DNA from: Labilibaculum sp. DW002
GTDB lineage: Bacteria; Bacteroidota; Bacteroidia; Bacteroidales; Marinifilaceae
DNA length: 64,000 bases
Direction: 5' to 3'
NCBI RefSeq assembly: GCF_029029525.1
Contig: NZ_JAKJSC010000001.1
Location: 1,736,001-1,800,000 of the forward strand
The notes beneath the pieces are model-generated. The model worked only from the letters and a program-made list of their open reading frames with translations, searched no databases and was not told the origin of the DNA. Of this stretch, positions 1-64,000 are shown piece after piece (positions within the stretch are counted from its first letter, which is position 1; each line of letters starts with the position of its first letter). The position numbers and the translations under genes were made by a program.

Positions 1-858
1 GCGCATTCTTGCATATAGGGACTCTATAGCACCTTCAGATCTTTGTACTCCTATATCAGCTGTATAATCTTCCAAACCAATTGCCATTGCAGCTATGTTT
101 AATGATGACGAAGCTATTTCAAAGGCATTCTCAACCCCAAGAGCACTTTCAATAATTGGCATTAAGTAAATATCATGCACAATCGCATGACGTTCTTTTA
201 ATCTTGCTATTTCTTTTTCGACAAGAAGAACGCCATCAACGGTTTCACATTTCGGAATTAAAATCAGATGAACATTGTGAGGAATCAGATAGGACAAATC
301 TTCGACACCTCTTTGTCCTTGATTTATTCGAACCATTCTTTCTACGCCATAAAAGTTTTGTGAGCGTAAGGCATTTCGGACTAAAATTCGGGCTTCATCC
401 TTTTTTTGGATTGATACTGAATCCTCTAAATCTAAAATAATTGCGTTGGGTTGATGAATACCAGCATTCAACATCATATAGGGCGTGTTACCCGGTAAAT
501 ATAGGCGAGATAGTCTAAAATGTCGTTTCGTAGATTGATAATTATTTTCAGGGATAAGATCCAACAAAAAATCCTTGTCTGTTTGCATTATTGCTTTTAC
601 CGCAGCTTCTATTCTTGCCGCTAAAACATAGGGTAAGGCACCATTGTCATTTATTTCTACAAGGGCATTTTTAATATTGAAAAAAACCAAAACAGAACGA
701 CACAGTTGTTCTATTGACGAAGCATAAAAAACCTTTACTTTAGAATTTAAAACAAAATCAATTCCTTCTGCTTCTTTTACTTCAATCTTAACATGACAAT
801 CCCCTTTACTCTTCGAATTACTATTTCCTGCTTCACCTAGACGTTTTACAAGTTTCAT
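1..858 (-). CDS. citDE: Fused citrate lyase acyl carrier (CitD) and citryl-CoA lyase (CitE) protein, 3' end outside window
   Basis: 286 residues are visible, starting at the ATG at 858-856 and running off the left edge without a stop. Residues 1-90 resemble CitD: the segment VLNSKVKVF and the conserved NDNGALPYVLAARIEAA (70-86). Residues 112-286 are HpcH/HpaI aldolase/CitE: RLYLPGN (118-124), ILDLEDSV (141-148), VRIN (175-178), IPKCE (201-205), IIESALG with the metal-ligand Glu at 236, and GLEDYTAD (261-268). CitD carries the phosphoribosyl-dephospho-CoA group on a serine and CitE cleaves citryl-CoA to oxaloacetate. The two are normally separate genes. The usual modified serine position, two residues before an Asp, appears to hold Lys18 here, but Ser13, 15 and 17 are next to it. 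The gene lies downstream of mmdB on the same strand, after its terminator. The fold is clear; citrate as substrate is likely, not proven. Confidence 0.8.
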   Translation of the reverse strand, partial: MKLVKRLGEAGNSNSKSKGDCHVKIEVKEAEGIDFVLNSKVKVFYASSIEQLCRSVLVFFNIKNALVEINDNGALPYVLAARIEAAVKAIMQTDKDFLLDLIPENNYQSTKRHFRLSRLYLPGNTPYMMLNAGIHQPNAIILDLEDSVSIQKKDEARILVRNALRSQNFYGVERMVRINQGQRGVEDLSYLIPHNVHLILIPKCETVDGVLLVEKEIARLKERHAIVHDIYLMPIIESALGVENAFEIASSSLNIAAMAIGLEDYTADIGVQRSEGAIESLYARMR

Positions 859-1033
859 AACCCAATATGTGTTAAATGAGAAATCTTAAAAATAAAAAAG
901 AGAAGCAAGAACATCAATAATCAGCTCCTACCTCTCCTTTCATACCATTTTGCATCTTATTTACAATATATTAAATATAAGAATTTTGTTGAATAAAAAA
1001 AATCTTTCCATCTCTGATAGCCATATTATAATA

Positions 1034-1062
1034 AAAAAGGGAGCCTAATAGGCTCCCTTTTA
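1034..1062 (-). terminator. Intrinsic terminator after mmdB
   Basis: Perfect stem AAAGGGAGCC/GGCTCCCTTT with a four-base loop; on the minus strand it is followed by T-rich sequence. It lies 20 bases beyond the mmdB stop and closes the decarboxylase operon before citDE. Confidence 0.85.
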
Positions 1063-1082
1063 ATATCTATATGATGTTTTTA

Positions 1083-2717
1083 TTACATCAAGAAACTCAA
1101 TAGAATACCAGCTCCTACTGCCGAACCAATAACACCAGATACGTTAGGCGCCATTGCATGCATCAACAAGTGGTTAGTTGGATCATTCTCCAATCCCATC
1201 ACCTGTACTACACGAGCACTATCAGGAACAGCAGATACACCAGCCGCACCAATCATAGGATTGATAGGACGATCTTTTGGCGAGAAGATGTTCATAACCT
1301 TAGCAAAGATTACACCACCAGCTGTTGCAACAATAAATGATGCAGCTCCCAATCCGAAGATTAAGATTGAGTCAGCAGTTAAGAATACATCAGCCTGAGT
1401 TGAAGCACCTACTGTTACACCCAATAGAATTGTAATAATGTTAATCAATGCATTACTAGCAGTTTCAGCCAAACGGTTAGTCACTGTAGATTCTTTAAGT
1501 AGATTACCAAAGAATAACATACCCAACAATGGCACCGAAGTTGGTGAGATATAAGCTGTTAATAACAAACCAATAATTGGGAACATGATTTTTTCAAGAC
1601 GAGTTACCGCACGAGGCGCTTTCATCTTAATCTTTCTTTCCTTTTTAGTTGTCAACAAGTTAATAATTGGAGGTTGAATTACAGGAACCAAAGCCATATA
1701 CGAATAAGCCGCAATCGCGATAGGTCCGATCAAGTTCTTCACCGTTTCTCCATTTGCCATCACATTCATACCATTGGCAAGTTTTGATGACAAGAAGATA
1801 GCCGTAGGACCATCAGCACCACCAATAATTCCAATCGCACCTGCCTCTGGTGGAGCAAAGCCCATCCAAAGAGCACCTAGGAATGTTGCAAAGATACCAA
1901 TCTGAGCTGCTGCTCCAAGAATCATCAAACGTGGGTTTGAAATTAATGAAGAGAAGTCTGTCATAGCACCAATTCCTAAGAAAATCAAAGGAGGATACCA
2001 TCCTTGCAATACACCTGAATATAGTAGATTCATTACTGAACCTGGCTCGTAAACACCTAACTTCAAGTTAAAGTCTACTGCTTGGAACATTGGAATATTA
2101 CCAATCAAGATACCTGTTCCAATAGGAATCAATAATAATGGCTCGTAGTCATACTTAATCGCTAAGAAAATAAAGAAGATACCAATCAACATCATCAACA
2201 AGTGACCAGGTGTTACATTAGCAAAACCAGTAAATTCATAGAAATTTTTCAATCCTACAACAGCATCTGATTCATGTGCACAATTAAGTAAAGGGTTAGC
2301 GAACTTAAGCATATCACCATCAACCTTGGCTATACGTGTACCAAGATTAAGTACTTCTTTAGTTGTACTGTAAGCATTTGATCCAGAATTTGGATCACTA
2401 TTTTTAAATAGGTGAGTTACAGTCTTAGGCTTAAATATAATAATTACATTTTCACCTTCGGTTTTCCAACTCCCACTAAAACGTTGTTTAACCGAGTCCA
2501 TAATAAAAGTATGATCTCCTTTAAACTCAAATGTCTTATAACGTTTTACTGTTTTATCAGATATTCCAATTGGGTTAGGTACATAACCATCTTCATGATT
2601 TACCCATTTCCCAGTTGTTAGTTTTGCTGCGGTATCCGATGAATCTTGGGCGATGGCGCTAAAAGCAAGCCCCATCAACAAGATCATAGAGAATACCATT
2701 GAATAAAGTTTTCTCAT
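1083..2717 (-). CDS. mmdB: Sodium-pumping decarboxylase beta subunit with N-terminal periplasmic lipocalin-like domain
   Basis: 544 residues, about 150 longer than a typical OadB/MmdB/GcdB. Residues 165-544 are the multi-span membrane subunit that decarboxylates carboxybiotin and exports Na+. The family signatures are present: GGADGPT (299-305, Asp302 equivalent to the essential Asp of Klebsiella OadB) and NPMIGAAGVSAVP (486-498). Residues 1-24 form a signal peptide. Residues 30-150 are an extra soluble domain with a lipocalin-like pattern (TGKWVNHEDG, YKTFEFKGDHTF, SGSWKTEGENVIII). It is the last gene of mce-mmdA-oadG-mmdC-mmdB, so the substrate is probably methylmalonyl-CoA. The N-terminal extension is in frame and preceded by a good start, so it is not a wrong start call. 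Its role is unknown. Confidence 0.9.
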   Translation of the reverse strand: MRKLYSMVFSMILLMGLAFSAIAQDSSDTAAKLTTGKWVNHEDGYVPNPIGISDKTVKRYKTFEFKGDHTFIMDSVKQRFSGSWKTEGENVIIIFKPKTVTHLFKNSDPNSGSNAYSTTKEVLNLGTRIAKVDGDMLKFANPLLNCAHESDAVVGLKNFYEFTGFANVTPGHLLMMLIGIFFIFLAIKYDYEPLLLIPIGTGILIGNIPMFQAVDFNLKLGVYEPGSVMNLLYSGVLQGWYPPLIFLGIGAMTDFSSLISNPRLMILGAAAQIGIFATFLGALWMGFAPPEAGAIGIIGGADGPTAIFLSSKLANGMNVMANGETVKNLIGPIAIAAYSYMALVPVIQPPIINLLTTKKERKIKMKAPRAVTRLEKIMFPIIGLLLTAYISPTSVPLLGMLFFGNLLKESTVTNRLAETASNALINIITILLGVTVGASTQADVFLTADSILIFGLGAASFIVATAGGVIFAKVMNIFSPKDRPINPMIGAAGVSAVPDSARVVQVMGLENDPTNHLLMHAMAPNVSGVIGSAVGAGILLSFLM

Positions 2718-2744
2718 TATATAGTTTTTCCCTTTTGTATGAAA

Positions 2745-3164
2745 TTACCCAATTTCAATAAGTACATCATCCTGAAGTACTGCATCTCCCACATTTACTT
2801 TAATAGCTTTAACTGTACCAGGCTTTTCAGCCAGTACGTTATTTTCCATTTTCATGGCTTCCATTACAAGTAAAGTATCACCAGCATTAATTGAGTCACC
2901 TACGGCAACGTCAACTTTAATGATAGTTCCTGGAAGAGGAGCTTTAATACTAACACCACCTGCAGTTTTTTTAATCTGACCTTCACCTGGCTTATTAACG
3001 ACAGGCTTACGAATCAACTGAGGCGTTTTAGAAGCTTTTTCTTCTGCATGAATCTCAACATCGTAAACAGTACCGTTTACTTCAATTTGAGCATTTGAAC
3101 CTTCGATCTCTTTGATATCAACATCGAAATCCTGTCCTTTTATAGTAAATTTGAACTTTTTCAT
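2745..3164 (-). CDS. mmdC: Biotin carboxyl carrier subunit of methylmalonyl-CoA decarboxylase
   Basis: 139 residues. The C-terminal half (70-139) is a biotinyl domain with the biotinylation motif EAMKMEN; the biotin-accepting lysine is Lys105. The N-terminal 40 residues (MKKFKFTIKG, VNGTVYDVEI) are the beta strand region common to Bacteroidota decarboxylase carriers, joined by a Pro/Lys-rich linker (47-68). It ferries CO2 from the MmdA active site to MmdB at the membrane. It lies 27 bases upstream of mmdB and begins only 5 bases after the stop of the frameshifted oadG, so the genes are co-transcribed. Assignment to the gamma/carrier role is secure from motif and context. Confidence 0.92.
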   Translation of the reverse strand: MKKFKFTIKGQDFDVDIKEIEGSNAQIEVNGTVYDVEIHAEEKASKTPQLIRKPVVNKPGEGQIKKTAGGVSIKAPLPGTIIKVDVAVGDSINAGDTLLVMEAMKMENNVLAEKPGTVKAIKVNVGDAVLQDDVLIEIG

Positions 3165-3168
3165 CGTC

Positions 3169-3523
3169 TTATCTTGGTTGATTCATTACTCCATAAATCT
3201 TTGAACTCCATGGAGAATAATTCTTAGTTACTTTCTTAATGGTAATAATATTGCTTTCATCATCATGAATTTGATCGAAGTGCAAATGAAGTGCCATAGC
3301 TATAGCCGCATTTACATTTCCTTCAATATTCAAATCCTCAACATGAGCGCTTGGCTTACCTTGCTTTCACAAGCTTCTTTCTCAAGTTAAGCTGTAATAA
3401 TTTAGGTAAGTTGATAAAAACAATAACAAGTAGTACCAATGCAATAAATACAATTGAGTAACCTACGATAGCAATTGTCCATCCTCCCTGACTTCCAATC
3501 GATAATAAATTGATATAACTCAT
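3169..3523 (-). pseudogene. oadG: OadG/MmdD-type membrane anchor subunit with a +1 frameshift
   Basis: The ATG at 3523 opens a 55-codon frame containing one transmembrane helix (about residues 17-39), typical of OadG/MmdD, and ends at TAA 3358-3356. Shifting by one base there gives a continuous 62-codon frame to the TAA at 3171-3169 that carries the conserved OadG tail: NAAIAMALHLHF, then IITIKKV, then YSPWSSKIYG. The whole interval is 355 bases, one more than a multiple of three, so a single extra base (near 3356-3362) explains it. OadG anchors the soluble subunits to the beta subunit. Both halves are well conserved, which argues for a recent mutation, a sequencing error, or recoding at AGG-TAA. 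It sits exactly between mmdA and mmdC as expected for the operon. Confidence 0.8.
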
Positions 3524-3536
3524 AGTTTATTATTTT

Positions 3537-5093
3537 TTACAATGGAATGTTTGAATGCTTTTTAGCTGGATTACTCTGCTTCTTAGTCTGTAAAGACTGG
3601 AATGCACGAATCACTCTAAAACGTGTATTACGAGGCTCAATCACATCATCAATGTAACCATATGAAGCTGCATTGTATGGGTTAGCAAATTTCTCGTTAT
3701 ACTCAATTTCTTGCTCATTGATGAAAGCAACTTTCTCATCATCGCTAAGTTCCATCATTTTTCTACCATGTAGTACCTCGATAGCACCTTTAGCTCCCAT
3801 TACTGCAATTTCAGCTGAAGGCCAAGCGTAGTTAAGGTCACCACGTAATTGCTTACAAGACATTACATCGTGAGCACCACCATAAGATTTACGTAGAGTG
3901 ATAGTTACTTTAGGAACAGTAGCCTCACCATAAGCGAACATTAATTTCGCACCATGAGTAATGATACCACCAAACTCCTGACCTGATCCCGGAAGGAATC
4001 CTGGAACGTCAACTAAAGTAAGAATAGGAATATTAAAACAGTCACAGAAGCGGATAAAACGAGCTGCTTTTCTTGAAGATTCAATATCTAAAACACCTGC
4101 AAGGAAGTTAGGCTGATTGGCAACAATACCTACTGGCATACCACCCATTCTTGAGAAACCTACAAGAATATTCTTTGCATAGTGACGGTGAACTTCTAAG
4201 AACTCAGCATTATCAACCATAGAATAAATAACATCCTTCATATCGTAAGGCATGTTAGGATTCTCAGGAATAATCTCGTTCAACACATCTTCCATTCTAT
4301 CGATTGGATCATTACAATCCGCCAATGGTGGCTCTTCAAGATTATTAGAAGGCATGAAAGATAACAACTTACGAATAATCATGATTCCTTCTTCTTCATC
4401 TTCCAATTTGAAGTGAGAAACACCTGATTTAGATGCGTGCATATGAGCACCACCCAAGTCTTCAGTTGTAATATCTTCACCAGTCACAGTTTTTACAACC
4501 TTAGGACCGGTAACAAACATGTATGACTTTTCTTCAGTCATCATGATAAAGTCAGTTAATGCAGGAGAATAAACGGCTCCACCAGCACAAGGACCAAAAA
4601 TTGCAGAAATCTGAGGAATAACACCAGACGCCATAATATTTCTCTGGAAAATCTCAGCATAACCAGCTAGAGCAGTAACACCCTCCTGAATACGAGCTCC
4701 TCCTGAATCATTCAATCCAATACAAGGTGCTCCAACTTTCATTGCCATATCCATCACCTTGCAAATCTTTTGTGCAAAGGTTTCCGATAAAGAACCACCA
4801 AATACTGTGAAATCCTGAGAGAACACAAAAATTAAACGTCCATCTACAGTTCCTTGACCTGTAACAACACCATCGCCTAAGAATTTAGTTTTCTCCATAC
4901 CAAAATTGGTACAACGATGTGTTACAAACATATCGAATTCCTCGAAACTACCTTCATCCAAAAGCATATCGATTCTTTCACGAGCAGTACACTTACCTTT
5001 CTTGTGCTGAGATACAATACGCTTCTCACCTCCGCCAAGTTTAGCTTCAGCTCTTAAGTCAATTAACTTCTTAATTTTATCCTGACTAGCCAT
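3537..5093 (-). CDS. mmdA: Methylmalonyl-CoA decarboxylase alpha subunit (acyl-CoA carboxyltransferase)
   Basis: 518 residues, the usual length for the propionyl/methylmalonyl-CoA carboxyltransferase family. It moves CO2 between methylmalonyl-CoA and the biotin of MmdC. Visible signatures are the start region with GGGEKRI and TARERI, the glycine-rich acyl-CoA oxyanion loop [12 protein letters not shown], and the carboxybiotin-side [16 protein letters not shown] and [13 protein letters not shown]. It ends in KKHSNIPL, a tail shared with the other two paralogues in this window. The neighbours (epimerase upstream; oadG, carrier and Na+ pump downstream) identify the substrate as methylmalonyl-CoA and the reaction as Na+-coupled decarboxylation to propionyl-CoA, unlike the ATP-dependent paralogue at 31375-32910. 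Confidence 0.93.
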
Positions 5094-5131
5094 AACTTCT
5101 ATTAGTTATAATATATTATAATTGAGTGTTC

Positions 5132-5536
5132 TTATTTATTACCACAAAGTTCAGTCAAAACTCTCTGAGTTGACTTAGGGTGCATGAAACCAATCTTCAA
5201 ACCTTCAGCTCCACCACGAGGTGTCTTATCGATCAATTGACATCCTGCTTCTGCAGCATCATTCAACGCTTCTTGAACATCTTCTACAGCAAATGCTAAG
5301 TGATGCATTCCGCCACCAGTCTTCTCTACGAATTTACCAATTGGTCCTTCTGGATCAGTAGACTCAAGCAATTCGATTTTTACATCTCCTACTTTGAAAA
5401 ACGCAGTCTTCACTTTCTGATCAACTACTTCTTCAATAGCATAACACTCTAATCCTAATACTTTCTCGTAAAATGGAATAGCTTCTTCTAAGCTTTTAAC
5501 AGCAATTCCGATGTGCTCAATATGTGTCGGTTTCAT
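5132..5536 (-). CDS. mce: Methylmalonyl-CoA epimerase
   Basis: 134 residues, typical for the vicinal oxygen chelate-fold epimerase that interconverts (2R)- and (2S)-methylmalonyl-CoA. The first motif IEHIGIAVKSLEEAIPFYE carries the metal-binding His; HHLAFAVEDV and the C-terminal LTELCGN supply further ligands. It is the first gene of the decarboxylase operon, 38 bases ahead of mmdA, with a promoter 35-65 bases upstream. It links methylmalonyl-CoA mutase (not in this window) to the decarboxylase. Assignment is secure. Confidence 0.95.
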   Translation of the reverse strand: MKPTHIEHIGIAVKSLEEAIPFYEKVLGLECYAIEEVVDQKVKTAFFKVGDVKIELLESTDPEGPIGKFVEKTGGGMHHLAFAVEDVQEALNDAAEAGCQLIDKTPRGGAEGLKIGFMHPKSTQRVLTELCGNK

Positions 5537-5570
5537 AATTAAATTATATTTTGATTGAATAATTTGGTGA

Positions 5571-5601
5571 CAAAAATATTGAAAGGAAAAACGATAATCA
5601 A
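5571..5601 (-). promoter_or_regulatory. Bacteroidota-type promoter of the mce-mmdB operon
   Basis: On the minus strand, TTG (5601-5599), 20 bases, then TATTTTTG (5578-5571), matching the TTG-N19/20-TAnnTTTG sigma consensus of Bacteroidota. The inferred start of transcription is near 5565, giving a leader of about 30 bases before mce. Confidence 0.65.
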
Positions 5602-6012
5602 CGTTTTCTTAGATTATTAAACTTGTTCTTCAACATGTACAAGAAAAGAGGAAGATCTCACTTTCTTTCTAGAAATCAAACAAATAGCCTTCTAAATAAG
5701 ACTTCAATCTCTTAATTTAGAATTGAATTCTTCGAAAACCTTTGCATAACTTTTTCTAACCCGACAAACCTCTTGATTAACGAACCCAAAGGAAATCGCT
5801 TTTCCAATAAAACAGAAATATTTTTTGCTATTCCTCAACATGTTTTTGACAATTATTTTTCATCTCTCAAAATTGAAAAATCAAGACAATTTAAGCCATT
5901 AGCTTTCGGCAATTCATAATATTCCTTAAGAATCAATAAAGCATTCTTGCTTGATGTGAAAAATTACCTCCTTCCTTATCCTTTTTTATCTTATTCTATA
6001 AAGTCTTTTACT
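5602..6012. other. Divergent intergenic region between mce and purL
   Basis: About 410 AT-rich bases between the two promoters. I find no convincing ORF, RNA gene or strong hairpin. Confidence 0.5.
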
Positions 6013-6020
6013 TATATTTG
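6013..6020 (+). promoter_or_regulatory. Probable -7 element of the purL promoter
   Basis: TATATTTG fits TAnnTTTG and lies 53 bases upstream of the purL ATG. The -33 position holds TTA instead of TTG. No purine operator could be recognised. Confidence 0.5.
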
Positions 6021-6073
6021 CAATCTGAAACGAGTTTCAACCATTTTTTATAAATTCTTAAGTAGATTCTAAG

Positions 6074-9000
6074 ATGATACTATTCTTCAAAAAAGACGAA
6101 GTACACTTTGTTGTTCAATCAACTAACCAATTAAATGGACTGGATTATGACAAGCTTTCCTGGTTATTTGGAAATGCAACTAAAATTCAGGAAGACAAGT
6201 TAGTTGGTTTTTTTATTGGCCCAAGAAAAGAGATGATTACACCTTGGAGTACAAATGCTGTTGAAATCACCCAAAATATGGGATTAAACGGAATTCTTCG
6301 CATCGAGGAATTCGCTCAGGTAGACACTGAGCATCCTCAGTTTGATCCAATGCTTCAAAGTTCATATGAAAATTTAGATCAAGAAATTTTCACAATTGAG
6401 AAACAAGCTGACCCAATTCTTTATATCGAAGACATTAGATCTTATAACAAAGAAGAAGGTTTAGCGCTAAGCGAGGAAGAAATAAAATACCTTGAAGATG
6501 TTGAAAAGAAGATTGACCGCAAACTAACTGATTCAGAAGTATTCGGTTTTTCTCAAGTTAACTCGGAGCACTGCCGTCACAAAATATTTAACGGGACTTT
6601 TGTTATTGATGGTGAGGAAAAAGAGTCTTCTCTGTTTCAATTAATTAAAGAAACATCTAAAAAGAACCACAACCGAATTGTTTCGGCTTACAAAGACAAT
6701 TGTGCATTCCTTGGCGGACCAAGAGTTGAGCAGTTTGCTCCAGCTTCTCACGATAAAGCAGATTTTTTCTATACCAAAGATATTGACACTGTTATTTCAT
6801 TGAAGGCAGAGACACACAATTTCCCTACTACAGTAGAACCATTTAATGGTGCTGCAACAGGAACTGGTGGCGAGATTCGAGATCGTATTGCAGGTGGTAA
6901 AGCTTCTTTACCAATGGCTGGAACAGCGGTTTACATGACTGCTTACCCAAGATTAGAATCGTCTAGAAAATGGGAAGATGCTACAGATCCTCGTAAATGG
7001 TTATACCAAACTCCTGAAGAGATTCTTATTAAAGCATCTAATGGAGCGAGTGACTTTGGGAACAAATTTGGTCAACCATTAATTTGTGGTTCTGTACTAA
7101 GTTTCGAACATTTCGAAAACAATAAAAAATACGGATACGATAAGGTTATCATGCAAGCTGGTGGTATTGGTTATGGCCGATTGGAGCAAGCTCAAAAAGA
7201 TGTACCTAATAAAGGTGACAAAGTTGTTCTTTTAGGTGGTGATAACTACCGAATTGGAATGGGTGGTTCTGCTGTATCTTCAGTAGCAACAGGTGAATTC
7301 GATAACTCTATTGAGTTAAATGCAGTCCAACGTTCTAATCCTGAAATGCAGAAACGTGTTTGCAACGCAATACGCGCAATGGCTGAATCTGATCACAACC
7401 CTATTGTTTCTATTCACGATCATGGTGCAGGTGGCCACCTGAACTGTTTATCAGAATTGGTTGAAGAAACTGGTGGTAAGATCGACCTTAATGCACTTCC
7501 TGTTGGTGACCCTACTCTATCGGCTAAAGAAATCGTTGGTAACGAGTCTCAAGAAAGAATGGGATTGGTTATTGGAAAAGATGATGTTGATTTATTGACT
7601 CGTATTGCTGATCGCGAACGAGCTCCTATATACACAATTGGTGAAACAACTGGTGACATGCGTTTCACATTCGAAGATAAAAAGACTGGTGAGAATCCTA
7701 TTGATCTTGGTCTTTCTGAAATGTTTGGTAAGCCACCCAAAACTGTTTTAACAGACAACACTTTAAATGAAAAATTTGAAGCTGTTGAATACGATACTAA
7801 TAAAATAGAGGAATACATTGAAAATGTTCTTCAAATAGAAGCTGTTGCTTGTAAAGATTGGCTAACCAATAAAGTTGACCGTTCGGTAACAGGTAAAATT
7901 GCCATGCAGCAATGTGCTGGTCCTCTTCAACTGCCTCTAAATAACCTAGGAGCTGTAGCTTTAGATTTCCAAGGTGAAAAAGGTATTGCAACCTCTATTG
8001 GACACGCTCCAGTTTCGGCTCTTGTTGATTCTGCTAATGGTTCTCGTCTTTCCATTGCTGAGTCATTAACTAACTTAGTTTGGGCTCCAATTGAGCAAGG
8101 CATTAAAGGCGTTTCTCTTTCTGCTAACTGGATGTGGCCTTGTAAGAACAAAGGTGAAGATGCTCGTCTTTATAAAGCTGTTGAATCAATTAGTGAATTC
8201 GCTATTGAACTTGGCTTAAATGTTCCTACTGGTAAAGATTCCTTATCGATGACTCAAAAATATGGTCAGGATGATGTGGTATACGCACCGGGAACAGTAA
8301 TTATTTCAACTGTTGGTGAAATTGTTGACATCAATCGCATGGTTAGCCCAGTGATGAAAAATGCTGCCAACTCTCACCTACTACATATCGATTTCTCAAA
8401 AGATGCTTTTCAACTAGGAGGAAGTAGCTTTGCTCAAATCGTTAATAAATTAGGAAAGACAACACCTAATGTAAACGATGCTAAATATTTTGCTAAAACT
8501 TTCGAAACACTTCAACAGCTTATCCTAGATAGAAAAGTTCTTGCTGGACATGATATTTCTGCTGGTGGTATGGTTACTGCATTGCTTGAAATGTGTTTTG
8601 CCGATAACAAACTTGGCGCATCAATTAACCTTGACGAAATTAAAGAAGCTGACTTAATCAAAGTTTTATTCAGCGAAAATCCAGGTGTTATTATTCAAGT
8701 TGAAGATCTTGATACTGTTTCTTCTGTATTAACAGAAAAAGGACTTGACTTCCATGTTATTGGTTCTTTAGCCGAAGCAGGCAAAATGACAATTACTAAA
8801 GCTGATAAAAACTTATCACTTGATATAGCTTCACTACGTGACCTTTGGTATAAAACATCTTACCTATTAGATCGCAACCAATCAGGAAATGATAAGGCTT
8901 TAGAACGTTTCAAATCGTATAAAGAAAATAGTTTAACTTACAAATTCCCTGAGAACTTTACAGGTAAATTTGCACAGTATGGTATTGATCCTAAGCGTCA

Positions 9001-9766
9001 AACTAAATCTGGCATTAAAGCAGCTATCATCCGTGAAAAAGGTGTGAATGGCGATAGAGAAATGGCTTGGATGATGCATTTAGCTGGTATGGATGTGAAA
9101 GATATTCATATGACTGACTTAATTTCTGGTCGTTCTGATTTCTCAGACGTTAACATGATTGTTTTCGTTGGTGGATTCTCTAATTCAGATGTATTAGGTT
9201 CTGCTAAGGGTTGGGCTGGAGCATTCTTGTATAACGAGAAAGCTAAGAAAGCTCTTGAAGATTTCTACAAACGTAAAGACACTCTAAGTTTAGGTGTTTG
9301 TAATGGGTGTCAGCTAGTCTCTGAACTTGGATTGATTTACCCTGAACACGACAAGCATCCAAAACTAATTCATAACGAAACTCATAAATTCGAATCAGGC
9401 TTCGTGAATGTTGATATTCAAGCTAACGAATCAGTTATGCTTTCAACACTTGCTGGTAGTCGTTTAGGTATTTGGGTTGCTCACGGTGAAGGTAAATTCG
9501 ATTTGCCTTACGGTGAAGACAAGTATCAAATTCCAATGAAGTACAGCTTTAAAGATTATCCTGCAAATCCTAATGGCTCTCCATTCGAAACTGCAGCAAT
9601 CTGTTCTAAAGATGGTCGCCATTTAGCAATGATGCCTCACTTAGAGCGTGCAACATATCCTTGGAATTGGGCTTACTATAACGAAGACAGAAATGAAGAC
9701 GAATTAAGTCCTTGGATCGAAGCTTTTGTTAATGCTAAAAACTGGATCTTGGAACACAAAAAATAA
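6074..9766 (+). CDS. purL: Phosphoribosylformylglycinamidine synthase, single-chain
   Basis: 1230 residues, the large single-chain form. It makes FGAM from FGAR, glutamine and ATP in purine synthesis. The N-terminal PurS-like part is followed by the synthase core with NSEHCRHKIF (about 163-172), the nucleotide-site segments KAETHNFPTT and GAATGTGGEIRD, and a second ATP-like half with GKDSLSMT. The C-terminal glutaminase domain has the nucleophile in LGVCNGCQLVSELG (Cys near 1081) and the His/Glu pair in MMPHLERATYPW. It is monocistronic, with its own promoter and a strong terminator. Nothing is missing. Confidence 0.97.
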   Translation: MILFFKKDEVHFVVQSTNQLNGLDYDKLSWLFGNATKIQEDKLVGFFIGPRKEMITPWSTNAVEITQNMGLNGILRIEEFAQVDTEHPQFDPMLQSSYENLDQEIFTIEKQADPILYIEDIRSYNKEEGLALSEEEIKYLEDVEKKIDRKLTDSEVFGFSQVNSEHCRHKIFNGTFVIDGEEKESSLFQLIKETSKKNHNRIVSAYKDNCAFLGGPRVEQFAPASHDKADFFYTKDIDTVISLKAETHNFPTTVEPFNGAATGTGGEIRDRIAGGKASLPMAGTAVYMTAYPRLESSRKWEDATDPRKWLYQTPEEILIKASNGASDFGNKFGQPLICGSVLSFEHFENNKKYGYDKVIMQAGGIGYGRLEQAQKDVPNKGDKVVLLGGDNYRIGMGGSAVSSVATGEFDNSIELNAVQRSNPEMQKRVCNAIRAMAESDHNPIVSIHDHGAGGHLNCLSELVEETGGKIDLNALPVGDPTLSAKEIVGNESQERMGLVIGKDDVDLLTRIADRERAPIYTIGETTGDMRFTFEDKKTGENPIDLGLSEMFGKPPKTVLTDNTLNEKFEAVEYDTNKIEEYIENVLQIEAVACKDWLTNKVDRSVTGKIAMQQCAGPLQLPLNNLGAVALDFQGEKGIATSIGHAPVSALVDSANGSRLSIAESLTNLVWAPIEQGIKGVSLSANWMWPCKNKGEDARLYKAVESISEFAIELGLNVPTGKDSLSMTQKYGQDDVVYAPGTVIISTVGEIVDINRMVSPVMKNAANSHLLHIDFSKDAFQLGGSSFAQIVNKLGKTTPNVNDAKYFAKTFETLQQLILDRKVLAGHDISAGGMVTALLEMCFADNKLGASINLDEIKEADLIKVLFSENPGVIIQVEDLDTVSSVLTEKGLDFHVIGSLAEAGKMTITKADKNLSLDIASLRDLWYKTSYLLDRNQSGNDKALERFKSYKENSLTYKFPENFTGKFAQYGIDPKRQTKSGIKAAIIREKGVNGDREMAWMMHLAGMDVKDIHMTDLISGRSDFSDVNMIVFVGGFSNSDVLGSAKGWAGAFLYNEKAKKALEDFYKRKDTLSLGVCNGCQLVSELGLIYPEHDKHPKLIHNETHKFESGFVNVDIQANESVMLSTLAGSRLGIWVAHGEGKFDLPYGEDKYQIPMKYSFKDYPANPNGSPFETAAICSKDGRHLAMMPHLERATYPWNWAYYNEDRNEDELSPWIEAFVNAKNWILEHKK

Positions 9767-9786
9767 GATCAACTACTTATATATAG

Positions 9787-9819
9787 AATACCTCCTTTTT
9801 CAAGGGGGTATTTTTTTTG
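9787..9819 (+). terminator. Intrinsic terminator of purL
   Basis: Inverted repeat AATACCTCC ... GGGGGTATT followed by eight T, 20 bases after the purL stop. Confidence 0.85.
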
Positions 9820-9895
9820 TCCCCATTAAGTTAGCTGAAACGATTCCCAATACCTTGTGAAAGATCTTTCGCAACCCATCAGACAAATTAGAAAT

Positions 9896-9932
9896 AAAAA
9901 AAACCTCAGATGACTAGCACCTGAGGTTTTTA
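9896..9932 (-). terminator. Terminator of the T9SS Asp-box gene (bidirectional)
   Basis: AAACCTCAG ... CTGAGGTTT with A-rich and T-rich flanks; about 40 bases beyond the stop of the leftward gene that ends at 9973. Confidence 0.8.
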
Positions 9933-9972
9933 TATCGATTAAGAACTTTCTTTCAGATAGAAATCTTTATTC

Positions 9973-12900
9973 TTATTTAATTACTTGAATTTTACTAGAC
10001 ATTACTTTATCATCCAATGTTACACGAACAATATAAAGTCCTGCCTCCAAGGATCCAAATTGAATCGTATTGGTTCCTGCATTGCGATCTTTTTTCACAA
10101 ATACTGTTCTTCCACTTAAATCGAGAATTTCCAATGAATAATTCTGCGATAAATTCCCAAGTTGAAGGTTGAACTCATCTCTACATGGATTAGGATAAAT
10201 CTTCATCTGATCTACTTCCTGATTAATCGTTTCGACATCAGTGATAATCATTTCCACTTCTTTTGTATTCGATTGGAATGGAGAATCAAACATGTAACCA
10301 ATAATATAAACACTATAAACACCAGCATCTTTAGCATATATTTCATAATAAGCTGTGCCTACTGCAGGACTGTTTACCGTCTTGAATATTTCGTCGTTAA
10401 CATAGATTTCAAACTTATCGAATAGAACAGGAATCTCTACTCCAAGATTTAATCTATACTCCGCAATAACTTCTAATAAACTAACTGTTGGAATTTTATC
10501 CTCTACTACTACTTCTTCTTCGTTCGATTTAAAAGGCTCATCACTAATATAACCAATTACGTAAGATTTGTAAGTTCCAGCTTGATCAACAGTAATAGGG
10601 AAAGTTTGCTCTCCTTTTTCAGGAGTATCAATAGTTTGGTGTACAACTCCATTTAGGTAAATTTCCAACTTATCGTAATCAACTTTTACATCAATATTAA
10701 GGTTAATGATTTTATCCTGAACCTCTTTGTACTCTGAAATTTCTGGAATACGATCAATATCTGGAATATCTACACTCCAAACACCTCTACCGTGAGTTGC
10801 TATAACAACCTGCTTACCTACAATTTGCATATCATAAACAGAAACTGGAGGAAAGTTACTTTCCAAAGCATGCCATGAAACGCCATCATCAGTCGATTCA
10901 AATATTCCAATCTCAGTACCAGCCCACAGTGTTTTTGTATCACTAGGCATTACAATCATACAATGAGTTACAACATCTGGAAAACCATTCGTACTCACCT
11001 CACCTGTTCCAAATCCTGAAATATCTTCCCAGTTTTGACCAAGATCTGTAGTTCTTAATATTTTAGGTGAATTACTGTTAGAAAATAGTAAATAAGCTGT
11101 TGATGCTTGCGTTGGATGAGTTGAGATTCCACTAATATAAGCTCTCATATCCTTATCTGCATATTCATTTACTGCAGTATAAGTTTCACCTTCATCTTGT
11201 GAAACGTGGATCTTAAAATCTCCATCATTTACCATTCCTGCTCCGGCCCATACAATGTTAGCATCTGCTAGAGATACCTCTACGTTATGCTGGCTATTAA
11301 CTCCTCCCCAAAAGGATTCAATTGCTTTAAGTGTCCAGTTAGCTCCAAAATCAGTAGATTTATAAACCCCTTCTTTCGCAACCGCAAAAACAACATCTGG
11401 ATTCCATTTAGAGGCTGATAACTTGGTAACAAAAGGACCATCGTCTTCAGTGATTCCTTGAACGCCTCCCCAAGTATCTCCACCATTAGTTGATCTGTAA
11501 ATGGCATTATAATAAATACTACCCAAAAGCTTTTTAGAGTCTCTTCTATGCCATAAACATTCGAAGCCATCTCCTCCTAATCTAAAGAAGTAATTAGAGG
11601 TTGATGAAGCATCTTCCGCTGCAGCAGACTGCCATGTTCCGTTATCCTGCATTCCACCAATGTACTCGTTGGCATCAGGATTTTTAGCCACACCATAAAA
11701 TTGAGTGGTAATGTAATTGTTCGGTTTTTGTGTAAATGTTACACCATTGTTTTCCGAAACACCTATTCCACCATCATTTCCATTAACAACCCAAAAATTA
11801 CCATCTTCAAATGGAATAATTGTGATGTTGTGATGATCGGGGTGCAAGCCAGGAATCTTGGTGTCACCAAATCCAGCTCCTTGATCATATCTATTTGCGC
11901 CACCATTATTGCCATAAGCATCAGCAACACTTGTTTTTTCACCATCATATACTTCTACAGCTCCATATTCTACCACTACTTTTGAAGTAGGAAGGTTCGC
12001 CGCATCCCAAGTTGCACCTGCAGTTAACTCTGGCCAAATCATATAAAGTGCTTTGTTTAAATGTCCTCCAGCAACAGCAATACTTGCATTTGCCACATCA
12101 GCACTATAATCTATAGCATTAATAAAAATGTATTCTCGTCCCAAATCTCCATATGCATCACTTTCACCATCACGTGTATAAAGGTTAAATACTCCATCAT
12201 TTTCCTGATCACGGAATGAAACCATTAGCTGTTTGTTATTGGTAATATCCCAAACTTGAAAAGGAACCTCAACATAATCTACATAAGTATATTCTGCCGC
12301 AGGAACTCCTGATGTTTTTTGATCAGGAATAGTAAAACGATGTGCTTTTTGAGTTAATCCAGCACCAAATCGGATTTCAACTGAAGTCCAATCGGTCGAA
12401 AGAACATTAGAACCTTCCTCAGTACTTAGACCACCATTTAAATGGCTTCCTCCGAAACTAACGAAAGAAAGAAAATCAGTATCTACAGTGTAGGCCGCTT
12501 TTACAGCAGAAGACTTTTCTGTGGCTGTTTTATTAAATGCTAGTTTCCACATATCTACACCAGCTACGAATACCACACTGTCTATAAATGGGTGCGCTTC
12601 AAGTGTATTGTCATATCCTCCTTGTCCACCAAGAAAATTCTGAGCATCATCAAACTTAGCCCAATTGTTTGCATTGTCTATTGAAAAGAATACCTCTGAT
12701 ACTTCATCAGAAATATCGATACTGGTATAAACAAAATTTCTATTTACAGGAGATACAGCAACTTCATAACGAGATCCTGTTGATAATCCCTTAGAGAAAA
12801 CTTCCCAATTATCACCACCATCTACAGTTCGAAGAATTCCTTTTCTATTTTCCCCAGCAAAAATGGTATCTCTTGCTGTAGGATAAGCTGCTAAATCTTC

Positions 12901-13704
12901 CACTCCACTAACACTCTCATAAACTTGTGCCCAATCTGTGCCTCCATTAATCGTTTTAAATATTCCAGCTTCCGTAGCTGCTATTACGATTTCCGCGTTA
13001 ATTGGATTTACAAAAAGACGATTCACATAACCGAATTTTTTATCTGTTGAAGTACTACTTAATTGGCTCCAACTTAATCCTCGATCAAGCGACTTCCATA
13101 TCCCATTTCCGAGATTCTGAGCGCTTCCTGGAAAACTTTCTCCAGTACCAGCGTAAATAATATCATGATTAGAACTTGCCATGGCTAAAGCATTTACCGA
13201 TAAATTGGTCAAATCGTCAGATAGATTTGTCCAGTTTTCAGCACCATCTGTTGTTCTCCAAATTCCTCCGGTAGCACTACCTGCAATCCAAGTAGTTTTG
13301 TTGACATCATCAGGATCAATAAGAATGGCTCTAGTACGACCTCCAACATTAGCAGGTCCGCGTTGAATAAATTCTAGGCCTACTTTTACACTTTTCAGTT
13401 TAGAACTATTTCCGCGAGCTTTCTGCAACTCTAATGTTTTATAGTTCATTTGATAACCAGATTCATTTTCACCAATCCTGGTTGTAATATCTTTAAAGTA
13501 CTTACTGTACATGTCAGGCTTATTGGCTTTACTGTAGCCTACTTTTCTTTTCTCCTTTTTTTCTTGATACTGCTTTTGCCAAAATTCCTTAGGAGTAAAT
13601 TCATTACTGGAAAATTGCTTTTCCGAATGTTGCGTGTAATTACTAATAAGAATTCCCGACAAGGTCAGGAGTCCGACAATTAGTAAGATGTGTTTTGTTT
13701 TCAT
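9973..13704 (-). CDS. Large secreted Asp-box/BNR-repeat (VPS10/sortilin-like) protein with T9SS sorting domain
   Basis: 1243 residues. An N-terminal hydrophobic signal segment (5-22) leads to a beta-propeller region with at least seven Asp-box motifs of the form S/T-x-D/N-x-G-x-x-W: KSLDRGLSW, KTINGGTDW, RTVDGGDNW, RSTNGGDTW, KSTDFGANW, RTTDLGQNW and ESTDDGVSW. The first three cluster and the later ones follow a roughly 220-residue insertion (about 395-620), which carries no Asp-box. Two tandem beta domains of about 80 residues (about 995-1160) share the pattern KxEIYxN with a following TxxxP. The end is a type A T9SS tail (YPNPCRDEFNLQLG, then LDLSGRTV, GLYIVRV). It is therefore exported and probably displayed or released. 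The substrate is unknown; sialidase-like or glycan-binding functions are only possible. Confidence 0.85.
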   Translation of the reverse strand: MKTKHILLIVGLLTLSGILISNYTQHSEKQFSSNEFTPKEFWQKQYQEKKEKRKVGYSKANKPDMYSKYFKDITTRIGENESGYQMNYKTLELQKARGNSSKLKSVKVGLEFIQRGPANVGGRTRAILIDPDDVNKTTWIAGSATGGIWRTTDGAENWTNLSDDLTNLSVNALAMASSNHDIIYAGTGESFPGSAQNLGNGIWKSLDRGLSWSQLSSTSTDKKFGYVNRLFVNPINAEIVIAATEAGIFKTINGGTDWAQVYESVSGVEDLAAYPTARDTIFAGENRKGILRTVDGGDNWEVFSKGLSTGSRYEVAVSPVNRNFVYTSIDISDEVSEVFFSIDNANNWAKFDDAQNFLGGQGGYDNTLEAHPFIDSVVFVAGVDMWKLAFNKTATEKSSAVKAAYTVDTDFLSFVSFGGSHLNGGLSTEEGSNVLSTDWTSVEIRFGAGLTQKAHRFTIPDQKTSGVPAAEYTYVDYVEVPFQVWDITNNKQLMVSFRDQENDGVFNLYTRDGESDAYGDLGREYIFINAIDYSADVANASIAVAGGHLNKALYMIWPELTAGATWDAANLPTSKVVVEYGAVEVYDGEKTSVADAYGNNGGANRYDQGAGFGDTKIPGLHPDHHNITIIPFEDGNFWVVNGNDGGIGVSENNGVTFTQKPNNYITTQFYGVAKNPDANEYIGGMQDNGTWQSAAAEDASSTSNYFFRLGGDGFECLWHRRDSKKLLGSIYYNAIYRSTNGGDTWGGVQGITEDDGPFVTKLSASKWNPDVVFAVAKEGVYKSTDFGANWTLKAIESFWGGVNSQHNVEVSLADANIVWAGAGMVNDGDFKIHVSQDEGETYTAVNEYADKDMRAYISGISTHPTQASTAYLLFSNSNSPKILRTTDLGQNWEDISGFGTGEVSTNGFPDVVTHCMIVMPSDTKTLWAGTEIGIFESTDDGVSWHALESNFPPVSVYDMQIVGKQVVIATHGRGVWSVDIPDIDRIPEISEYKEVQDKIINLNIDVKVDYDKLEIYLNGVVHQTIDTPEKGEQTFPITVDQAGTYKSYVIGYISDEPFKSNEEEVVVEDKIPTVSLLEVIAEYRLNLGVEIPVLFDKFEIYVNDEIFKTVNSPAVGTAYYEIYAKDAGVYSVYIIGYMFDSPFQSNTKEVEMIITDVETINQEVDQMKIYPNPCRDEFNLQLGNLSQNYSLEILDLSGRTVFVKKDRNAGTNTIQFGSLEAGLYIVRVTLDDKVMSSKIQVIK

Positions 13705-13733
13705 AAATATAATAATTAGCTGGTTGTGATTTT

Positions 13734-14168
13734 CTATTTTGTTTTAGTTGAGGTCAAGCTTTTTTTTGATTTAAGATCAAAAATATAAGATGATTTCCCC
13801 GTATCAGTAGGATTAGTAATATATCCTTTCTGTTTGGTAATCAGAAGTTGTGTGTTGTTGTGCCAAGATATTTTAACATTAGCTATTTTTTCCATGTATA
13901 TAATTTTTTCCTCTTCAATATTATATACTAAAAACTCGACCAATTGGTTAGGATTAAGATTTGGCTCTGCAATAATCTTTTCACACAATACGCAACTCTT
14001 ATCCGCATTCAATCTATAGTCTATATTTTTTCCCATTTTTTTTTCTGCGACTTGCTGATAGGTCATTTTTTGGGTATTTACCTCTTCCTTATTCATTTTT
14101 TTATTTGCCACACATCCAAATAAAAAGAATAACAAGAATAACTGTAGTGTAATTTTTTTAAGGAACAT
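13734..14168 (-). CDS. Small lipoprotein of unknown function
   Basis: 144 residues with a lipoprotein signal peptide: hydrophobic core LQLFLLFFLFG followed by the lipobox Cys19 (LFGCVA). The mature part is charged and lysine-rich, with one CVLCEK motif (two cysteines three residues apart) in the middle that might bind metal or form a disulfide. I do not recognise the family. It ends 29 bases upstream of the Asp-box protein and is probably co-transcribed with it. Confidence 0.65.
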   Translation of the reverse strand: MFLKKITLQLFLLFFLFGCVANKKMNKEEVNTQKMTYQQVAEKKMGKNIDYRLNADKSCVLCEKIIAEPNLNPNQLVEFLVYNIEEEKIIYMEKIANVKISWHNNTQLLITKQKGYITNPTDTGKSSYIFDLKSKKSLTSTKTK

Positions 14169-14604
14169 AGTATTTAGCTATTACATTGGTTATATTACTT
14201 ATGATTCAATACAATATTAAACTCAATTCTTAAGCTGAATTAAATTTAAAAGCTAATAAATATAATGACATTAAATGACATTAAAAATTGTTTTATTTTG
14301 GAGAATACATAGAAGCCCATATCCCAGTCAACAAAAGAGACACATAGAGACTTAATTATCAAGAATATTACCATTACAAAAACAATAAATCCATAAGAGT
14401 TATTTAATATTTTTTAAACAGATAAATATTAAGCATAAATACATTGTTTGTAAATAATGAATGTTACGATTTGCAATTATTGAAGTCGCATCCAAAAAAT
14501 AATCCTTGCTTGATGTACTGATGTTCAATTAACAAATTTTCGCTGCTGAACTGTCGTTTCTATTTCAATTCCATAGAATAAAAAATAAGTAGAACCTTTA
14601 AAAA
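14169..14604. other. Gene-free AT-rich spacer
   Basis: About 435 bases with no supported ORF. The only structure noticed is a short direct repeat of AATGACATTA near 14265-14285. Confidence 0.5.
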
Positions 14605-14645
14605 CAAAAAAACCGAAATCCCAGAATGAGATTTCGGTTTTTCTT
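14605..14645 (-). terminator. Terminator of the GH15 gene
   Basis: AACCGAAATC ... GATTTCGGTT stem with poly-A/poly-T flanks, just beyond the GH15 stop. Confidence 0.85.
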
Positions 14646-14660
14646 TTTCAAATACGTCTA

Positions 14661-16472
14661 TCAACTTCTTAATTGATCAATTAAATTATCTTCATCATCA
14701 AATTTACCATCTGAAAAATTAATAGCCGTTTCAATAATAGCTAAGTGTGAATAGGCTTGCGGGAAATTACCCAGCATACGCTTTGTCTCAAAATCAATAT
14801 CCTCAGCAAATAAACCTAGATGATTAGAATAGCTTAAAAGAATATCAAATTTATCCTGAGCTTCTTTTTTTCTTCCTATTTTATATAGGCTGTTTATCAA
14901 CCAAAACGAACAAATAGTAAAGGCAGATTTAGGTGTACCAAAATCATCCTGATTCTTATAACGATACATAAGCCCATCATGTTCTAATTCTTTTTGAATG
15001 GTAAGAACTGTCGATACATACTTTTCATCCTTTGCATCAATAAAACCATAGGTTTCCATTAATAAAACGGATGCATCCAGATCATCAGAGCCATAATGCT
15101 GTGTAAAGGCTTGCTTTTCCTCACTCCAGGCGTTTTTCATGATATCTTTTTTCACTGCATCACGATATGGCGTCCATTTATTCACATAGTAGTCACTCTT
15201 AAGAAGTTTGGATATTTTTACAGCACGATCGAAAGCCACCCAGCACATCACTTTACTAAAAGTGAAATGAAGGCTTTTCCCTCGAATTTCCCATATTCCT
15301 CTATCTGGTTCACGCCAGTTTTCTTCTACAACTTTAATAATACTTCGTACAATTGTGCATAATTCTTCGGTGTGTTCCAATGAATTTTCAAACAATTCGA
15401 ATTGCTGATGAATCAAATCCAAAAGAATGCCATAGATGTCATTTTGTTTTTGCTTATAAGCTGCATTTCCAACCCTTACCGGTTTTGAACCTTCATACCC
15501 AGCCAGATGTTCCAATTCGTACTCAGAGAGTTTCTTTTCACCATTAATACCGTACATGATTTGCACTTTTTCCTTTTTCTCAGGAATAATATCCGTGATA
15601 AAATCCAAATAACGTCTGGCAACATTGTAATGCCCCAGTTGAGTTAGGATTTTTACAACCATTGAGCCATCTCGTATCCAACAGAATCGGTAATCCCAAT
15701 TTCGGACTTCTCCTATGGTCTCTGGTAAAGATGTCGTTAAAGCAGCTAAGACAGCTCCTGTTTTTTGATAACTTAATAATTTCAAAACTAAAGCGCTTCG
15801 AATAGCTTCTTCTTTATATAAAGGAAGTTCCTTTGTCTTTTCGCTCCAATTTAACCAGTAAGTTTTCGTTCTTTGCAGCTTTAAATAAGTACGATCAAGG
15901 TTTTGCTCTAATAACTTTTGATTATAGCTTATCTGACAAAATTCATCTTTCTCTAATTGAATGATTTCTTCGTTTAAAATATCCGTTTTTCTAAAACTAG
16001 AATACAGATACAAAGAATCGTAATTACCTGAAGTAGTATATGACTTAATAAATTCTTCTCTGGAAACTTTACTTTTCGTTTCGTTTTTCGCATAATCCAA
16101 TTGAGGATCGTACTTAATTCTAAAACTTGGTTTTCCATACACTAAACGAAAATAACGAATCACATCTGGCGGTGAATAGTAATCATTTTTTTCAGTTAGA
16201 TATCTTGGCATAAAATCCAAAACTTCAAACACACCATCGATACACTCAAAACGTGAAATTAAAATATTTGTATTTTTTCGATATTCCTGTTTAACATCCG
16301 TCAGATTTTCTGGCAGAATTTCAAAACTACCTCCCTTATTCTTATCCAAAAGTTTTGCAAAAGCCGATGAAGAATCGAATTGAGGTAAGCACATCCAGTC
16401 TAAAGATCCTTTTTCAGAGATCAAGGCCGCAGAGCGACAATTTCCTACCACACCATAATTTAAATTTTCCAT
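14661..16472 (-). CDS. Glycoside hydrolase family 15 protein (glucoamylase or trehalase)
   Basis: 603 residues, typical of bacterial GH15 enzymes, without a signal peptide and so cytoplasmic. The N-terminal beta-sandwich begins with GVVGNCRSAALI and DWMCLPQFDSSS. The (alpha/alpha)6 barrel contains RNWDYRFCWIRDGS, EPDRGIWEIRGKS (probable general acid) and GLFAEDID followed by GNFPQAYSHLAL (probable general base region). It is divergent from a trehalose-6-phosphate synthase/phosphatase with a 102-base shared promoter region. Several GH15 enzymes of other phyla hydrolyse trehalose, so trehalase is a reasonable guess from context; glucoamylase is the alternative. Confidence 0.88.
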   Translation of the reverse strand: MENLNYGVVGNCRSAALISEKGSLDWMCLPQFDSSSAFAKLLDKNKGGSFEILPENLTDVKQEYRKNTNILISRFECIDGVFEVLDFMPRYLTEKNDYYSPPDVIRYFRLVYGKPSFRIKYDPQLDYAKNETKSKVSREEFIKSYTTSGNYDSLYLYSSFRKTDILNEEIIQLEKDEFCQISYNQKLLEQNLDRTYLKLQRTKTYWLNWSEKTKELPLYKEEAIRSALVLKLLSYQKTGAVLAALTTSLPETIGEVRNWDYRFCWIRDGSMVVKILTQLGHYNVARRYLDFITDIIPEKKEKVQIMYGINGEKKLSEYELEHLAGYEGSKPVRVGNAAYKQKQNDIYGILLDLIHQQFELFENSLEHTEELCTIVRSIIKVVEENWREPDRGIWEIRGKSLHFTFSKVMCWVAFDRAVKISKLLKSDYYVNKWTPYRDAVKKDIMKNAWSEEKQAFTQHYGSDDLDASVLLMETYGFIDAKDEKYVSTVLTIQKELEHDGLMYRYKNQDDFGTPKSAFTICSFWLINSLYKIGRKKEAQDKFDILLSYSNHLGLFAEDIDFETKRMLGNFPQAYSHLAIIETAINFSDGKFDDEDNLIDQLRS

Positions 16473-16554
16473 AAAAAAATGCTAATTTAGAGCTTAACCA
16501 TAAAAACTATACGGAAAATAGAGTTTTTTCACGACAATATATAGTTTTTCGAAC

Positions 16555-16562
16555 CAAAATTA
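16555..16562 (-). promoter_or_regulatory. Possible -7 element for the GH15 gene
   Basis: TAATTTTG on the minus strand, about 85 bases upstream of the GH15 start and inside the leader of the divergent trehalose gene. The -33 position reads TTC, so this is tentative. Confidence 0.35.
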
Positions 16563-16574
16563 AACAGACATTTT

Positions 16575-18782
16575 ATGAATAGAATTCACATTGTTTCAAA
16601 CAGACTTCCGGTTAGTATTAATGTTGAAAATGAAAAAATTGAACTAATACCTAGTGTTGGTGGGCTAGCAACTGGTATGAGATCGGTTTATAAAGAGTAT
16701 AACGGGAAATGGATAGGATGGCCGGGCTTGCCTAGTGATGATATAGATGAAAAATTATCGAATAATATAGATAGGGAGTTGGAAAAGGAAGATTGCGTAT
16801 CGGTTCATCTTTCTAAAGAAGAGATTGATTTATATTATGACGGCTTTAGTAATCGAACAATTTGGCCGCTGTTTCATTATTTTGCGCAGTATATTGACTA
16901 TGATCCTGAATTATGGGAAGCATTTGTACACGTGAACCAGAAGTTTGCAGATAAAGCTCTTGAGACTTTAGAAGAAGGAGATACCATTTGGATTCATGAT
17001 TACCAGTTGCTTTTAGTACCAGAAATGATTAAATCGAAAAAGCCAGGTGTAACGGTTGGTTTTTTCTTGCATATACCTTTCCCTTCATTCGAAGTGTTTC
17101 GAATTCTGCCATGGCGAAAAGAGTTGATTCAAGGCATGTTGGGAGCTGATTTGATTGGCTTTCACACCTATGATTACCAACGTCACTTTTTCAGTTCTGT
17201 ACGTCGTTTGATGGGCTACGAGATTTCCTTCAACCAAATTCAAATTGAGGACAGAGTTATTATAGTTGATGCTTTTCCTATGGGAATTGACTACGATAAA
17301 TTTAAAAATGCTGCAACGGATATTTTTCAAAAACCACTTCAGGAGAAATCTGAACTTCATCGTGAGTTGGAAAAGTACTTTTTGCTTTCTCCCGACAGAA
17401 AATTAATTCTATCCATAGATAGACTGGATTATTCAAAGGGCATTCCCAATCGTTTAGAAGCGTTTGCAAAATTCCTGGAATCATACCCTGAGTTTGTTGG
17501 AAAAGTTACTTTAATAATGCTTGCAGTCCCATCTCGAGGGACAGTAGAACATTATATCAACCTTAAGAAAGAAGTGGATGAATTGGTTGGAAAAGTAAAT
17601 GGACAATTTGGTAATATTAATTACACACCCGTTTGGTATTTTTACCGTTCCATGCCATTTGAGAATCTGATAGAGCTTTATAGTTCATGCGATGTTGCTC
17701 TTGTGACACCTGTGCGTGATGGAATGAATTTGGTTGCTAAGGAATATGTTGCCTCAAGAACCAATCGAACAGGCGTGATTATCCTGAGTGAAATGGCAGG
17801 TGTGGCCAAAGAAATGGGAGAGGCTTTAATGATTAATCCTAATAATACCAACGAAATAGCAGAAAGTATCCAACATGCTTTAAATATGCCACTTGACGAA
17901 CAGCGTGAACGTATGATTTTCCTTCAGGATAGGATTAAACGCTACGATGTCTTTAAGTGGGCCAGTGAGTTTGTCAAATCGTTGGCTAAAGTTGAAAAAA
18001 TTCAAAGCTCATTCTATGCTAAAAAAATCAATAGTAAGATCATGGATAAGCTAAACGAGACCTATAAATCAGCTGAGAAAAGATCTATTTTTTTAGATTA
18101 TGATGGCACACTAACTGGCTTTAAAAAGAACCCAAATGATGCTTCACCTAATCAGGAGTTACATGATATTCTCTATAAACTTGAAGAAGATCCACGAAAT
18201 GTAGTTACCATTATTAGTGGTCGCGACAGAGAAAGTCTTGAAACATGGTTTGAAGGCCACAAAATCAATTTAATTGTAGAGCATGGTGTTTGGTATAAGA
18301 AATTCGGAAAAGAATGGAAAATGCTTACCAATGCAGTCGATACGTGGAAATCGAGTATACAACCAATTCTTGAAACTTTTGTTGATCGTACACCAGGTTC
18401 TTTTATCGAAGAAAAAAACTATTCGTTGGTTTGGCATTTTAGAAAAGCTGAACCGGAACAAGCTGAATTAAGAGCTTACGAGCTAAAAGATGAACTGACA
18501 ACCATGATAGCCAATCACAACCTCGAAATTTTGGAAGGTAATAAAGTGATTGAGGTGAAAACCGGAGGAATAAATAAAGGTATAGCTGCTTTGCAGTTTC
18601 TTAAAAATAAAAATTACGATTTTGTTTTTGCAGTGGGTGACGATTGGACGGATGAATACATGTTTAGAGAACTTCCGGAAACGGCATATACAGTAAAAGT
18701 GGGCTTAAAGCGAACAGCAGCTAGATATAAGGTCGAATCTGTTAAGTCTGTTCGTAAATTACTTACAGAATTAGCAGAATAA
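16575..18782 (+). CDS. otsAB: Bifunctional trehalose-6-phosphate synthase/phosphatase
   Basis: 735 residues in two fused enzymes. Residues 1-470 are a GT20 synthase: NRLPVSI, GGLATGM, HDYQLLLVPEMI, HIPFPSFEVFRILPW, SIDRLDYSKGIPNRL and PVRDGMNLVAKEYVA. Residues 500-735 are a HAD-type phosphatase: motif I DYDGTLT (about 508), TIISGRDRESL, and motif IV GDDWTDEYMF. The pair makes trehalose from UDP-glucose and glucose 6-phosphate, usually for osmotic or desiccation stress. The fusion is common in Bacteroidota. Gene-specific regulation is not evident. It is followed by a strong terminator. Confidence 0.95.
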   Translation: MNRIHIVSNRLPVSINVENEKIELIPSVGGLATGMRSVYKEYNGKWIGWPGLPSDDIDEKLSNNIDRELEKEDCVSVHLSKEEIDLYYDGFSNRTIWPLFHYFAQYIDYDPELWEAFVHVNQKFADKALETLEEGDTIWIHDYQLLLVPEMIKSKKPGVTVGFFLHIPFPSFEVFRILPWRKELIQGMLGADLIGFHTYDYQRHFFSSVRRLMGYEISFNQIQIEDRVIIVDAFPMGIDYDKFKNAATDIFQKPLQEKSELHRELEKYFLLSPDRKLILSIDRLDYSKGIPNRLEAFAKFLESYPEFVGKVTLIMLAVPSRGTVEHYINLKKEVDELVGKVNGQFGNINYTPVWYFYRSMPFENLIELYSSCDVALVTPVRDGMNLVAKEYVASRTNRTGVIILSEMAGVAKEMGEALMINPNNTNEIAESIQHALNMPLDEQRERMIFLQDRIKRYDVFKWASEFVKSLAKVEKIQSSFYAKKINSKIMDKLNETYKSAEKRSIFLDYDGTLTGFKKNPNDASPNQELHDILYKLEEDPRNVVTIISGRDRESLETWFEGHKINLIVEHGVWYKKFGKEWKMLTNAVDTWKSSIQPILETFVDRTPGSFIEEKNYSLVWHFRKAEPEQAELRAYELKDELTTMIANHNLEILEGNKVIEVKTGGINKGIAALQFLKNKNYDFVFAVGDDWTDEYMFRELPETAYTVKVGLKRTAARYKVESVKSVRKLLTELAE

Positions 18783-18801
18783 AGATCATTTCGAATAAAA
18801 C

Positions 18802-18837
18802 AAAAAAGTGGCAAATTAACGATTTGCCACTTTTTTC
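18802..18837 (+). terminator. Terminator of otsAB
   Basis: AAGTGGCAAAT ... ATTTGCCACTT with six T after it, 20 bases past the stop. Confidence 0.9.
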
Positions 18838-18912
18838 ATTTCCCATTCTTACTTAGAACCGTAATTCTTTCAGAAAACTTGCCTTAGATTTTCCTCTTCT
18901 TTAAAATTCCTA

Positions 18913-18920
18913 TAATTTTG
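18913..18920 (+). promoter_or_regulatory. Possible -7 element of the nadBCA operon
   Basis: TAATTTTG, 54 bases upstream of nadB; the -33 position holds TTC. Confidence 0.4.
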
Positions 18921-18973
18921 CAGTCAATACAATGAAAATCCCTATTTTCGCACGAACCAAGATTTTTTAAAAG

Positions 18974-20557
18974 ATGTTACACAAAAAGTTCGATTTTTTA
19001 ATAATCGGAAGCGGATTAGCTGGCTTATACTCAGCCCTATACGCTTCCAAATATGGAAAAGTCGCCATTTTAACAAAATCGAAACTTGATGTTAGTAATT
19101 CCTACTATGCTCAAGGTGGAATTGCTGCTGTAACAGATTCTGCAGACTTCCCACAGTATCATATGGAAGATACTTTAACCGCTGGGCGCGGCTTGTGTGA
19201 TACGATTCCTGTAACTATTCTTGTAAATGAAGGTCCTAATCGTATTGATGACCTAATTGAAATGGGCATGCAATTCGATACCGAGAATGGCAAGCTTGCC
19301 TTGGGCTTGGAAGGTGGACATCATCGCCGAAGAATACTGCATGCTGGAGGTGATTCGACGGGAAAGGAAATGATCTTGTTTCTAATTCAGAAAGTTTTAG
19401 CTCAGAAAAATATCGAGATTTTTGAAAACCAGATGGTTTATGAGCTACTTACTAAAAATGAAGTATGCTTTGGAGCGAAAAGCTATAACACAATCGCTAA
19501 TTCTAATGTATTAATTGAAGCTAAACATACAATTCTTGCAATAGGTGGAGCATCTGCAATCTTCCAAAGAACTACAAATCCGAACACAACTGTTGGCGAT
19601 GGAATTTCTCTTGGATATAAAGCAGGTGTAGAAATTGCTGATATGGAATTCATTCAATTTCATCCTAGTTCCTTTTATTCAGAAAAAGGAAAAACCTTTT
19701 TGATTAGTGAAGCGGTAAGAGGCGAAGGTGCACATCTTTTAAATTCAAAAGGTGAAAGGTTTATGCTAGCAATTCACCCACTTGCAGAATTAGCACCGAG
19801 AGATATTGTGGCTAGATCGATCTTCGATCAAATGAAAAAAGATAATAATCCATTTGTAACTCTAGATTTAAAACATTTAGACGGAAAAAAAATAAAGGCT
19901 CGTTTTCCTTCAATCTATAAAAACTGCGAGTTAGAAGGTGTTGATATGTGCAAAGAGATTCGCATTGCTCCTGCTGCACATTATATGGTTGGTGGCATAA
20001 AAACTGACCTTAACGGCAAAACAAATATTTCTCAACTGTACGCATGTGGCGAAATTGCTTCATCCGGGGTTATGGGTGCTAATAGATTGGCTTCAAACTC
20101 TCTCTTGGAATGTTTGGTTTTTGGAAAAAGAGCCGTCGATCACGCTCGAAAAACACATATTGAAACAACCGAAGTAGATGACGGTAATTCAAAAATGCAA
20201 ACCAATATTAATTTGGAAGAATTGTTCTTGCAACAAAAGAATCAAATTGCTTTAACAATGAATTCGAAAGTTGGCATTATTCGCAATAAGAAAGAGCTAA
20301 CTGAGGTTAACGATTTACTAGATACTATTGAAGAATCTTTCCCTTTTGAGAAGAATGAATATTACAGTCATCGTTTAGAAAACCTTATAACTGTTTGTAG
20401 GCTTCTTGCAACAGCTGCCATAGCAAGAAAGGAAAGTCGTGGTGGACATTACAGAGATGACTACCCAAAAGAAAAATCAAAATACCTAACTCACTCAATA
20501 CAACAAATCAATAAAAATTTACATTTCATTCCTGTTGAGCATGAATCACAGGATTAA
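18974..20557 (+). CDS. nadB: L-aspartate oxidase
   Basis: 527 residues, flavoprotein of the succinate dehydrogenase/fumarate reductase family. It oxidises L-aspartate to iminoaspartate, the first step of de novo NAD synthesis. The FAD site is IIGSGLAGLYSAL near the N-terminus, then YAQGGIAAV, the active-site segment HHRRRILHAGGDSTGKEM (about 116-133), and RIAPAAHYMVGGI. It can use fumarate as acceptor, which suits an anaerobe. It is first in nadB-nadC-nadA with 14-base spacing to nadC. Confidence 0.96.
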   Translation: MLHKKFDFLIIGSGLAGLYSALYASKYGKVAILTKSKLDVSNSYYAQGGIAAVTDSADFPQYHMEDTLTAGRGLCDTIPVTILVNEGPNRIDDLIEMGMQFDTENGKLALGLEGGHHRRRILHAGGDSTGKEMILFLIQKVLAQKNIEIFENQMVYELLTKNEVCFGAKSYNTIANSNVLIEAKHTILAIGGASAIFQRTTNPNTTVGDGISLGYKAGVEIADMEFIQFHPSSFYSEKGKTFLISEAVRGEGAHLLNSKGERFMLAIHPLAELAPRDIVARSIFDQMKKDNNPFVTLDLKHLDGKKIKARFPSIYKNCELEGVDMCKEIRIAPAAHYMVGGIKTDLNGKTNISQLYACGEIASSGVMGANRLASNSLLECLVFGKRAVDHARKTHIETTEVDDGNSKMQTNINLEELFLQQKNQIALTMNSKVGIIRNKKELTEVNDLLDTIEESFPFEKNEYYSHRLENLITVCRLLATAAIARKESRGGHYRDDYPKEKSKYLTHSIQQINKNLHFIPVEHESQD

Positions 20558-20571
20558 ATTATATCGTTAAA

Positions 20572-21420
20572 ATGAAAAAATCTGGATTTAACGCTCAAGA
20601 GATTGAATTAATTATCAATCATGCATTCCAAGAAGATATTGGAAATGGAGATATCACAACCAATAATATTGTTCCTGAAAATAAATTGGCCAGCGCCAGT
20701 ATGACTGCGAAAGCTGATGGTATTATTGCTGGTATTGACATTGCAGAAATGGTATTTAGAAAGTTGGATGAAAATTTAGAATGGAATCCTAAAATTAAGG
20801 ATGGAGACTCCGTTAAGAAAGGAGATGTTATCCTTGAAATAAAAGGAACTTTTAGAGCTTTATTAACTGGCGAAAGGTTAGCATTAAATTTGATGCAGCG
20901 CATGTCGGGTATTGCTACAGAAACGGCAAAATACGTTGCTGAAACAAAAGGCAGTAAAGTGAAGATATTAGATACCAGAAAAACCGTTCCTGGCCTAAGA
21001 ACTTTCGATAAGTACGCAGTAAAAATGGGTGGAGGCACCAATCACCGTATTGGTTTATACGATATGGTAATGATTAAGGATAACCACATTAAAATGGCTG
21101 GAACAATTACAGCAGCCGTTGAGCAGGTTCGTAAATCTATTCCAAGCGAAATTAAGGTAGAAGTTGAAACAACCAATTTACAAGAAGTAGAGGAAGCTGT
21201 TAATGCTGGTGCAGATATCATTATGCTGGATAATATGAGCAATGAATTGATGTGTGAGGCAGTTGATTTAATAAATGGCAAAGCCTTAATTGAAGCTTCA
21301 GGAAATATGAATTTAGAACGTATTTCGGGTGTCGCAAAAACTGGTGTCGACTTTATTTCGGTTGGTGCTTTAACTCATTCTGTTATTGCTTTAGACATCA
21401 GTCAAAACATTATTATTTAA
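20572..21420 (+). CDS. nadC: Nicotinate-nucleotide pyrophosphorylase (carboxylating)
   Basis: 282 residues, the standard quinolinate phosphoribosyltransferase length. It converts quinolinate and PRPP to nicotinate mononucleotide and CO2. Signatures are EDIGNGDITT near the N-terminus, LMQRMSGIAT, the basic PRPP/quinolinate site DTRKTVPGLR, GGGTNHRIGLYD, IKDNH and VEVETTN. It is the middle gene of the NAD operon, 14 bases after nadB and 23 before nadA. Confidence 0.97.
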   Translation: MKKSGFNAQEIELIINHAFQEDIGNGDITTNNIVPENKLASASMTAKADGIIAGIDIAEMVFRKLDENLEWNPKIKDGDSVKKGDVILEIKGTFRALLTGERLALNLMQRMSGIATETAKYVAETKGSKVKILDTRKTVPGLRTFDKYAVKMGGGTNHRIGLYDMVMIKDNHIKMAGTITAAVEQVRKSIPSEIKVEVETTNLQEVEEAVNAGADIIMLDNMSNELMCEAVDLINGKALIEASGNMNLERISGVAKTGVDFISVGALTHSVIALDISQNIII

Positions 21421-21443
21421 TTACAATTAGATTATCTCCAAAT

Positions 21444-22370
21444 ATGGAAACACAGGAATTAATCAATCAGATTAAAAAACTGAAGAAAGAAAAAAATGCA
21501 ATTATACTAGCTCATTACTATGCTGATCCTATCATTCAGGATCAGGCTGATTATATTGGTGATTCGTTAGGACTTGCTCGAGAAGCTGGAAATACTTCGG
21601 CTGATATTATCGTTTTTTGTGGCGTCCATTTCATGGCAGAAACAGCTGCGATAATTTCTCCACAAAAAAAAGTACTAATTCCTGCACAAAGATGTGGATG
21701 TTCTCTTGCTGAAAGCATTACTGGCAAAGACATTCAAAATTGGAAAGCTAATAATCCTGACGGAATAGTTGTATCATATGTGAATACAACGGCTGAAGTT
21801 AAAGCAGAAACTGATTATTGCTGTACTTCTTCCAACGCTTTAAAGATCATTAATCATTTGGGAAAAGATAAAAAAATATTTTTCACACCAGACAAGAATC
21901 TTGGAGCATACATTGTAAAAAAGACTGGTATCCAAATGGAACTTTGGAATGGAGATTGTTGCGTTCATGAGCCAATTACGACTGAAATGGTGTTGGATAT
22001 GTCTGCCAAATATCCTGAGGCTGATGTTTTAATACATCCCGAAAGTAATTGCTCTGGAGATGATCAAATTCTTAATTTGGACAATGCTTACTTCTATTCT
22101 ACTGCAGGCATAATGGAACACGCTAAGAAATCAGATAAAAAGCAATTTATAATTGCAACAGAATTAGGTACCCTTCATCAACTGACGAAAGAAAATCCAT
22201 CCAAAGAGTTTATCTTGATACATCCAAAAACCATTTGTGGTTCTATGAAAAGAGTAAAATTACAAGGATTATATGAAGCATTAGAAAAAGAACAATTTGA
22301 AGTAATTGTTCCTAAAGAAATAGCGGAAAAAGCAATTCATTCCATAACAAAAATGCTAGAAATTAGTTAA
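21444..22370 (+). CDS. nadA: Quinolinate synthase, iron-sulfur
   Basis: 308 residues. It condenses iminoaspartate with dihydroxyacetone phosphate to quinolinate using a [4Fe-4S] cluster. Visible features are AHYYADPIIQD and DYIGDSLGLA (substrate binding), FCGVHFMAET with a first cysteine, CCTSSNA, HPESNCSGDD and ICGSMKRVKL with the later cluster-ligand region. It is the last gene of the operon and has a terminator seven bases after the stop. No NAD-responsive regulator or riboswitch is seen in the leader. Confidence 0.97.
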   Translation: METQELINQIKKLKKEKNAIILAHYYADPIIQDQADYIGDSLGLAREAGNTSADIIVFCGVHFMAETAAIISPQKKVLIPAQRCGCSLAESITGKDIQNWKANNPDGIVVSYVNTTAEVKAETDYCCTSSNALKIINHLGKDKKIFFTPDKNLGAYIVKKTGIQMELWNGDCCVHEPITTEMVLDMSAKYPEADVLIHPESNCSGDDQILNLDNAYFYSTAGIMEHAKKSDKKQFIIATELGTLHQLTKENPSKEFILIHPKTICGSMKRVKLQGLYEALEKEQFEVIVPKEIAEKAIHSITKMLEIS

Positions 22371-22376
22371 TTACAC

Positions 22377-22407
22377 GAAAGCCTTTCATACCATTTGAAA
22401 GGCTTTT
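22377..22407 (+). terminator. Terminator of the nadBCA operon
   Basis: Stem GAAAGCCTTTCA/TTGAAAGGCTTTT with a short loop directly after the nadA stop. Confidence 0.85.
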
Positions 22408-22603
22408 GCATCAATCATAAAACCAATATGTAAATCACAGATCAACACATTGCTTATCAAAACAAAAATTACAATAAAATGTGTTCAAATATTATAAGAA
22501 ATATTGGTATATTTCGACTCAATTACAGCCAATTACAAAAGACTAACTACTTAAACAAGCTTAATCTATAAAGAAAAACAAGTACATCTAAGACCACTAC
22601 AAA

Positions 22604-24751
22604 ATGCGTTTTCCCCTACTATTATTATCTTGCCTTTTACTATTCGTAAATACATCGCAAGCAAAATCTTCAGCTCGAGAACTTAGAACACAAATTAAAA
22701 ACAGTTCTAAGAGTGAAAAAGCTGAATTTTATTTAAAATTATCTGAACATTATTATAATGCTAATAATAGTGACAGTGCCCTTTATTATGCCAAAGAAGC
22801 ACTTATTGTATCAAAATTAAACAAGAATGATCAATTCATTCTTAAATCATATCTTGAACTCTATTACAATTACCTGCTTACTTCAAATTCAAAAGAAGTA
22901 AGGCATTCTTTAAACAACGCAAAGATCTTAGCTTATAAAATTCAAGATACCATTCAGATTTGTGATATTCATTTAAACTTAGCTGCTTTCTATTCTGAAA
23001 ATAGCAAATTTGACAGTGCTATTTTTCATTATAATGCATCTAGAAAATTGAGTGATATTATTAACTACAAACTAAATACAGCCCAAGCTCTAATAGGCAT
23101 AGGTGAAGTATATTATGAACGAGGAGATTTTGAAAATGCCTTAAGTAATTACCTAGAAGCATCTGAGTATTCCGAAGCAATAAAAGACAATCACATACAG
23201 CTAAGCATACTCATTGATATGGGTAACATTTATGGTGATGATAAGCAACTTGAAATTGCTAAATCTTATTACAATCAGGCTAAAGAAATAGCTGAAGATA
23301 TGAAAGATGAGGAAACCTTATCGGTTCTTTACAACAATTTAGCAATAATTTACCAAGACGAAAAGGATTATAAAAAAGCTCAAACTTATTTTGAAAAAAG
23401 CCTTGAAATAGAAAAAAATACTGATTATAAAAGTGGTGTTGCTTTAGCTTTAAATAATATTGGCGAGAACTATTACAAAATGGGTAACTACGAACAAGCA
23501 ATAGTTTGCGTTCGAGAATCATTAGCTAGCCACCGAAAACTAAATTTAAATAACGAAATAATATACAATTTAGAAGTATTAACACAAATACACTTAGCAA
23601 CCGGAAATTACAAACAAGCTATTAAATATTTGAATGAAGGTATTAACTTAAGTAAAAAACTCAAAACAAAAGGAAAACGATCTGATCTGTTGAAATTATT
23701 AGCAGAATATTATCATAAACTAGGAGATAATAAAAAAGCCTATTCTGCCATGTTAGACTACAATGATCTTAAGGACAGTGTACAAAACATAGCTAAATCT
23801 ACTAAAATTGCACAACTTCAAGCAAAGTTTGAATCCGTAAAAAAAGAAAATGAAAATGAAATTCTTAGAGTTAAGAATCAGTTTACTCAAGAGAAACTAG
23901 AACAAGAGAAAACAACATCTCACTTTCTTTATGTATTTTCTATTTTAGCTCTTTTTGTAATTATCCTAATTGTAATTCTATTTCGCTCAAAAATCAATAC
24001 TCATAATAAAATGAGGCGTGTTTATGGTCTATTAGAGGAATCAAACTCTAAACTTAAAATCATGAACATTACTAAGGATAAGTTTTTTTCGATTATAGCA
24101 CATGATTTACGCTCCCCTTTTAATGCTATTTTAGGATTTTCTGAATTAATTAAAAGAGAACTAAATACGACACAAAAGGTTGCTGTTTTAAAAGAATATA
24201 ATAACTCTGTCAACGAGTCTGCAAACGGATTGTATAATTTATTAGAGAATCTGCTGCAATGGGCAAACAGTCAAAGAGGACAATTAAAATTCGCTCCTAT
24301 TCGGTTTGATTTGTACGAATTGGTTCAAAACAACCTTCGTATTTTTAATTTGAAAACAGCAGACAAATCAATAAAACTTAGTTCTGATATAAAACCTGGA
24401 ACACTAGCGTACGGAGATATCCAAATGGTAGATACAATTGTACGTAATTTGATTAGTAATGCTTTAAAATTCACCGATTCCAAAGGAAAGGTATTTCTTT
24501 CAGCCAAATTAGACAATGAATTTATTCAGCTTTCGGTAAAGGATACTGGCATTGGCATCAGCAAAGAGAACCAAGAGAAATTATTCAGAATTGATAGTAA
24601 TTTTACAACCTATGGAACGGATGACGAAGCTGGAAGTGGATTAGGCTTAATCCTCTGCAAAGAATTCGTTACTAAAAACGGTGGTGAGATTTGGGTAGAG
24701 AGTGAACTGAACAAGGGTAGCCGCTTTACCTTTTCTTTAAAATCGGCTTAA
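22604..24751 (+). CDS. TPR-containing sensor histidine kinase
   Basis: 715 residues. A signal peptide (1-20, ending TSQAKS) exports an N-terminal array of tetratricopeptide repeats (about 35-400; for example YYERGDFENALSNY and YKMGNYEQAIV). After a coiled coil comes one membrane helix (FLYVFSILALFVIILIVIL, about 447-465). The cytoplasmic kinase has the HisKA box with phospho-acceptor IIAHDLRSPFNAI (His about 500), the N box NLISNALKF, and G boxes DTGIGI and GSGLGL. There is no receiver or DNA-binding domain and no adjacent response regulator, so it is an orphan kinase. The TPRs probably face the periplasm and bind a partner protein or peptide. The signal is unknown. Confidence 0.9.
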   Translation: MRFPLLLLSCLLLFVNTSQAKSSARELRTQIKNSSKSEKAEFYLKLSEHYYNANNSDSALYYAKEALIVSKLNKNDQFILKSYLELYYNYLLTSNSKEVRHSLNNAKILAYKIQDTIQICDIHLNLAAFYSENSKFDSAIFHYNASRKLSDIINYKLNTAQALIGIGEVYYERGDFENALSNYLEASEYSEAIKDNHIQLSILIDMGNIYGDDKQLEIAKSYYNQAKEIAEDMKDEETLSVLYNNLAIIYQDEKDYKKAQTYFEKSLEIEKNTDYKSGVALALNNIGENYYKMGNYEQAIVCVRESLASHRKLNLNNEIIYNLEVLTQIHLATGNYKQAIKYLNEGINLSKKLKTKGKRSDLLKLLAEYYHKLGDNKKAYSAMLDYNDLKDSVQNIAKSTKIAQLQAKFESVKKENENEILRVKNQFTQEKLEQEKTTSHFLYVFSILALFVIILIVILFRSKINTHNKMRRVYGLLEESNSKLKIMNITKDKFFSIIAHDLRSPFNAILGFSELIKRELNTTQKVAVLKEYNNSVNESANGLYNLLENLLQWANSQRGQLKFAPIRFDLYELVQNNLRIFNLKTADKSIKLSSDIKPGTLAYGDIQMVDTIVRNLISNALKFTDSKGKVFLSAKLDNEFIQLSVKDTGIGISKENQEKLFRIDSNFTTYGTDDEAGSGLGLILCKEFVTKNGGEIWVESELNKGSRFTFSLKSA

Positions 24752-24775
24752 ATATTTATAGAACTAATTCAAATT

Positions 24776-24810
24776 AGCAATTTCAAAAACTGAAGTTGCT
24801 ATTTCTTTTC
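24776..24810 (+). terminator. Terminator of the histidine kinase gene
   Basis: AGCAATTTCA ... TGAAGTTGCT followed by ATTTCTTTT. It overlaps the first upstream in-frame ATG of the next gene, supporting a later start for that gene. Confidence 0.7.
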
Positions 24811-24829
24811 ACATTTCTTAGGAAGAACA

Positions 24830-24837
24830 TATCTTTG
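24830..24837 (+). promoter_or_regulatory. Promoter -7 element for the mntP-like gene
   Basis: TATCTTTG fits TAnnTTTG and ends 19 bases before the ATG at 24856; -33 position TTC. It lies inside the longer possible reading frame that begins at 24796, so the start at 24856 is the one used. Confidence 0.55.
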
Positions 24838-24855
24838 CATTCCAAAATAATTGAA

Positions 24856-25422
24856 ATGGAAATAGTAAGTATCATTCTTCTTGCCCTTGGTTTATCTGTT
24901 GATTCGTTTGCCGCTTCGGTATGCTCTGGCTTAGCCATCAAAAAAATTCACTTCTTACAAGCAATAAAAATAGCTTTCTTTTTAGCTCTTTTTCAAGGAG
25001 GAATGCCAATTATTGGCTGGTTAACCGGATGGGAGTTAAAAGATTTGATTAAAGATTTTGACCATTGGATCGCTTTTATCCTACTCGCAGGAATGGGTGG
25101 TAAAATGATTTACGAAAGCATTACATCCAAAGAAAAAGATTGCTCTTTCAATCCGTTAAAACTAATGGTCTTAATTGGAATTTCAATAGCAACAAGTATT
25201 GATGCTTTGGTTATTGGTTTAAGTTTAGCCTTGCTTGATGTAGTAATTTGGTTACCAGCAATAATAATTGGAGTAGTTACTTTTATTGTCTCTATGTTGG
25301 GAATGCTTCTGGGAAAAAAGATTGGCAGTAAAATGAGTCAAAAATTTGAAATATTAGGAGGTATTGTTCTAATTTTTATCGGCTTACGAATCCTTATTGA
25401 GCATTTGTTTTTTCAAGCTTAA
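24856..25422 (+). CDS. mntP: Putative manganese efflux pump, MntP family
   Basis: 188 residues from the chosen ATG at 24856; the frame extends upstream to 24796, but that stretch holds the preceding terminator and the promoter, and 188 residues is the family length. Six membrane helices are evident. The family motifs LGLSVDSFAAS (near the N-terminus) and SIATSIDALVIGL (mid-protein) carry the conserved Asp residues, in an internal duplication. The protein exports Mn2+ from the cytoplasm. No yybP-ykoY manganese riboswitch is visible in the short leader. The 3' end overlaps the convergent FMN-binding gene by 4 bases. Confidence 0.9.
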   Translation: MEIVSIILLALGLSVDSFAASVCSGLAIKKIHFLQAIKIAFFLALFQGGMPIIGWLTGWELKDLIKDFDHWIAFILLAGMGGKMIYESITSKEKDCSFNPLKLMVLIGISIATSIDALVIGLSLALLDVVIWLPAIIIGVVTFIVSMLGMLLGKKIGSKMSQKFEILGGIVLIFIGLRILIEHLFFQA

Positions 25423-25973
25423 ATTACGCCTTTTTCTTTCAATTCACTCATCATTATACTTACCGTCTTAACTCCTTTTGTCATCGATGGTCCTGAAATG
25501 GTAGCTCCGGAAATACCATCAATATCTTTTTCAAATTCCATTTCTTCTCCCTTTACTTTACCAATGAATTGTTTTAACCACGATTTTGCCATGATTTCAC
25601 CACCGTAAGTAGATCGGTACATTAATACTATAACCTTTTTGATTTCCATGTTCTCACTAAATAGAACCATGTAATCAAAATAATCATTCTTCCCTTTTGA
25701 TGAAGCAAAACAAGCGTAGCCCATTAGCTGGTCTGAACACATTAATCTGCTCAAGCTCACATTTTTGATGCTTTGATATTTAAAAGTATCAAAATTGAAA
25801 TCTTCAATCTTAACCATTGTCAGATCTTCTAACGGGAAGATTTTTTTGACTTCTTTATTAATTTTCTTCTGAATTGACTTCGGAAGACTGCTTGCCTGAG
25901 AGGTAAAAGTTAATCCTACTGCAAACACAATCACTATAAGTCGAATAATATTTAGAAATCGCATCATCATCAA
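25419..25973 (-). CDS. Exported FMN-binding domain protein
   Basis: 184 residues with an N-terminal signal peptide (hydrophobic 9-23, ending TSQASS). The C-terminal half is an FMN-binding domain like those of RnfG/NqrC: YGGEIMAKSWL and DGISGATIS, in which Thr158 would be the covalent flavin site made by ApbE-type flavinyltransferase. It is likely to carry electrons on the periplasmic side. No Rnf/Nqr partner genes or ApbE are beside it; the upstream gene on the same strand is a porin with a terminator in between. It may act in extracytoplasmic flavin-based electron transfer, which is inference. Confidence 0.85.
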   Translation of the reverse strand: MMMMRFLNIIRLIVIVFAVGLTFTSQASSLPKSIQKKINKEVKKIFPLEDLTMVKIEDFNFDTFKYQSIKNVSLSRLMCSDQLMGYACFASSKGKNDYFDYMVLFSENMEIKKVIVLMYRSTYGGEIMAKSWLKQFIGKVKGEEMEFEKDIDGISGATISGPSMTKGVKTVSIMMSELKEKGVI

Positions 25974-25987
25974 TTCTATTTTACGTT

Positions 25988-26031
25988 AAAACTTCAAAGC
26001 AAAATGGAAAACCAAAATGCTTTGAAGTAGA
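25988..26031 (-). terminator. Terminator of the porin gene
   Basis: An 11-base perfect inverted repeat ACTTCAAAGCA/TGCTTTGAAGT with a 16-base loop and a short T run on the minus strand. Confidence 0.65.
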
Positions 26032-26052
26032 TAATTTTATGTGTTTATTGAT

Positions 26053-27224
26053 TTAGAACCAAACGCCTACACCAAAGTTTACAAAGTTCTTTTTAACATC
26101 GTTACCATCTTTCGACCACTGATAATCAGCTTTAACTACGGCACCTTTTGCTAAATGATAACTCAATCCAAAGAATAAATCTTCACGATCGTAAGCTTTA
26201 TTAGCTGTATATTTGAAGCAACTTCGTGATGTGTATCGTAACTTTCGTAACGTACAAAAGGCACCAAAGCTTGCTCTTTTCCATGCAATAAATTGTATCC
26301 TGCTTCTACGTAATAACCTTGCATTTGCTTACCAAGATCTTTACCTGTTTTCTCGTTATATGCCTTTACATCATTTATAAAAGAGTGAATATACTGGCCT
26401 TTCAAACGTAAAGCATCAAATTTATAACGTAAATCAAGACCAATCATGCTTACACCAATACGAGTTGAATCTGCATAATTTTCTGCAAGATCATCATCCT
26501 TATCCAATCCGTTGAAAGCTGAAGATTGTGTTTTACCAAAGTATCCTGAAAGACCAATATTTAAACCTTTGATACCATAGTAATCTACTTTTGCCGACAG
26601 TGAAGGAGAAGTGAAAGTAGACTCAGCACCTTTTTGACGACCTTTACGTAAACCATCTTTTCCTCTTAATTTAGTTGATCCGTCGAAACCGTTAAAACCA
26701 TTCATGATATACATTTGGTACTTTAATGGCGCATTAGCTAAACGACCATTAATACCAAAACCAATCTCTCTCCATGTGGTTGGTACAATATACTTATCAA
26801 GACTTGGACGCTCAACTCCATTATAAGTTGTTGGTTCGTGATATTCGTTAACAATACCCATTGGAATCAACATTAATCCGGCGCGTAAAGCTGTGTTTGG
26901 TCTCACATTGTAGTTCAGGAAAGCCTGCTCCACGTATACCTCTTTAACGTGCTCAAATTCAAGTTCGGTAACAAAAGACGTTTTGTCGTTAAATTGGTAT
27001 CCAAAAAACATGACCATACGATGCACATCCATTTTTCCATTATAGCGAGTCTGTCCGCTCACTTGCTGATTGTAGTGAATCTCACCATAACCTCCAATAC
27101 TTAATTTCTCATCCTTTACTCTCTCCAAAATTGTAGAGCCGATACTCTTGGGTTCCTGAACATCCTGTGCTTTAACAACAAAAGTTGCAGCAATCATTGT
27201 TATAAATAGTAGTCCTTTTTTCAT
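26053..27224 (-). CDS. Outer-membrane porin, frameshifted near its 3' end
   Basis: The uninterrupted frame runs 27224-26163 (353 residues) with a signal peptide (1-19, VVKAQ) and porin-like beta strands (SIGGYGEIHYNQQ, VHRMVMFFGYQF, SFVTELEFEH). After EVASN the frame turns into a non-homologous tail. Moving by one base near 26209-26216 (sequence AAATAT) gives 50 more residues, ANKAYDREDLFFGLSYHL through to NFGVGVWF, ending in the terminal Phe expected of an outer-membrane beta barrel at TAA 26055-26053. The interval is one base short of a multiple of three. The intact protein would be about 390 residues. The missing part is the last two or three strands, so as written the barrel probably could not assemble. 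It is divergent from the metal permease. Confidence 0.82.
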
Positions 27225-27312
27225 CAGTTTAATTCAATTAGGTTTTTAGTTGTTCTGCTCGAAAAACAAGCATTATTTCGACTGCTAAAGTAGAGTAAGT
27301 CTAAATAAACTG

Positions 27313-27334
27313 AAATACCTATATGTTGGTATTT
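27313..27334. promoter_or_regulatory. Inverted repeat between porin and metal permease
   Basis: AAATACC, eight bases, GGTATTT in the 242-base divergent region. It could be an operator or a small hairpin; there is no strong T run on either side to favour a terminator. Confidence 0.3.
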
Positions 27335-27466
27335 TTACACCTTGGAGTCTTTTATTACTAATAAGAAGCATATACTTATCCAAATATTTTAATACTTTTG
27401 GAGGAAAATAAGACCATTACATAGGCCAAATACAACAATAAAGAATAAGCAAGGAGAACCTACATC

Positions 27467-28792
27467 ATGGAATATATAAAACAATTTTTTATCGATTTCA
27501 TTCAAATCCTAAATGAAATGTCCCCCTATTTACTCTTAGGATTCTTCTTTGCAGGTCTTTTAAAAGTTGCCATACCACAAAAATTCATCGATAAATATAT
27601 GGGCAAAAAAGATGGACGCTCTGTCTTAAACGCATCATTATTGGGAATTCCAATGCCCTTATGCTCTTGTGGTGTGATTCCCACCGGTATTTCATTCTAT
27701 AAAAGCGGCGCAAGTAAAGGCTCGTCAGTTTCATTTTTAATTTCTACTCCACAAACCGGTGTCGATTCAATTCTGGTTACCTATTCATTACTGGGGCTAC
27801 CATTTGCAATTATACGACCAGTTATTGCTTTAATTACAGGCTTCTTTGGAGGTTTGCTTGCCAATCGATTCGATACAGATGAAAAAACAATTACTGAACC
27901 AATAGAAAATTCTTGCTGCTCTACAGAAAAAGAATCGGATTGTGGCTGTGATGACAATTGTGCTACAGAAACAAAAGAAAAGAAGCCTGCTCTATACACC
28001 ATGTTCAAATATGCCTTTGTCGATTTTCTACAGGATATTTCGAAATGGTTAGTTATAGGTTTACTTCTTGCAGCTCTTATTTCGGTAGCACTTCCCGATG
28101 ATTTCTTTGCAAGCTATATAGGTAATGATTTGATTGGCATGCTGGTAATTTTAGTTGCATCAGTTCCTCTTTACATATGTGCAACTTCATCGGTACCTGT
28201 TGCAGCTGTACTTTTAATGAAAGGTGTTTCGCCAGGTGCAGCTTTAGTTTTCCTAATGGCCGGACCTGCAACTAATGCAGCAACCATAACTGTTTTAAAC
28301 AAAGTACTGGGAAAGAAAACAATGTGGTCTTATCTAATTTCAATTATTTCGGGCGCTTTGCTTTTCGGATTATTAATTGATAATGTGTTCCCGAGAGAGT
28401 GGTTTGAAATGAGTACACTGCACAATCACATGCATGCCCATGAAGGCCATTGGATGCTGCCCCAATGGGTGCAATGGGGAAGCAGTATTTTATTAACATT
28501 ACTGATCTTAAATGGTTACTTACAAAAATACCTTTCTGGTAAAAGAGAAGTTAACGCTTCCACTTCTGAAAGTATTATTGATGATAAATTGGTTCTTGTA
28601 AATGGAATGAGTTGTAATCATTGTAAAAATTCAGTTGAGAAACATATAGGAGCCTTATCAAATATCACGAAGGCAGAAGTTAATCTAGAACAGAAAAATC
28701 TGCATCTTCAAGGAAAATCTATCGACATAGAAATAATTAAAAAAGAGATCGAAAGTTTGGGATTTGAATTTGGTGGAGAAAAGGCAAATTAA
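27467..28792 (+). CDS. Heavy-metal permease (SO_0444/DUF318 type) with C-terminal HMA domain
   Basis: 441 residues. Two permease halves contain PMPLCSCGVIPTGISF (about 62-77) and YICATSSVPVAAVLL with MAGPATNAATI, the signatures of the DUF318 permease family that includes Cu/Zn efflux and As/organoarsenic permeases. Between them lies a cysteine-rich cytoplasmic loop (SCCSTEKESDCGCDDNC). A short histidine-rich stretch (HNHMHAHEGHW) follows the last permease half. The C-terminal 70 residues are a ferredoxin-like HMA domain with GMSCNHC (Cys about 383 and 386). The protein therefore carries three extra metal-binding modules. Likely role: export of Cu, Zn or a related soft metal. No regulator gene is adjacent. 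Confidence 0.87.
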   Translation: MEYIKQFFIDFIQILNEMSPYLLLGFFFAGLLKVAIPQKFIDKYMGKKDGRSVLNASLLGIPMPLCSCGVIPTGISFYKSGASKGSSVSFLISTPQTGVDSILVTYSLLGLPFAIIRPVIALITGFFGGLLANRFDTDEKTITEPIENSCCSTEKESDCGCDDNCATETKEKKPALYTMFKYAFVDFLQDISKWLVIGLLLAALISVALPDDFFASYIGNDLIGMLVILVASVPLYICATSSVPVAAVLLMKGVSPGAALVFLMAGPATNAATITVLNKVLGKKTMWSYLISIISGALLFGLLIDNVFPREWFEMSTLHNHMHAHEGHWMLPQWVQWGSSILLTLLILNGYLQKYLSGKREVNASTSESIIDDKLVLVNGMSCNHCKNSVEKHIGALSNITKAEVNLEQKNLHLQGKSIDIEIIKKEIESLGFEFGGEKAN

Positions 28793-28797
28793 CCCAA

Positions 28798-28819
28798 TTT
28801 GCTATCTCCAGATAGCAAA
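28798..28819 (+). terminator. Hairpin after the metal permease
   Basis: Perfect 10-base stem TTTGCTATCT/AGATAGCAAA with a two-base CC loop starting 6 bases past the stop; the following AACTCCTTTT is only a weak T tract. Confidence 0.5.
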
Positions 28820-29207
28820 AACTCCTTTTGCAAAATTTATTTTAAGCTAAAAAATCCAATAATTGCAAAAATTCGTCTGCAGTACTAAACTTAATTGAGA
28901 AACACACATCTGATTCTCACTTGTTCTTCAACATCTTTGGCGTTTTATACCCATTTCTACTTTTTTTACTTCTTAATTTTGTAAGCGCATAACACTAAAG
29001 TAAATAATACACTGATAATCAATACCATTAACACTTTTTCAAACTTGGCGATTCATGTTCTACGCATACACACATCTTTATATTTAATTACTTGAAAACT
29101 TCAATTTTTTGATTACTTTTATGTGTTCTACAACATATTCATGCTGTAAGCTATCTTTATTGGTAAAACAATTTTATAACTAAGAGTAGAATTAGTTGAT
29201 TAAAAAC
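28820..29207. other. Gene-free leader region before the propionyl-CoA carboxylase operon
   Basis: About 390 AT-rich bases with no supported ORF. A TAATTTTG element occurs at 28974-28981, about 260 bases before the next gene, without a good -33 partner. Confidence 0.4.
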
Positions 29208-29225
29208 AAAGCTTTAATAAGCTTT
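29208..29225 (+). promoter_or_regulatory. Inverted repeat immediately upstream of the carboxylase operon
   Basis: AAAGCTT-TAAT-AAGCTTT, ending 15 bases before the ATG at 29241. It could be an operator or a hairpin covering the ribosome-binding region. Confidence 0.3.
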
Positions 29226-29240
29226 TAAACAAAGACCAAA

Positions 29241-30764
29241 ATGATCAAGAAGATTTCAAAAGTTCTCGTTGCAAATCGAGGAGAAATTGCTCTGCGTGTA
29301 ATGCGCTCGTGCAGGGAATTGGGAATTCTTTCTGTTGCTGTTTATTCCGACGTAGATCGAACATCGATGCACGTACGTTATGCCGATCAAGCATTTCATA
29401 TCGGACCAGCAGCCTCGGCAGAGAGTTATTTAAATATGGATAAAATTATAGAAGTTGCTAAGCGATCCAAAGCTGATGCAATTCATCCTGGTTATGGCTT
29501 CTTAAGTGAGAATGCTGAATTCTCTAAACGCTGTCACCAGGAAGGAATTATATTCATCGGCCCAACACCCGAAGTTATCTCTACAATGGGAGATAAAATA
29601 ACCGCTCGACAAACAATGATAGCTGGTGGTGTACCAGTAGTCCCCGGAACCAAAGAAAACCTTGAGGATGAAACCACAATCCTTAAAGTGGTAAAAGAAG
29701 TCGGACTTCCGGTTATGATTAAAGCTTCGGCAGGCGGTGGTGGAAAAGGAATGAGAATGGTAGATAAAGAAAAAGATATTTTAAGCTCTCTTCGTGCTGC
29801 CAAATCAGAAGCTATGTCATCATTTGGTGACGATTCTGTTTATGTAGAAAAATACATCTCTTCACCTCATCATATCGAATTCCAAATTCTAGGTGACCAA
29901 CACGGTAATGTTATTCATCTTTGCGAAAGAGAGTGTTCGGTACAACGTCGACATCAAAAAGTTGTTGAAGAAACACCTTCTCCTCTAATGACCCCCGAGC
30001 TTAGGGAGAAAATGGGACAATCTGCTGTAGAAGCTGCCAAAGCTGTAAATTATCACGGTGCAGGAACTATCGAATTCCTTGTTGACAACGATCACAACTA
30101 CTATTTTCTGGAAATGAACACTCGCCTTCAGGTGGAGCATCCTATTACCGAAAGGGTAACGGGTTATGACCTAGTTAAAGCTCAAATTCAGATTGCAGAG
30201 GGGCAAGCCTTAGAAATTAAACAGGAGGATGTTTTCCAATTTGGACATGCTATTGAGTGCCGAATTTATGCCGAAGACACTGAAAATAACTTTATGCCTA
30301 GTCCGGGACTAATTACTCATATTACTGAACCCATGGGTTTAGGTGTAAGAACTGACGGTTATGTGTACGAAGGTTATGAGATTCCAATCCACTACGATCC
30401 TATGATCTCGAAGCTTATTGTATGGGCAAGAACCCGGTCTGAGGCAATTGAACGAATGCGTCGTGCCCTGTATGAGTATAAAATAACAGGTGTTAAAACT
30501 TCAATTCAGTTTCTGGAACGTATTATGGATTGTCCTGATTTTAGAAATGGCACCTATGATACTCATTTTATACAAGACAACGAGGAGTTTTTACTTGCTC
30601 CTGACGAGGCGAAAGAATCTTTTGAAGATTTAGCCATAGTTACTGCCTTTTTAGATTACCACCACAAACTCAAAAATGCCCAAGTTAACCCAAAATCTGC
30701 CGCACATAACAAGTGGAAAGAATTTGGTCGACGTAGAGGCATGTTTAGAGCAAGTGAAAATTAA
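29241..30764 (+). CDS. pccA: Biotin carboxylase subunit of propionyl/acetyl-CoA carboxylase
   Basis: 507 residues, an ATP-grasp biotin carboxylase without a fused carrier. It makes carboxybiotin from ATP and bicarbonate. Signatures are KVLVANRGEIALRVMRSCRE, HPGYGFLSENAEF, the ATP loop KASAGGGGKGMRMV, CSVQRRHQK, and EMNTRLQVEHPITE with the catalytic Arg/Glu. It is the first gene of a three-gene operon with the biotin carrier and a carboxyltransferase whose closest relatives use propionyl-CoA. Acetyl-CoA carboxylase (accC) is the alternative name, but no accA/accD is nearby. Confidence 0.9.
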   Translation: MIKKISKVLVANRGEIALRVMRSCRELGILSVAVYSDVDRTSMHVRYADQAFHIGPAASAESYLNMDKIIEVAKRSKADAIHPGYGFLSENAEFSKRCHQEGIIFIGPTPEVISTMGDKITARQTMIAGGVPVVPGTKENLEDETTILKVVKEVGLPVMIKASAGGGGKGMRMVDKEKDILSSLRAAKSEAMSSFGDDSVYVEKYISSPHHIEFQILGDQHGNVIHLCERECSVQRRHQKVVEETPSPLMTPELREKMGQSAVEAAKAVNYHGAGTIEFLVDNDHNYYFLEMNTRLQVEHPITERVTGYDLVKAQIQIAEGQALEIKQEDVFQFGHAIECRIYAEDTENNFMPSPGLITHITEPMGLGVRTDGYVYEGYEIPIHYDPMISKLIVWARTRSEAIERMRRALYEYKITGVKTSIQFLERIMDCPDFRNGTYDTHFIQDNEEFLLAPDEAKESFEDLAIVTAFLDYHHKLKNAQVNPKSAAHNKWKEFGRRRGMFRASEN

Positions 30765-30787
30765 AGGATAAACTAAAAAATTATAAA

Positions 30788-31306
30788 ATGGCAATTGAAA
30801 TAAAATTGGGCGACCGACTGGCAAAAGTTGAACTTCTTGCTGAAGATGGAACCCAGGTGAAAATAATGGTCGATAACAAAGAATATGATCTCGACATGCA
30901 GCAGGTTGAAAACGGAGTTTATTCTGTGATGTATAAAGGTCGTTCTTTTAATGTAGAGTTAATTGATACCGATTCTCCGAAAAAATACTCTGTCAACACA
31001 TTTTATCATTCATACGATGCTGAAATAATTGATGCTGAGACTAAATATTTGCAAGCCCGAAAAGGTGGTGAAATGGATGATGAGCAGAGTACAATAAGTT
31101 CGCCAATGCCCGGCAAAGTTGTCAAAATACAGGTTGGCTTAGGCGAAGAAGTTAAAAAAGGAGATACCGTCATCATTATTTCAGCAATGAAAATGGAAAG
31201 TGAATATAAAGCAGGGAAAGATGGTACCATTTCTGAGATTTTTGTAAACGAAGAAGATACTGTTGATGGCAATCAACCATTAGTATTCATTGATGATTTA
31301 GACTAA
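30788..31306 (+). CDS. Biotin carboxyl carrier subunit of propionyl-CoA carboxylase
   Basis: 172 residues. The C-terminal 75 residues form the biotinyl domain, with SAMKMES and biotin-accepting Lys135, preceded by SSPMPGKVVKIQV. The N-terminal half (strands around IEIKLGDRLAKVEL and KEYDLDMQQV) resembles the BT (biotin carboxylase-transferase linker) region found in propionyl-CoA carboxylase alpha chains, here as a separate polypeptide. It lies 23 bases after the biotin carboxylase and 68 before the carboxyltransferase. It differs from the shorter decarboxylase carrier at 2745-3164. Confidence 0.9.
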   Translation: MAIEIKLGDRLAKVELLAEDGTQVKIMVDNKEYDLDMQQVENGVYSVMYKGRSFNVELIDTDSPKKYSVNTFYHSYDAEIIDAETKYLQARKGGEMDDEQSTISSPMPGKVVKIQVGLGEEVKKGDTVIIISAMKMESEYKAGKDGTISEIFVNEEDTVDGNQPLVFIDDLD

Positions 31307-31374
31307 TACAATTTAAGCAAAACCCGTTTTCTAAAGTTTAGAGCATTTAGGATAACAAAAAAACAACGATTGAA

Positions 31375-32910
31375 ATGTTGACACTTGAAGACAAAATAAA
31401 AAGATTTGAAGAGCTAAGTAAAAAAGCCGAATTGGGTGGTGGCGAAGAACGAATTGCAAAGCATCATGCCGGCGGTAAAAAAACAGCTCGCGAAAGAATT
31501 TTGGATCTGATGGACCCTGATACCTTTACCGAAATTGATAAGATGGTAACCCACCGTTCTACAGATTTTGGAATGGAAAAGAATAAAATTCTTGGCGATG
31601 GTGTCGTTTCAGGTTATGGCAAAATTGATGGTCGCTTGTGCTATGTATTTGCACAAGACTTCACCGTTTTTGGAGGCTCATTGAGTCGATCAAATGCCGA
31701 CAAGATTGTGAAAGTTACCAAGCTTGCCATGAAAATGGGAGCACCTATTATAGGATTAAATGACTCAGGTGGAGCGCGTATTCAAGAAGGCGTACAATCA
31801 CTGGCTGGTTATGCAGACATCTTCTACCAAAATGTTCGGGGTTCGGGTGTAATTCCTCAAATCTCAGCCATCATGGGCCCTTGTGCCGGTGGTGCAGTAT
31901 ACTCTCCTGCCCTTACCGATTTTATCATGATGGTGAAGGATACTTCTTATATGTTCGTAACAGGTCCCGATGTGATCAAAACGGTAACTCACGAAGAGGT
32001 GACTAAGGAAGAATTAGGGGGAGCGATTACTCACAACTCAAAATCAGGCGTTGCGCATCTTGTGGCTGACGACGATGAACAAGCTATGATGATGTTGCGT
32101 GAACTGATGACCTTCCTTCCATCAAACAATATGGAAGATCCACCGATAAAACCATGTACTGATAATATCCATCGTGAGGATGAAAAGTTACAAAACATAG
32201 TACCTGTCGATCCTAACAAACCTTATAATATCAAGGACATTATTGAAACCGTTGTTGATGATAAAAACTTCTTTGAATTAATGCCACTTTATGCACAAAA
32301 CATCACGACAGGTTTTGCGCGATTGGGTGGACAACCAGTTGGTATTGTTGCCAATAACCCAGCTTTCTTAGCCGGAGTTTTAGATATCGATTCATCAACT
32401 AAAGCAGCTCGATTTGTTCGCTTCTGCGATGCTTTTAATATCCCTCTTGTTACTTTTGTAGATGTACCAGGTTTCTTACCAGGAACAGAACAGGAGTATG
32501 GTGGTATTATTAAGCATGGTGCAAAGCTTTTATATGCTTTTGCTGAAGCTACAGTGCCAAAAATCACATTAATTACTCGTAAAGCCTATGGTGGGGCATA
32601 CGATGTGATGGCTTCGAAACATATTGGTGCTGATATTAACTACGCTTTCCCAACTGGTGAAATTGCTGTAATGGGTGCCGAAGGTGCTGTAAATATTGTA
32701 AGTAAGAACTTAAGCGATGAAGAGAGAGCTGCGGCTATTGAGGATTATCGTGACAAATTTGCAAATCCCTACAAGGCGGCTGAAATGGGTTATATCGATG
32801 AAGTGATTCAACCCAAGCAAAGTCGTTATAAATTGATTCAAGCATTGGAAATGTGTCGCAATAAGAGTGAACACAACCCACCCAAAAAACACGGAAATAT
32901 TCCATTGTAA
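31375..32910 (+). CDS. pccB: Propionyl-CoA carboxylase beta subunit (carboxyltransferase)
   Basis: 511 residues, paralogous to the products at 3537-5093 and 60909-62465. It transfers CO2 from carboxybiotin to propionyl-CoA. The oxyanion loops are [12 protein letters not shown] and [16 protein letters not shown], then [13 protein letters not shown], with the common C-terminal tail KKHGNIPL. With its own biotin carboxylase and carrier upstream it forms the ATP-dependent, non-sodium-coupled route to methylmalonyl-CoA. Acyl-CoA specificity (propionyl versus acetyl) is set by one residue in the substrate pocket that I did not verify. Confidence 0.9.
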
Positions 32911-32934
32911 ATCGGTTTCAGATTGATAAATATA

Positions 32935-32971
32935 GAAAGCACATCCCAAGTCGGTTGTGCTTTCTTTTTTT
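32935..32971 (+). terminator. Terminator of the propionyl-CoA carboxylase operon
   Basis: GAAAGCACA ... TGTGCTTTC followed by six T, 25 bases past pccB. Confidence 0.85.
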
Positions 32972-33198
32972 AATCACACCAATAGTAATACAGCGTAAAT
33001 ACTTACGTGGATCGAAATTTTAATCTCCTTCACTACCCTGTTATCACTAGTGCAAACCATTGAGATCTAAGATGAAAACATTTTCGATACCTAAAAACTA
33101 GCTGTACATAAATACTAAACAAAAAGCTAACATACTGATAACCTATTTTCTTAAATAATGACGTAAATTTAGTTGTATTAACTAGTAAACTTAAATTT

Positions 33199-33465
33199 AT
33201 GAATCAGAAAAACGAAGAACTTAGAGATGTTTGCCACGAAGCATTGGTTTGCCTTAACAAACCAGGAAACTCAGCTTACGATGAAGTAAAAGCAAAACTA
33301 GAGTATGTTATCGCCAGTTATAATAACGACAAAAACCCTGTTGGATTATACGAAATTGGAAACATGGCTCTTACTGCCTTAGAAGAAATTAGCTCAGAAA
33401 AACCACGAAAAGTAAAAAAAGCACTTTTAAAAGACCTTAAAGAAAGCTTACTACAAGAAGTCTAA
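33199..33465 (+). CDS. Conserved-looking small helical protein, function unknown
   Basis: 88 residues, predicted to be almost wholly helical and charged, with no signal peptide or membrane segment. A central YNNDKNPVGLYEIG breaks two helical halves; the end is Lys-rich (KPRKVKKALLKDLKESL). I do not recognise a family. It stands alone, with a strong terminator 20 bases after its stop, which supports it being a real gene. Confidence 0.65.
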   Translation: MNQKNEELRDVCHEALVCLNKPGNSAYDEVKAKLEYVIASYNNDKNPVGLYEIGNMALTALEEISSEKPRKVKKALLKDLKESLLQEV

Positions 33466-33486
33466 GCTTGATAATTTAAAAACAAA

Positions 33487-33522
33487 AAAAAGCGCCTGTT
33501 TTGAATAGAACAGGCGCTTTTG
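33487..33522. terminator. Bidirectional terminator
   Basis: AAAAGCGCCTGTT ... AACAGGCGCTTTT between the rightward small gene and the leftward S9 peptidase; A and T runs on both sides serve both genes. Confidence 0.9.
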
Positions 33523-33538
33523 TATTTAAGTAAACGAA

Positions 33539-34624
33539 CTAAAAACGATAACCAGCTTTCTGTATTTCTTTTAAATTCTGGATAGGATTATTTGGTTTTA
33601 GCTGCTTGGCTAAGAACTTGTAAATCTTCACTCGAATTTCCTTTGCCTTTTTCGTATCCATCCTATCAAAAGAATGCCCTCCGGGAACAGCTTGGTAAAT
33701 TTCATACTCGAACTTCTTTCCATCTGCTTTAAGCGATTTAATTAAATGTTCTACCTCAAGAACATTCACATCATCATCTATAGTATTCGTATGAATTAAT
33801 AAGGGTGTATTTTGAAATTTGTGCGTATTCCATGCTGGCGAGCGACGACGATATTCCGCAATATTATCATTCGCAGTTTTGCCAATATGATATTCTGCCG
33901 AATATAAATCGCGATACGATTGAGTCATATAGCCCATACGAGCGACAAGATCGCTAACTGGTACACCTGCAAATCCCACTTTATAATCTTTAGGATGGTT
34001 AAATAAATTGAAAAGAGTAATCATTCCTCCATGACTCCAACCCATGATTCCAACTCGATTTTCATCAACAAAATCGTAGTTTTCTATCATATAGTTTCGA
34101 CTGGCATACACATCTTCATTCTCTAATCCACCATAATCAATTTTCTCATAGTGGCCTTTTCCGTAGCCTGTACTTCCACGATATTCAGCAGCAACTACAA
34201 TGTATTCCTGAGCAATAAGCTCCCGAACAATATGGGTATAGTAGGTTGTAAAGTCGCCATGAACGCCCCCATGAGGCAAAACAATTAAAGGGTATTTTTT
34301 ATCAGGATTAATATTTTTAGGAATAAATGTATAAGTCCAAAACTTAACAGGATTCCCAGCTCCTTTAGCCGTTGGGTTCTTTTCTTTCCATTTTGGTGGT
34401 CCATAAATATAAAGTTTGTCGACATGAGCAACATCGCCAACTCTTTCAAACCAAATCAAATCATCAACCATTTTTTGCAGTCGATCCACTCGATGGTCCA
34501 AATTCGTGTTATATTTCTTAAGTCCATCAAGCTCTTCTTTCACTAGGGTGCCAGATTGAGCAAATGTGAATCCTGAGATAAGTAAAAACAGACAAATAGA
34601 GATGCCTTTTTTGATTGAATTCAT
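33539..34624 (-). CDS. Secreted S9-family (prolyl oligopeptidase-like) peptidase
   Basis: 361 residues with a signal peptide (6-22, ending TFAQ). The alpha/beta-hydrolase catalytic domain starts near residue 105 (LIVLPHGGVHGDF). The nucleophile is in GWSHGGM (Ser about 197), the Asp in TIDDDVN and the His in VPGGHSF. It lacks the beta-propeller that precedes the hydrolase domain in full-length S9 enzymes, so it is a short periplasmic member. Peptidase activity is likely; an esterase is possible. No neighbour informs its substrate. Confidence 0.85.
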   Translation of the reverse strand: MNSIKKGISICLFLLISGFTFAQSGTLVKEELDGLKKYNTNLDHRVDRLQKMVDDLIWFERVGDVAHVDKLYIYGPPKWKEKNPTAKGAGNPVKFWTYTFIPKNINPDKKYPLIVLPHGGVHGDFTTYYTHIVRELIAQEYIVVAAEYRGSTGYGKGHYEKIDYGGLENEDVYASRNYMIENYDFVDENRVGIMGWSHGGMITLFNLFNHPKDYKVGFAGVPVSDLVARMGYMTQSYRDLYSAEYHIGKTANDNIAEYRRRSPAWNTHKFQNTPLLIHTNTIDDDVNVLEVEHLIKSLKADGKKFEYEIYQAVPGGHSFDRMDTKKAKEIRVKIYKFLAKQLKPNNPIQNLKEIQKAGYRF

Positions 34625-34714
34625 AATTGAGTTTTGGGTTAGTGAGTTATTGAATGGTCTAATTTATAAAATAGTAAGCAGATTATAAACTTAAGACAAT
34701 TGTAATCATTTAAA

Positions 34715-34780
34715 TAGGGTACAGAGTACCCTACTATTTGTAGTAATTTACGCTTGTCGCCACAAGGAAGTGCAGCGCAC
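34715..34780 (-). terminator. Cluster of three short hairpins after tilS
   Basis: TAGGGTAC-AGA-GTACCCTA (34715-34733), CTTGT-CGCC-ACAAG (34753-34766) and GTGC-AGC-GCAC (34770-34780). The first could terminate the leftward pabB-tilS transcript, though its T tract is short. Confidence 0.4.
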
Positions 34781-34801
34781 CAAAATATCATTTACCTTAA
34801 A

Positions 34802-36124
34802 TTAGACCAATTCCAATCGATAAATTTTTGTGGTTTCATCGGTAATTTTAACGCGATCATCCATTCGATGACCAACAACCCAAATGATTTTGCTTCCAGA
34901 ACACAGGAGCCATGTGTTTTCTTTTTCCTGAATTGAAAATTTCTGGTCGATGAAAAAATCAGATAGTTTCTTATTCCCTTTCATCCCAATTGGGCGAAAA
35001 GCATCACCTTCTTGCCATTTCCTCAACTTTAATGGAAATTTTAATTTATTGGCATCGAAACAGGCAATTTTTAAATCCCTAGGAAAACGAAAACTTGATG
35101 TTCTATCCTGAAAAGATAATTTCATGCTAAATGGTGAGTCCAATACAGAAACTTCTTCCGAAATTGAATATTCTTGCTTATCGTTTTCAGAAATCTCCGA
35201 AAGAATTAAAAATTCACGGTCTCGCAAAACCTGATGTGTAGACGAATAGAAAAGTTTACCTGAAATTCCCTTAATTGCATCAGCAATATTCTTCACATCT
35301 CGATGATGAAAACCAAAAGGAGATAGAATTTCAAATAAATGAGAAACCGGAGCCTTTAACTTCTCCAATTTCGCAATAGAGATCAGTAAGTCCTTGCCTT
35401 TGTTAAGAATCAATTCACCTCTATTCTTTTCGATAACCTCATTGTAGATTTGCTCTACTTCGCGAAAACGACGAACATTCTCAGTCATGGTATTTCGAAT
35501 TGCCGGGTTAATCTCTTCCAAAACCGGCATGATTTGATGGCGAATTTTATTTCTTACAAAATCAGTTTCTGCATTGGTCGAATCTTCACGGAAATTAAGC
35601 GAATTATCTTCTGAATATTCAAACAACTGCTTTCTAGTAAAAGGTAATAAGGGACGAACAATATTCCCTAATTTTGGCTTTATTCCAGATAATCCATGAA
35701 TTCCTGTGCCGCGAGCCAAATTAATTAAAACTGTTTCAGCTACATCATCTGCATGATGACCAACGGCAATGTATTTATATTGGAAATTATTCCGAATTTG
35801 TTCGAACCAATTGTAGCGTAAATCGCGTGCTGCCATTTCAATAGAAACCTTATTTTCGGCAGCATATTTTTTAGTATCAAAATCCTTAGAATAAAAAGCC
35901 AATCCACGTTGATCAGCCAAATTCTTTACGAAATCAAAATCTCCATTCGATTCCTCATCTCTTAAGTGAAAATTGCAATGAGCAACCCCACATTCCACCT
36001 CCATTTTGCATAGTAAATCGAGCAATACGACAGAATCTACTCCACCGCTTACTGCCACTAATATTTTTTCGTCGCGATAAAACAATTTTTCTTCCTCTAC
36101 AAAACGAACTAGCTTACGAAGCAT
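34802..36124 (-). CDS. tilS: tRNA(Ile)-lysidine synthase
   Basis: 440 residues, full length. It changes the wobble C of the CAU anticodon of tRNA-Ile to lysidine so that AUA is read. The PP-loop ATPase motif VAVSGGVDSVVLL lies at about 23-35, followed by HADDVAETVLINLARGTG, which matches the family's His-Asp-Asp motif. The C-terminal TilS domain has LRKWQEGDAFRPIGMKG. It starts 52 bases downstream of pabB and is probably co-transcribed with it. Confidence 0.95.
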   Translation of the reverse strand: MLRKLVRFVEEEKLFYRDEKILVAVSGGVDSVVLLDLLCKMEVECGVAHCNFHLRDEESNGDFDFVKNLADQRGLAFYSKDFDTKKYAAENKVSIEMAARDLRYNWFEQIRNNFQYKYIAVGHHADDVAETVLINLARGTGIHGLSGIKPKLGNIVRPLLPFTRKQLFEYSEDNSLNFREDSTNAETDFVRNKIRHQIMPVLEEINPAIRNTMTENVRRFREVEQIYNEVIEKNRGELILNKGKDLLISIAKLEKLKAPVSHLFEILSPFGFHHRDVKNIADAIKGISGKLFYSSTHQVLRDREFLILSEISENDKQEYSISEEVSVLDSPFSMKLSFQDRTSSFRFPRDLKIACFDANKLKFPLKLRKWQEGDAFRPIGMKGNKKLSDFFIDQKFSIQEKENTWLLCSGSKIIWVVGHRMDDRVKITDETTKIYRLELV

Positions 36125-36176
36125 GAATTAGAAATTAAAGTAATCGATTAATAAGAATGATAAAGTTAAGAAATCC

Positions 36177-37487
36177 TTAGTCTTTTAACACTTTCATAAT
36201 GGCTTTTGCTTTTAACATGCATTCTTCGTATTCCTTTTCAGGCTTGGACTGCATCGTGATTGCACCACCAACCATAAACGAAAGATAATCATCTTTAGCG
36301 TTATATTGTATGCTTCTAATCACAACATTAAAATCAAAATCGGCATCAGGAGTGATATAACCAACAGCCGCTGAAAACAAACCTCTCTTAGCCACCTCGT
36401 ATTTCTCAATCAATTTCATGGCACGAACTTTAGGGGCTCCCGTCATCGATCCCATAGGAAAGCTATGCTTTATGCAATCGACAAAATGTTTATCTTTCCT
36501 CAAGTCTGAAACCACAGTAGATATCATTTGATGTACCTGAGGAAAGGTATATATACCACAAAGCTCCTCAACTTTCACTGTTCCTTTGGCTGCTGTTCTC
36601 GACAAATCGTTTCGAACCAGATCTACTATCATGATATTTTCAGCTCTTTCTTTAGGATCGGTAAACAAATGCTCTTTTATCTGTTGATCTTCCTCTTGTG
36701 TTTTACCTCTTTTTGCAGTGCCTTTAATTGGCTGTGATATAATTTTCTTACCTACCTTTTTAATGTACCTCTCAGGACTAGCGGATAACAGAAATTTATT
36801 GCCCATGCAGTACAGACAGGAATAAGGAGTTGGCGAAACCTGCATTAATTTACGATAGGTTTGTCGTGGTCGAATGTAAGCTTCTTCTACATAAAACTCC
36901 TGACAAAAATTTACTTCGTAAATATCACCCAAACGGATGTGGTCTTTCAATTGCTGAACAGCAGTTAAATATTCATCCCTGCTAATACGTGAATTAATTT
37001 CAGCTACGCTTACTTTCTTCTCTTCAGGAATATCAAAAGCTTGAAGATTCTTCATTAAATCATAAATTTCCTCTTCTGTAAATTCCTCATCGAAATAGCG
37101 AACTTGTAAAGTATCAACATCTAATATGAAAACCCAACGCGGACGAAAAAAATTCATACTTGGCATGTCCAGTCCATCTAAATTAGCCGAACTTAAATTC
37201 TCAATCTCGTTTTTAAGATCGTAACCCAAATAGCCAAACCACCAATCTTTTGCATGATCAAGCTCTTTTTTAAAGGTTTCAAAACAATCTTTCTCTGGTT
37301 CAATAAGCTGAAGAGAATCAATACCTGCAACTAGTTCGTATGAATTATATTCCTTTTTTGAATTTGCTTTTTTATTTACATCATGACTGTCAAGTACAGC
37401 AATTCGATCAAATTTCTTACTCCACAACAACAACTGCTGCTTAAACTCAACTGTATTTGAAATATGAAAACTTAGGATTTTACGCAT
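36177..37487 (-). CDS. pabB: Aminodeoxychorismate synthase component I
   Basis: 436 residues of the chorismate-binding family. It has PIKGTAKRG, where the Lys is the catalytic nucleophile of PabB; anthranilate synthases have Ala there. Other family segments are DIYEVNFCQEF, LLSASPERYI, RAENIMIVDLVRNDL, PMGSMTGAPK and SAAVGYITPDADFDFNVVIRS. With a PabA amidotransferase it makes 4-amino-4-deoxychorismate for folate. No pabA or pabC is adjacent; the partner must be elsewhere. It forms an operon with tilS. Confidence 0.9.
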   Translation of the reverse strand: MRKILSFHISNTVEFKQQLLLWSKKFDRIAVLDSHDVNKKANSKKEYNSYELVAGIDSLQLIEPEKDCFETFKKELDHAKDWWFGYLGYDLKNEIENLSSANLDGLDMPSMNFFRPRWVFILDVDTLQVRYFDEEFTEEEIYDLMKNLQAFDIPEEKKVSVAEINSRISRDEYLTAVQQLKDHIRLGDIYEVNFCQEFYVEEAYIRPRQTYRKLMQVSPTPYSCLYCMGNKFLLSASPERYIKKVGKKIISQPIKGTAKRGKTQEEDQQIKEHLFTDPKERAENIMIVDLVRNDLSRTAAKGTVKVEELCGIYTFPQVHQMISTVVSDLRKDKHFVDCIKHSFPMGSMTGAPKVRAMKLIEKYEVAKRGLFSAAVGYITPDADFDFNVVIRSIQYNAKDDYLSFMVGGAITMQSKPEKEYEECMLKAKAIMKVLKD

Positions 37488-37571
37488 GGCGCAAATTTAA
37501 GGAAAAGATGCTTAGAATATCATCTCTTCTGCAAAATAGAAGAAATTTTCAGCAGTGTCATGAACTAAAGA

Positions 37572-38024
37572 TTAATCTATCGTTTCTTCCTTCACCATAC
37601 TGAAAGAAAAACCTTTGTCATCCTCTCCCAACACATTAATATGAATTTCCTGTTCTGAGAATTTCTTGTATTGAATTTTTTGAGGAAAGTCGTGCTTCTT
37701 ATTTTCAAAGGAGAAACAAGAATCTATTGATTCATTTAAGGTGAAACTGACAGTTGCTCCTTCATTTTGATTGGAAACAGTTGCGCGATAAACAATCGAT
37801 CCATTCTCGAATACAATCTGAAGTGTTTCTGAAACCTTCTTTTCCTCATCAATCAATTTATAGGAATAACCTTTTAGTTCGCTCGTACTAACTCGTTCCC
37901 AAACTTCATAGCTCTCTTTATCTTCGACTTTCCAGGTTCCTTCGAAAAATTCAAGATTCGATAATGGATTTTGCTGGCAAGAAATAGCAAGTAGACTTAG
38001 TACTGTGATTATTAGTGATTTCAT
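37572..38024 (-). CDS. Lipoprotein of the DUF6265 type
   Basis: 150 residues with a lipoprotein signal (VLSLLAISC, Cys16). The mature domain has FEGTWKVED, YEVWERVS, SELKGYSYKL and KKHDFPQKIQY, which match the small lipocalin-like beta-barrel family DUF6265 common in Bacteroidota. Function is unknown. It stands alone on the minus strand between pabB and the quinone oxidoreductase. Confidence 0.75.
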   Translation of the reverse strand: MKSLIITVLSLLAISCQQNPLSNLEFFEGTWKVEDKESYEVWERVSTSELKGYSYKLIDEEKKVSETLQIVFENGSIVYRATVSNQNEGATVSFTLNESIDSCFSFENKKHDFPQKIQYKKFSEQEIHINVLGEDDKGFSFSMVKEETID

Positions 38025-38119
38025 ATTATATCTATTCTAGAGTATTATTGTCCTTATCTAAAGATTATTTCAATCTTAATACCCTACCAATATAGAAATC
38101 TTTTTATTCACTCATATCA

Positions 38120-38147
38120 AAAAAGGCAACCATATAGGCTGCCTTTA
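38120..38147 (-). terminator. Terminator of the YhdH-type reductase gene, copy 1 of a repeated hairpin
   Basis: AAAGGCA ... TGCCTTT hairpin. The 28-base unit recurs at 39620-39647 with one mismatch, in the same orientation. Confidence 0.7.
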
Positions 38148-38170
38148 CTATTCAAATAGAATTGAAATAT

Positions 38171-39169
38171 CTATAATTTCACAATTACTCGACCTCGGCT
38201 TTTCTTTGTCAACATTAAATCGATATAGGTAGCTAACTCTTCTAAGGATGATTCTATTACCTGTTCTTTATTATTGTATACATTCCATTCTGAAGCTAAT
38301 TTATCCCAAACTTTTTGACGTAGCTCCATCGGACAATTTTGAGAATCGATACCAATTAAACTGATTCCTCTAAGTATATACGGATAAACGGTACCATCCA
38401 AATCACCAGATCCGATATTACCACAACAAGTTACATTTCCCATTGGTTGACAAGCTTTGATAAGAGTAGAAAGCACATTTCCTCCAACCACATCAATTGC
38501 TCCCGCCCAAAGTGGCTTCAACAATGGTCTTCCTGATTGATCATCGGAAATTTCACGAGAAATTCTTGAAGCAGCTCCTAGTTCATGTAATTCCTTTTCG
38601 CCCCCATCATTTTCAGAGGTCGCAGCAATTACTTCAAAACCTAAGGATGATAGAATAGCAATTGCAATACTTCCTACTCCTCCTAAAGCACCTGTAACAA
38701 CAACAGGTCCCATTTCGGGTGTTTGCCCGGCAGATAACAAACGTTCAACCGATAAACCAGCTGTAAAACCAGCCGTACCATAAATCATAGCCTGCTTCAG
38801 ACTTAAATTCTGAGGCTTACGAACCACCCAATCTGCAGGAACACGAATGTATTCGCCAAATCCACCATCAGTGTTCATTCCTAAGTCGTAAGAGGTCACA
38901 ATAACCTCATCACCAATCTTGAACTTTTCACTAGTTGAATGTTCTACAATTCCAGAAGCATCGATTCCTGGTGTATGTGGATACTTTCTCGTTACGCCTT
39001 TGTTTCCAGCAACTGAAAGTGCATCTTTAAAATTTAAAGAAGAGTACTTCACATTCACGATCACCTCACCTTCCGGAAGATCTTCAATTTTCCGCTTCTC
39101 AATTCGTCTAATGAATTTGCCTTCTTGTTCGTAAATTCGTAGTGCTTTAAATTCTCTTTTGCTATCCAT
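38171..39169 (-). CDS. YhdH/AcuI-type zinc-free alcohol dehydrogenase (acrylyl-CoA reductase/quinone oxidoreductase)
   Basis: 332 residues of the medium-chain reductase superfamily. The GroES-like half has YSSLNFKDALSVAGNKG and HTPGIDASGIVE; the NADPH-binding Rossmann half has VVVTGALGGVGSIAIAIL. The absence of zinc ligands and the overall pattern match the YhdH/YhfP group, of which AcuI reduces acryloyl-CoA to propionyl-CoA. It is divergent from an HxlR-family regulator, with an operator-like palindrome at its promoter, so it is probably induced by an electrophile. Acryloyl-CoA fits the propionyl-CoA theme of the window, but the quinone reductase role cannot be excluded. Confidence 0.88.
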   Translation of the reverse strand: MDSKREFKALRIYEQEGKFIRRIEKRKIEDLPEGEVIVNVKYSSLNFKDALSVAGNKGVTRKYPHTPGIDASGIVEHSTSEKFKIGDEVIVTSYDLGMNTDGGFGEYIRVPADWVVRKPQNLSLKQAMIYGTAGFTAGLSVERLLSAGQTPEMGPVVVTGALGGVGSIAIAILSSLGFEVIAATSENDGGEKELHELGAASRISREISDDQSGRPLLKPLWAGAIDVVGGNVLSTLIKACQPMGNVTCCGNIGSGDLDGTVYPYILRGISLIGIDSQNCPMELRQKVWDKLASEWNVYNNKEQVIESSLEELATYIDLMLTKKSRGRVIVKL

Positions 39170-39200
39170 TTCTTATCCTAATTAAATTCTTATCTTGCAA

Positions 39201-39231
39201 CAAAGCTACAAGCATTTATATTATTAATCAA
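39201..39231 (-). promoter_or_regulatory. Promoter of the YhdH-type reductase gene
   Basis: On the minus strand TTG (39231-39229), 20 bases, TAGCTTTG (39208-39201); about 32 bases upstream of the start codon at 39169. Confidence 0.65.
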
Positions 39232-39234
39232 GAA

Positions 39235-39254
39235 CTTACACTTTGTAAGCTTAC
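39235..39254. promoter_or_regulatory. Operator-like palindromes for the HxlR regulator
   Basis: CTTAC-ACTTT-GTAAG (39235-39249) overlaps GTAAGCTTAC (39245-39254), so three alternating half-sites are present. The spacing TTAC-N5-GTAA resembles, as I recall it, sites bound by DUF24/HxlR regulators of Bacillus. It abuts the -33 element of the reductase promoter. Confidence 0.55.
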
Positions 39255-39305
39255 TAACATTTTGTTCGGTTTTACTGATTATCAGCACATAAAAACTTTT
39301 GTAAT

Positions 39306-39620
39306 TTGAAAAAAGGCAATTGTCCAATTGATACATTCATCAATTTCGTTAAAGGAAAGCGGAAAGCAACCATTATTTTGCACCTAATGCAAAGTACGAA
39401 GCGGTACAACGAATTGTTAAAGCTTCTGCCTGATATAAGCGACCGAATGCTAAGTAAAAACCTAAAAGAACTGGAAGAAGATGGGATCATCAGCCGAAAG
39501 GTTTATCCGGAAGTTCCACCTAAAGTAGAATACAGTCTTACCGATTTGGGAAAAGAAATTCATCCAATTTTAAAAGCCATGTTTTTAGGTGGTAGAAGGT
39601 TTGAAAAATTGATGGAATAA
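39306..39620 (+). CDS. HxlR-family (DUF24) transcriptional regulator
   Basis: 104 residues, a winged-helix MarR-like repressor, starting at TTG 39306. The N-terminal NCPID places a cysteine at position 6, the redox/electrophile-sensing cysteine position of YodB/HypR-type members. The recognition helix region is RMLSKNLKELEEDGII, followed by the wing (PPKVEYSLTDLG). It is divergent from the YhdH-type reductase with a palindrome between them, so local control of that gene by thiol modification is likely. The TTG start is the only start that keeps Cys6 and the full domain; no better ATG exists upstream. Confidence 0.87.
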   Translation: MKKGNCPIDTFINFVKGKRKATIILHLMQSTKRYNELLKLLPDISDRMLSKNLKELEEDGIISRKVYPEVPPKVEYSLTDLGKEIHPILKAMFLGGRRFEKLME

Positions 39621-39647
39621 AAAAGGCAACCATATCGGCTGCCTTTC
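39620..39647. terminator. Bidirectional terminator between hxlR-type gene and pepT, copy 2 of a repeated hairpin
   Basis: AAAGGCA ... TGCCTTT hairpin matching the one at 38120-38147 at 27 of 28 positions. It touches the stop of the regulator and faces the end of pepT. Confidence 0.7.
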
Positions 39648-39668
39648 CTTATAATATATAGTAAAAAC

Positions 39669-40895
39669 TTAACGCTTAGAAATCAAATCAACAACTTTTA
39701 AAATCACATCTACAGCTTTCTGCATAGAATCTACTGGTACATATTCAAATCGTCCATGAAAATTGTGTCCTCCTGCAAAAATATTTGGGCAAGGTAAACC
39801 CATATATGATAAGCGGCTACCATCAGTGCCGCCACGAATAGGCACAACCATAGGTGTAACGCCAACATCTTTCATCGCTTGTTCTGCGATATCAACAATA
39901 TACTTTACAGGTTCAACCTTTTCGCGCATATTAAAGTATTGATCTTTCATCTGAATTGAAACACTGTCTTCGCCATATTTAGCACAAAGATCAGAACAAA
40001 TAGCTTCAAATTTATTTTTACGACCATTGTAAGCTTCCATATCAAAATCACGAATGATATATTGAAGTTTAGAATTTTCAACAGATCCTTCCATACCCAG
40101 AAGATGATAGAAGCCTTCGTAATTTTCTGTTTTCTCAGGTACTTCATCTTTTGGCAATTGCCCTGCAAACTCTTGCATAATATGCATCGAATTTATCAGT
40201 TTATCTTTCGCCATTCCCGGATGCACATTACGTCCTTTAAAAGAAACCTCCGCATAAGCTGCATTAAAGTTCTCAAATTGCAATTCTCCAATTTCACCTC
40301 CATCCAAAGTGTACGCGAAATCAGCTCCAAATTTTTTAACATTAAAATAATCTGCTCCTTGACCTATTTCCTCATCAGGAGTGAAACCGATATGAACAGG
40401 GCCATGCTTAATTTCAGGATGATGAATTAAATACTCAACAGCGGTCATAATTTCAGCAACCCCAGCCTTATCATCTGCACCAAGTAAAGTGGTTCCGTCA
40501 GTTGTAATCAGCGTTTGCCCTTTATACATTTTCAAATCAGGAAAATCACTAACTTTCATTACGATATTTTCTTCCTGATTAAGTATAATATCATTTCCGT
40601 CGTAATTTTCAACGAATTGAGGTTTTACATTTTTCCCCGTAAAATCGGGACTTGTATCCATATGAGCTACAAAACCCACAGTTGGCACTTCTTTTTCGAT
40701 ATTCGATGGCAACACTGCCATCACATAGCCATTCTCGTCTAAAGAAACCTGGCTCATTCCCATCTCCTCAAGTTCTTTAACTAATTCTTTAGCAAGAACC
40801 ATTTGTCCAGGTGTACTTGGAGTCAATCCTGTTTGTGTATCAGATTCAGTATCAAACTGAACGTATTTTATAAATTTATCTACTACAGCAGTCAT
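39669..40895 (-). CDS. pepT: Peptidase T (tripeptide aminopeptidase)
   Basis: 408 residues of metallopeptidase family M20B. It removes the N-terminal residue of tripeptides in the cytoplasm. The dinuclear zinc site is visible in VGFVAHMDTSPDF, TTLLGADDKAGVAE, FTPDEEIGQGAD and TLDGGEIGEL, and the late IRGGTDGSRLS and AGGHNFHGRFEY complete it. It is monocistronic. Confidence 0.95.
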   Translation of the reverse strand: MTAVVDKFIKYVQFDTESDTQTGLTPSTPGQMVLAKELVKELEEMGMSQVSLDENGYVMAVLPSNIEKEVPTVGFVAHMDTSPDFTGKNVKPQFVENYDGNDIILNQEENIVMKVSDFPDLKMYKGQTLITTDGTTLLGADDKAGVAEIMTAVEYLIHHPEIKHGPVHIGFTPDEEIGQGADYFNVKKFGADFAYTLDGGEIGELQFENFNAAYAEVSFKGRNVHPGMAKDKLINSMHIMQEFAGQLPKDEVPEKTENYEGFYHLLGMEGSVENSKLQYIIRDFDMEAYNGRKNKFEAICSDLCAKYGEDSVSIQMKDQYFNMREKVEPVKYIVDIAEQAMKDVGVTPMVVPIRGGTDGSRLSYMGLPCPNIFAGGHNFHGRFEYVPVDSMQKAVDVILKVVDLISKR

Positions 40896-40951
40896 TGGTG
40901 TGTTTTAATCTATTAAATTTTAGAAATGCAAGGCAAATCAATATCTAAATA

Positions 40952-40978
40952 AAAACGCTCCAAAATTTGAAGCGTTTA
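40952..40978 (-). terminator. Terminator of the leftward gene ending at 41053
   Basis: AAACGCT ... AGCGTTT stem with a short loop; T-rich on the minus strand. Confidence 0.6.
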
Positions 40979-41052
40979 CAATATTACGAAATTGATCGAT
41001 TAATCAGAATAGATTCGATTACGAATAACATTCTAAATTAGACTCAGCTCAG

Positions 41053-41736
41053 CTAAACATCGTCAGACTTAAACTGGAAGCCCAAACGTTTACCTGTTTT
41101 AATTTTTGAATTCTGAATTTTTTCGAACATTTGCGCTACCGACATAATTTTCACATTATCATATGGTGGAACCAATAAATCAAAATTTAAAGAGTAATTA
41201 ATAGCTGTCTCAACTATGTTTCGAAGATTATCAGAATCTGCTTTTGTTACTGACAAATCTGCTTGAAGCAGTCCTAATTGTCTTTTTCCTTCGACGATAT
41301 AATGGTTTTCCTGATTGATGAAAATACGTGCCACCAAATATCCCAAATCCTCTGAACGTTTAAACTTAAATGAATCGGATAGAAAATTATAGATATTAAT
41401 AATACCTGAATAAGCATTATTAGGATTGTGTTTCACATAGTCTTTTTGCCAAACAGCATGGTCGCGATCGAACTGAAAAACGTTAGAGTACATACTAAAT
41501 ACTAATATATCCGAAGCAATTTTGATCTGGTATTCAAATTCGCCTTTGTCTTCAAAATCCAAAAGAATATTTTCATCAACCTCACCTAATTCTGAATTGT
41601 ATTCTTCAATTAGGTTCTTAACTACAATTCGTAATTCTTCAAATACCACTTGCGTATTTTTATAAACAACTTGCTTTAAGGATGCTTTATCCATAATGGT
41701 TGAGAGAATTGCCGCTTTGGTGTTTAGTATGTTCAT
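41053..41736 (-). CDS. Cytoplasmic protein of unknown function
   Basis: 227 residues from the ATG at 41736 (MNILNTKAAIL); the frame extends further to 41784, but that stretch runs into the proS terminator. No signal peptide or clear membrane segment is seen. The protein is acidic with long helices, and contains FDRDHAVWQKDYVKHNP and KRSEDLGYLVARIFINQENH. I do not recognise a family; similar proteins are probably present in other Bacteroidota. It follows proS on the same strand after a terminator. Confidence 0.7.
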   Translation of the reverse strand: MNILNTKAAILSTIMDKASLKQVVYKNTQVVFEELRIVVKNLIEEYNSELGEVDENILLDFEDKGEFEYQIKIASDILVFSMYSNVFQFDRDHAVWQKDYVKHNPNNAYSGIINIYNFLSDSFKFKRSEDLGYLVARIFINQENHYIVEGKRQLGLLQADLSVTKADSDNLRNIVETAINYSLNFDLLVPPYDNVKIMSVAQMFEKIQNSKIKTGKRLGFQFKSDDV

Positions 41737-41770
41737 TGTACGTATGTTTAAATATGAATAGTAAATATAC

Positions 41771-41804
41771 AAAAAAACAGCCATCAGAAAACTGATGGCT
41801 GTTT
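41771..41804 (-). terminator. Terminator of proS
   Basis: AACAGCCATCAG ... CTGATGGCTGTT with A and T runs, 28 bases past the proS stop. Confidence 0.9.
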
Positions 41805-41831
41805 GATATTATATCTATTTTTCCATCGTTA

Positions 41832-43307
41832 TTAATATGATTTTGCAAATACAACACGTTGTTTCGATGGCTTACCTGTAACCATACAAACGCCTTCTTC
41901 CTCTTCATTATCAAAAGGAATACAACGAATTGTTGCTTTTGTTTCACTCTGAATTTTTTCTTCTGTTTCAGTTGTACCATCCCAGTGTGCCAAGAAAAAC
42001 CCTGTCTTCGTTTCCAACAATTCTTTGAATTCTTCGTACGAATCAACCTTTGTTGTTTTCTCTGCTCTGAAATCAAGTGCTTTTTGGAAAATAGTATTCT
42101 GAATTTCTTCAAGAAGGTTCTCAATCATATCTTCAACACCATCAACAGCAACCGTCTCCTTGGTCAAAGTATCACGACGTGCTAATTCAACTGTACCATT
42201 CTCTAAGTCACGTGCGCCCATAGCTAAACGCAATGGTACACCTTTCAATTCATACTCAGCAAATTTCCAACCTGGCTTACGGTTATCACTATCATCAAAC
42301 TTAACAGAAATACCTTTAGCTTTAAGTTTTGCAACTAGAGGATCAATCACCTCTGCTAGTTTAGCTAATTCAGGTTCCTTACGATATATAGGTACAATTA
42401 CAACTTGAATTGGAGCCAATTTTGGGGGCAAAACTAAACCATGATCATCTGAATGGGCCATAACTAATGCTCCCATCAAACGAGTTGATACACCCCAAGA
42501 TGTTGCCCAAACGAAATCTTCTTTACCTTCTTTATTAGCAAACTTCACATCAAATGCCTTAGCAAAATTCTGACCTAAAAAGTGAGAGGTTCCAGCCTGA
42601 AGTGCTTTCCCATCCTGCATTAAAGCTTCAATACAATAGGTATCTAATGCTCCTGCAAAACGCTCAGATTCTGTCTTTCTACCTTTCAATACAGGTACAG
42701 CCATCCAATCCTCAGCAAAATCACCATATACATTAATCATTTGCTCTGTTTCATCCAGTGCTTCTTTCTCTGTTGCATGAGCAGTATGACCTTCTTGCCA
42801 AAGGAACTCTGCAGTACGTAGGAATAAACGTGTACGCATCTCCCAACGCACGACATTCGCCCACTGATTAACTAAAATTGGCAAATCGCGATACGATTGA
42901 ATCCAGTTCTTGTAAGTATTCCAAATAATTGTTTCAGAAGTTGGTCGAATGATTAATTCTTCTTCCAAACGTGCCTCAGGATCTACAACCACACCTTTAC
43001 CATCGGGATCATTTTTCAAACGATAATGGGTTACAACTGCACATTCTTTTGCAAAACCATCAACATGATCAGCTTCCTTACTTAGAAAAGACTTAGGAAT
43101 TAAAAGAGGAAAATAAGCATTTTGATGTCCGGTTTCTTTAAACTTTCCATCAAGTACTGCTTGCATTTTTTCCCAGATAGCATAGCCATATGGTTTAATT
43201 ACCATACAACCTCTAACTGCAGAATTCTCTGCCAGATCAGCTTTAATTACTAGGTCGTTATACCATTGCGAATAATTTTCGCTTCTACTGGTTAAAACTT
43301 TTGCCAT
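41832..43307 (-). CDS. proS: Prolyl-tRNA synthetase, archaeal/eukaryotic-type
   Basis: 491 residues, class II synthetase without the editing insertion of the long bacterial form. Class II motif 2 lies around [24 protein letters not shown] and motif 3 at [19 protein letters not shown]. The anticodon-binding domain follows ([10 protein letters not shown] onward). The C-terminal zinc-like domain ends in an exposed tyrosine (VVFAKSY), a hallmark of the archaeal-type enzyme. A TACTTTTG element at 43369-43362 on the minus strand may be its -7 box. Confidence 0.95.
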
Positions 43308-43408
43308 TTTATATTGTTTTGGTATAGTATTTGCTATTTTTAGGGTGAATTAAATTCTTTACAAAAGTAAAAAATAATCTTAGATAATTCATTATTGGAG
43401 GACATGCG

Positions 43409-44977
43409 ATGAAAACCTATTTCAAAATTCTATTAATTACAGCTCTCTTTGCAACTAGTTGCTCCCCTTCTTACATGGGATCAGCAGTTTATGAAGATGA
43501 CATTTATTACAACCCTAACCAAGCTCCCTTAATTGTTCAAAAGGTAGAAGCTAAAAGCCCTGCAGTTAAAAAAGCCAATACCTTGGCTCCTGCTACAGCA
43601 AACCAATCGACAACAAAAATCGAACCAACATCGGTTTCTGATAATGTAGATGATCGGAATTTTGCTGAACTACAAAAAAAATACACCGAAATATTAAATG
43701 ATGATTCAATTGAAAATATTGACACATTAATTTATGAAGGTGATTCTGGTTACTATCTTGGTGGATTTGACGGATCGGATAGAGATCGAGAAGAAGCAGA
43801 ACGCTTACGTCAAATGTATCCTCAAGGATTTGGTTATAACAACAGCGGTTACAATACTGCAATGTGGTTAGCTGGAGACCCTGACTGGAATGTTTATGTA
43901 GATGGATATAATGTTTGGTGGACACCAACTTGGTTCAATCGTAACTACAATAGCTATAACTATTCCACCATACGATATGGAAACTCATTTGCCTATAATT
44001 ATGGTTGGGGAGCTGGAGACAGTTGGTATTGGGATCTATCTTTCGGATGGGGGTATCCTCATTATTCATACGGACACTATGGTCATTATGGTCATGGATA
44101 TTACGGACACCATGGCTACTATGGTAGTTACTATGGACACTACAATAATCACTATGGACATAGCAACTATTATCGAAATAGAAACTATACCAGAACAACT
44201 GACCGTTATGGTAACCGTCGAGCGTCTACGTATAAGCCAACTGGAACAAGTGCTTCAGGAAGTAGTCGTGTAGCAACATCGAACAGAAGAACCTCAATAG
44301 CTAACAGTACCAAAGCTGGTGTTTCTACTTCAACTCGCAGATCAAGCGCTTCAATTAGCGACGATGCTAGAAGAAGTAAAGCTGCAGCTCGATACAGTAC
44401 TAGAAGTTCTTATGGAAGTACTAAAGCAAGCCAAAGCAATAGTGCAACAAGAAGATCGAATTTTGGCATATCAACCAGAACAAATGGATCTAGTTACAGA
44501 AATGGAACACAAAGTTCGACAAGATCTAATTATAACAATGGGAATCAACGAAGAAACTCCTATTCAACTGGGAATAGAACAAACTCTCAAACAAATAGAA
44601 ATTCTTATTCAAATACAAGAAGAAGTACTTCGCCAAGCTATAATAAGCCAAAAACGAACTCAAGACCTTCTTATAACAAATCGTCAAACACAAGAAGTTC
44701 TACTTATTCAAAATCAGGCACAAGGTCTAATTACTCTAAAGTAAAGAGTAGTTCAACCAGAACGAAACCTACATACAAATCAGGTTCGTCGAGATCAAAT
44801 AAATCTTACAATAGCGGAAGTTCTAATAGATCATCTGGCTCTTCTTATCGATCATCTGGTAGCTCAAGTAGATCTTCAGGTTCATCGTACCGTTCTTCGG
44901 GAAGCTCTAGATCAACTAAGAGTAGCTCATCTAGTTCTTCCAATAACTCAAGTAGAAGATCTACAGGTAGAAGGTAA
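43409..44977 (+). CDS. Low-complexity lipoprotein rich in Tyr/Gly/His and Ser/Arg
   Basis: 522 residues. Lipoprotein signal ending LFATSC (Cys18). Residues 25-130 are ordinary acidic sequence. Residues 135-215 are rich in Trp, Tyr and Asn. Residues 216-255 are a tandem array of Tyr-Gly-His units (for example YGHYGHYGHGYYGHHGYYG). Residues 270-522 are a disordered Ser/Arg/Thr/Asn tract with short repeats such as SSGSSYRSSGSSSRSSGS. It is probably a surface or periplasmic structural or metal-binding protein anchored by lipid. A strong GGAGG-like site precedes the start. An outer-membrane protein gene follows after 109 bases. No family is recognised for the full length. Confidence 0.8.
   Translation: MKTYFKILLITALFATSCSPSYMGSAVYEDDIYYNPNQAPLIVQKVEAKSPAVKKANTLAPATANQSTTKIEPTSVSDNVDDRNFAELQKKYTEILNDDSIENIDTLIYEGDSGYYLGGFDGSDRDREEAERLRQMYPQGFGYNNSGYNTAMWLAGDPDWNVYVDGYNVWWTPTWFNRNYNSYNYSTIRYGNSFAYNYGWGAGDSWYWDLSFGWGYPHYSYGHYGHYGHGYYGHHGYYGSYYGHYNNHYGHSNYYRNRNYTRTTDRYGNRRASTYKPTGTSASGSSRVATSNRRTSIANSTKAGVSTSTRRSSASISDDARRSKAAARYSTRSSYGSTKASQSNSATRRSNFGISTRTNGSSYRNGTQSSTRSNYNNGNQRRNSYSTGNRTNSQTNRNSYSNTRRSTSPSYNKPKTNSRPSYNKSSNTRSSTYSKSGTRSNYSKVKSSSTRTKPTYKSGSSRSNKSYNSGSSNRSSGSSYRSSGSSSRSSGSSYRSSGSSRSTKSSSSSSSNNSSRRSTGRR
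44060..44172 (+). repeat. Degenerate tandem repeat encoding Tyr-Gly-His units
   Basis: Repeated TAY-GGN-CAY codons with synonymous variation, inside the low-complexity lipoprotein gene. The variation in third positions argues for selection on the protein and against recent DNA slippage. Confidence 0.7.
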
Positions 44978-45086
44978 TTTACTTACAAAAATGGAAAATG
45001 TCCTCCATAAGTAATAAATAGAACGCTAATAATTCTGTAAAACAGTCACAATAAGGATTACAGATTTAAATCTAAATTTAACGAAA

Positions 45087-46583
45087 ATGAAACGATTATA
45101 TATATTCCTAGGACTACTTCTAATGTCTGGATTTACCTTTGCCCAAACGGTAGATGATGCACTAAAATTTTCACAGCAAAATTATAGTGGGACTGCGCGT
45201 TCCACCGCTATGGGTGGAGCTTTTGGTGCTCTTGGTGGAGATTTTTCAAGTTTGAGTATCAACCCAGCAGGTATTGCGATTTATCGTAGTTCCGAGTTTA
45301 CCATTACTCCTTCTTTTCAGATGAACAAGTCAGAAAATGGATCTTTTTCCGAAGACAAAAATAAATTCAGAATAGGTAATATTGGCTATATTTCAAGCTA
45401 TGTTCCTAGAGTTGATTCAGGAAAAGGTTGGCAAAATTTCAATTTTGGTATTGGCTACAATCAAGTTGCAAACTTTGATAGTAAATCCTTTATTTTGAAT
45501 GCAGCATCCGCTAGTTCAAGATTGGACTTTTGGACAGACATGGCAAATGGAGCAGCAGACAATGGAGATCCATTGTATCTATTTGAAGAAGAATTAGCTT
45601 ATCAGAATTTCATGATTAACCAAGATGAAGAAGGGAATTACTTTTCTGTATTAGATGGTAATGATATCATGGATCAGGAAAAATATACGGTTGAAAAGGG
45701 ATACATAAGTGAGTTTGTATTGTCTTTTGGAGGAAATTACTCGCATAAATTATATTTGGGAGCGACAATCGGAATTCAAGATTTGTATTATAAAACATCT
45801 ACCATTTATTCAGAATATGCCTACAATGACAACCTAAGTTCATTAAACGAATTTACATTTGGTGAAGACAGAGTTGTGGATGGTGTTGGCGCCAACATAA
45901 AATTAGGAGCCATCTACAAGGCAACTCAAAATCTACGTTTAGGTCTTGCAGTGCACACTCCTACATGGTACAATTTAGATACTGAAATGGAAACTTTTAT
46001 GAATTCAGACTTCGATCCAAGCATAAGCAATGGCTTCCCTGAAGATGGAATTGCGAGCCATTCTTTCCTATCTGAGGTGATTGAATATACCAACACAGAC
46101 TTTAAAACACCATGGAGAACCATATTGAGTGGAGCTTACACATTTGGTAAGCGAGCTGTAATAAGCGTTGACTATGAAATGCTAAATTATGGCAAAGCAA
46201 AATATAGTGATGGTGAAACTGAATGGGATGATGGAGAATATATCGAAGGATTTAAGACTGATTTAAAAGGTGTAAACAAAGCAGTTTCAGCAATACATGA
46301 GTCTACTGCCAATATTAGAATTGGTGCTGAGTTTCGTGCAACACCAAACATTAGTCTTCGAGGTGGTTTTGCTCATATAGGAGATCCTTACAAAGGAGAT
46401 TACGATGAAGGTTACAACACATACTCGGGAGGACTTGGATTTAAATTCAACAACTTCTTCCTTGATACTGCTGCAGAATACAAAAATTACAATCAAGATT
46501 TTGTGTTCTATGATGGTAGTGATGTTGTTCGTTTAGAGAAAACTAATCTTAATTTAAAAATGACTCTTGGATTAAGATTCTAA
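45087..46583 (+). CDS. Outer-membrane transport protein, OmpP1/FadL/TodX-like
   Basis: 498 residues with a signal peptide (1-19, GFTFAQ). The N-terminal plug region has STAMGGAFGALGGDFSSLSINPAG, split here as GGAFGALGGDFSSL and SINPAGIAIY, which matches the FadL/OmpP1 pattern. Alternating beta strands run to the terminal Phe (LKMTLGLRF). Family members move hydrophobic compounds across the outer membrane. It may share a transcript with the preceding lipoprotein, although 109 bases separate them. Substrate unknown. Confidence 0.85.
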   Translation: MKRLYIFLGLLLMSGFTFAQTVDDALKFSQQNYSGTARSTAMGGAFGALGGDFSSLSINPAGIAIYRSSEFTITPSFQMNKSENGSFSEDKNKFRIGNIGYISSYVPRVDSGKGWQNFNFGIGYNQVANFDSKSFILNAASASSRLDFWTDMANGAADNGDPLYLFEEELAYQNFMINQDEEGNYFSVLDGNDIMDQEKYTVEKGYISEFVLSFGGNYSHKLYLGATIGIQDLYYKTSTIYSEYAYNDNLSSLNEFTFGEDRVVDGVGANIKLGAIYKATQNLRLGLAVHTPTWYNLDTEMETFMNSDFDPSISNGFPEDGIASHSFLSEVIEYTNTDFKTPWRTILSGAYTFGKRAVISVDYEMLNYGKAKYSDGETEWDDGEYIEGFKTDLKGVNKAVSAIHESTANIRIGAEFRATPNISLRGGFAHIGDPYKGDYDEGYNTYSGGLGFKFNNFFLDTAAEYKNYNQDFVFYDGSDVVRLEKTNLNLKMTLGLRF

Positions 46584-46610
46584 GTCATTTCAGAAAAATA
46601 ATAATAATAC

Positions 46611-46638
46611 AAGAGACTGCAATCACAGTCTCTTTTTT
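46611..46638 (+). terminator. Terminator of the OmpP1-like gene
   Basis: AGAGACTG ... CAGTCTCT followed by seven T. Confidence 0.85.
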
Positions 46639-46642
46639 TATA

Positions 46643-46679
46643 CAAAAAAAAGGCTGAAACAGATGTTTCAGCCTTTTTT
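46643..46679 (-). terminator. Terminator of the cysC-cysD-cysN operon
   Basis: AAAGGCTGAAAC ... GTTTCAGCCTTT with A-rich and T-rich flanks, directly beyond the cysN stop. Confidence 0.85.
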
Positions 46680-46701
46680 GAAATTCAGCAATTAGCGAAT
46701 T

Positions 46702-47973
46702 TTATAAGATCATACCTGCAGCAACAGTTTCGTTAGTTGCTTCGTCAATTAAAATAAAACTTCCTGTATTACGATTTTTCTTGTATGAGTCAAAGAATAA
46801 AGGTTTTGCTGTTTTTAACTTCAAGCATGCAATATCATTTAAACCGATGGTTTTATCATCTTCCATCTCTTCTAAAGTATTAACATCAACTTTGAAGTTT
46901 ACGTTACGAACCATACAGCGTGTTTCGTTTGAAGTATGCTTAATGGTATACTTACCTCCAGGTATCATAGCGCGTTCGTTCATCCAACAAACCATAGCGT
47001 CAAACTCTTGCTCCATAGCAGGAACATTATCTGCTGCTACAATCATATCTCCTCTTGACGTATCAATTTCGTCACTTAACCTTACGGTTACCGATTGTGG
47101 TGTGAATGCAACCTCTTGTTCTCCAGTAAAAGAATCTATAGCCTCAATAGTGGTATCAATTCCGCAAGGTAGTACACGAACCTTATCGCCTGGCTTGAAT
47201 ACGCCACTAGCTACACGACCAGCAAATCCACGGTAATCGTGATACTCATCGCTTTGAGGACGGATAACATACTGAACAGGAAAACGAGCATCTTCATGAT
47301 TTCTATCATCAAGAATTTCAATAGTCTCCAATAGGTTCAATAAAGTTTCACCTTTATACCAATCCATATTTTGAGAAGCATCAACAACATTGTCACCAAA
47401 TTTGGCTGAAATAGGAATAAATCGAACATCTTTAATATTCAATTTATCAGCGACTTTCTGATATTCCTTCTTGATATTCTCATAAGTCTCTTCAGAATAA
47501 TTCATCAAGTCCATCTTATTGATACAAACAATAAGGTGAGGAATCTGAAGTAAGTTAGCAATATATGAATGGCGCAAAGTTTGTTCAATTACACCGTTAC
47601 GTGCATCAACTAAAATAAGAGCACAGTTAGCTGTAGAAGCTCCTGTAACCATATTTCTTGTATACTGAATGTGACCTGGTGTATCAGCAATAATAAACTT
47701 ACGTTTTGGAGTTGCAAAATAACGGTAAGCTACGTCAATAGTAATACCTTGCTCACGTTCGGCTCTTAAACCATCTGTTAGCAATGCTAAATCCACTTCT
47801 GTATCACCACGTTTCTGACTCGAAATCTCAATAGCTTCCATTTGATCTTCGAAAATGGCTTTACTATCGTATAACAAACGTCCAATTAGGGTACTTTTTC
47901 CGTCATCCACACTACCAGCTGTAGTGAAACGTAAAAGCTCCATATCTAAATATCCTGATGTTTTATCTGACAT
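46702..47973 (-). CDS. cysN: Sulfate adenylyltransferase large subunit (GTPase)
   Basis: 423 residues, an EF-Tu-like GTPase that drives ATP sulfurylase. G1 is GSVDDGKSTLIGRLL, G3 DTPGHIQYTRNM, G4 NKMDL. It lacks the fused APS kinase domain found in some CysNC proteins, and a separate cysC is in the operon. With CysD it makes adenylylsulfate. No cysH or sulfite reductase genes are nearby, so PAPS may serve sulfation or be reduced by enzymes encoded elsewhere. Confidence 0.95.
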   Translation of the reverse strand: MSDKTSGYLDMELLRFTTAGSVDDGKSTLIGRLLYDSKAIFEDQMEAIEISSQKRGDTEVDLALLTDGLRAEREQGITIDVAYRYFATPKRKFIIADTPGHIQYTRNMVTGASTANCALILVDARNGVIEQTLRHSYIANLLQIPHLIVCINKMDLMNYSEETYENIKKEYQKVADKLNIKDVRFIPISAKFGDNVVDASQNMDWYKGETLLNLLETIEILDDRNHEDARFPVQYVIRPQSDEYHDYRGFAGRVASGVFKPGDKVRVLPCGIDTTIEAIDSFTGEQEVAFTPQSVTVRLSDEIDTSRGDMIVAADNVPAMEQEFDAMVCWMNERAMIPGGKYTIKHTSNETRCMVRNVNFKVDVNTLEEMEDDKTIGLNDIACLKLKTAKPLFFDSYKKNRNTGSFILIDEATNETVAAGMIL

Positions 47974-47975
47974 AT

Positions 47976-48020
47976 CTTTTTTTAGCTTTTTGCTATTAGC
48001 GGTTAGCCATTAGCTATAAG
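47976..48020. repeat. Degenerate TTAGC-type repeat between cysN and cysD
   Basis: Four or five copies of a GCTATTAGC/GGTTAGCC/ATTAGCTA-like word with a period of about 7-9 bases in the cysD-cysN gap. On the minus strand it reads as repeated GCTAA words. A similar short stretch occurs near 48070-48085. Function unknown. Confidence 0.5.
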
Positions 48021-48082
48021 TTCAAAATTTTTGAGTAGCAATTTTGCAACTCATTTATATCTTATTCCTTTAAGCTTTTAGC

Positions 48083-48988
48083 TTAAAAATACCCTTCTTT
48101 TTTACGATCTTCCATAGCAGCTTCAGAACGTTTATCATCATGGCGTGTACCACGTTCTGTTGTTCTTGTAGCCGCTACTTCTTCGATAATATCTTCCAAA
48201 CTGTTTGCCTCCGACTCTACAGCACCTGTACAAGTAGCATCACCAATAGTTCTAAAACGAACGATTCTTTTTTCTACTTTCTCAGTATCACGCATAGGAA
48301 TAAAGTCCGAAACTGATAACAAGTTTCCATGACGCATAAAAACTTCACGTTCGTGAGAGAAATAAATATTTGGGATATCAATATTTTCTAAATAGATATA
48401 TTGCCATACATCCATCTCCGTCCAATTAGAAATTGGGAAAACTCTGAAGTGCTCACCCATATGCTTTTTACCATTGAAAAGGTTCCAAAGCTCAGGTCTT
48501 TGGTTTTTTGGGTCCCACTGTCCAAACTCATCACGATGAGAGAAAAAACGCTCTTTTGCTCTGGCTTTCTCTTCGTCACGACGACCTCCACCCATAGCAC
48601 AATCCACTTGTAATTCTTCAAGTCCATCAAGAAGTGTTACAGTTTGTAGTTTGTTTCTACTTGCATCAAAACCAGTTTCTTCAACAGCTTTTCCCTGATC
48701 AATTGAATCCTGAACGTAACGTACAATCAAACGAGTACCTGTCTCTTCCATCAATCTATCACGAAATTCAATTGTCTCTGGGAAATTGTGACCTGTATCA
48801 ACATGCATTAAAGCAAAAGGTACTTTTGCAGGTGCAAAAGCTTTTCTTGCCAAATGAAACATGATAATAGAATCCTTTCCTCCCGAAAATAACATTACGG
48901 GATTCTCGAATTGAGCTGCAACTTCACGAATCACATAAATCGATTCAGCTTCCAGTTCTCTTAAGTGATTTATATTGTATTCATTCAT
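48083..48988 (-). CDS. cysD: Sulfate adenylyltransferase small subunit
   Basis: 301 residues, the ATP-pyrophosphatase (PP-loop) catalytic subunit of ATP sulfurylase. The PP-loop is MLFSGGKDSIIMFHLA near residue 33; VDTGHNFPETIEFRD and GGRRDEEKARAKERFFS are the substrate-site segments, and the end is KRSEAAMEDRKKEGYF, typical of the family. It lies between cysC and cysN. Confidence 0.96.
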   Translation of the reverse strand: MNEYNINHLRELEAESIYVIREVAAQFENPVMLFSGGKDSIIMFHLARKAFAPAKVPFALMHVDTGHNFPETIEFRDRLMEETGTRLIVRYVQDSIDQGKAVEETGFDASRNKLQTVTLLDGLEELQVDCAMGGGRRDEEKARAKERFFSHRDEFGQWDPKNQRPELWNLFNGKKHMGEHFRVFPISNWTEMDVWQYIYLENIDIPNIYFSHEREVFMRHGNLLSVSDFIPMRDTEKVEKRIVRFRTIGDATCTGAVESEANSLEDIIEEVAATRTTERGTRHDDKRSEAAMEDRKKEGYF

Positions 48989-49062
48989 TCGAAAAAAATT
49001 TATTTACTCTTCTATATGAATCATTAAAATGATTCTCTCAATAAAGTTTGATTGCATCAACT

Positions 49063-49674
49063 TTATTTATTTTTTATTAACTGAGGTAAAATGGCATTAA
49101 CCACTTCCTCTACTGATTGCTCAGGTGTCATATCAGAGGTTTTGATCTCCAAAAAAGGATTCTCCGGGGCCTCAAAAGGAGCATCTAAACCTGTAAAATT
49201 CTTGATCTCACCATTTCGAGCCTTTTTATACAAGCCTTTTACATCTCTTTTCTCACACTCTTCATAAGATGCATTCACATAGATTTCTCTAAAATCTTCA
49301 CCAATAATATCTTTGGCTTGTTTTCGTATTTCCAAAGTTGGACTTACAAAACAGTTAATGGTGATAATACCACAATTCACAAACAATTTAGAAACTTCAG
49401 CAATACGACGAATATTTTCAGTTCTGTCTTCTTCAGAAAAACCTAAGTTTTTATTAATACCTGTACGAATATTATCCCCATCAAGAATCTGAGTTAAGAA
49501 ACCTCTTTTTTGAAGCTCCTTTTCTAAACCAATTGCAATAGTCGTTTTACCTGAACCAGAAAGTCCGGTCATCCATACAACACATGCTTTTTGATTTAAA
49601 AACTGCTCCTTCTCATCTCTTCCGATAATTCGATCGAAAACGGGGTGAATATTAGTTGCTTTGGTGGTCATCAA
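49063..49674 (-). CDS. cysC: Adenylylsulfate kinase
   Basis: 203 residues. It phosphorylates adenylylsulfate to PAPS. The P-loop is WMTGLSGSGKTTIAIGLE, followed by LDGDNIRTGINKNLGF, the mobile-lid region KKARNGEIKNFTGLDAPFE, and FVSPTLEIRKQAKDII. It is the first gene of the cysCDN operon, 74 bases ahead of cysD. A TACATTTG element at 49735-49728 on the minus strand may be its -7 box. Confidence 0.95.
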   Translation of the reverse strand: MMTTKATNIHPVFDRIIGRDEKEQFLNQKACVVWMTGLSGSGKTTIAIGLEKELQKRGFLTQILDGDNIRTGINKNLGFSEEDRTENIRRIAEVSKLFVNCGIITINCFVSPTLEIRKQAKDIIGEDFREIYVNASYEECEKRDVKGLYKKARNGEIKNFTGLDAPFEAPENPFLEIKTSDMTPEQSVEEVVNAILPQLIKNK

Positions 49675-49790
49675 CGTTTCTTGTTTCGAAGTTTTTAAAA
49701 CCTTTCTAATTTTTTAAAAAGTAAGGGCAAATGTACATATTATCAGTAGATTTTAAAAATCTAAACTTTTAACAATTACAATTTATTGCA

Positions 49791-49823
49791 AAAAAAAATC
49801 CGAGTTTTTCAACCCGGATTTTA
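49791..49823 (-). terminator. Terminator of fabI
   Basis: AAATCCG ... CGGATTT stem after the fabI stop with T tract on the minus strand. Confidence 0.7.
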
Positions 49824-49841
49824 AAGACAATATTTTACGTA

Positions 49842-50684
49842 TTATTCTTCTTTACAATCACACGGATTAAAACTCTTATTGTATTGCTGCATTGCTCTAT
49901 AACTCATACCCATGTTAGAGAATCCGCCATCATGGAATAGGTTCTGCATAGTTACTTTCTTTGTCAAATCTGAGAATAACGTGATACAATAGTTAGCACA
50001 CTCCTGAGCATCAGCATTTCCTAGCGGAGACATACGCTCAGAGAAATCGATAAGTTTATCGAAACCTTTAACACCACTACCTGCTGTTGTAGGTGTTGGC
50101 GATTGTGAAATTGTATTCACACGAACTCTTTTCTCACGTCCATAGATGTAACCAAAACTACGAGCGATAGATTCCAACATAGCTTTTGCATCAGCCATAT
50201 CGTTGTATTCAAACATAGTTCTTTGTGCCGCTGCATAAGTTAATGCAACAATAGATCCCCAATCTGCAACAACATCCATTTCCTTAGCCTTCTGAATCAC
50301 TTTGTGAAAAGAAATAGCAGAAACGTCAAGTGTTTTCTTAAGGTATTCGTAGTTCAATTCATCGTATGAGTTTCCTTTACGAACATTAGGTGACATTCCA
50401 ATAGAGTGAAGAATAAAATCAACAGGACCTCCAAAATGCTCCATTGATTTTGTGTAAAGATTCTCCAGATCTTCCGGGTTTGTTGCATCAGCAGCAATTA
50501 CCGGAGCATTACATTTTTTTGCAAGCTCGTCGATAGTTCCCATTCGAATGGAAACGGGTGTATTGGTTAAAACAATCTCAGCTCCTTCAGCAACTGCCAG
50601 TTCTGCAACTTTCCATGCAATTGACATGTCGTTTAAGGCTCCAAAAATGATTCCTTTTTTTCCTTTTAATAAGTTATAAGACAT
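49842..50684 (-). CDS. fabI: Enoyl-[acyl-carrier-protein] reductase (NADH)
   Basis: 280 residues from the ATG at 50684. The frame reaches back to 50726, but the -7 element at 50721-50714 lies inside that extension, so the later start is chosen. It carries out the last reduction of fatty-acid elongation. Features: dinucleotide site GIIFGALNDMSIAW, the catalytic Tyr150 and the Tyr160-x6-Lys167 motif (YNDMADAK), NTISQSPTPTTAG, and a C-terminal cysteine-bearing tail (NPCDCKEE). Monocistronic. Confidence 0.94.
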   Translation of the reverse strand: MSYNLLKGKKGIIFGALNDMSIAWKVAELAVAEGAEIVLTNTPVSIRMGTIDELAKKCNAPVIAADATNPEDLENLYTKSMEHFGGPVDFILHSIGMSPNVRKGNSYDELNYEYLKKTLDVSAISFHKVIQKAKEMDVVADWGSIVALTYAAAQRTMFEYNDMADAKAMLESIARSFGYIYGREKRVRVNTISQSPTPTTAGSGVKGFDKLIDFSERMSPLGNADAQECANYCITLFSDLTKKVTMQNLFHDGGFSNMGMSYRAMQQYNKSFNPCDCKEE

Positions 50685-50713
50685 AATTTGAAATTTTTCA
50701 ATTTTATCAGCTA

Positions 50714-50721
50714 CAAATTTA
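50714..50721 (-). promoter_or_regulatory. -7 element of the fabI promoter
   Basis: TAAATTTG on the minus strand, 30 bases before the chosen fabI start; a TTG lies 22 bases upstream (50746-50744), slightly beyond ideal spacing. Confidence 0.5.
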
Positions 50722-50803
50722 ACCAATATTATTTAGAATAAATCAAAAAAAGATCACTTATTAAGACTGAATAAATTCTTTAATCATATCAAATATTTGA
50801 CAT

Positions 50804-52459
50804 TTATTTAGCTAGCAAGACTTTAGCATTTTCCATGGCTGCCTGAGTCATATCAGAGCCACTTAACATTTTGGCAAGCTCTTCAATACGACTTTCATTA
50901 TCCAAAAGAACTATATTTGAGTAGGTTTCAAGCTCATCATCGGCTTTATAAACTTTATAATGGTAATTGCCTTTACCAGCAATCTGAGGTAAATGTGTAA
51001 TGCTTATTACCTGAATATTCTCAGCCATATCTCGCATTACAACACCCATTTTATCAGCAATTTCTCCTGAAACTCCGGTATCAATCTCATCAAAAACGAT
51101 AGACGGCAAGGCGGTAGAAGATGACACCAAATACTTGATACTAAGCATCAAACGAGACAGCTCCCCTCCTGATGCAACTTTCTGAACTTCTTCTAATTGA
51201 CCGTTTTTATTGGCACTAAATAAGAAACACAGCAAATCACGACCTAAATACTGAAAATCTTCTCTAATCTTCATGTCAACTTTAAAGTTCGCATTAGGAA
51301 TCCCCAATTGCACCAACTGTGCTACTATGGTTTTTTCAATTGCCGAAACAACCTTTTTCCTACTGTTTGTAAGCTTTTCAGAAACCTTTTGAAGCAAAGC
51401 TTCTTGCTTGTCCAATTGCTTCTTCAAATCTTCAATAAAATCATCTCCAGAAACAATCTTATCGACCTTTTGTATTAATTCTTCTCTTATTTCGATCAAA
51501 CCTTCAACAGAATCAACATGATGCTTTTGTTGCAAAGAATAAATAGCATCTAATTTCTGATTTAAAAATTCAATTCGAGAAGGATCCAATTCAATAGATT
51601 CGTTTGTTTGCTCTACTTCTTGAGCTAAATCCTGTAATTCGATGTAAGCACTTTCTAAACGCTGGTATAGAGAATCAGCATCGGGATATACATTTTGAAT
51701 TTGTGCAATGGCATTTCGAGCCTCTTTTAATTGGGAGACAATAGGGAATTCTCCTTCAGAAAGATTTTCATATGCTTTAAATAAGCCAGATTTTATCTCC
51801 TCTGCATGAGTTAAAGTCTCCAACTCATTTTCCATTTCTTTTTGTTCTCCAGCTACCAATTTTGCATCAAGTAATTGCTCCAACTGAAACTGAAAATAAT
51901 CCAAATCAGCCTTCTCTTTAGCAGCTATTTCTTCCTGCTTTCGCAAATTATCTTTCAACAATTGAAACTTATCGAACTGGTCTTGATATTTTTTTAAAAG
52001 CTCAGCATTGCCTGCATAAGTATCCACAATACCTACTTGATAGTCGAAACTACCAATTACCAAATTTTGGTTCTGACTATGAACATCAATCAGGCGGAAG
52101 CCAAGTTCTTTTAGTGTTTTAACACTTACAGGAGAATCGTTTACAAAAGCTCTACTTTTACCATTCGGCAAAATTTCTCTTCGCAATAATGTTTCCTCTT
52201 CGTAGTCTAATTGATTCTTATCAAAAAAGCCCTCTAATTTGTATCTAGATATTGAAAAGCAACTCTCAATTATGCATTTCTTCTCTCTATCTTTTAAAAC
52301 ATTCACCTCTGCCCTTTGCCCAAGTACTAAAGATAAAGCACCTAATAAAATAGATTTACCCGAACCTGTTTCTCCAGTAATAACCGAAAAGCCATCTGAA
52401 AAATCAATATCAAGTTGATTGATTAAAGCATAATTCTGAATGGATATGGATTGAAGCAT
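50804..52459 (-). CDS. recN: DNA repair protein RecN
   Basis: 551 residues, an SMC-like ATPase for double-strand break repair. Walker A is GETGSGKSILLGAL (about 30-43), followed by the Q-loop region, a central coiled coil (about 160-370), and the C-terminal ABC signature ASGGELSRLMLS with Walker B PSIVFDEIDTGVSG. It is the last gene of the conserved bamD-rpoZ-coaBC-porD-recN run, 50 bases after the porD-like gene. Confidence 0.96.
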   Translation of the reverse strand: MLQSISIQNYALINQLDIDFSDGFSVITGETGSGKSILLGALSLVLGQRAEVNVLKDREKKCIIESCFSISRYKLEGFFDKNQLDYEEETLLRREILPNGKSRAFVNDSPVSVKTLKELGFRLIDVHSQNQNLVIGSFDYQVGIVDTYAGNAELLKKYQDQFDKFQLLKDNLRKQEEIAAKEKADLDYFQFQLEQLLDAKLVAGEQKEMENELETLTHAEEIKSGLFKAYENLSEGEFPIVSQLKEARNAIAQIQNVYPDADSLYQRLESAYIELQDLAQEVEQTNESIELDPSRIEFLNQKLDAIYSLQQKHHVDSVEGLIEIREELIQKVDKIVSGDDFIEDLKKQLDKQEALLQKVSEKLTNSRKKVVSAIEKTIVAQLVQLGIPNANFKVDMKIREDFQYLGRDLLCFLFSANKNGQLEEVQKVASGGELSRLMLSIKYLVSSSTALPSIVFDEIDTGVSGEIADKMGVVMRDMAENIQVISITHLPQIAGKGNYHYKVYKADDELETYSNIVLLDNESRIEELAKMLSGSDMTQAAMENAKVLLAK

Positions 52460-52509
52460 AGAAATCTTTAAATGAAGTGGTAATTAGACAATAGGTTGAT
52501 TAGAAAACA

Positions 52510-53412
52510 CTATTTCTTTTGTCCTATAATTTTGTTGTATTTGGAAATGTTGGCTGGATCTATTTCACTCAAAATATTGAAAACCCTCTTTTTCTCATCC
52601 GTAAAAGATTCTGAAAAAATATTTACCAATTCATCCGCTTTGGCGTCGAAAAAAATTTGAAGAATAAACGAGCCAGGCTTGGCGCGATATGCCTTCTGCA
52701 GTAATCTAAGACTCTCAGCAATCTCAGCTCTCGATTCGGTTAAACGTTCTGCCATGCGATCCAATCCCAAACGGTGGTACTTGTACAAACACTCTCGAAC
52801 AGGACTGTAGGCATTGTTTAGTATGTTTTCAATTAACCAGTATCTATTTTTTCGACTTTCGTAAGCCTTCCAACCTTTTACATTAGAGTTTTGCATTTTA
52901 TTTACAATCTCTTCCGCTTTGGCAAAATAAACTCCTCCACCATCAGGCGAATAAGTGTCATAATCAAGACCAACAATAATATTAGCATAGTATGCCAAAA
53001 GTGCTGTCAAACTTGTTGGTGTATTGGTCTCATTAAACTCCAAAGCTTGATATTCTGCATATTTAAAATGAATATCGTCGTCCTTAAAATTCAGTAATAC
53101 CGTATTAAAAGAAGAGTTGAAAATAGGTCGACGAGCTTGAATCTGCATCGTTCCTTTAAACTCATCAGATGAAATTTGGTCTTTCAAGTTAATCAGAATA
53201 TTACACTCAATCTTTTCATCCTGATCGTAAACATGATCCGTCCATCTTCTGGTATTCATAAATTCATAAATAGCCGTTTGCATCGTTCTAAAAACCTGCT
53301 TATTGGTCCCTTGAATTTGCTGACTTACAACCTGAACATTGCAACGTAATTCTTGAGCGAACAAAGGAGTAGACAAACAAAAGGCCAATAATAGAATAAA
53401 GAGTTTTCGCAT
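52510..53412 (-). CDS. porD: DUF4835 protein, probable type IX secretion protein PorD
   Basis: 300 residues with a signal peptide (1-19, TPLFAQ). The mature protein starts with ELRCNVQVVSQQIQG and has ARRPIFNSSFNTVLLNFKDDDIHFKY and LIENILNNAYSPVREC, matching the DUF4835 family. As I recall, that family is now annotated as the T9SS protein PorD. Position between coaBC and recN is conserved in Bacteroidota. A T9SS-targeted protein is encoded at 9973-13704, so the cell has the system. The exact role in secretion is not established from the sequence. Confidence 0.78.
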   Translation of the reverse strand: MRKLFILLLAFCLSTPLFAQELRCNVQVVSQQIQGTNKQVFRTMQTAIYEFMNTRRWTDHVYDQDEKIECNILINLKDQISSDEFKGTMQIQARRPIFNSSFNTVLLNFKDDDIHFKYAEYQALEFNETNTPTSLTALLAYYANIIVGLDYDTYSPDGGGVYFAKAEEIVNKMQNSNVKGWKAYESRKNRYWLIENILNNAYSPVRECLYKYHRLGLDRMAERLTESRAEIAESLRLLQKAYRAKPGSFILQIFFDAKADELVNIFSESFTDEKKRVFNILSEIDPANISKYNKIIGQKK

Positions 53413-53471
53413 AATTAAATTTCAAAAGTTCACAGCTAAAGTTAAAAAATTAAACGGAAGAGATACAACAT

Positions 53472-54104
53472 TTATTCTGCATAATACGCGATCAATTCTG
53501 CTACAATATCCTCAGCAACTTCAGTTTTAGATTTTAATTCAAATTTTTTCATTCCTCCCTTACGAGAAAAAATTGTAATCTTATTTGTATCGTGCTGAAA
53601 ACCTGCTCCCGAATCGTTTAATGAATTCAAAACAATTAAATCTAAGTTTTTCTTTTCTAATTTCAGTTGAGCGTTCTGTTCTTCGTTATTGGTTTCGAGA
53701 GCAAAACCGACCAAAAATTGATTTTCAGATTTAATATTACCTATAGAAGCTGCAATATCTTTTGTAGGTGTAAGTTCAATCGTATAATTCGATTTTTCAC
53801 GCTTCACCTTAGTATTTAATGGGTTCAAGGGAGTAAAATCAGCTACAGCAGCAGTCATTATTGCTCCATCACAGTGAGGGAAATGCTCCAATGAAGCTTC
53901 ATACATTTCCTGAGCGGAAACCACATCGATACGATTAATATTAGGATGGATCGCTTTACAAGCTGAAGGACCTGAGATAAGTGTCACTTGTGCACCTTCT
54001 TCAGCTAATTTTTCGGCAATTGAGAAACCCATTTTGCCTGAAGAGAAATTACCAATAAAACGAACAGGGTCGATCTTTTCGTAAGTCGGCCCTGTTGTAA
54101 TCAT
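53472..54104 (-). CDS. coaB: CoaB part of coenzyme A biosynthesis bifunctional protein (phosphopantothenoylcysteine synthetase)
   Basis: 210 residues from ATG 54104, containing GPTYEKIDPVRFIGNFSSGKMG, here the nucleotide-binding start, AAVADFTP, and the family pattern ALETNNEEQNA (about 123-133). It joins phosphopantothenate and cysteine. The frame is open further upstream and would read KKKRLSDKKV before the Met, which is the expected CoaB first strand joined to CoaC. One base is missing (or two extra) in the run of ten A at 54125-54134, which splits the normal fused coaBC. An independent start at 54104 would lose that strand. See the CoaC entry and the finding. Confidence 0.85.
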   Translation of the reverse strand: MITTGPTYEKIDPVRFIGNFSSGKMGFSIAEKLAEEGAQVTLISGPSACKAIHPNINRIDVVSAQEMYEASLEHFPHCDGAIMTAAVADFTPLNPLNTKVKREKSNYTIELTPTKDIAASIGNIKSENQFLVGFALETNNEEQNAQLKLEKKNLDLIVLNSLNDSGAGFQHDTNKITIFSRKGGMKKFELKSKTEVAEDIVAELIAYYAE

Positions 54105-54118
54105 GACCTTTTTGTCAC

Positions 54119-54676
54119 TTAGTCTTTTTTTTTTGAAGCAAAGAATTCCTTAAGTTTCTCAACTATTTTTTCAGGATCTTCCATGCGACCTTTACCGTAC
54201 AATCCACTTGCCAGCTCACCACTTGAAGGTTCAATAAAACGATCCCCATAAGATCTTAAAATATCCATATTGCGAAGCGTAGCCGGATGTTTAAACATAT
54301 CCAAGTCCATAGCAGGTGCATGAACAACCGGACATTTGGCAGAAAGGTAAGTTGTCAACAATAGATTATCACAAATACCATGTGCCATTTTAGCCATAGT
54401 ATTAGCAGTTGTTGGAGCGACTAATAATACATCAGCCCATATACCTAGATCTACATGACTATTCCATTCACCATCATCATGCTTAAAAAAGTCACTTAAT
54501 ACAGTGTTTTTAGAAAGCGTAGCCATTGTAACCGGAGAAATAAACTCCTTGGCATATGGGGTCATAATAACCTTTACTTCAGCTCCTTCTTTCACAAGTA
54601 ATCGAACTAAAGTTGCAGCTTTATAGGCAGCAATACTTGCCGTTACACCTAATATGATTTTCTTATCTTTTAACAT
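54119..54676 (-). CDS. coaC: CoaC part of coenzyme A biosynthesis bifunctional protein (phosphopantothenoylcysteine decarboxylase)
   Basis: 185 residues from ATG 54676 (MLKDKKIILGVTASIAAYKAA); the frame begins earlier at 54718, but that part is within the rpoZ terminator. A flavoprotein of the HFCD family: GVTASIAAYKAATLVRLL, the active-site His in WNSHVDLG, LVAPTTANTMAKMAHG, and the PXMNXXMW region as APAMDLDMF. It ends just after a run of ten A (ASKKKD then stop). With eleven A the frame would continue into CoaB at 54104 without a break, giving the usual bifunctional protein of about 395 residues. Confidence 0.88.
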   Translation of the reverse strand: MLKDKKIILGVTASIAAYKAATLVRLLVKEGAEVKVIMTPYAKEFISPVTMATLSKNTVLSDFFKHDDGEWNSHVDLGIWADVLLVAPTTANTMAKMAHGICDNLLLTTYLSAKCPVVHAPAMDLDMFKHPATLRNMDILRSYGDRFIEPSSGELASGLYGKGRMEDPEKIVEKLKEFFASKKKD

Positions 54677-54699
54677 AAGGTCTAAAACTAAAAAATAAA

Positions 54700-54727
54700 A
54701 AGTTCCCTTTTGTGACAAAGGGAACTT
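54700..54727 (-). terminator. Terminator between rpoZ and coaBC
   Basis: Perfect 11-base stem AAGTTCCCTTT/AAAGGGAACTT and, on the minus strand, a TTTTTATTTTTT run. It lies 5 bases past the rpoZ stop and would separate or attenuate the operon. Confidence 0.8.
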
Positions 54728-54732
54728 GTAAA

Positions 54733-55080
54733 CTATTTCGTTTTTTGCTCTTCAGTAATAAGCTCTTTCGCAGGATTTCTATAATAAACGTCTCCATTTA
54801 TGAATTCCTCAACCGCAATTAAAGTCGGCTTTGGTAAACGCTCATAGTATTTTGAAATTTCGATCTGCTCACGATTCTCGAAAACTTCCTCCAAATTATC
54901 AGTAAAAGATGCGAATTCTTGAAGTTTCTTATTCAGTTCTGTTTTAAGCTCTACAGCAATCTGATTAGAACGCTTTGCCATAATCATCACTGATTCGTAA
55001 GCATTCCCTACTTCTCTGCTCAAATCAGTTACGTTACGTGTAATTGTTGAACTTGCTGCATTGGTTTTTTTGTAATCCAT
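54733..55080 (-). CDS. rpoZ: DNA-directed RNA polymerase omega subunit, Bacteroidota type
   Basis: 115 residues. The core shows the omega-like helices TRNVTDLSREVGNAYESV and MIMAKRSNQIAVELKTEL, followed by a lineage-specific C-terminal extension with LPKPTLIAVEEFINGDV. It stabilises the beta-prime subunit of RNA polymerase. Position between bamD and coaBC is conserved in the phylum. It starts 22 bases after bamD. Confidence 0.88.
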   Translation of the reverse strand: MDYKKTNAASSTITRNVTDLSREVGNAYESVMIMAKRSNQIAVELKTELNKKLQEFASFTDNLEEVFENREQIEISKYYERLPKPTLIAVEEFINGDVYYRNPAKELITEEQKTK

Positions 55081-55102
55081 ACTGAAAGAATTATTATCTA
55101 TT

Positions 55103-55906
55103 TTAATTATTCGTATTAAACTGACTTAAGTATGATTCTATATTTTTAATCATCTTTTCAGCATTCTTAGCGTACTCACTCTTAGGGAATTCATCAACAA
55201 AAGAATAATATTCCTCTTTTGCTAAATTGTATCTTTCTCTTTCTTTTTCTTCAACACTTAAAATTGCCAATTCGAAACGAGATTCAAGAAGCATGAACAT
55301 TAATTCCTCTCGATAAGACGATCCAGGATAATCTTTTATTGCATTTTGCAATGCAATAATTGCTGAAGGATAATGTGTTCTATCAAAATAATTACGAGCA
55401 CTTAAATACGATTTATAAACCAATTTATCCTGTAACTCATCAATGTTATCGTTACATTTTGGAATCCTTGTAGAATTCGGGTAACGGTTAATATACAATT
55501 GAAATGCATCAATCGCATCTTTTGTTGCTGTTTGATCTAATCTCGGCTTTGGAGACTCCAAATAGTAACAGTATGCACTCATGTATAAACTCTCTTCAGA
55601 ATATGGACTATCAGGAAAAGTCTTTAAGAAATTTCTAAAATAATATCCTGCTCCGATATAGTCTCCAGATCCATATGCGCAATAAGAGATATAGTAGCTG
55701 ATCGTTTCGGCCTTACTTGTTCCACGATAAATTGGTAACAACTCCTCAAAAAGTGTTGCAGCTTTAATATAATCTTCCGAATTATAGTACTCAACTGCCT
55801 TTTTATATTTCAAAGGATTGTCGCTACTTTTTAGAAGTTTTTGGTAATCGCTACATCCACCTAAAACAAAGGCGAAAAGTAAAAAAAGGTAAACTAATTT
55901 TCTCAT
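55103..55906 (-). CDS. bamD: Outer membrane assembly lipoprotein BamD
   Basis: 267 residues from ATG 55906 (MRKLVYLFLLFAFVLGGC), giving a lipoprotein signal with Cys18. An upstream ATG at 55933 in the same frame would sit on the predicted transcription start and spoil the signal peptide. Tetratricopeptide repeats follow (YYNSEDYIKAATLFEELLP, SGDYIGAGYYFRNFL, YPNSTRIPKC), the BamD/ComL arrangement. It is part of the beta-barrel assembly machinery at the inner face of the outer membrane. First gene of bamD-rpoZ-coaBC-porD-recN. Confidence 0.92.
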   Translation of the reverse strand: MRKLVYLFLLFAFVLGGCSDYQKLLKSSDNPLKYKKAVEYYNSEDYIKAATLFEELLPIYRGTSKAETISYYISYCAYGSGDYIGAGYYFRNFLKTFPDSPYSEESLYMSAYCYYLESPKPRLDQTATKDAIDAFQLYINRYPNSTRIPKCNDNIDELQDKLVYKSYLSARNYFDRTHYPSAIIALQNAIKDYPGSSYREELMFMLLESRFELAILSVEEKERERYNLAKEEYYSFVDEFPKSEYAKNAEKMIKNIESYLSQFNTNN

Positions 55907-55937
55907 AGGTACAGCTACTCTATTTTTTTGCATTTTG

Positions 55938-55945
55938 CAAAGATA
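55938..55945 (-). promoter_or_regulatory. -7 element of the bamD promoter
   Basis: TATCTTTG on the minus strand. The expected transcription start is near 55932, which rules out the ATG at 55933 and fixes the start at 55906. Confidence 0.6.
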
Positions 55946-56005
55946 TAGTTTTCAACCGAAATATTTAATAATTTCCTATCATATTATACAATTCTTTATA
56001 ATTTA

Positions 56006-56035
56006 TTGCTAAAATTCCAAAAAACATTACTTTTG
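56006..56035 (+). promoter_or_regulatory. Promoter of the alpha-oxoamine synthase gene
   Basis: TTG (56006-56008), 19 bases, TACTTTTG (56028-56035): a full match to the Bacteroidota consensus, 40 bases before the GTG start. Confidence 0.75.
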
Positions 56036-56075
56036 CACAGTTGTAATAAAAACATTTCAAAAAAAAACATATAAC

Positions 56076-57326
56076 GTGGATATTTTTGACAAAGTTAACA
56101 CCCAGAAAGGGAATATTGGACAATACGCAAAGCAAGCACATGGCTACTTCGCATTCCCAAAACTAGAAGGCGAAATCAACTCTAGAATGAAATTTAGAGG
56201 TAAAGAAGTTCTTACATGGAGTTTGAACAACTACATTGGACTAGCTAATCACCCGGAAGTAAGAAAAGCTGATGCTGAGTCTGCTGAAAAATGGGGCCTA
56301 GCGTATCCAATGGGAGCTCGTATGATGTCAGGACAAACTAGTCGCCACGAAGAATTAGAAGCTCAATTAGCTGACTTCGTTGGTAAGCCAGATGCATTCC
56401 TTTTAAACTTCGGTTACCAGGGTATGCTTTCTATTATCGATGCCTTGGTTAATCGTCATGATGTTATTGTTTATGACTCTGAGTCGCATGCATGTATCAT
56501 GGATGGCTTAAGACTACATCAAGGGAAACGTTTTGTTTACCCACACAACGATATGGAAAACCTACACAAGCAGCTTGAAAGAGCTACTAAGTGGGCAGAA
56601 AATACTGGTGGTGGTATTCTTGTAATTACTGAAGGTGTATTCGGTATGGCTGGTGACCTAGGTAAATTGGACGAAATCGTTGCTATGAAAGAAGAATTCA
56701 ACTTCCGTTTGTTAGTTGATGATGCTCATGGTTTCGGTGTAATGGGTCCTACTGGCGCTGGTGCTCCAGAGCATTTCGGTGTTACTGAAGGGGTTGATGT
56801 TCTTTTCGGTACTTTTGCTAAAGCAATGGCTGGTATTGGTGCATTTGTTGCATGTGATGAAGATGTTTGTGGCTATTTACGTTACAACATGCGTTCACAA
56901 ACTTTTGCTAAATCTCTTCCTATGCCAATCGTAGAAGGATCTATCAAACGTTTAGAGCTACTTAGAACTAAGCCTGAATTGCGTGAGCAGTTATTTACTA
57001 TCTCAGACACTCTTCAAAAAGGGTTAACTGAAGCGGGACTAGAAATTGGATGCACTGAATCTCCGGTTACTCCGGTTTACCTTTCTGGTAGTGTAGCCGA
57101 AGGAACTCAGGTAACTATGGATCTTAGAGAGAATTATGGTATTTTCTGCTCAATAGTAGTATACCCGGTAATTCCTAAAGGACAATTACTACTTCGTTTG
57201 ATTCCTACAGCAACTCACACTCTAGAAGATGTTGAGTACACAGTAAACGCATTTAAAGATGTTTCTGCTAAGCTGAAAGAAGGTAAATACAGCAATGAAA
57301 AATTTGCTGATATTTTCAACCAATAG
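56076..57326 (+). CDS. PLP-dependent alpha-oxoamine synthase (serine palmitoyltransferase-like or cysteate acyltransferase)
   Basis: 416 residues starting at GTG 56076. It belongs to the family that joins an acyl thioester to an amino acid with loss of CO2 (AONS, KBL, SPT). The PLP lysine is Lys249 in FGTFAKAMAG; VDDAHGFG (214-221) supplies the Asp and His that hold PLP; SHACIMDG has the stacking His. The N-terminal YFAFPKLEGEINSRMKFRG and MMSGQT differ from biotin-type enzymes and resemble a Bacteroidota-specific group linked to sphingolipids or sulfonolipids. It is monocistronic with its own promoter and terminator. Substrate is not decided: L-serine or L-cysteate with an acyl-CoA/ACP. Confidence 0.85.
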   Translation: MDIFDKVNTQKGNIGQYAKQAHGYFAFPKLEGEINSRMKFRGKEVLTWSLNNYIGLANHPEVRKADAESAEKWGLAYPMGARMMSGQTSRHEELEAQLADFVGKPDAFLLNFGYQGMLSIIDALVNRHDVIVYDSESHACIMDGLRLHQGKRFVYPHNDMENLHKQLERATKWAENTGGGILVITEGVFGMAGDLGKLDEIVAMKEEFNFRLLVDDAHGFGVMGPTGAGAPEHFGVTEGVDVLFGTFAKAMAGIGAFVACDEDVCGYLRYNMRSQTFAKSLPMPIVEGSIKRLELLRTKPELREQLFTISDTLQKGLTEAGLEIGCTESPVTPVYLSGSVAEGTQVTMDLRENYGIFCSIVVYPVIPKGQLLLRLIPTATHTLEDVEYTVNAFKDVSAKLKEGKYSNEKFADIFNQ

Positions 57327-57344
57327 TTTCTAGAAAATATAGTT

Positions 57345-57377
57345 AAAAACGACATTCGAAAGGATGTCGTTTTTTTT
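57345..57377 (+). terminator. Terminator of the alpha-oxoamine synthase gene
   Basis: AACGACAT ... ATGTCGTT followed by a run of T. Confidence 0.85.
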
Positions 57378-57381
57378 ACGC

Positions 57382-57417
57382 AAAAAAAAATACCCGACTA
57401 TTATTAGTCGGGTAAAA
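57382..57417 (-). terminator. Terminator of trxB
   Basis: TACCCGACTA ... TAGTCGGGTA with A-run on the plus strand (T-run on the minus strand), 20 bases beyond the trxB stop. Confidence 0.85.
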
Positions 57418-57437
57418 TATTTTTGCTTGTAAGCTGC

Positions 57438-58430
57438 TTACTCTTGCTCTGAAAGAAAACGCTCAGCATCCATTGCAGCCATACATCCTGATCCTGCAGA
57501 TGTTATTGCCTGACGATAGTGAGGATCTTTTAGATCTCCTGCAGCAAATACACCAGGAACATTTGTTTTGGTTGTATCCGGCTCTGTTAACACATAACCT
57601 TGCTCATCCGTTTTTAAGTAATCAGCAAATATTTTTGAATTTGGAGTATGTCCAATTGCCACAAAGTACCCATCAATTTTTATGTCTACTTCTGTTTCAT
57701 CAGCCTCTCCCATTCTCTTAATCAACTTAGCACCTTGAACCACACCTTCGCCATAAAGCTCTTTGGTGTTGTGCTCGAAAAGCACCTCTATGTTTTCTGT
57801 TCGAGCAACACGATCTTGCATAGCTTTAGAAGCACGTAAGAAAGGCTTACGAACAATTAAGTATACTTTATTACAAAGGCCAGCTAAGTATGTTGCTTCC
57901 TCAGCAGCAGTGTCTCCACCACCTACAACAGCAACATCTTTACCACGGTAAAAGAAACCGTCACAAGTTGCACATGCAGAAACTCCTGATCCGGCATATT
58001 TTGATTCTGATTCCAGACCTAAATATTTTGCGGTTGCACCAGTACCTAAGATGACAGATTCAGCTTCGATAGTTTTGTTACCATCAACAACCACTTTGTG
58101 TGGGTACGATGAGAAGTCAACTGAAGTTACAAGTCCCCAACGGCAATCTGTACCAAAACGCTCAGCTTGCTTCTTAAGATCAGCCATCATTTCAGTTCCA
58201 GTTATACCTTCAGCGTATCCTGGGAAGTTATCAATTTCAGTTGTTGTTGTTAGCTGTCCACCAGGTTGCAAACCTTCAATAACTACCGGGCTAAGGTTAG
58301 CACGAGCAGCGTAGATGGCTGCTGTATATCCAGCAGGACCTGATCCAACGATTAAACATTTTACTTTTTCTACATCCCCCTCAGGAGTTGCAGAATTGCC
58401 ATTCTCCAGATTCATTGATTTAAATTCCAT
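57438..58430 (-). CDS. trxB: Thioredoxin-disulfide reductase
   Basis: 330 residues. Low-molecular-weight flavoprotein that reduces thioredoxin with NADPH. FAD site CLIVGSGPAGYTAAIYAARA, redox-active disulfide in SACATCDGFFYRG, NADPH site VVGGGDTAAEEATYLAGL, and the FAD C-terminal motif GVFAAGDLKDPHYRQ. An alternative ATG at 58415 would drop five residues before an already variable N-terminus. It has its own promoter. Confidence 0.96.
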   Translation of the reverse strand: MEFKSMNLENGNSATPEGDVEKVKCLIVGSGPAGYTAAIYAARANLSPVVIEGLQPGGQLTTTTEIDNFPGYAEGITGTEMMADLKKQAERFGTDCRWGLVTSVDFSSYPHKVVVDGNKTIEAESVILGTGATAKYLGLESESKYAGSGVSACATCDGFFYRGKDVAVVGGGDTAAEEATYLAGLCNKVYLIVRKPFLRASKAMQDRVARTENIEVLFEHNTKELYGEGVVQGAKLIKRMGEADETEVDIKIDGYFVAIGHTPNSKIFADYLKTDEQGYVLTEPDTTKTNVPGVFAAGDLKDPHYRQAITSAGSGCMAAMDAERFLSEQE

Positions 58431-58472
58431 ATATGTTTAATTATTCTGTTTCTAAATTGTAATTTCGAGAAA

Positions 58473-58502
58473 CAAATCTACAAAATATCTAGATAACTAC
58501 AA
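58473..58502 (-). promoter_or_regulatory. Promoter of trxB
   Basis: On the minus strand TTG (58502-58500), 19 bases, TAGATTTG (58480-58473): complete match to the Bacteroidota consensus, with a leader of about 35 bases. Confidence 0.75.
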
Positions 58503-58616
58503 GTGTGTTTATTCATAGAAAATGTAGATGTTAACATCAATTAACTCGAATCTTTGATATTATTTTTATTTGTCAAACTTTAATGATCGATAATATATAA
58601 CAATGGAAAATAGAAG

Positions 58617-58648
58617 TGTTGCTCAGCTAGGTTTAGAATAAACTTCTG
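58617..58648 (+). pseudogene. Short fragment resembling the 5' half of tRNA-Pro
   Basis: GCTCAGCTAGGTTTAGA and the following bases match the D-arm and 5' anticodon stem of the decayed tRNA-Pro at 63319-63394 at 22 of 28 positions, in the same orientation. The rest of the tRNA is absent. Weak evidence on its own. Confidence 0.35.
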
Positions 58649-58660
58649 AGAAAATAAAGC

Positions 58661-58697
58661 AAAAAAATACCCCCTGAGGATAAATTCAGGGGGTAAT
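58661..58697 (-). terminator. Terminator of the transcarboxylase locus
   Basis: ATACCCCCTGA ... TCAGGGGGTA stem, T-run on the minus strand, 25 bases beyond the stop at 58722. Confidence 0.85.
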
Positions 58698-58721
58698 TAA
58701 CACTCAATTATTAAATAGTCA

Positions 58722-60626
58722 TTAGGCTTTTGGCTCAATTACTAAAAGCAAATCGCCTTTAGCAACAGAATCGCCAGTCTCACATTTAATCTCTTTTACA
58801 GTACCTGCTGCTTTAGCATCAAGATTATTCATCATCTTCATTGCTTCAAGTACGACTAATGCATCTCCTACTTTTACTTCGTCACCAACTTTTACTTTGC
58901 ACTCCACAATCATACCTGGGATTGGAGCAACAACGCTTCCTGTAGCCATTTCATCGTTAGCAGACTCCTTTTTCTTACGTCCTTTAAATTGAGGCGTAGC
59001 AGGACCGTTTGGATCATTTATTTCTACCGTAAAGGTTTCACCGTCAACAGTAACTTCAAGCTCACGACCGTTACCTTTTCCTTTTGAAGTTAACTCTCCG
59101 GAAAGGGCTTTTCTTACAAGCTCCTCTTCTTTTTCAACCTCTGCCATTGTTTTAGCTTTGACATCTGCCGGTACTTCTTCCAAACCATACTTCCACTTTA
59201 AGAAGCGTTTTCCCGTTATAGGATAAAGTGCGCATAAAACTTCGTCATCGATATCCTTAGCAAGATCACTGAATTCAGCTTTAACATCTTCCATTTCCGG
59301 CTCAAGAATAGATCCCGGACGAGCTGTAATAGGCTCTTCACCACGAGGATAATCCTTCAAAGCTTTCTTTTGAACTTCAGGATCAATTGGATGAGTCGTT
59401 TTACCATACAATCCAAAGCAAAGGTCTTTTACCTCTTTGGTAATTTGAGCATACTCTCCTTCGTAAGAATCAAACAATACATTGTTTACTGTTTGTACAC
59501 CAACAATTTGAGATGTAGGCGTAACCAATGGAATGTTACCAAGCTGCTTACGTACTTTAGGAAGTAAACGATACACTTCCGGTAATTTATCTAATGCATC
59601 CATTGCTTTCAACTGATTTACCAAGTTAGAAAGCATTCCTCCCGGAGTTTGGTGCAATAAGACATTGATATCCGTAGTCGCATACTTAGGATTATTATCT
59701 AAGTGTTTGTATTTAGGAATGTATTTCTCCATTTCACCAGCAATAGCATTAATTTTATTAATGTCCATTCCTGAATCGCGGTTTGTTCCCAATAGAGACA
59801 TGATCAATGGCTCAACAGCTGCGTGAGAAGTACGGTATGCATAAGGTCCGATACAAGTATCAACGATATCTACACCAGCTTCAATCGCTTTAAAAATAGC
59901 CAAGTCACCCATACCTGAAGTAAAGTGAGTATGCAAGTTAATTGGTGTATCCGTAAATGTCTTGATTTCGCGCACCAAATTGTAAATATCATAAGGAGCA
60001 ATCAATCCGGCCATATCTTTGATACAGATAGAATCTACACCAAAACTTAAAAGATCTTTCACTTTGTTGATGTAGTATTCCATATTGTATACTTCACCAC
60101 CTAAACGAGGCTGGTTCAAAGTATAACACACCACACCTTGAAGATGTTTTTTGTTATCCTTAATTACTTTTGCCGCAGTTTCAAAGTTTCTGAAATCATT
60201 CAACGCATCGAAACAACGGAAGATATCCATACCATTATCGATTGATCGCTGAACAAAAGACTGAACCACATCATCAGCATAATTACGGTATCCTACCACA
60301 TTCTGTCCACGAAGAAGCATTGAGAATGGCGTTTTAGGCATATGCTTTTTCAATACTCTTAAACGCTCCCATGGATCTTCACCCAAGAAACGGTGCATGG
60401 TATCAAAAGTTGCACCACCCCATGTTTCAACAGAATGATATCCTGCTTCGTCAATCATTTCTGCTACAGGCAACATATCTTCTGTACGTCCACGAGTAGC
60501 GAACAACGATTGGTGTCCATCACGTAAACTTACATCATTAATCTTGATTGGATTTTCAGCTTTCGGACGATCTTTGTCAAAGTTAAGCTCGGTCATTTGT
60601 AAGACCCCGTGTTTATCGTATATCAT
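58722..60626 (-). CDS. Pyruvate/oxaloacetate carboxyltransferase (transcarboxylase 5S/OadA-like) fused to a biotin carrier domain
   Basis: 634 residues. Residues 25-300 are the TIM-barrel carboxyltransferase with NDVSLRDGHQS (metal and substrate), FDALNDFRN, DSICIKDMAG (the lysine expected to be carbamylated) and LHTHFTSGMG (metal His pair). Residues 310-500 are the conserved carboxylase domain (HQTPGGMLSNL). A charged linker leads to a biotinyl domain (about 560-634) with EAMKMMN, biotin-accepting Lys597. In transcarboxylase this would be the 5S subunit joined to 1.3S. The locus has no biotin carboxylase and no OadB-type pump. It could also serve as OadA with the pump of the first locus. Confidence 0.88.
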   Translation of the reverse strand: MIYDKHGVLQMTELNFDKDRPKAENPIKINDVSLRDGHQSLFATRGRTEDMLPVAEMIDEAGYHSVETWGGATFDTMHRFLGEDPWERLRVLKKHMPKTPFSMLLRGQNVVGYRNYADDVVQSFVQRSIDNGMDIFRCFDALNDFRNFETAAKVIKDNKKHLQGVVCYTLNQPRLGGEVYNMEYYINKVKDLLSFGVDSICIKDMAGLIAPYDIYNLVREIKTFTDTPINLHTHFTSGMGDLAIFKAIEAGVDIVDTCIGPYAYRTSHAAVEPLIMSLLGTNRDSGMDINKINAIAGEMEKYIPKYKHLDNNPKYATTDINVLLHQTPGGMLSNLVNQLKAMDALDKLPEVYRLLPKVRKQLGNIPLVTPTSQIVGVQTVNNVLFDSYEGEYAQITKEVKDLCFGLYGKTTHPIDPEVQKKALKDYPRGEEPITARPGSILEPEMEDVKAEFSDLAKDIDDEVLCALYPITGKRFLKWKYGLEEVPADVKAKTMAEVEKEEELVRKALSGELTSKGKGNGRELEVTVDGETFTVEINDPNGPATPQFKGRKKKESANDEMATGSVVAPIPGMIVECKVKVGDEVKVGDALVVLEAMKMMNNLDAKAAGTVKEIKCETGDSVAKGDLLLVIEPKA

Positions 60627-60680
60627 CTTTTTTATTTTTTTTGTTGATTAATACTTTTCCTAATTAACAGGAAAATAGAA

Positions 60681-60869
60681 TTATGCACTTCGTAGACTTC
60701 GACCGCGAAGCTGTGCAATCTTACGTTTAGCCATCATCATTTTGACGCCAGCACGTGACCAGGAACCATTTATTGATTCTTCAACTTTTAACGCTTCAGC
60801 TTTCTCTTGTTCTATATAGTGAGCAACTGCTATAGCTGCTGCTTTTTTAATCTTTTCTTCTCGTGTCAT
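60681..60869 (-). CDS. Small soluble subunit related to the OadG/MmdE tail
   Basis: 62 residues between the carboxyltransferase and the OadA-like gene, closely spaced to both. The sequence AAAIAVAHYIEQEKAE followed later by GSWSRAGVK parallels the C-terminal OadG pattern seen in this window at 3169-3357 (AAIAMALHLHFDQ and YSPWSSKIYG). It lacks a membrane helix and ends basic (KRKIAQLRGRSLRSA). In Veillonella methylmalonyl-CoA decarboxylase a similarly small epsilon subunit, MmdE, stabilises the complex. I infer an assembly role in a soluble complex. Confidence 0.75.
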   Translation of the reverse strand: MTREEKIKKAAAIAVAHYIEQEKAEALKVEESINGSWSRAGVKMMMAKRKIAQLRGRSLRSA

Positions 60870-60908
60870 AATTATTGGTCTTAATAATTAATTTATTAAA
60901 AGTCTTTC

Positions 60909-62465
60909 TTACAATGGAATATTTCCGTGTTTCTTAGCTGGTAATACTTCTGCTTTTGTTTTCATTGCATTCAATGCATCAATCAAACGAGCTCGAGTTT
61001 CGCTAGGAAGAATTACATCATCGATATAGCCACGCTGTGCTGCCAAATAAGGAACGTTAAATGCTTCTTCGTATTCCTTAATTTTCTCATCAGTTTTAGC
61101 TTGCTTATCATCAGCAGCAGCAATTTCTTTTTTATAAGAAGAGATAACCTCTACCGCACCCTTAGCACCCATTACCGCAATTTCGGCAGTTGGCCATGCA
61201 AATACCATATCAGCTCCCAATGGCTTAGAACACATTGCCAAATAAGCTCCACCGTAATCTTTACGTGTTACAACAGTAAACTTAGGCACAGTAGCCTCGG
61301 CATAACTCCATAATAATTTCGCTCCGTGGCGGATAATACCACCTAGCTCTTGCTGAACTCCCGGAAGGTATCCCGGAACATCAACGAATGTGATCATTGG
61401 AATATTAAAAGCATCACAAGTACGAACGAAACGAGAAATTTTATCAGAAGCATCAATATCTAAACAACCAGCTTGAATCATTGGTTGGTTAGCGATAATA
61501 CCTACCGATTGATTATCTAATCGACCAAAACCGATAATGGCATTCTCAGCATAGTGTTCATGCACTTCGTAGAATTCACCCTGATCAAGCACCGATTCAA
61601 TAACACCCTTCATGTCGTAAGGTGTTTTTGCATCATCAGGAATCATTGTATCCAATTCCGAGCAATCACGCTCAGGATCGTCACCCATAGGCAACTGAGG
61701 CGTTTCCTCCAGGTTGTTATTTGGCAAATAGCTTAATAAATCGCGAATTTCTTCAATTGTATCTTCATCTGAATCGCAAGCGAAGTGAGCGTTACCACTT
61801 TTGGCATTGTGAGCCATAGCTCCACCCAGTTCTTCAAAAGTCGTTTCTTCACCTGTTACTGTTTTAATTACATAAGGAGATGTAATAAACATATGACTCT
61901 GTTTCTTAACCATGTAAACAAAGTCAGTCATAGCTGGAGAATATACTGCACCACCGGCACAAGGGCCCATAATTGCAGAAATCTGTGGAATTACCCCTGA
62001 TGCTCTTGAGTTACGCATAAATATTTCACCATAACCTTTCAATGCATCAACACCTTCTTCTACACGAGCTCCACCTGAATCGTTAAGTCCAACAATAGGA
62101 GCTCCGGCACTTACAGCCAAATCCATTACTTTACAGATTTTTGCAGCATGCATTTCTCCTAAAGATCCTCCACGGGAAGTAAAATCCTGAGAGTAAGCAA
62201 ATACTGTGCGTCCATTGACTAAACCATGACCGATGATAACACCATCAGCTGGAATCTCAGTTTTTTCAAAGCCAAAGTTTGTACAACGGTGTTCCACAAA
62301 CATATCCAACTCTCTAAAACTTCCTTCATCAAAAAGTAGGTCTATTCTCTCACGTGCGGAAAGCTTACCTTTGTCATGCTGTTTGGCAACACGAGCTTCT
62401 CCACCCATCTTTTTAACTTCTTCTCTTTTTTTCTTTAAGAGATCTAACTTTTCAGATACCTTCAT
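60909..62465 (-). CDS. Acyl-CoA carboxyltransferase (transcarboxylase 12S/MmdA-like)
   Basis: 518 residues, third paralogue of the family in the window. Oxyanion loops are NDSGGARVEEGV and [16 protein letters not shown], then VDVPGYLPGVQQE; the end KKHGNIPL is shared with PccB. It is the first gene of its locus. It would take CO2 from or give it to methylmalonyl-CoA/propionyl-CoA. Paired with an OadA-like subunit carrying biotin it fits the 12S subunit of methylmalonyl-CoA:pyruvate carboxyltransferase. Specificity for propionyl-CoA is inferred. Confidence 0.9.
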   Translation of the reverse strand: MKVSEKLDLLKKKREEVKKMGGEARVAKQHDKGKLSARERIDLLFDEGSFRELDMFVEHRCTNFGFEKTEIPADGVIIGHGLVNGRTVFAYSQDFTSRGGSLGEMHAAKICKVMDLAVSAGAPIVGLNDSGGARVEEGVDALKGYGEIFMRNSRASGVIPQISAIMGPCAGGAVYSPAMTDFVYMVKKQSHMFITSPYVIKTVTGEETTFEELGGAMAHNAKSGNAHFACDSDEDTIEEIRDLLSYLPNNNLEETPQLPMGDDPERDCSELDTMIPDDAKTPYDMKGVIESVLDQGEFYEVHEHYAENAIIGFGRLDNQSVGIIANQPMIQAGCLDIDASDKISRFVRTCDAFNIPMITFVDVPGYLPGVQQELGGIIRHGAKLLWSYAEATVPKFTVVTRKDYGGAYLAMCSKPLGADMVFAWPTAEIAVMGAKGAVEVISSYKKEIAAADDKQAKTDEKIKEYEEAFNVPYLAAQRGYIDDVILPSETRARLIDALNAMKTKAEVLPAKKHGNIPL

Positions 62466-63135
62466 TTTATATTTTTTTTCAAGTCATTTGCTAAGAAAAT
62501 CTCAAGGAATTTCTAGTTTACTTCAATTGCTATTCAGTTAATACTCCTCATACATTTGATTGAGCAATTAAATTTTCACATCAATCAATAGAGCTGTTTG
62601 CTTAGAACCTAATTCTATTTAAAGAATTATTTCATTATTGGCTGCCGAATATAAATACTTTCATTCTAGATAAGAAACTGTTTTAAAACACCACTTCATG
62701 TCCGTAAACGTTTGTATATGAAACCGCCCCCTTGAAAATACCACCCTATCAGTCTGTTTTCCAGATCATTCCTCCAACAAAACAACATTCAAAAAAAAAC
62801 AGCAAAAATTCGCCTTAGATATTGTAAAACATATAAAGAACGAGTTGACAAATGATATTATATATTGAAAAAAAATTCAATAACTTTTTTCAATCAAGGA
62901 TTGAACGCAAATTAAAAACTCTTTTTCATTATTTTTCATCCAAACACTAGCAATCACCTATAAATGGGTATAATTACCCATTCATTTCAATATGCTATTA
63001 AAAGATTTTTTTAGGAATATCTACAACACTCTTGTATGTAAATTAGTTTATAATGATTAAGCAAATACTTTTGCAGCTTGGTTAAGAAATACAAAAAATG
63101 ACTAGCGAAAAAATAAGATTTATAACATAGACAGC
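62466..63135. other. Gene-free AT-rich region
   Basis: About 670 bases upstream of the transcarboxylase locus. I find no supported ORF, hairpin terminator or RNA gene; the promoter of the leftward locus should lie here but no good TAnnTTTG pair was recognised. Confidence 0.4.
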
Positions 63136-63309
63136 ATGGTTGTAGAATACCTGTTAACGGACCCGGCAGATTTAGGGAATTATTTCTTTATTCAACATAG
63201 GTATCATCACGATTATTTACATCTAAAAAAAATAGAAAGCAAAGTCAAGTTTATCTTATCTTTCCCAGTAATTTTTTTATTGATAGCAATTCGAAATTAT
63301 ATTTGTTAA
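63136..63309 (+). CDS. Possible small membrane protein, unknown
   Basis: 57 codons from ATG 63136 to TAA 63307-63309. The N-terminal half is polar with a His-rich stretch (HRYHHDYLHL); the C-terminal half has one hydrophobic segment (FILSFPVIFLLIAI). No family recognised, no clear ribosome-binding site. It ends just before the tRNA-like remnant, so it may be a gene fragment or chance frame. Confidence 0.25.
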   Translation: MVVEYLLTDPADLGNYFFIQHRYHHDYLHLKKIESKVKFILSFPVIFLLIAIRNYIC

Positions 63310-63318
63310 TGCAAAAAT

Positions 63319-63394
63319 CAGGTCGTAGCTCAGCCAGATTTAGAGTACGCGTCTGGTAGGCGTGGGGTCGGAATTTCGAATCTTCTCGCATGGA
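63319..63394 (+). pseudogene. Degenerate tRNA-Pro
   Basis: The D-arm (GCTC ... GAGT) and anticodon arm (CGCGT-CTGGTAG-GCGTG) fold, and the T-loop TTCGAAT is intact. The 5' acceptor strand CAGGTCG no longer pairs with the 3' strand CGCATGG, and the last pair of the T stem is lost (T-C). The body matches Bacteroidota tRNA-Pro; the anticodon has become GGT. It is unlikely to be functional. Confidence 0.6.
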
Positions 63395-63561
63395 CTATAT
63401 AAAATAAACGAAAACTCTTGCGAATTTTTCTTTCTTATTGCTACGTATCATTAGAAATTCTAATATCCCCCTTCTATTTCCACTATCTCTTCCTGCCCAT
63501 TCTCTACTTGATAATGTACCTTGCAAACTAGTAATAGAAGCCTTAATTTTATTAGATATAT

Positions 63562-64000
63562 ATGAAAACATTTCCTTTCTCATTGTTTTGTTTAATACTT
63601 TTCATTTCAAGTTCTTGTAATGAAATTAAAACTATTCACATTGAGTATAACTCTACAATAGAACAAGTTGCTTTTGCCGTTTCAGATTTACAATCAGAAC
63701 TAATTTCGAAAAATTACACCTTGTGCGAAAAAGCAGATTTCACAATTCGCTTTGCTATTGATGAGAGCATGAATAAATCAGAGAGTTATCAAATAAATAG
63801 AAGCACAAGAAAAGAGCTTCTGATTTTAGCTCCCGATGCCAATGGATTATTATATGGTGGATTGGAATTGAGTGAATTAATTCGAATTGGCAAAGATATT
63901 CATGAGATAGAAAGCATTAGCGATCAGCCATACATTGCCAAAAGAGGAATCAAATTCAATATTCCTTTGGACATTCGCACTTCCAGTTTTGATGATTCGG
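63562..64000 (+). CDS. Secreted lipoprotein with glycosidase-type N-terminal domain, 3' end outside window
   Basis: 146 codons are visible from ATG 63562 and remain open at the edge. Lipoprotein signal ending FISSSC (Cys19). The mature part has the alpha/beta pattern of the small domain preceding the catalytic barrel in GH20/GH67/GH84-like enzymes: strands and helices ending in LLILAPDANGLLYGGLELSELI, then QPYIAKRGIKFNIPLD, where the barrel would begin. A carbohydrate-active enzyme is therefore likely, family undecided because the catalytic part is missing. Confidence 0.65.
   Translation, partial: MKTFPFSLFCLILFISSSCNEIKTIHIEYNSTIEQVAFAVSDLQSELISKNYTLCEKADFTIRFAIDESMNKSESYQINRSTRKELLILAPDANGLLYGGLELSELIRIGKDIHEIESISDQPYIAKRGIKFNIPLDIRTSSFDDS

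Follow-up and report, generated by a model that had tools for sequence, protein, structure and literature searches.

In Labilibaculum sp. DW002, three genes form a compact leftward locus on the reverse strand, at positions 58722-62465 of the 64-kb stretch of DNA that we analyzed (the window). The first gene encodes a 12S-type acyl-CoA carboxyltransferase subunit of 518 amino acids (60909..62465), the second encodes a 62-amino-acid protein that we will call epsilon (60681..60869), and the third encodes a 5S-type pyruvate/oxaloacetate carboxyltransferase with a fused 1.3S-type biotin carrier, or 5S-1.3S, of 634 amino acids (58722..60626). The gaps between these genes are 39 and 54 bases. The original prediction had given the same coordinates and strand for the locus, and it had also described a locus without biotin carboxylase or OadB/OadG; indeed, neither kind of gene lies within the locus, and both kinds are found elsewhere in the window. 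The same prediction gave the locus its own terminator. A terminator-like hairpin of 10 pairs with a T run does lie 3' of the 5S gene (58668..58695, reverse strand), but the region has three terminator-like matches versus a mean of 2.6 in shuffled sequences, so the hairpin rests on its place and its strength.

We found the same trio of genes in other genomes. Wherever a 12S gene is immediately upstream of the fused gene, the order is 12S-epsilon-5S/1.3S, with an epsilon-like open reading frame between the two larger genes (29/29 loci, from anaerobes of four phyla). The 28 loci besides the window's rule out a chance cluster of genes. Within the window's taxonomic order, the trio is rare: it is present in 3 of 247 sampled genomes, including its own.

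The 12S-type protein matches Carboxyl_trans from Pfam across residues 28-516 (648.7 bits). Its best match in the PDB is the beta subunit of propionyl-CoA carboxylase (1VRG), and the 12S subunit of transcarboxylase (1ON3) matches with E = 4e-183. The GGAYLAMC motif of the window's protein resembles GGSYLAMC in 1ON3. YLAMC is present in 7/7 classical transcarboxylase 12S proteins (two of these are from one genome), in 16/24 of the trio's, and in none of three other acyl-CoA carboxyltransferases from the window's genome that we compared. At the motif position, the window's 12S has Leu while the PCC-type and pump-type subunits of its own genome have Asp. We predict that the 12S-type subunit carries out the methylmalonyl-CoA/propionyl-CoA half-reaction. 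In a phylogenetic tree of 12S proteins, it groups apart from the 12S of Propionibacterium, and the Desulfobulbus-like 12S subunits (L068 and L082) are a different lineage. We count 24 trio rows in this tree. Two distant carboxyltransferases in it (L090 and L091) are wrongly labeled as trio members and do not enter the count, and loci whose 12S gene is cut or split (L066, L076, L081, L084, and L086) are absent from the tree.

The fused protein has the Pfam domains HMGL-like (residues 183-296), PYC_OADA (322-532), and Biotin_lipoyl (567-630). The biotin-attachment residue, Lys597 in EAMKM (codon at 58836..58838, reverse strand), is invariant in our alignments, including one of 24 rows. By sequence, the protein matches the structures 5KS8 (the best match), 2NX9, and 1RQB. 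Its AlphaFold model (pLDDT 81.9) matches the folds of 5KS8, 2NX9, and 1RQH; 5KS8 ranked first in the fold search and 1RQH ranked 31st, so the fold alone cannot separate the possible readings. Among the 25 NCBIfam matches listed, the only label above its cutoff is PRK09282 ("pyruvate carboxylase subunit B", a domain-type model), with 675 bits versus a cutoff of 402. PRK12330, the model for 5S, falls well short of its cutoff (463 bits versus 827), and TIGR01108, which describes OadA, is also below its cutoff (649.2 bits versus 756.5). The metal ligands (D, K, H, and H) are kept in 29/29 trio rows, as are the residues equivalent to A59 and M186 of 5S (numbered as in the titles of 1S3H and 1U5J). 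Almost every row from the other families has all of these residues too; the metal ligands are shared with PycB and most OadA, so they are not specific to transcarboxylases.

To place the 5S part, we used a quick tree of 94 of the 108 extracted rows, which left out close relatives from OadA and PycB as well as L092 and L152, and a careful tree of 45 rows. In the careful tree, the 5S part belongs to a clade of its own, which a split with 100/100 support sets apart from PycB, although the PycB rows themselves do not form one clade. The clade is separate from OadA in both trees. Grouping with the classical 5S clade was rejected by the AU test (p-AU = 0.0044), which rules out descent from the Propionibacterium transcarboxylase. 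The phylogenetic check suggested with the original prediction thus places the OadA-like protein outside of the pyruvate carboxylase B subunits, but the description of the locus as a shortened version of the Propionibacterium enzyme must be dropped, since the 5S part is in a separate clade and the 12S does not group with its Propionibacterium counterpart. The clade can be recognized by an arginine in the active-site loop, Y264-R265-T266-S267-H268 (codons at 59823..59837, reverse strand): R265 is present in 40/40 rows from the clade and 0/54 other rows. The neighboring Thr266 is common to pyruvate carboxylases. Besides trio members, the clade includes three fused proteins without an adjacent 12S gene (L085, L099, and L089, of which L089 is basal, long-branched, and encoded next to OadB), five proteins with neither a biotin domain nor an adjacent 12S gene, and three members that are cut by contig ends.

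Epsilon has no match in Pfam (including PF04277) or NCBIfam at E = 0.001. It is predicted to be soluble and helical (the structure prediction is one long helix, with pLDDT 80 and pTM 0.39), and it has an N-terminal motif like that of OadG tails followed by a conserved W...G....M motif. We aligned 27 epsilons (all but L067 and L076); the epsilon of L088 diverges the most from the others and is the least surely assigned. For comparison, we searched 60 genomes from the window's order with PF04277, which gave 30 loci; we used 22 open reading frames from these, along with the genome's own 54-amino-acid tail, and left out the other 8, most of which are not OadG. Comparing epsilon to these tails with hhalign gave scores of 16.6 and 20.1, which are above all 100 shuffles of each of the two profiles, with probabilities of only 3% and 11%. 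So the proposed likeness of epsilon to OadG tails is above chance, but it is weak.

Genes of the methylmalonyl-CoA pathway (mutase, epimerase, or succinyl-CoA synthetase) are within 6 kb of the trio in 11 of 26 named loci, as compared to 0 of 43 more distant loci, which are mostly of the pyruvate-carboxylase or oxaloacetate-decarboxylase type. Since all 11 belong to Desulfobacterota, they do not count as independent cases, and we saw no such neighbors in the trio loci of Bacteroidota. For instance, the operons of L067 and L080 have the order mce-mutase-MeaB-12S-epsilon-5S/1.3S-sucC-sucD, and parts of this arrangement occur in other loci from Desulfobacterota. Desulfocicer vacuolatum has a second copy of the trio, which is lined up with mce, mutase, sucC, and sucD as well as with a transporter-like gene and genes that resemble acyl-CoA transferases. 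In a genome labeled as Desulfobulbus propionicus (L068; this is a label only, not the type strain), the trio is beside sucCD. Methylmalonyl-CoA:pyruvate transcarboxylase activity has been measured in D. propionicus, according to an excerpt of PMC3072085. All seven of the trio genomes that we checked encode the mutase. As for the window's own genus, a passage in PMC5760507 states that Labilibaculum, which it compares with Marinifilum, probably forms propionate via the methylmalonyl-CoA pathway.

We also asked which trio genomes encode a biotin carboxylase. Searching with PF02785 found none in 4/7 genomes, including the single-contig chromosome of Desulfonema magnum, so an ATP-dependent pyruvate carboxylase is not a general explanation for the trio. 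Genomes with the trio are not alone in this, as G309, which lacks the trio, shows no biotin carboxylase either. As far as the flanks reach, none of the 29 trio loci has a biotin carboxylase beside the fused gene; among the 43 more distant loci, 18 have one. The window's genome has two biotin carboxylases outside of the locus, each with its own carrier and carboxyltransferase; one such operon is at 29241-32910 of the window (biotin carboxylase gene at 29241-30764).

OadB-type pump subunits are encoded in 8/8 genomes tested, six of which have the trio. In the window, a methylmalonyl-CoA decarboxylase pump operon lies at about 1083-5536, and OadB is 56 kb from the trio. In this genome, G341, G261, and M. 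fragile, the operon that contains the OadB-type gene also encodes a carrier and MmdA of its own, but OadB has no adjacent alpha subunit or carrier in D. magnum, D. vacuolatum (2 of 3 copies), or G492 (1 of 2). One of the partnerless OadB pairs in D. vacuolatum lies about 18 kb from the second copy of the trio, on the same contig. We saw no OadB in the flanks of the 28 other trio loci, which extend at most 6-8 kb and less at contig ends. We rejected the reading of the fused protein as the OadA of a sodium pump: oadB and oadG are not beside the trio, TIGR01108 is below its cutoff, and the clades are separate. We also considered a double-5S protein (C4) and a carboxyltransferase-carrier pair (C12) as partners of the trio, and found no link.

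The locus combines two carboxyltransferases of different substrate class with a single biotin carrier and no biotin carboxylase, which counts for a transcarboxylase. Our best reading of the sequences is a transcarboxylase that was assembled independently, with a fused carrier and an OadG-tail-like subunit. We think it probable that the trio encodes a soluble, biotin-dependent, ATP-free methylmalonyl-CoA:pyruvate carboxyltransferase in which epsilon is a tether. This function, which the original prediction had put forward, has the best support of those considered, from the conserved synteny, the pathway neighbors in relatives, the four other trio genomes in which no biotin carboxylase was found, and the activity in the species named on one host's label. 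Several findings weigh against it: the 5S part lies outside the classical 5S clade, its only NCBIfam label above the cutoff among the matches listed is that of PycB, the window's genome has two biotin carboxylases, OadB is encoded in every trio genome searched, some members of the clade have no adjacent 12S gene, and the Desulfobulbus-like 12S subunits differ in lineage. We infer the substrates, direction, subunit contacts, and role of epsilon as follows. The 12S-type subunit would move CO2 from methylmalonyl-CoA to the biotin on the fused carrier, yielding propionyl-CoA. Then the carrier domain would swing over to the metal-dependent TIM barrel within its own polypeptide, and the barrel would pass the CO2 to pyruvate, yielding oxaloacetate. 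The reaction would need neither ATP nor free CO2, and it could run in reverse when propionate is oxidized. The OadG tail binds the association domain of the alpha subunit in oxaloacetate decarboxylase, as reported in a section of PMC7274780; by analogy, epsilon would most likely bind the corresponding domain of 5S-1.3S and tie that protein to the 12S hexamer. The trio may save ATP in propionate fermentation. The window's genome also keeps its sodium-pumping decarboxylase.

Instead, the OadA-like protein could serve as subunit B in a two-subunit, ATP-dependent pyruvate carboxylase and borrow a biotin carboxylase from elsewhere (such as the one at 29241-30764), with the 12S as part of a separate acyl-CoA carboxylase. 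The PRK09282 label, the closeness of 5KS8 (a pyruvate carboxylase B subunit) by both sequence and fold, the loop threonine, and the two biotin carboxylases in the genome all fit this proposal, but both of those enzymes already have partners, and the fixed 12S-epsilon-5S order would be unexplained. Given also the separation from PycB in the tree, the trio loci without an adjacent biotin carboxylase, and the hosts in which none was found, this proposal is largely refuted as a general reading, and we consider it quite improbable. Another proposal is that 5S-1.3S, or the 12S with the carrier, docks on an OadB-type sodium pump that is encoded elsewhere, with epsilon in place of the OadG tail, to form an oxaloacetate or methylmalonyl-CoA decarboxylase. 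This is somewhat less improbable, but still unlikely. It would account for the weak resemblance of epsilon to OadG tails, the ubiquity of OadB, its partnerless copies (including the one near a trio), and the position of L089 beside OadB. However, it would make the second carboxyltransferase in every trio superfluous; OadB is not seen near the other trios and is distant in the window; four genomes have an OadB-type gene with partners of its own; and the clade is separate from OadA.

It is very improbable that the trio is a transcarboxylase for another acyl-CoA pair, such as acetyl-CoA/malonyl-CoA, to supply fatty-acid synthesis in cells that lack acetyl-CoA carboxylase. The four trio genomes that show no biotin carboxylase and the leucine in the 12S motif favor this, but the neighbors in relatives belong to the methylmalonyl-CoA pathway, and the window's genome has a complete set of biotin carboxylase, carrier, and carboxyltransferase. 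Malonyl-CoA could be formed by a side activity instead. We also give a small chance to the trio being an independently evolved machine for carboxyl transfer in which epsilon, derived from the OadG tail as a soluble protein, is a docking switch. With epsilon, 5S-1.3S would be held on the 12S hexamer as a transcarboxylase; without it, 5S-1.3S could dock on an OadG-OadB pair that lacks an alpha subunit of its own and pump sodium; and malonyl-CoA might be supplied where biotin carboxylase is absent.

If the trio is a methylmalonyl-CoA:pyruvate transcarboxylase, then carboxylation costs no ATP, and many anaerobes would have a different energy balance when they form or oxidize propionate. Also, members of this clade would be misdescribed by a label such as "pyruvate carboxylase subunit B", and Arg-Thr-Ser in the loop would be a simple diagnostic. 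The passages that we cite do not link the transcarboxylase step, although its activity was measured in Desulfobulbus (PMC3072085), to these genes. For Desulfococcus, part of one study describes carboxylation of propionyl-CoA by an ATP-dependent carboxylase and formation of pyruvate by malic enzyme (PMC5109826). For Cloacimonadota, a section of another study proposes a sodium pump, potentially coupled to the decarboxylation of oxaloacetate (PMC13082233). For other syntrophs, the idea that a carboxyltransferase does the coupling is an old one, as passages in PMC6046458, PMC7082340, and PMC10579422 indicate.

Among known systems, OadA (2NX9) also combines a carboxyltransferase domain with a biotin domain, and its OadG tail weakly resembles epsilon, but its loop has TYG instead of RTS, the trio locus has no OadB, epsilon has no transmembrane part, and the clades are separate. 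The epsilon subunit (MmdE) of the methylmalonyl-CoA decarboxylase of Veillonella is soluble and very short, and it is related to the tail of the pump's gamma/delta subunit. MmdE, however, belongs to a membrane pump. The two-subunit PycB (5KS8) shares the carboxyltransferase domain, the C-terminal biotin domain, the overall fold, and, in most members, the loop threonine; it has Gly where the trio has Arg, and the trio differs in lacking a partner gene for biotin carboxylase, in its neighboring 12S, and in its separate clade. The transcarboxylase of Giardia, a eukaryote, is one long polypeptide. Domain fusion and fission in its family were reportedly described by Jordan et al. in 2003, a study listed among the references of PMC3199775. 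Like the trio, the transcarboxylase of Propionibacterium (1ON3 and 1RQB) has no biotin carboxylase, and the two share the 12S- and 5S-type carboxyltransferases, the biotin carrier, the active-site residues, and YLAMC in the 12S. In Propionibacterium, however, the 12S, 5S, and 1.3S are three separate subunits, the 5S and 12S are of other lineages, and the loop has Gly-Pro, whereas the trio joins 5S and 1.3S in one polypeptide, adds a 62-amino-acid subunit, and has Arg-Thr.

All three open reading frames of the original prediction (window 58722-62465, minus strand) proved to be genuine and to lie where it had placed them. The first gene of the trio (60909-62465, minus strand; ORF and domain searches) encodes a full-length 12S-type acyl-CoA carboxyltransferase of 518 amino acids. 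The last (58722-60626, minus strand; domain search) encodes a 634-residue protein with an HMGL-like/PYC_OADA carboxyltransferase domain and a C-terminal biotin domain (Lys597). Because this protein, from about residue 521, aligns with free-standing carriers of 120-125 amino acids from two other genomes of the order (loci L053 and L054), an entire 1.3S-type carrier seems, by sequence, to be fused onto the 5S part. The 62-residue protein encoded between them, which we call epsilon, has no match in Pfam or NCBIfam. A strong terminator-like hairpin ends the unit, in line with the terminator that had been claimed for it. In Marinifilum fragile, a close relative of the window's organism, the fused protein is 96% identical, and trxB and kbl adjoin the trio just as they do here. 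At L052, L053, and L054, which are from three genomes of the window's order, a separate biotin carrier precedes a 5S-type gene and no 12S gene adjoins it.

Among 247 genomes sampled from the order, there were six matches to the fused protein; three of these have the fused form (our genome, G341 at 85% identity, and G261 at 77%), and all three genomes carry the trio. We also scanned named genomes and took the best 80 loci. A 12S gene immediately precedes the fused gene at 26 of them; at L066, L076, L084, and L086 the beginning of the contig truncates it, and at L081 it is broken into two ORFs. Adding the window, L050, and L051 gives at least 29 trio loci, from Bacteroidota, Cloacimonadota, Desulfobacterota, and Chloroflexota. 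At all 29, the space between 12S and 5S contains an epsilon-like ORF of 55-77 amino acids (105 and 88 in L067 and L076 if counted from the first start codon), and 27 of these ORFs were aligned.

The N-terminal motif of epsilon, AAxAAVxxY(I/L), is reminiscent of the tail of OadG, the gamma subunit of the oxaloacetate decarboxylase pump. Using hhalign, epsilon scored above all 100 column-shuffled controls against both sets of OadG tails, but with probabilities of just 3 and 11%. AlphaFold predicts a single long helix. In oxaloacetate decarboxylase, the association domain of the alpha subunit is bound by the gamma tail (PMC7274780). By analogy, epsilon probably binds the association domain of the 5S-1.3S protein, and a second epsilon motif would touch 12S. 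Elsewhere in the window (3169-3523), two ORFs, one for a 55-residue membrane part and one for a 54-residue tail, make up the OadG/MmdD-type subunit of a methylmalonyl-CoA decarboxylase pump operon; its counterpart in M. fragile is a single ORF of 116 amino acids.

Beside the trios of Desulfobacterota lie genes for the epimerase, the mutase, succinyl-CoA synthetase, and a MeaB-like GTPase; L067 and L080 have the whole set and other loci have part of it. Among the best 80 named-genome loci, such neighbors were found at 11 of the 26 trio loci versus 0 of 43 more distant loci, but all 11 are from Desulfobacterota, so these counts are not independent. (Of the 43, 18 adjoin a biotin carboxylase, 19 adjoin OadB, and 6 adjoin neither.) None of the Bacteroidota trio loci has methylmalonyl-CoA pathway neighbors in the flanks examined. 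Neighbors were labeled by similarity to reference ORFs of L067 and L088 and to an epimerase-like ORF of our genome, which were presumptively named from motifs and gene order; the mutase was confirmed by Pfam at the genome level, and methylmalonyl-CoA mutase is present in all seven trio genomes. Around the second copy in Desulfocicer vacuolatum, we found, in a row, acyl-CoA-transferase-like genes, the trio, a transporter-like gene, mce, mutase, sucC, and sucD. The Chloroflexi members L086 and L088 have a malate-dehydrogenase-like gene nearby.

Biotin carboxylase was sought with a single model, PF02785 (positive in 13 of 14 control genomes), so a divergent one could be missed, and there was no match in four of seven trio genomes: G341 (93% complete), G261 (98%), Desulfonema magnum (one contig), and D. 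vacuolatum (draft). The other three have one (G492) or two matches (M. fragile and our genome). The trio is absent from two further genomes examined, G388 (three matches) and G309 (no match). Alternatively, the trio proteins might dock on an OadB-type Na+ pump and act as a decarboxylase. OadB-type genes are present in all eight genomes tested, six of which have the trio, and ours lies within the window. In our genome, G341, G261, and M. fragile, however, OadB is grouped with its own carrier and MmdA. OadB-type genes that adjoin neither an alpha subunit nor a carrier do exist, in D. magnum (the gene found there), D. vacuolatum (two of three), and G492 (one of two), and one such pair in D. vacuolatum lies roughly 18 kb away from the second copy of the trio; we therefore retain the pump partnership, at low weight. 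At L201, L203, L204, and L208, from three Desulfobacterota genomes, Na+-pump OadB genes stand without an adjacent alpha subunit or carrier, and an OadG-like ORF precedes OadB in the first three.

We prefer an ATP-free methylmalonyl-CoA:pyruvate transcarboxylase. Published studies report this activity in D. propionicus (PMC3072085), a likely methylmalonyl-CoA route to propionate in Labilibaculum, which was compared there with Marinifilum (PMC5760507), transcription of propionate genes by deep-sea Marinifilaceae (PMC9765461), and a transcarboxylase, "Pot," in the mmc cluster of Pelotomaculum (PMC6046458). In Syntrophobacter, Sfum_0461 was named pyruvate carboxyltransferase, and its number adjoins that of malate dehydrogenase (Sfum_0460); Sfum_1223 is a separate candidate (PMC3570798). 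Our literature searches, which covered open-licence papers, found no description of the trio.

Our genome encodes other carboxyltransferases. A 1146-residue protein (L009:7235-10675, contig C4) has two tandem 5S-type units with intact metal ligands and no biotin domain; the 18 kb read around it contains no 12S, biotin carboxylase, or OadB. Its counterpart in M. fragile (G494, contig C12) is a 1153-residue frame with two PYC_OADA matches. On our contig C12 (L010:8248-10113), an acyl-CoA carboxyltransferase that groups with Thermotoga maritima 1VRG is paired with a 102-residue biotin carrier, without a biotin carboxylase.

In a 94-row tree of 5S parts, the 29 trio rows and 11 members without the trio form one group (SH-aLRT 89), apart from OadA, full pyruvate carboxylases, and classical 5S. 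It is also separate from PycB (pyruvate carboxylase subunit B), within which the original prediction required that the fused protein not fall. In a more careful 45-row tree, a branch supported at 100/100 sets the 19 clade rows apart from all others. The members without the trio are at contig ends (L073, L075, and L083), are fused but have a different neighbor (L085, L089, and L099), or lack both the biotin domain and 12S (L087, L090, L091, L093, and L094). The metal ligands and 5S specificity residues are kept in the clade, but related families keep them as well. In contrast, Arg265 is private to the clade (40/40 rows versus 0/54 other rows of the alignment). It sits in a loop just before Thr266, which we take to align with T908 and T882 of pyruvate carboxylase, as is consistent with the alignment of full pyruvate carboxylases; mutants T908A and T882A appear in PDB titles.

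The 12S proteins of the trio do not group with 1ON3 either, and in two Desulfobulbus-like trios 12S is from another lineage. Nevertheless, 16 of 24 trio 12S proteins share the YLAMC motif of 1ON3, at a position that in propionyl-CoA carboxylase determines which acyl-CoA is used. Our genome has other acyl-CoA carboxyltransferases, and the three compared read HDVM, YDVM, and YIAM there (this comparison left out a fourth, which is MCC-like).

The classical form is also found in this phylum. Among 247 genomes sampled from Bacteroidota, 53 (including ours) match the fused protein at E 1e-60, and the others reach only 30-43% identity. The family f18 accounts for most of these others, including a few frames of 618-652 amino acids; the remainder are mainly frames of 1150-1200 amino acids, the size of full pyruvate carboxylase. 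The four f18 loci examined (L055, L056, L057, and L058) are operons with separate 5S and 12S, and 1.3S was seen in three (in L058, just 5S and 12S were seen). These are classical transcarboxylase operons with separate genes in the order 5S-12S-1.3S, and their 5S is sister to that of Propionibacterium. Classical 5S is sister to OadA in the 94-row tree, not to the trio clade, and forcing the clade and classical 5S into one group was rejected (p-AU 0.0044, 45-row tree). The trio does not descend from the Propionibacterium enzyme, of which it had been proposed to be a version; it is a putative enzyme that would work like transcarboxylase, with an additional conserved subunit.
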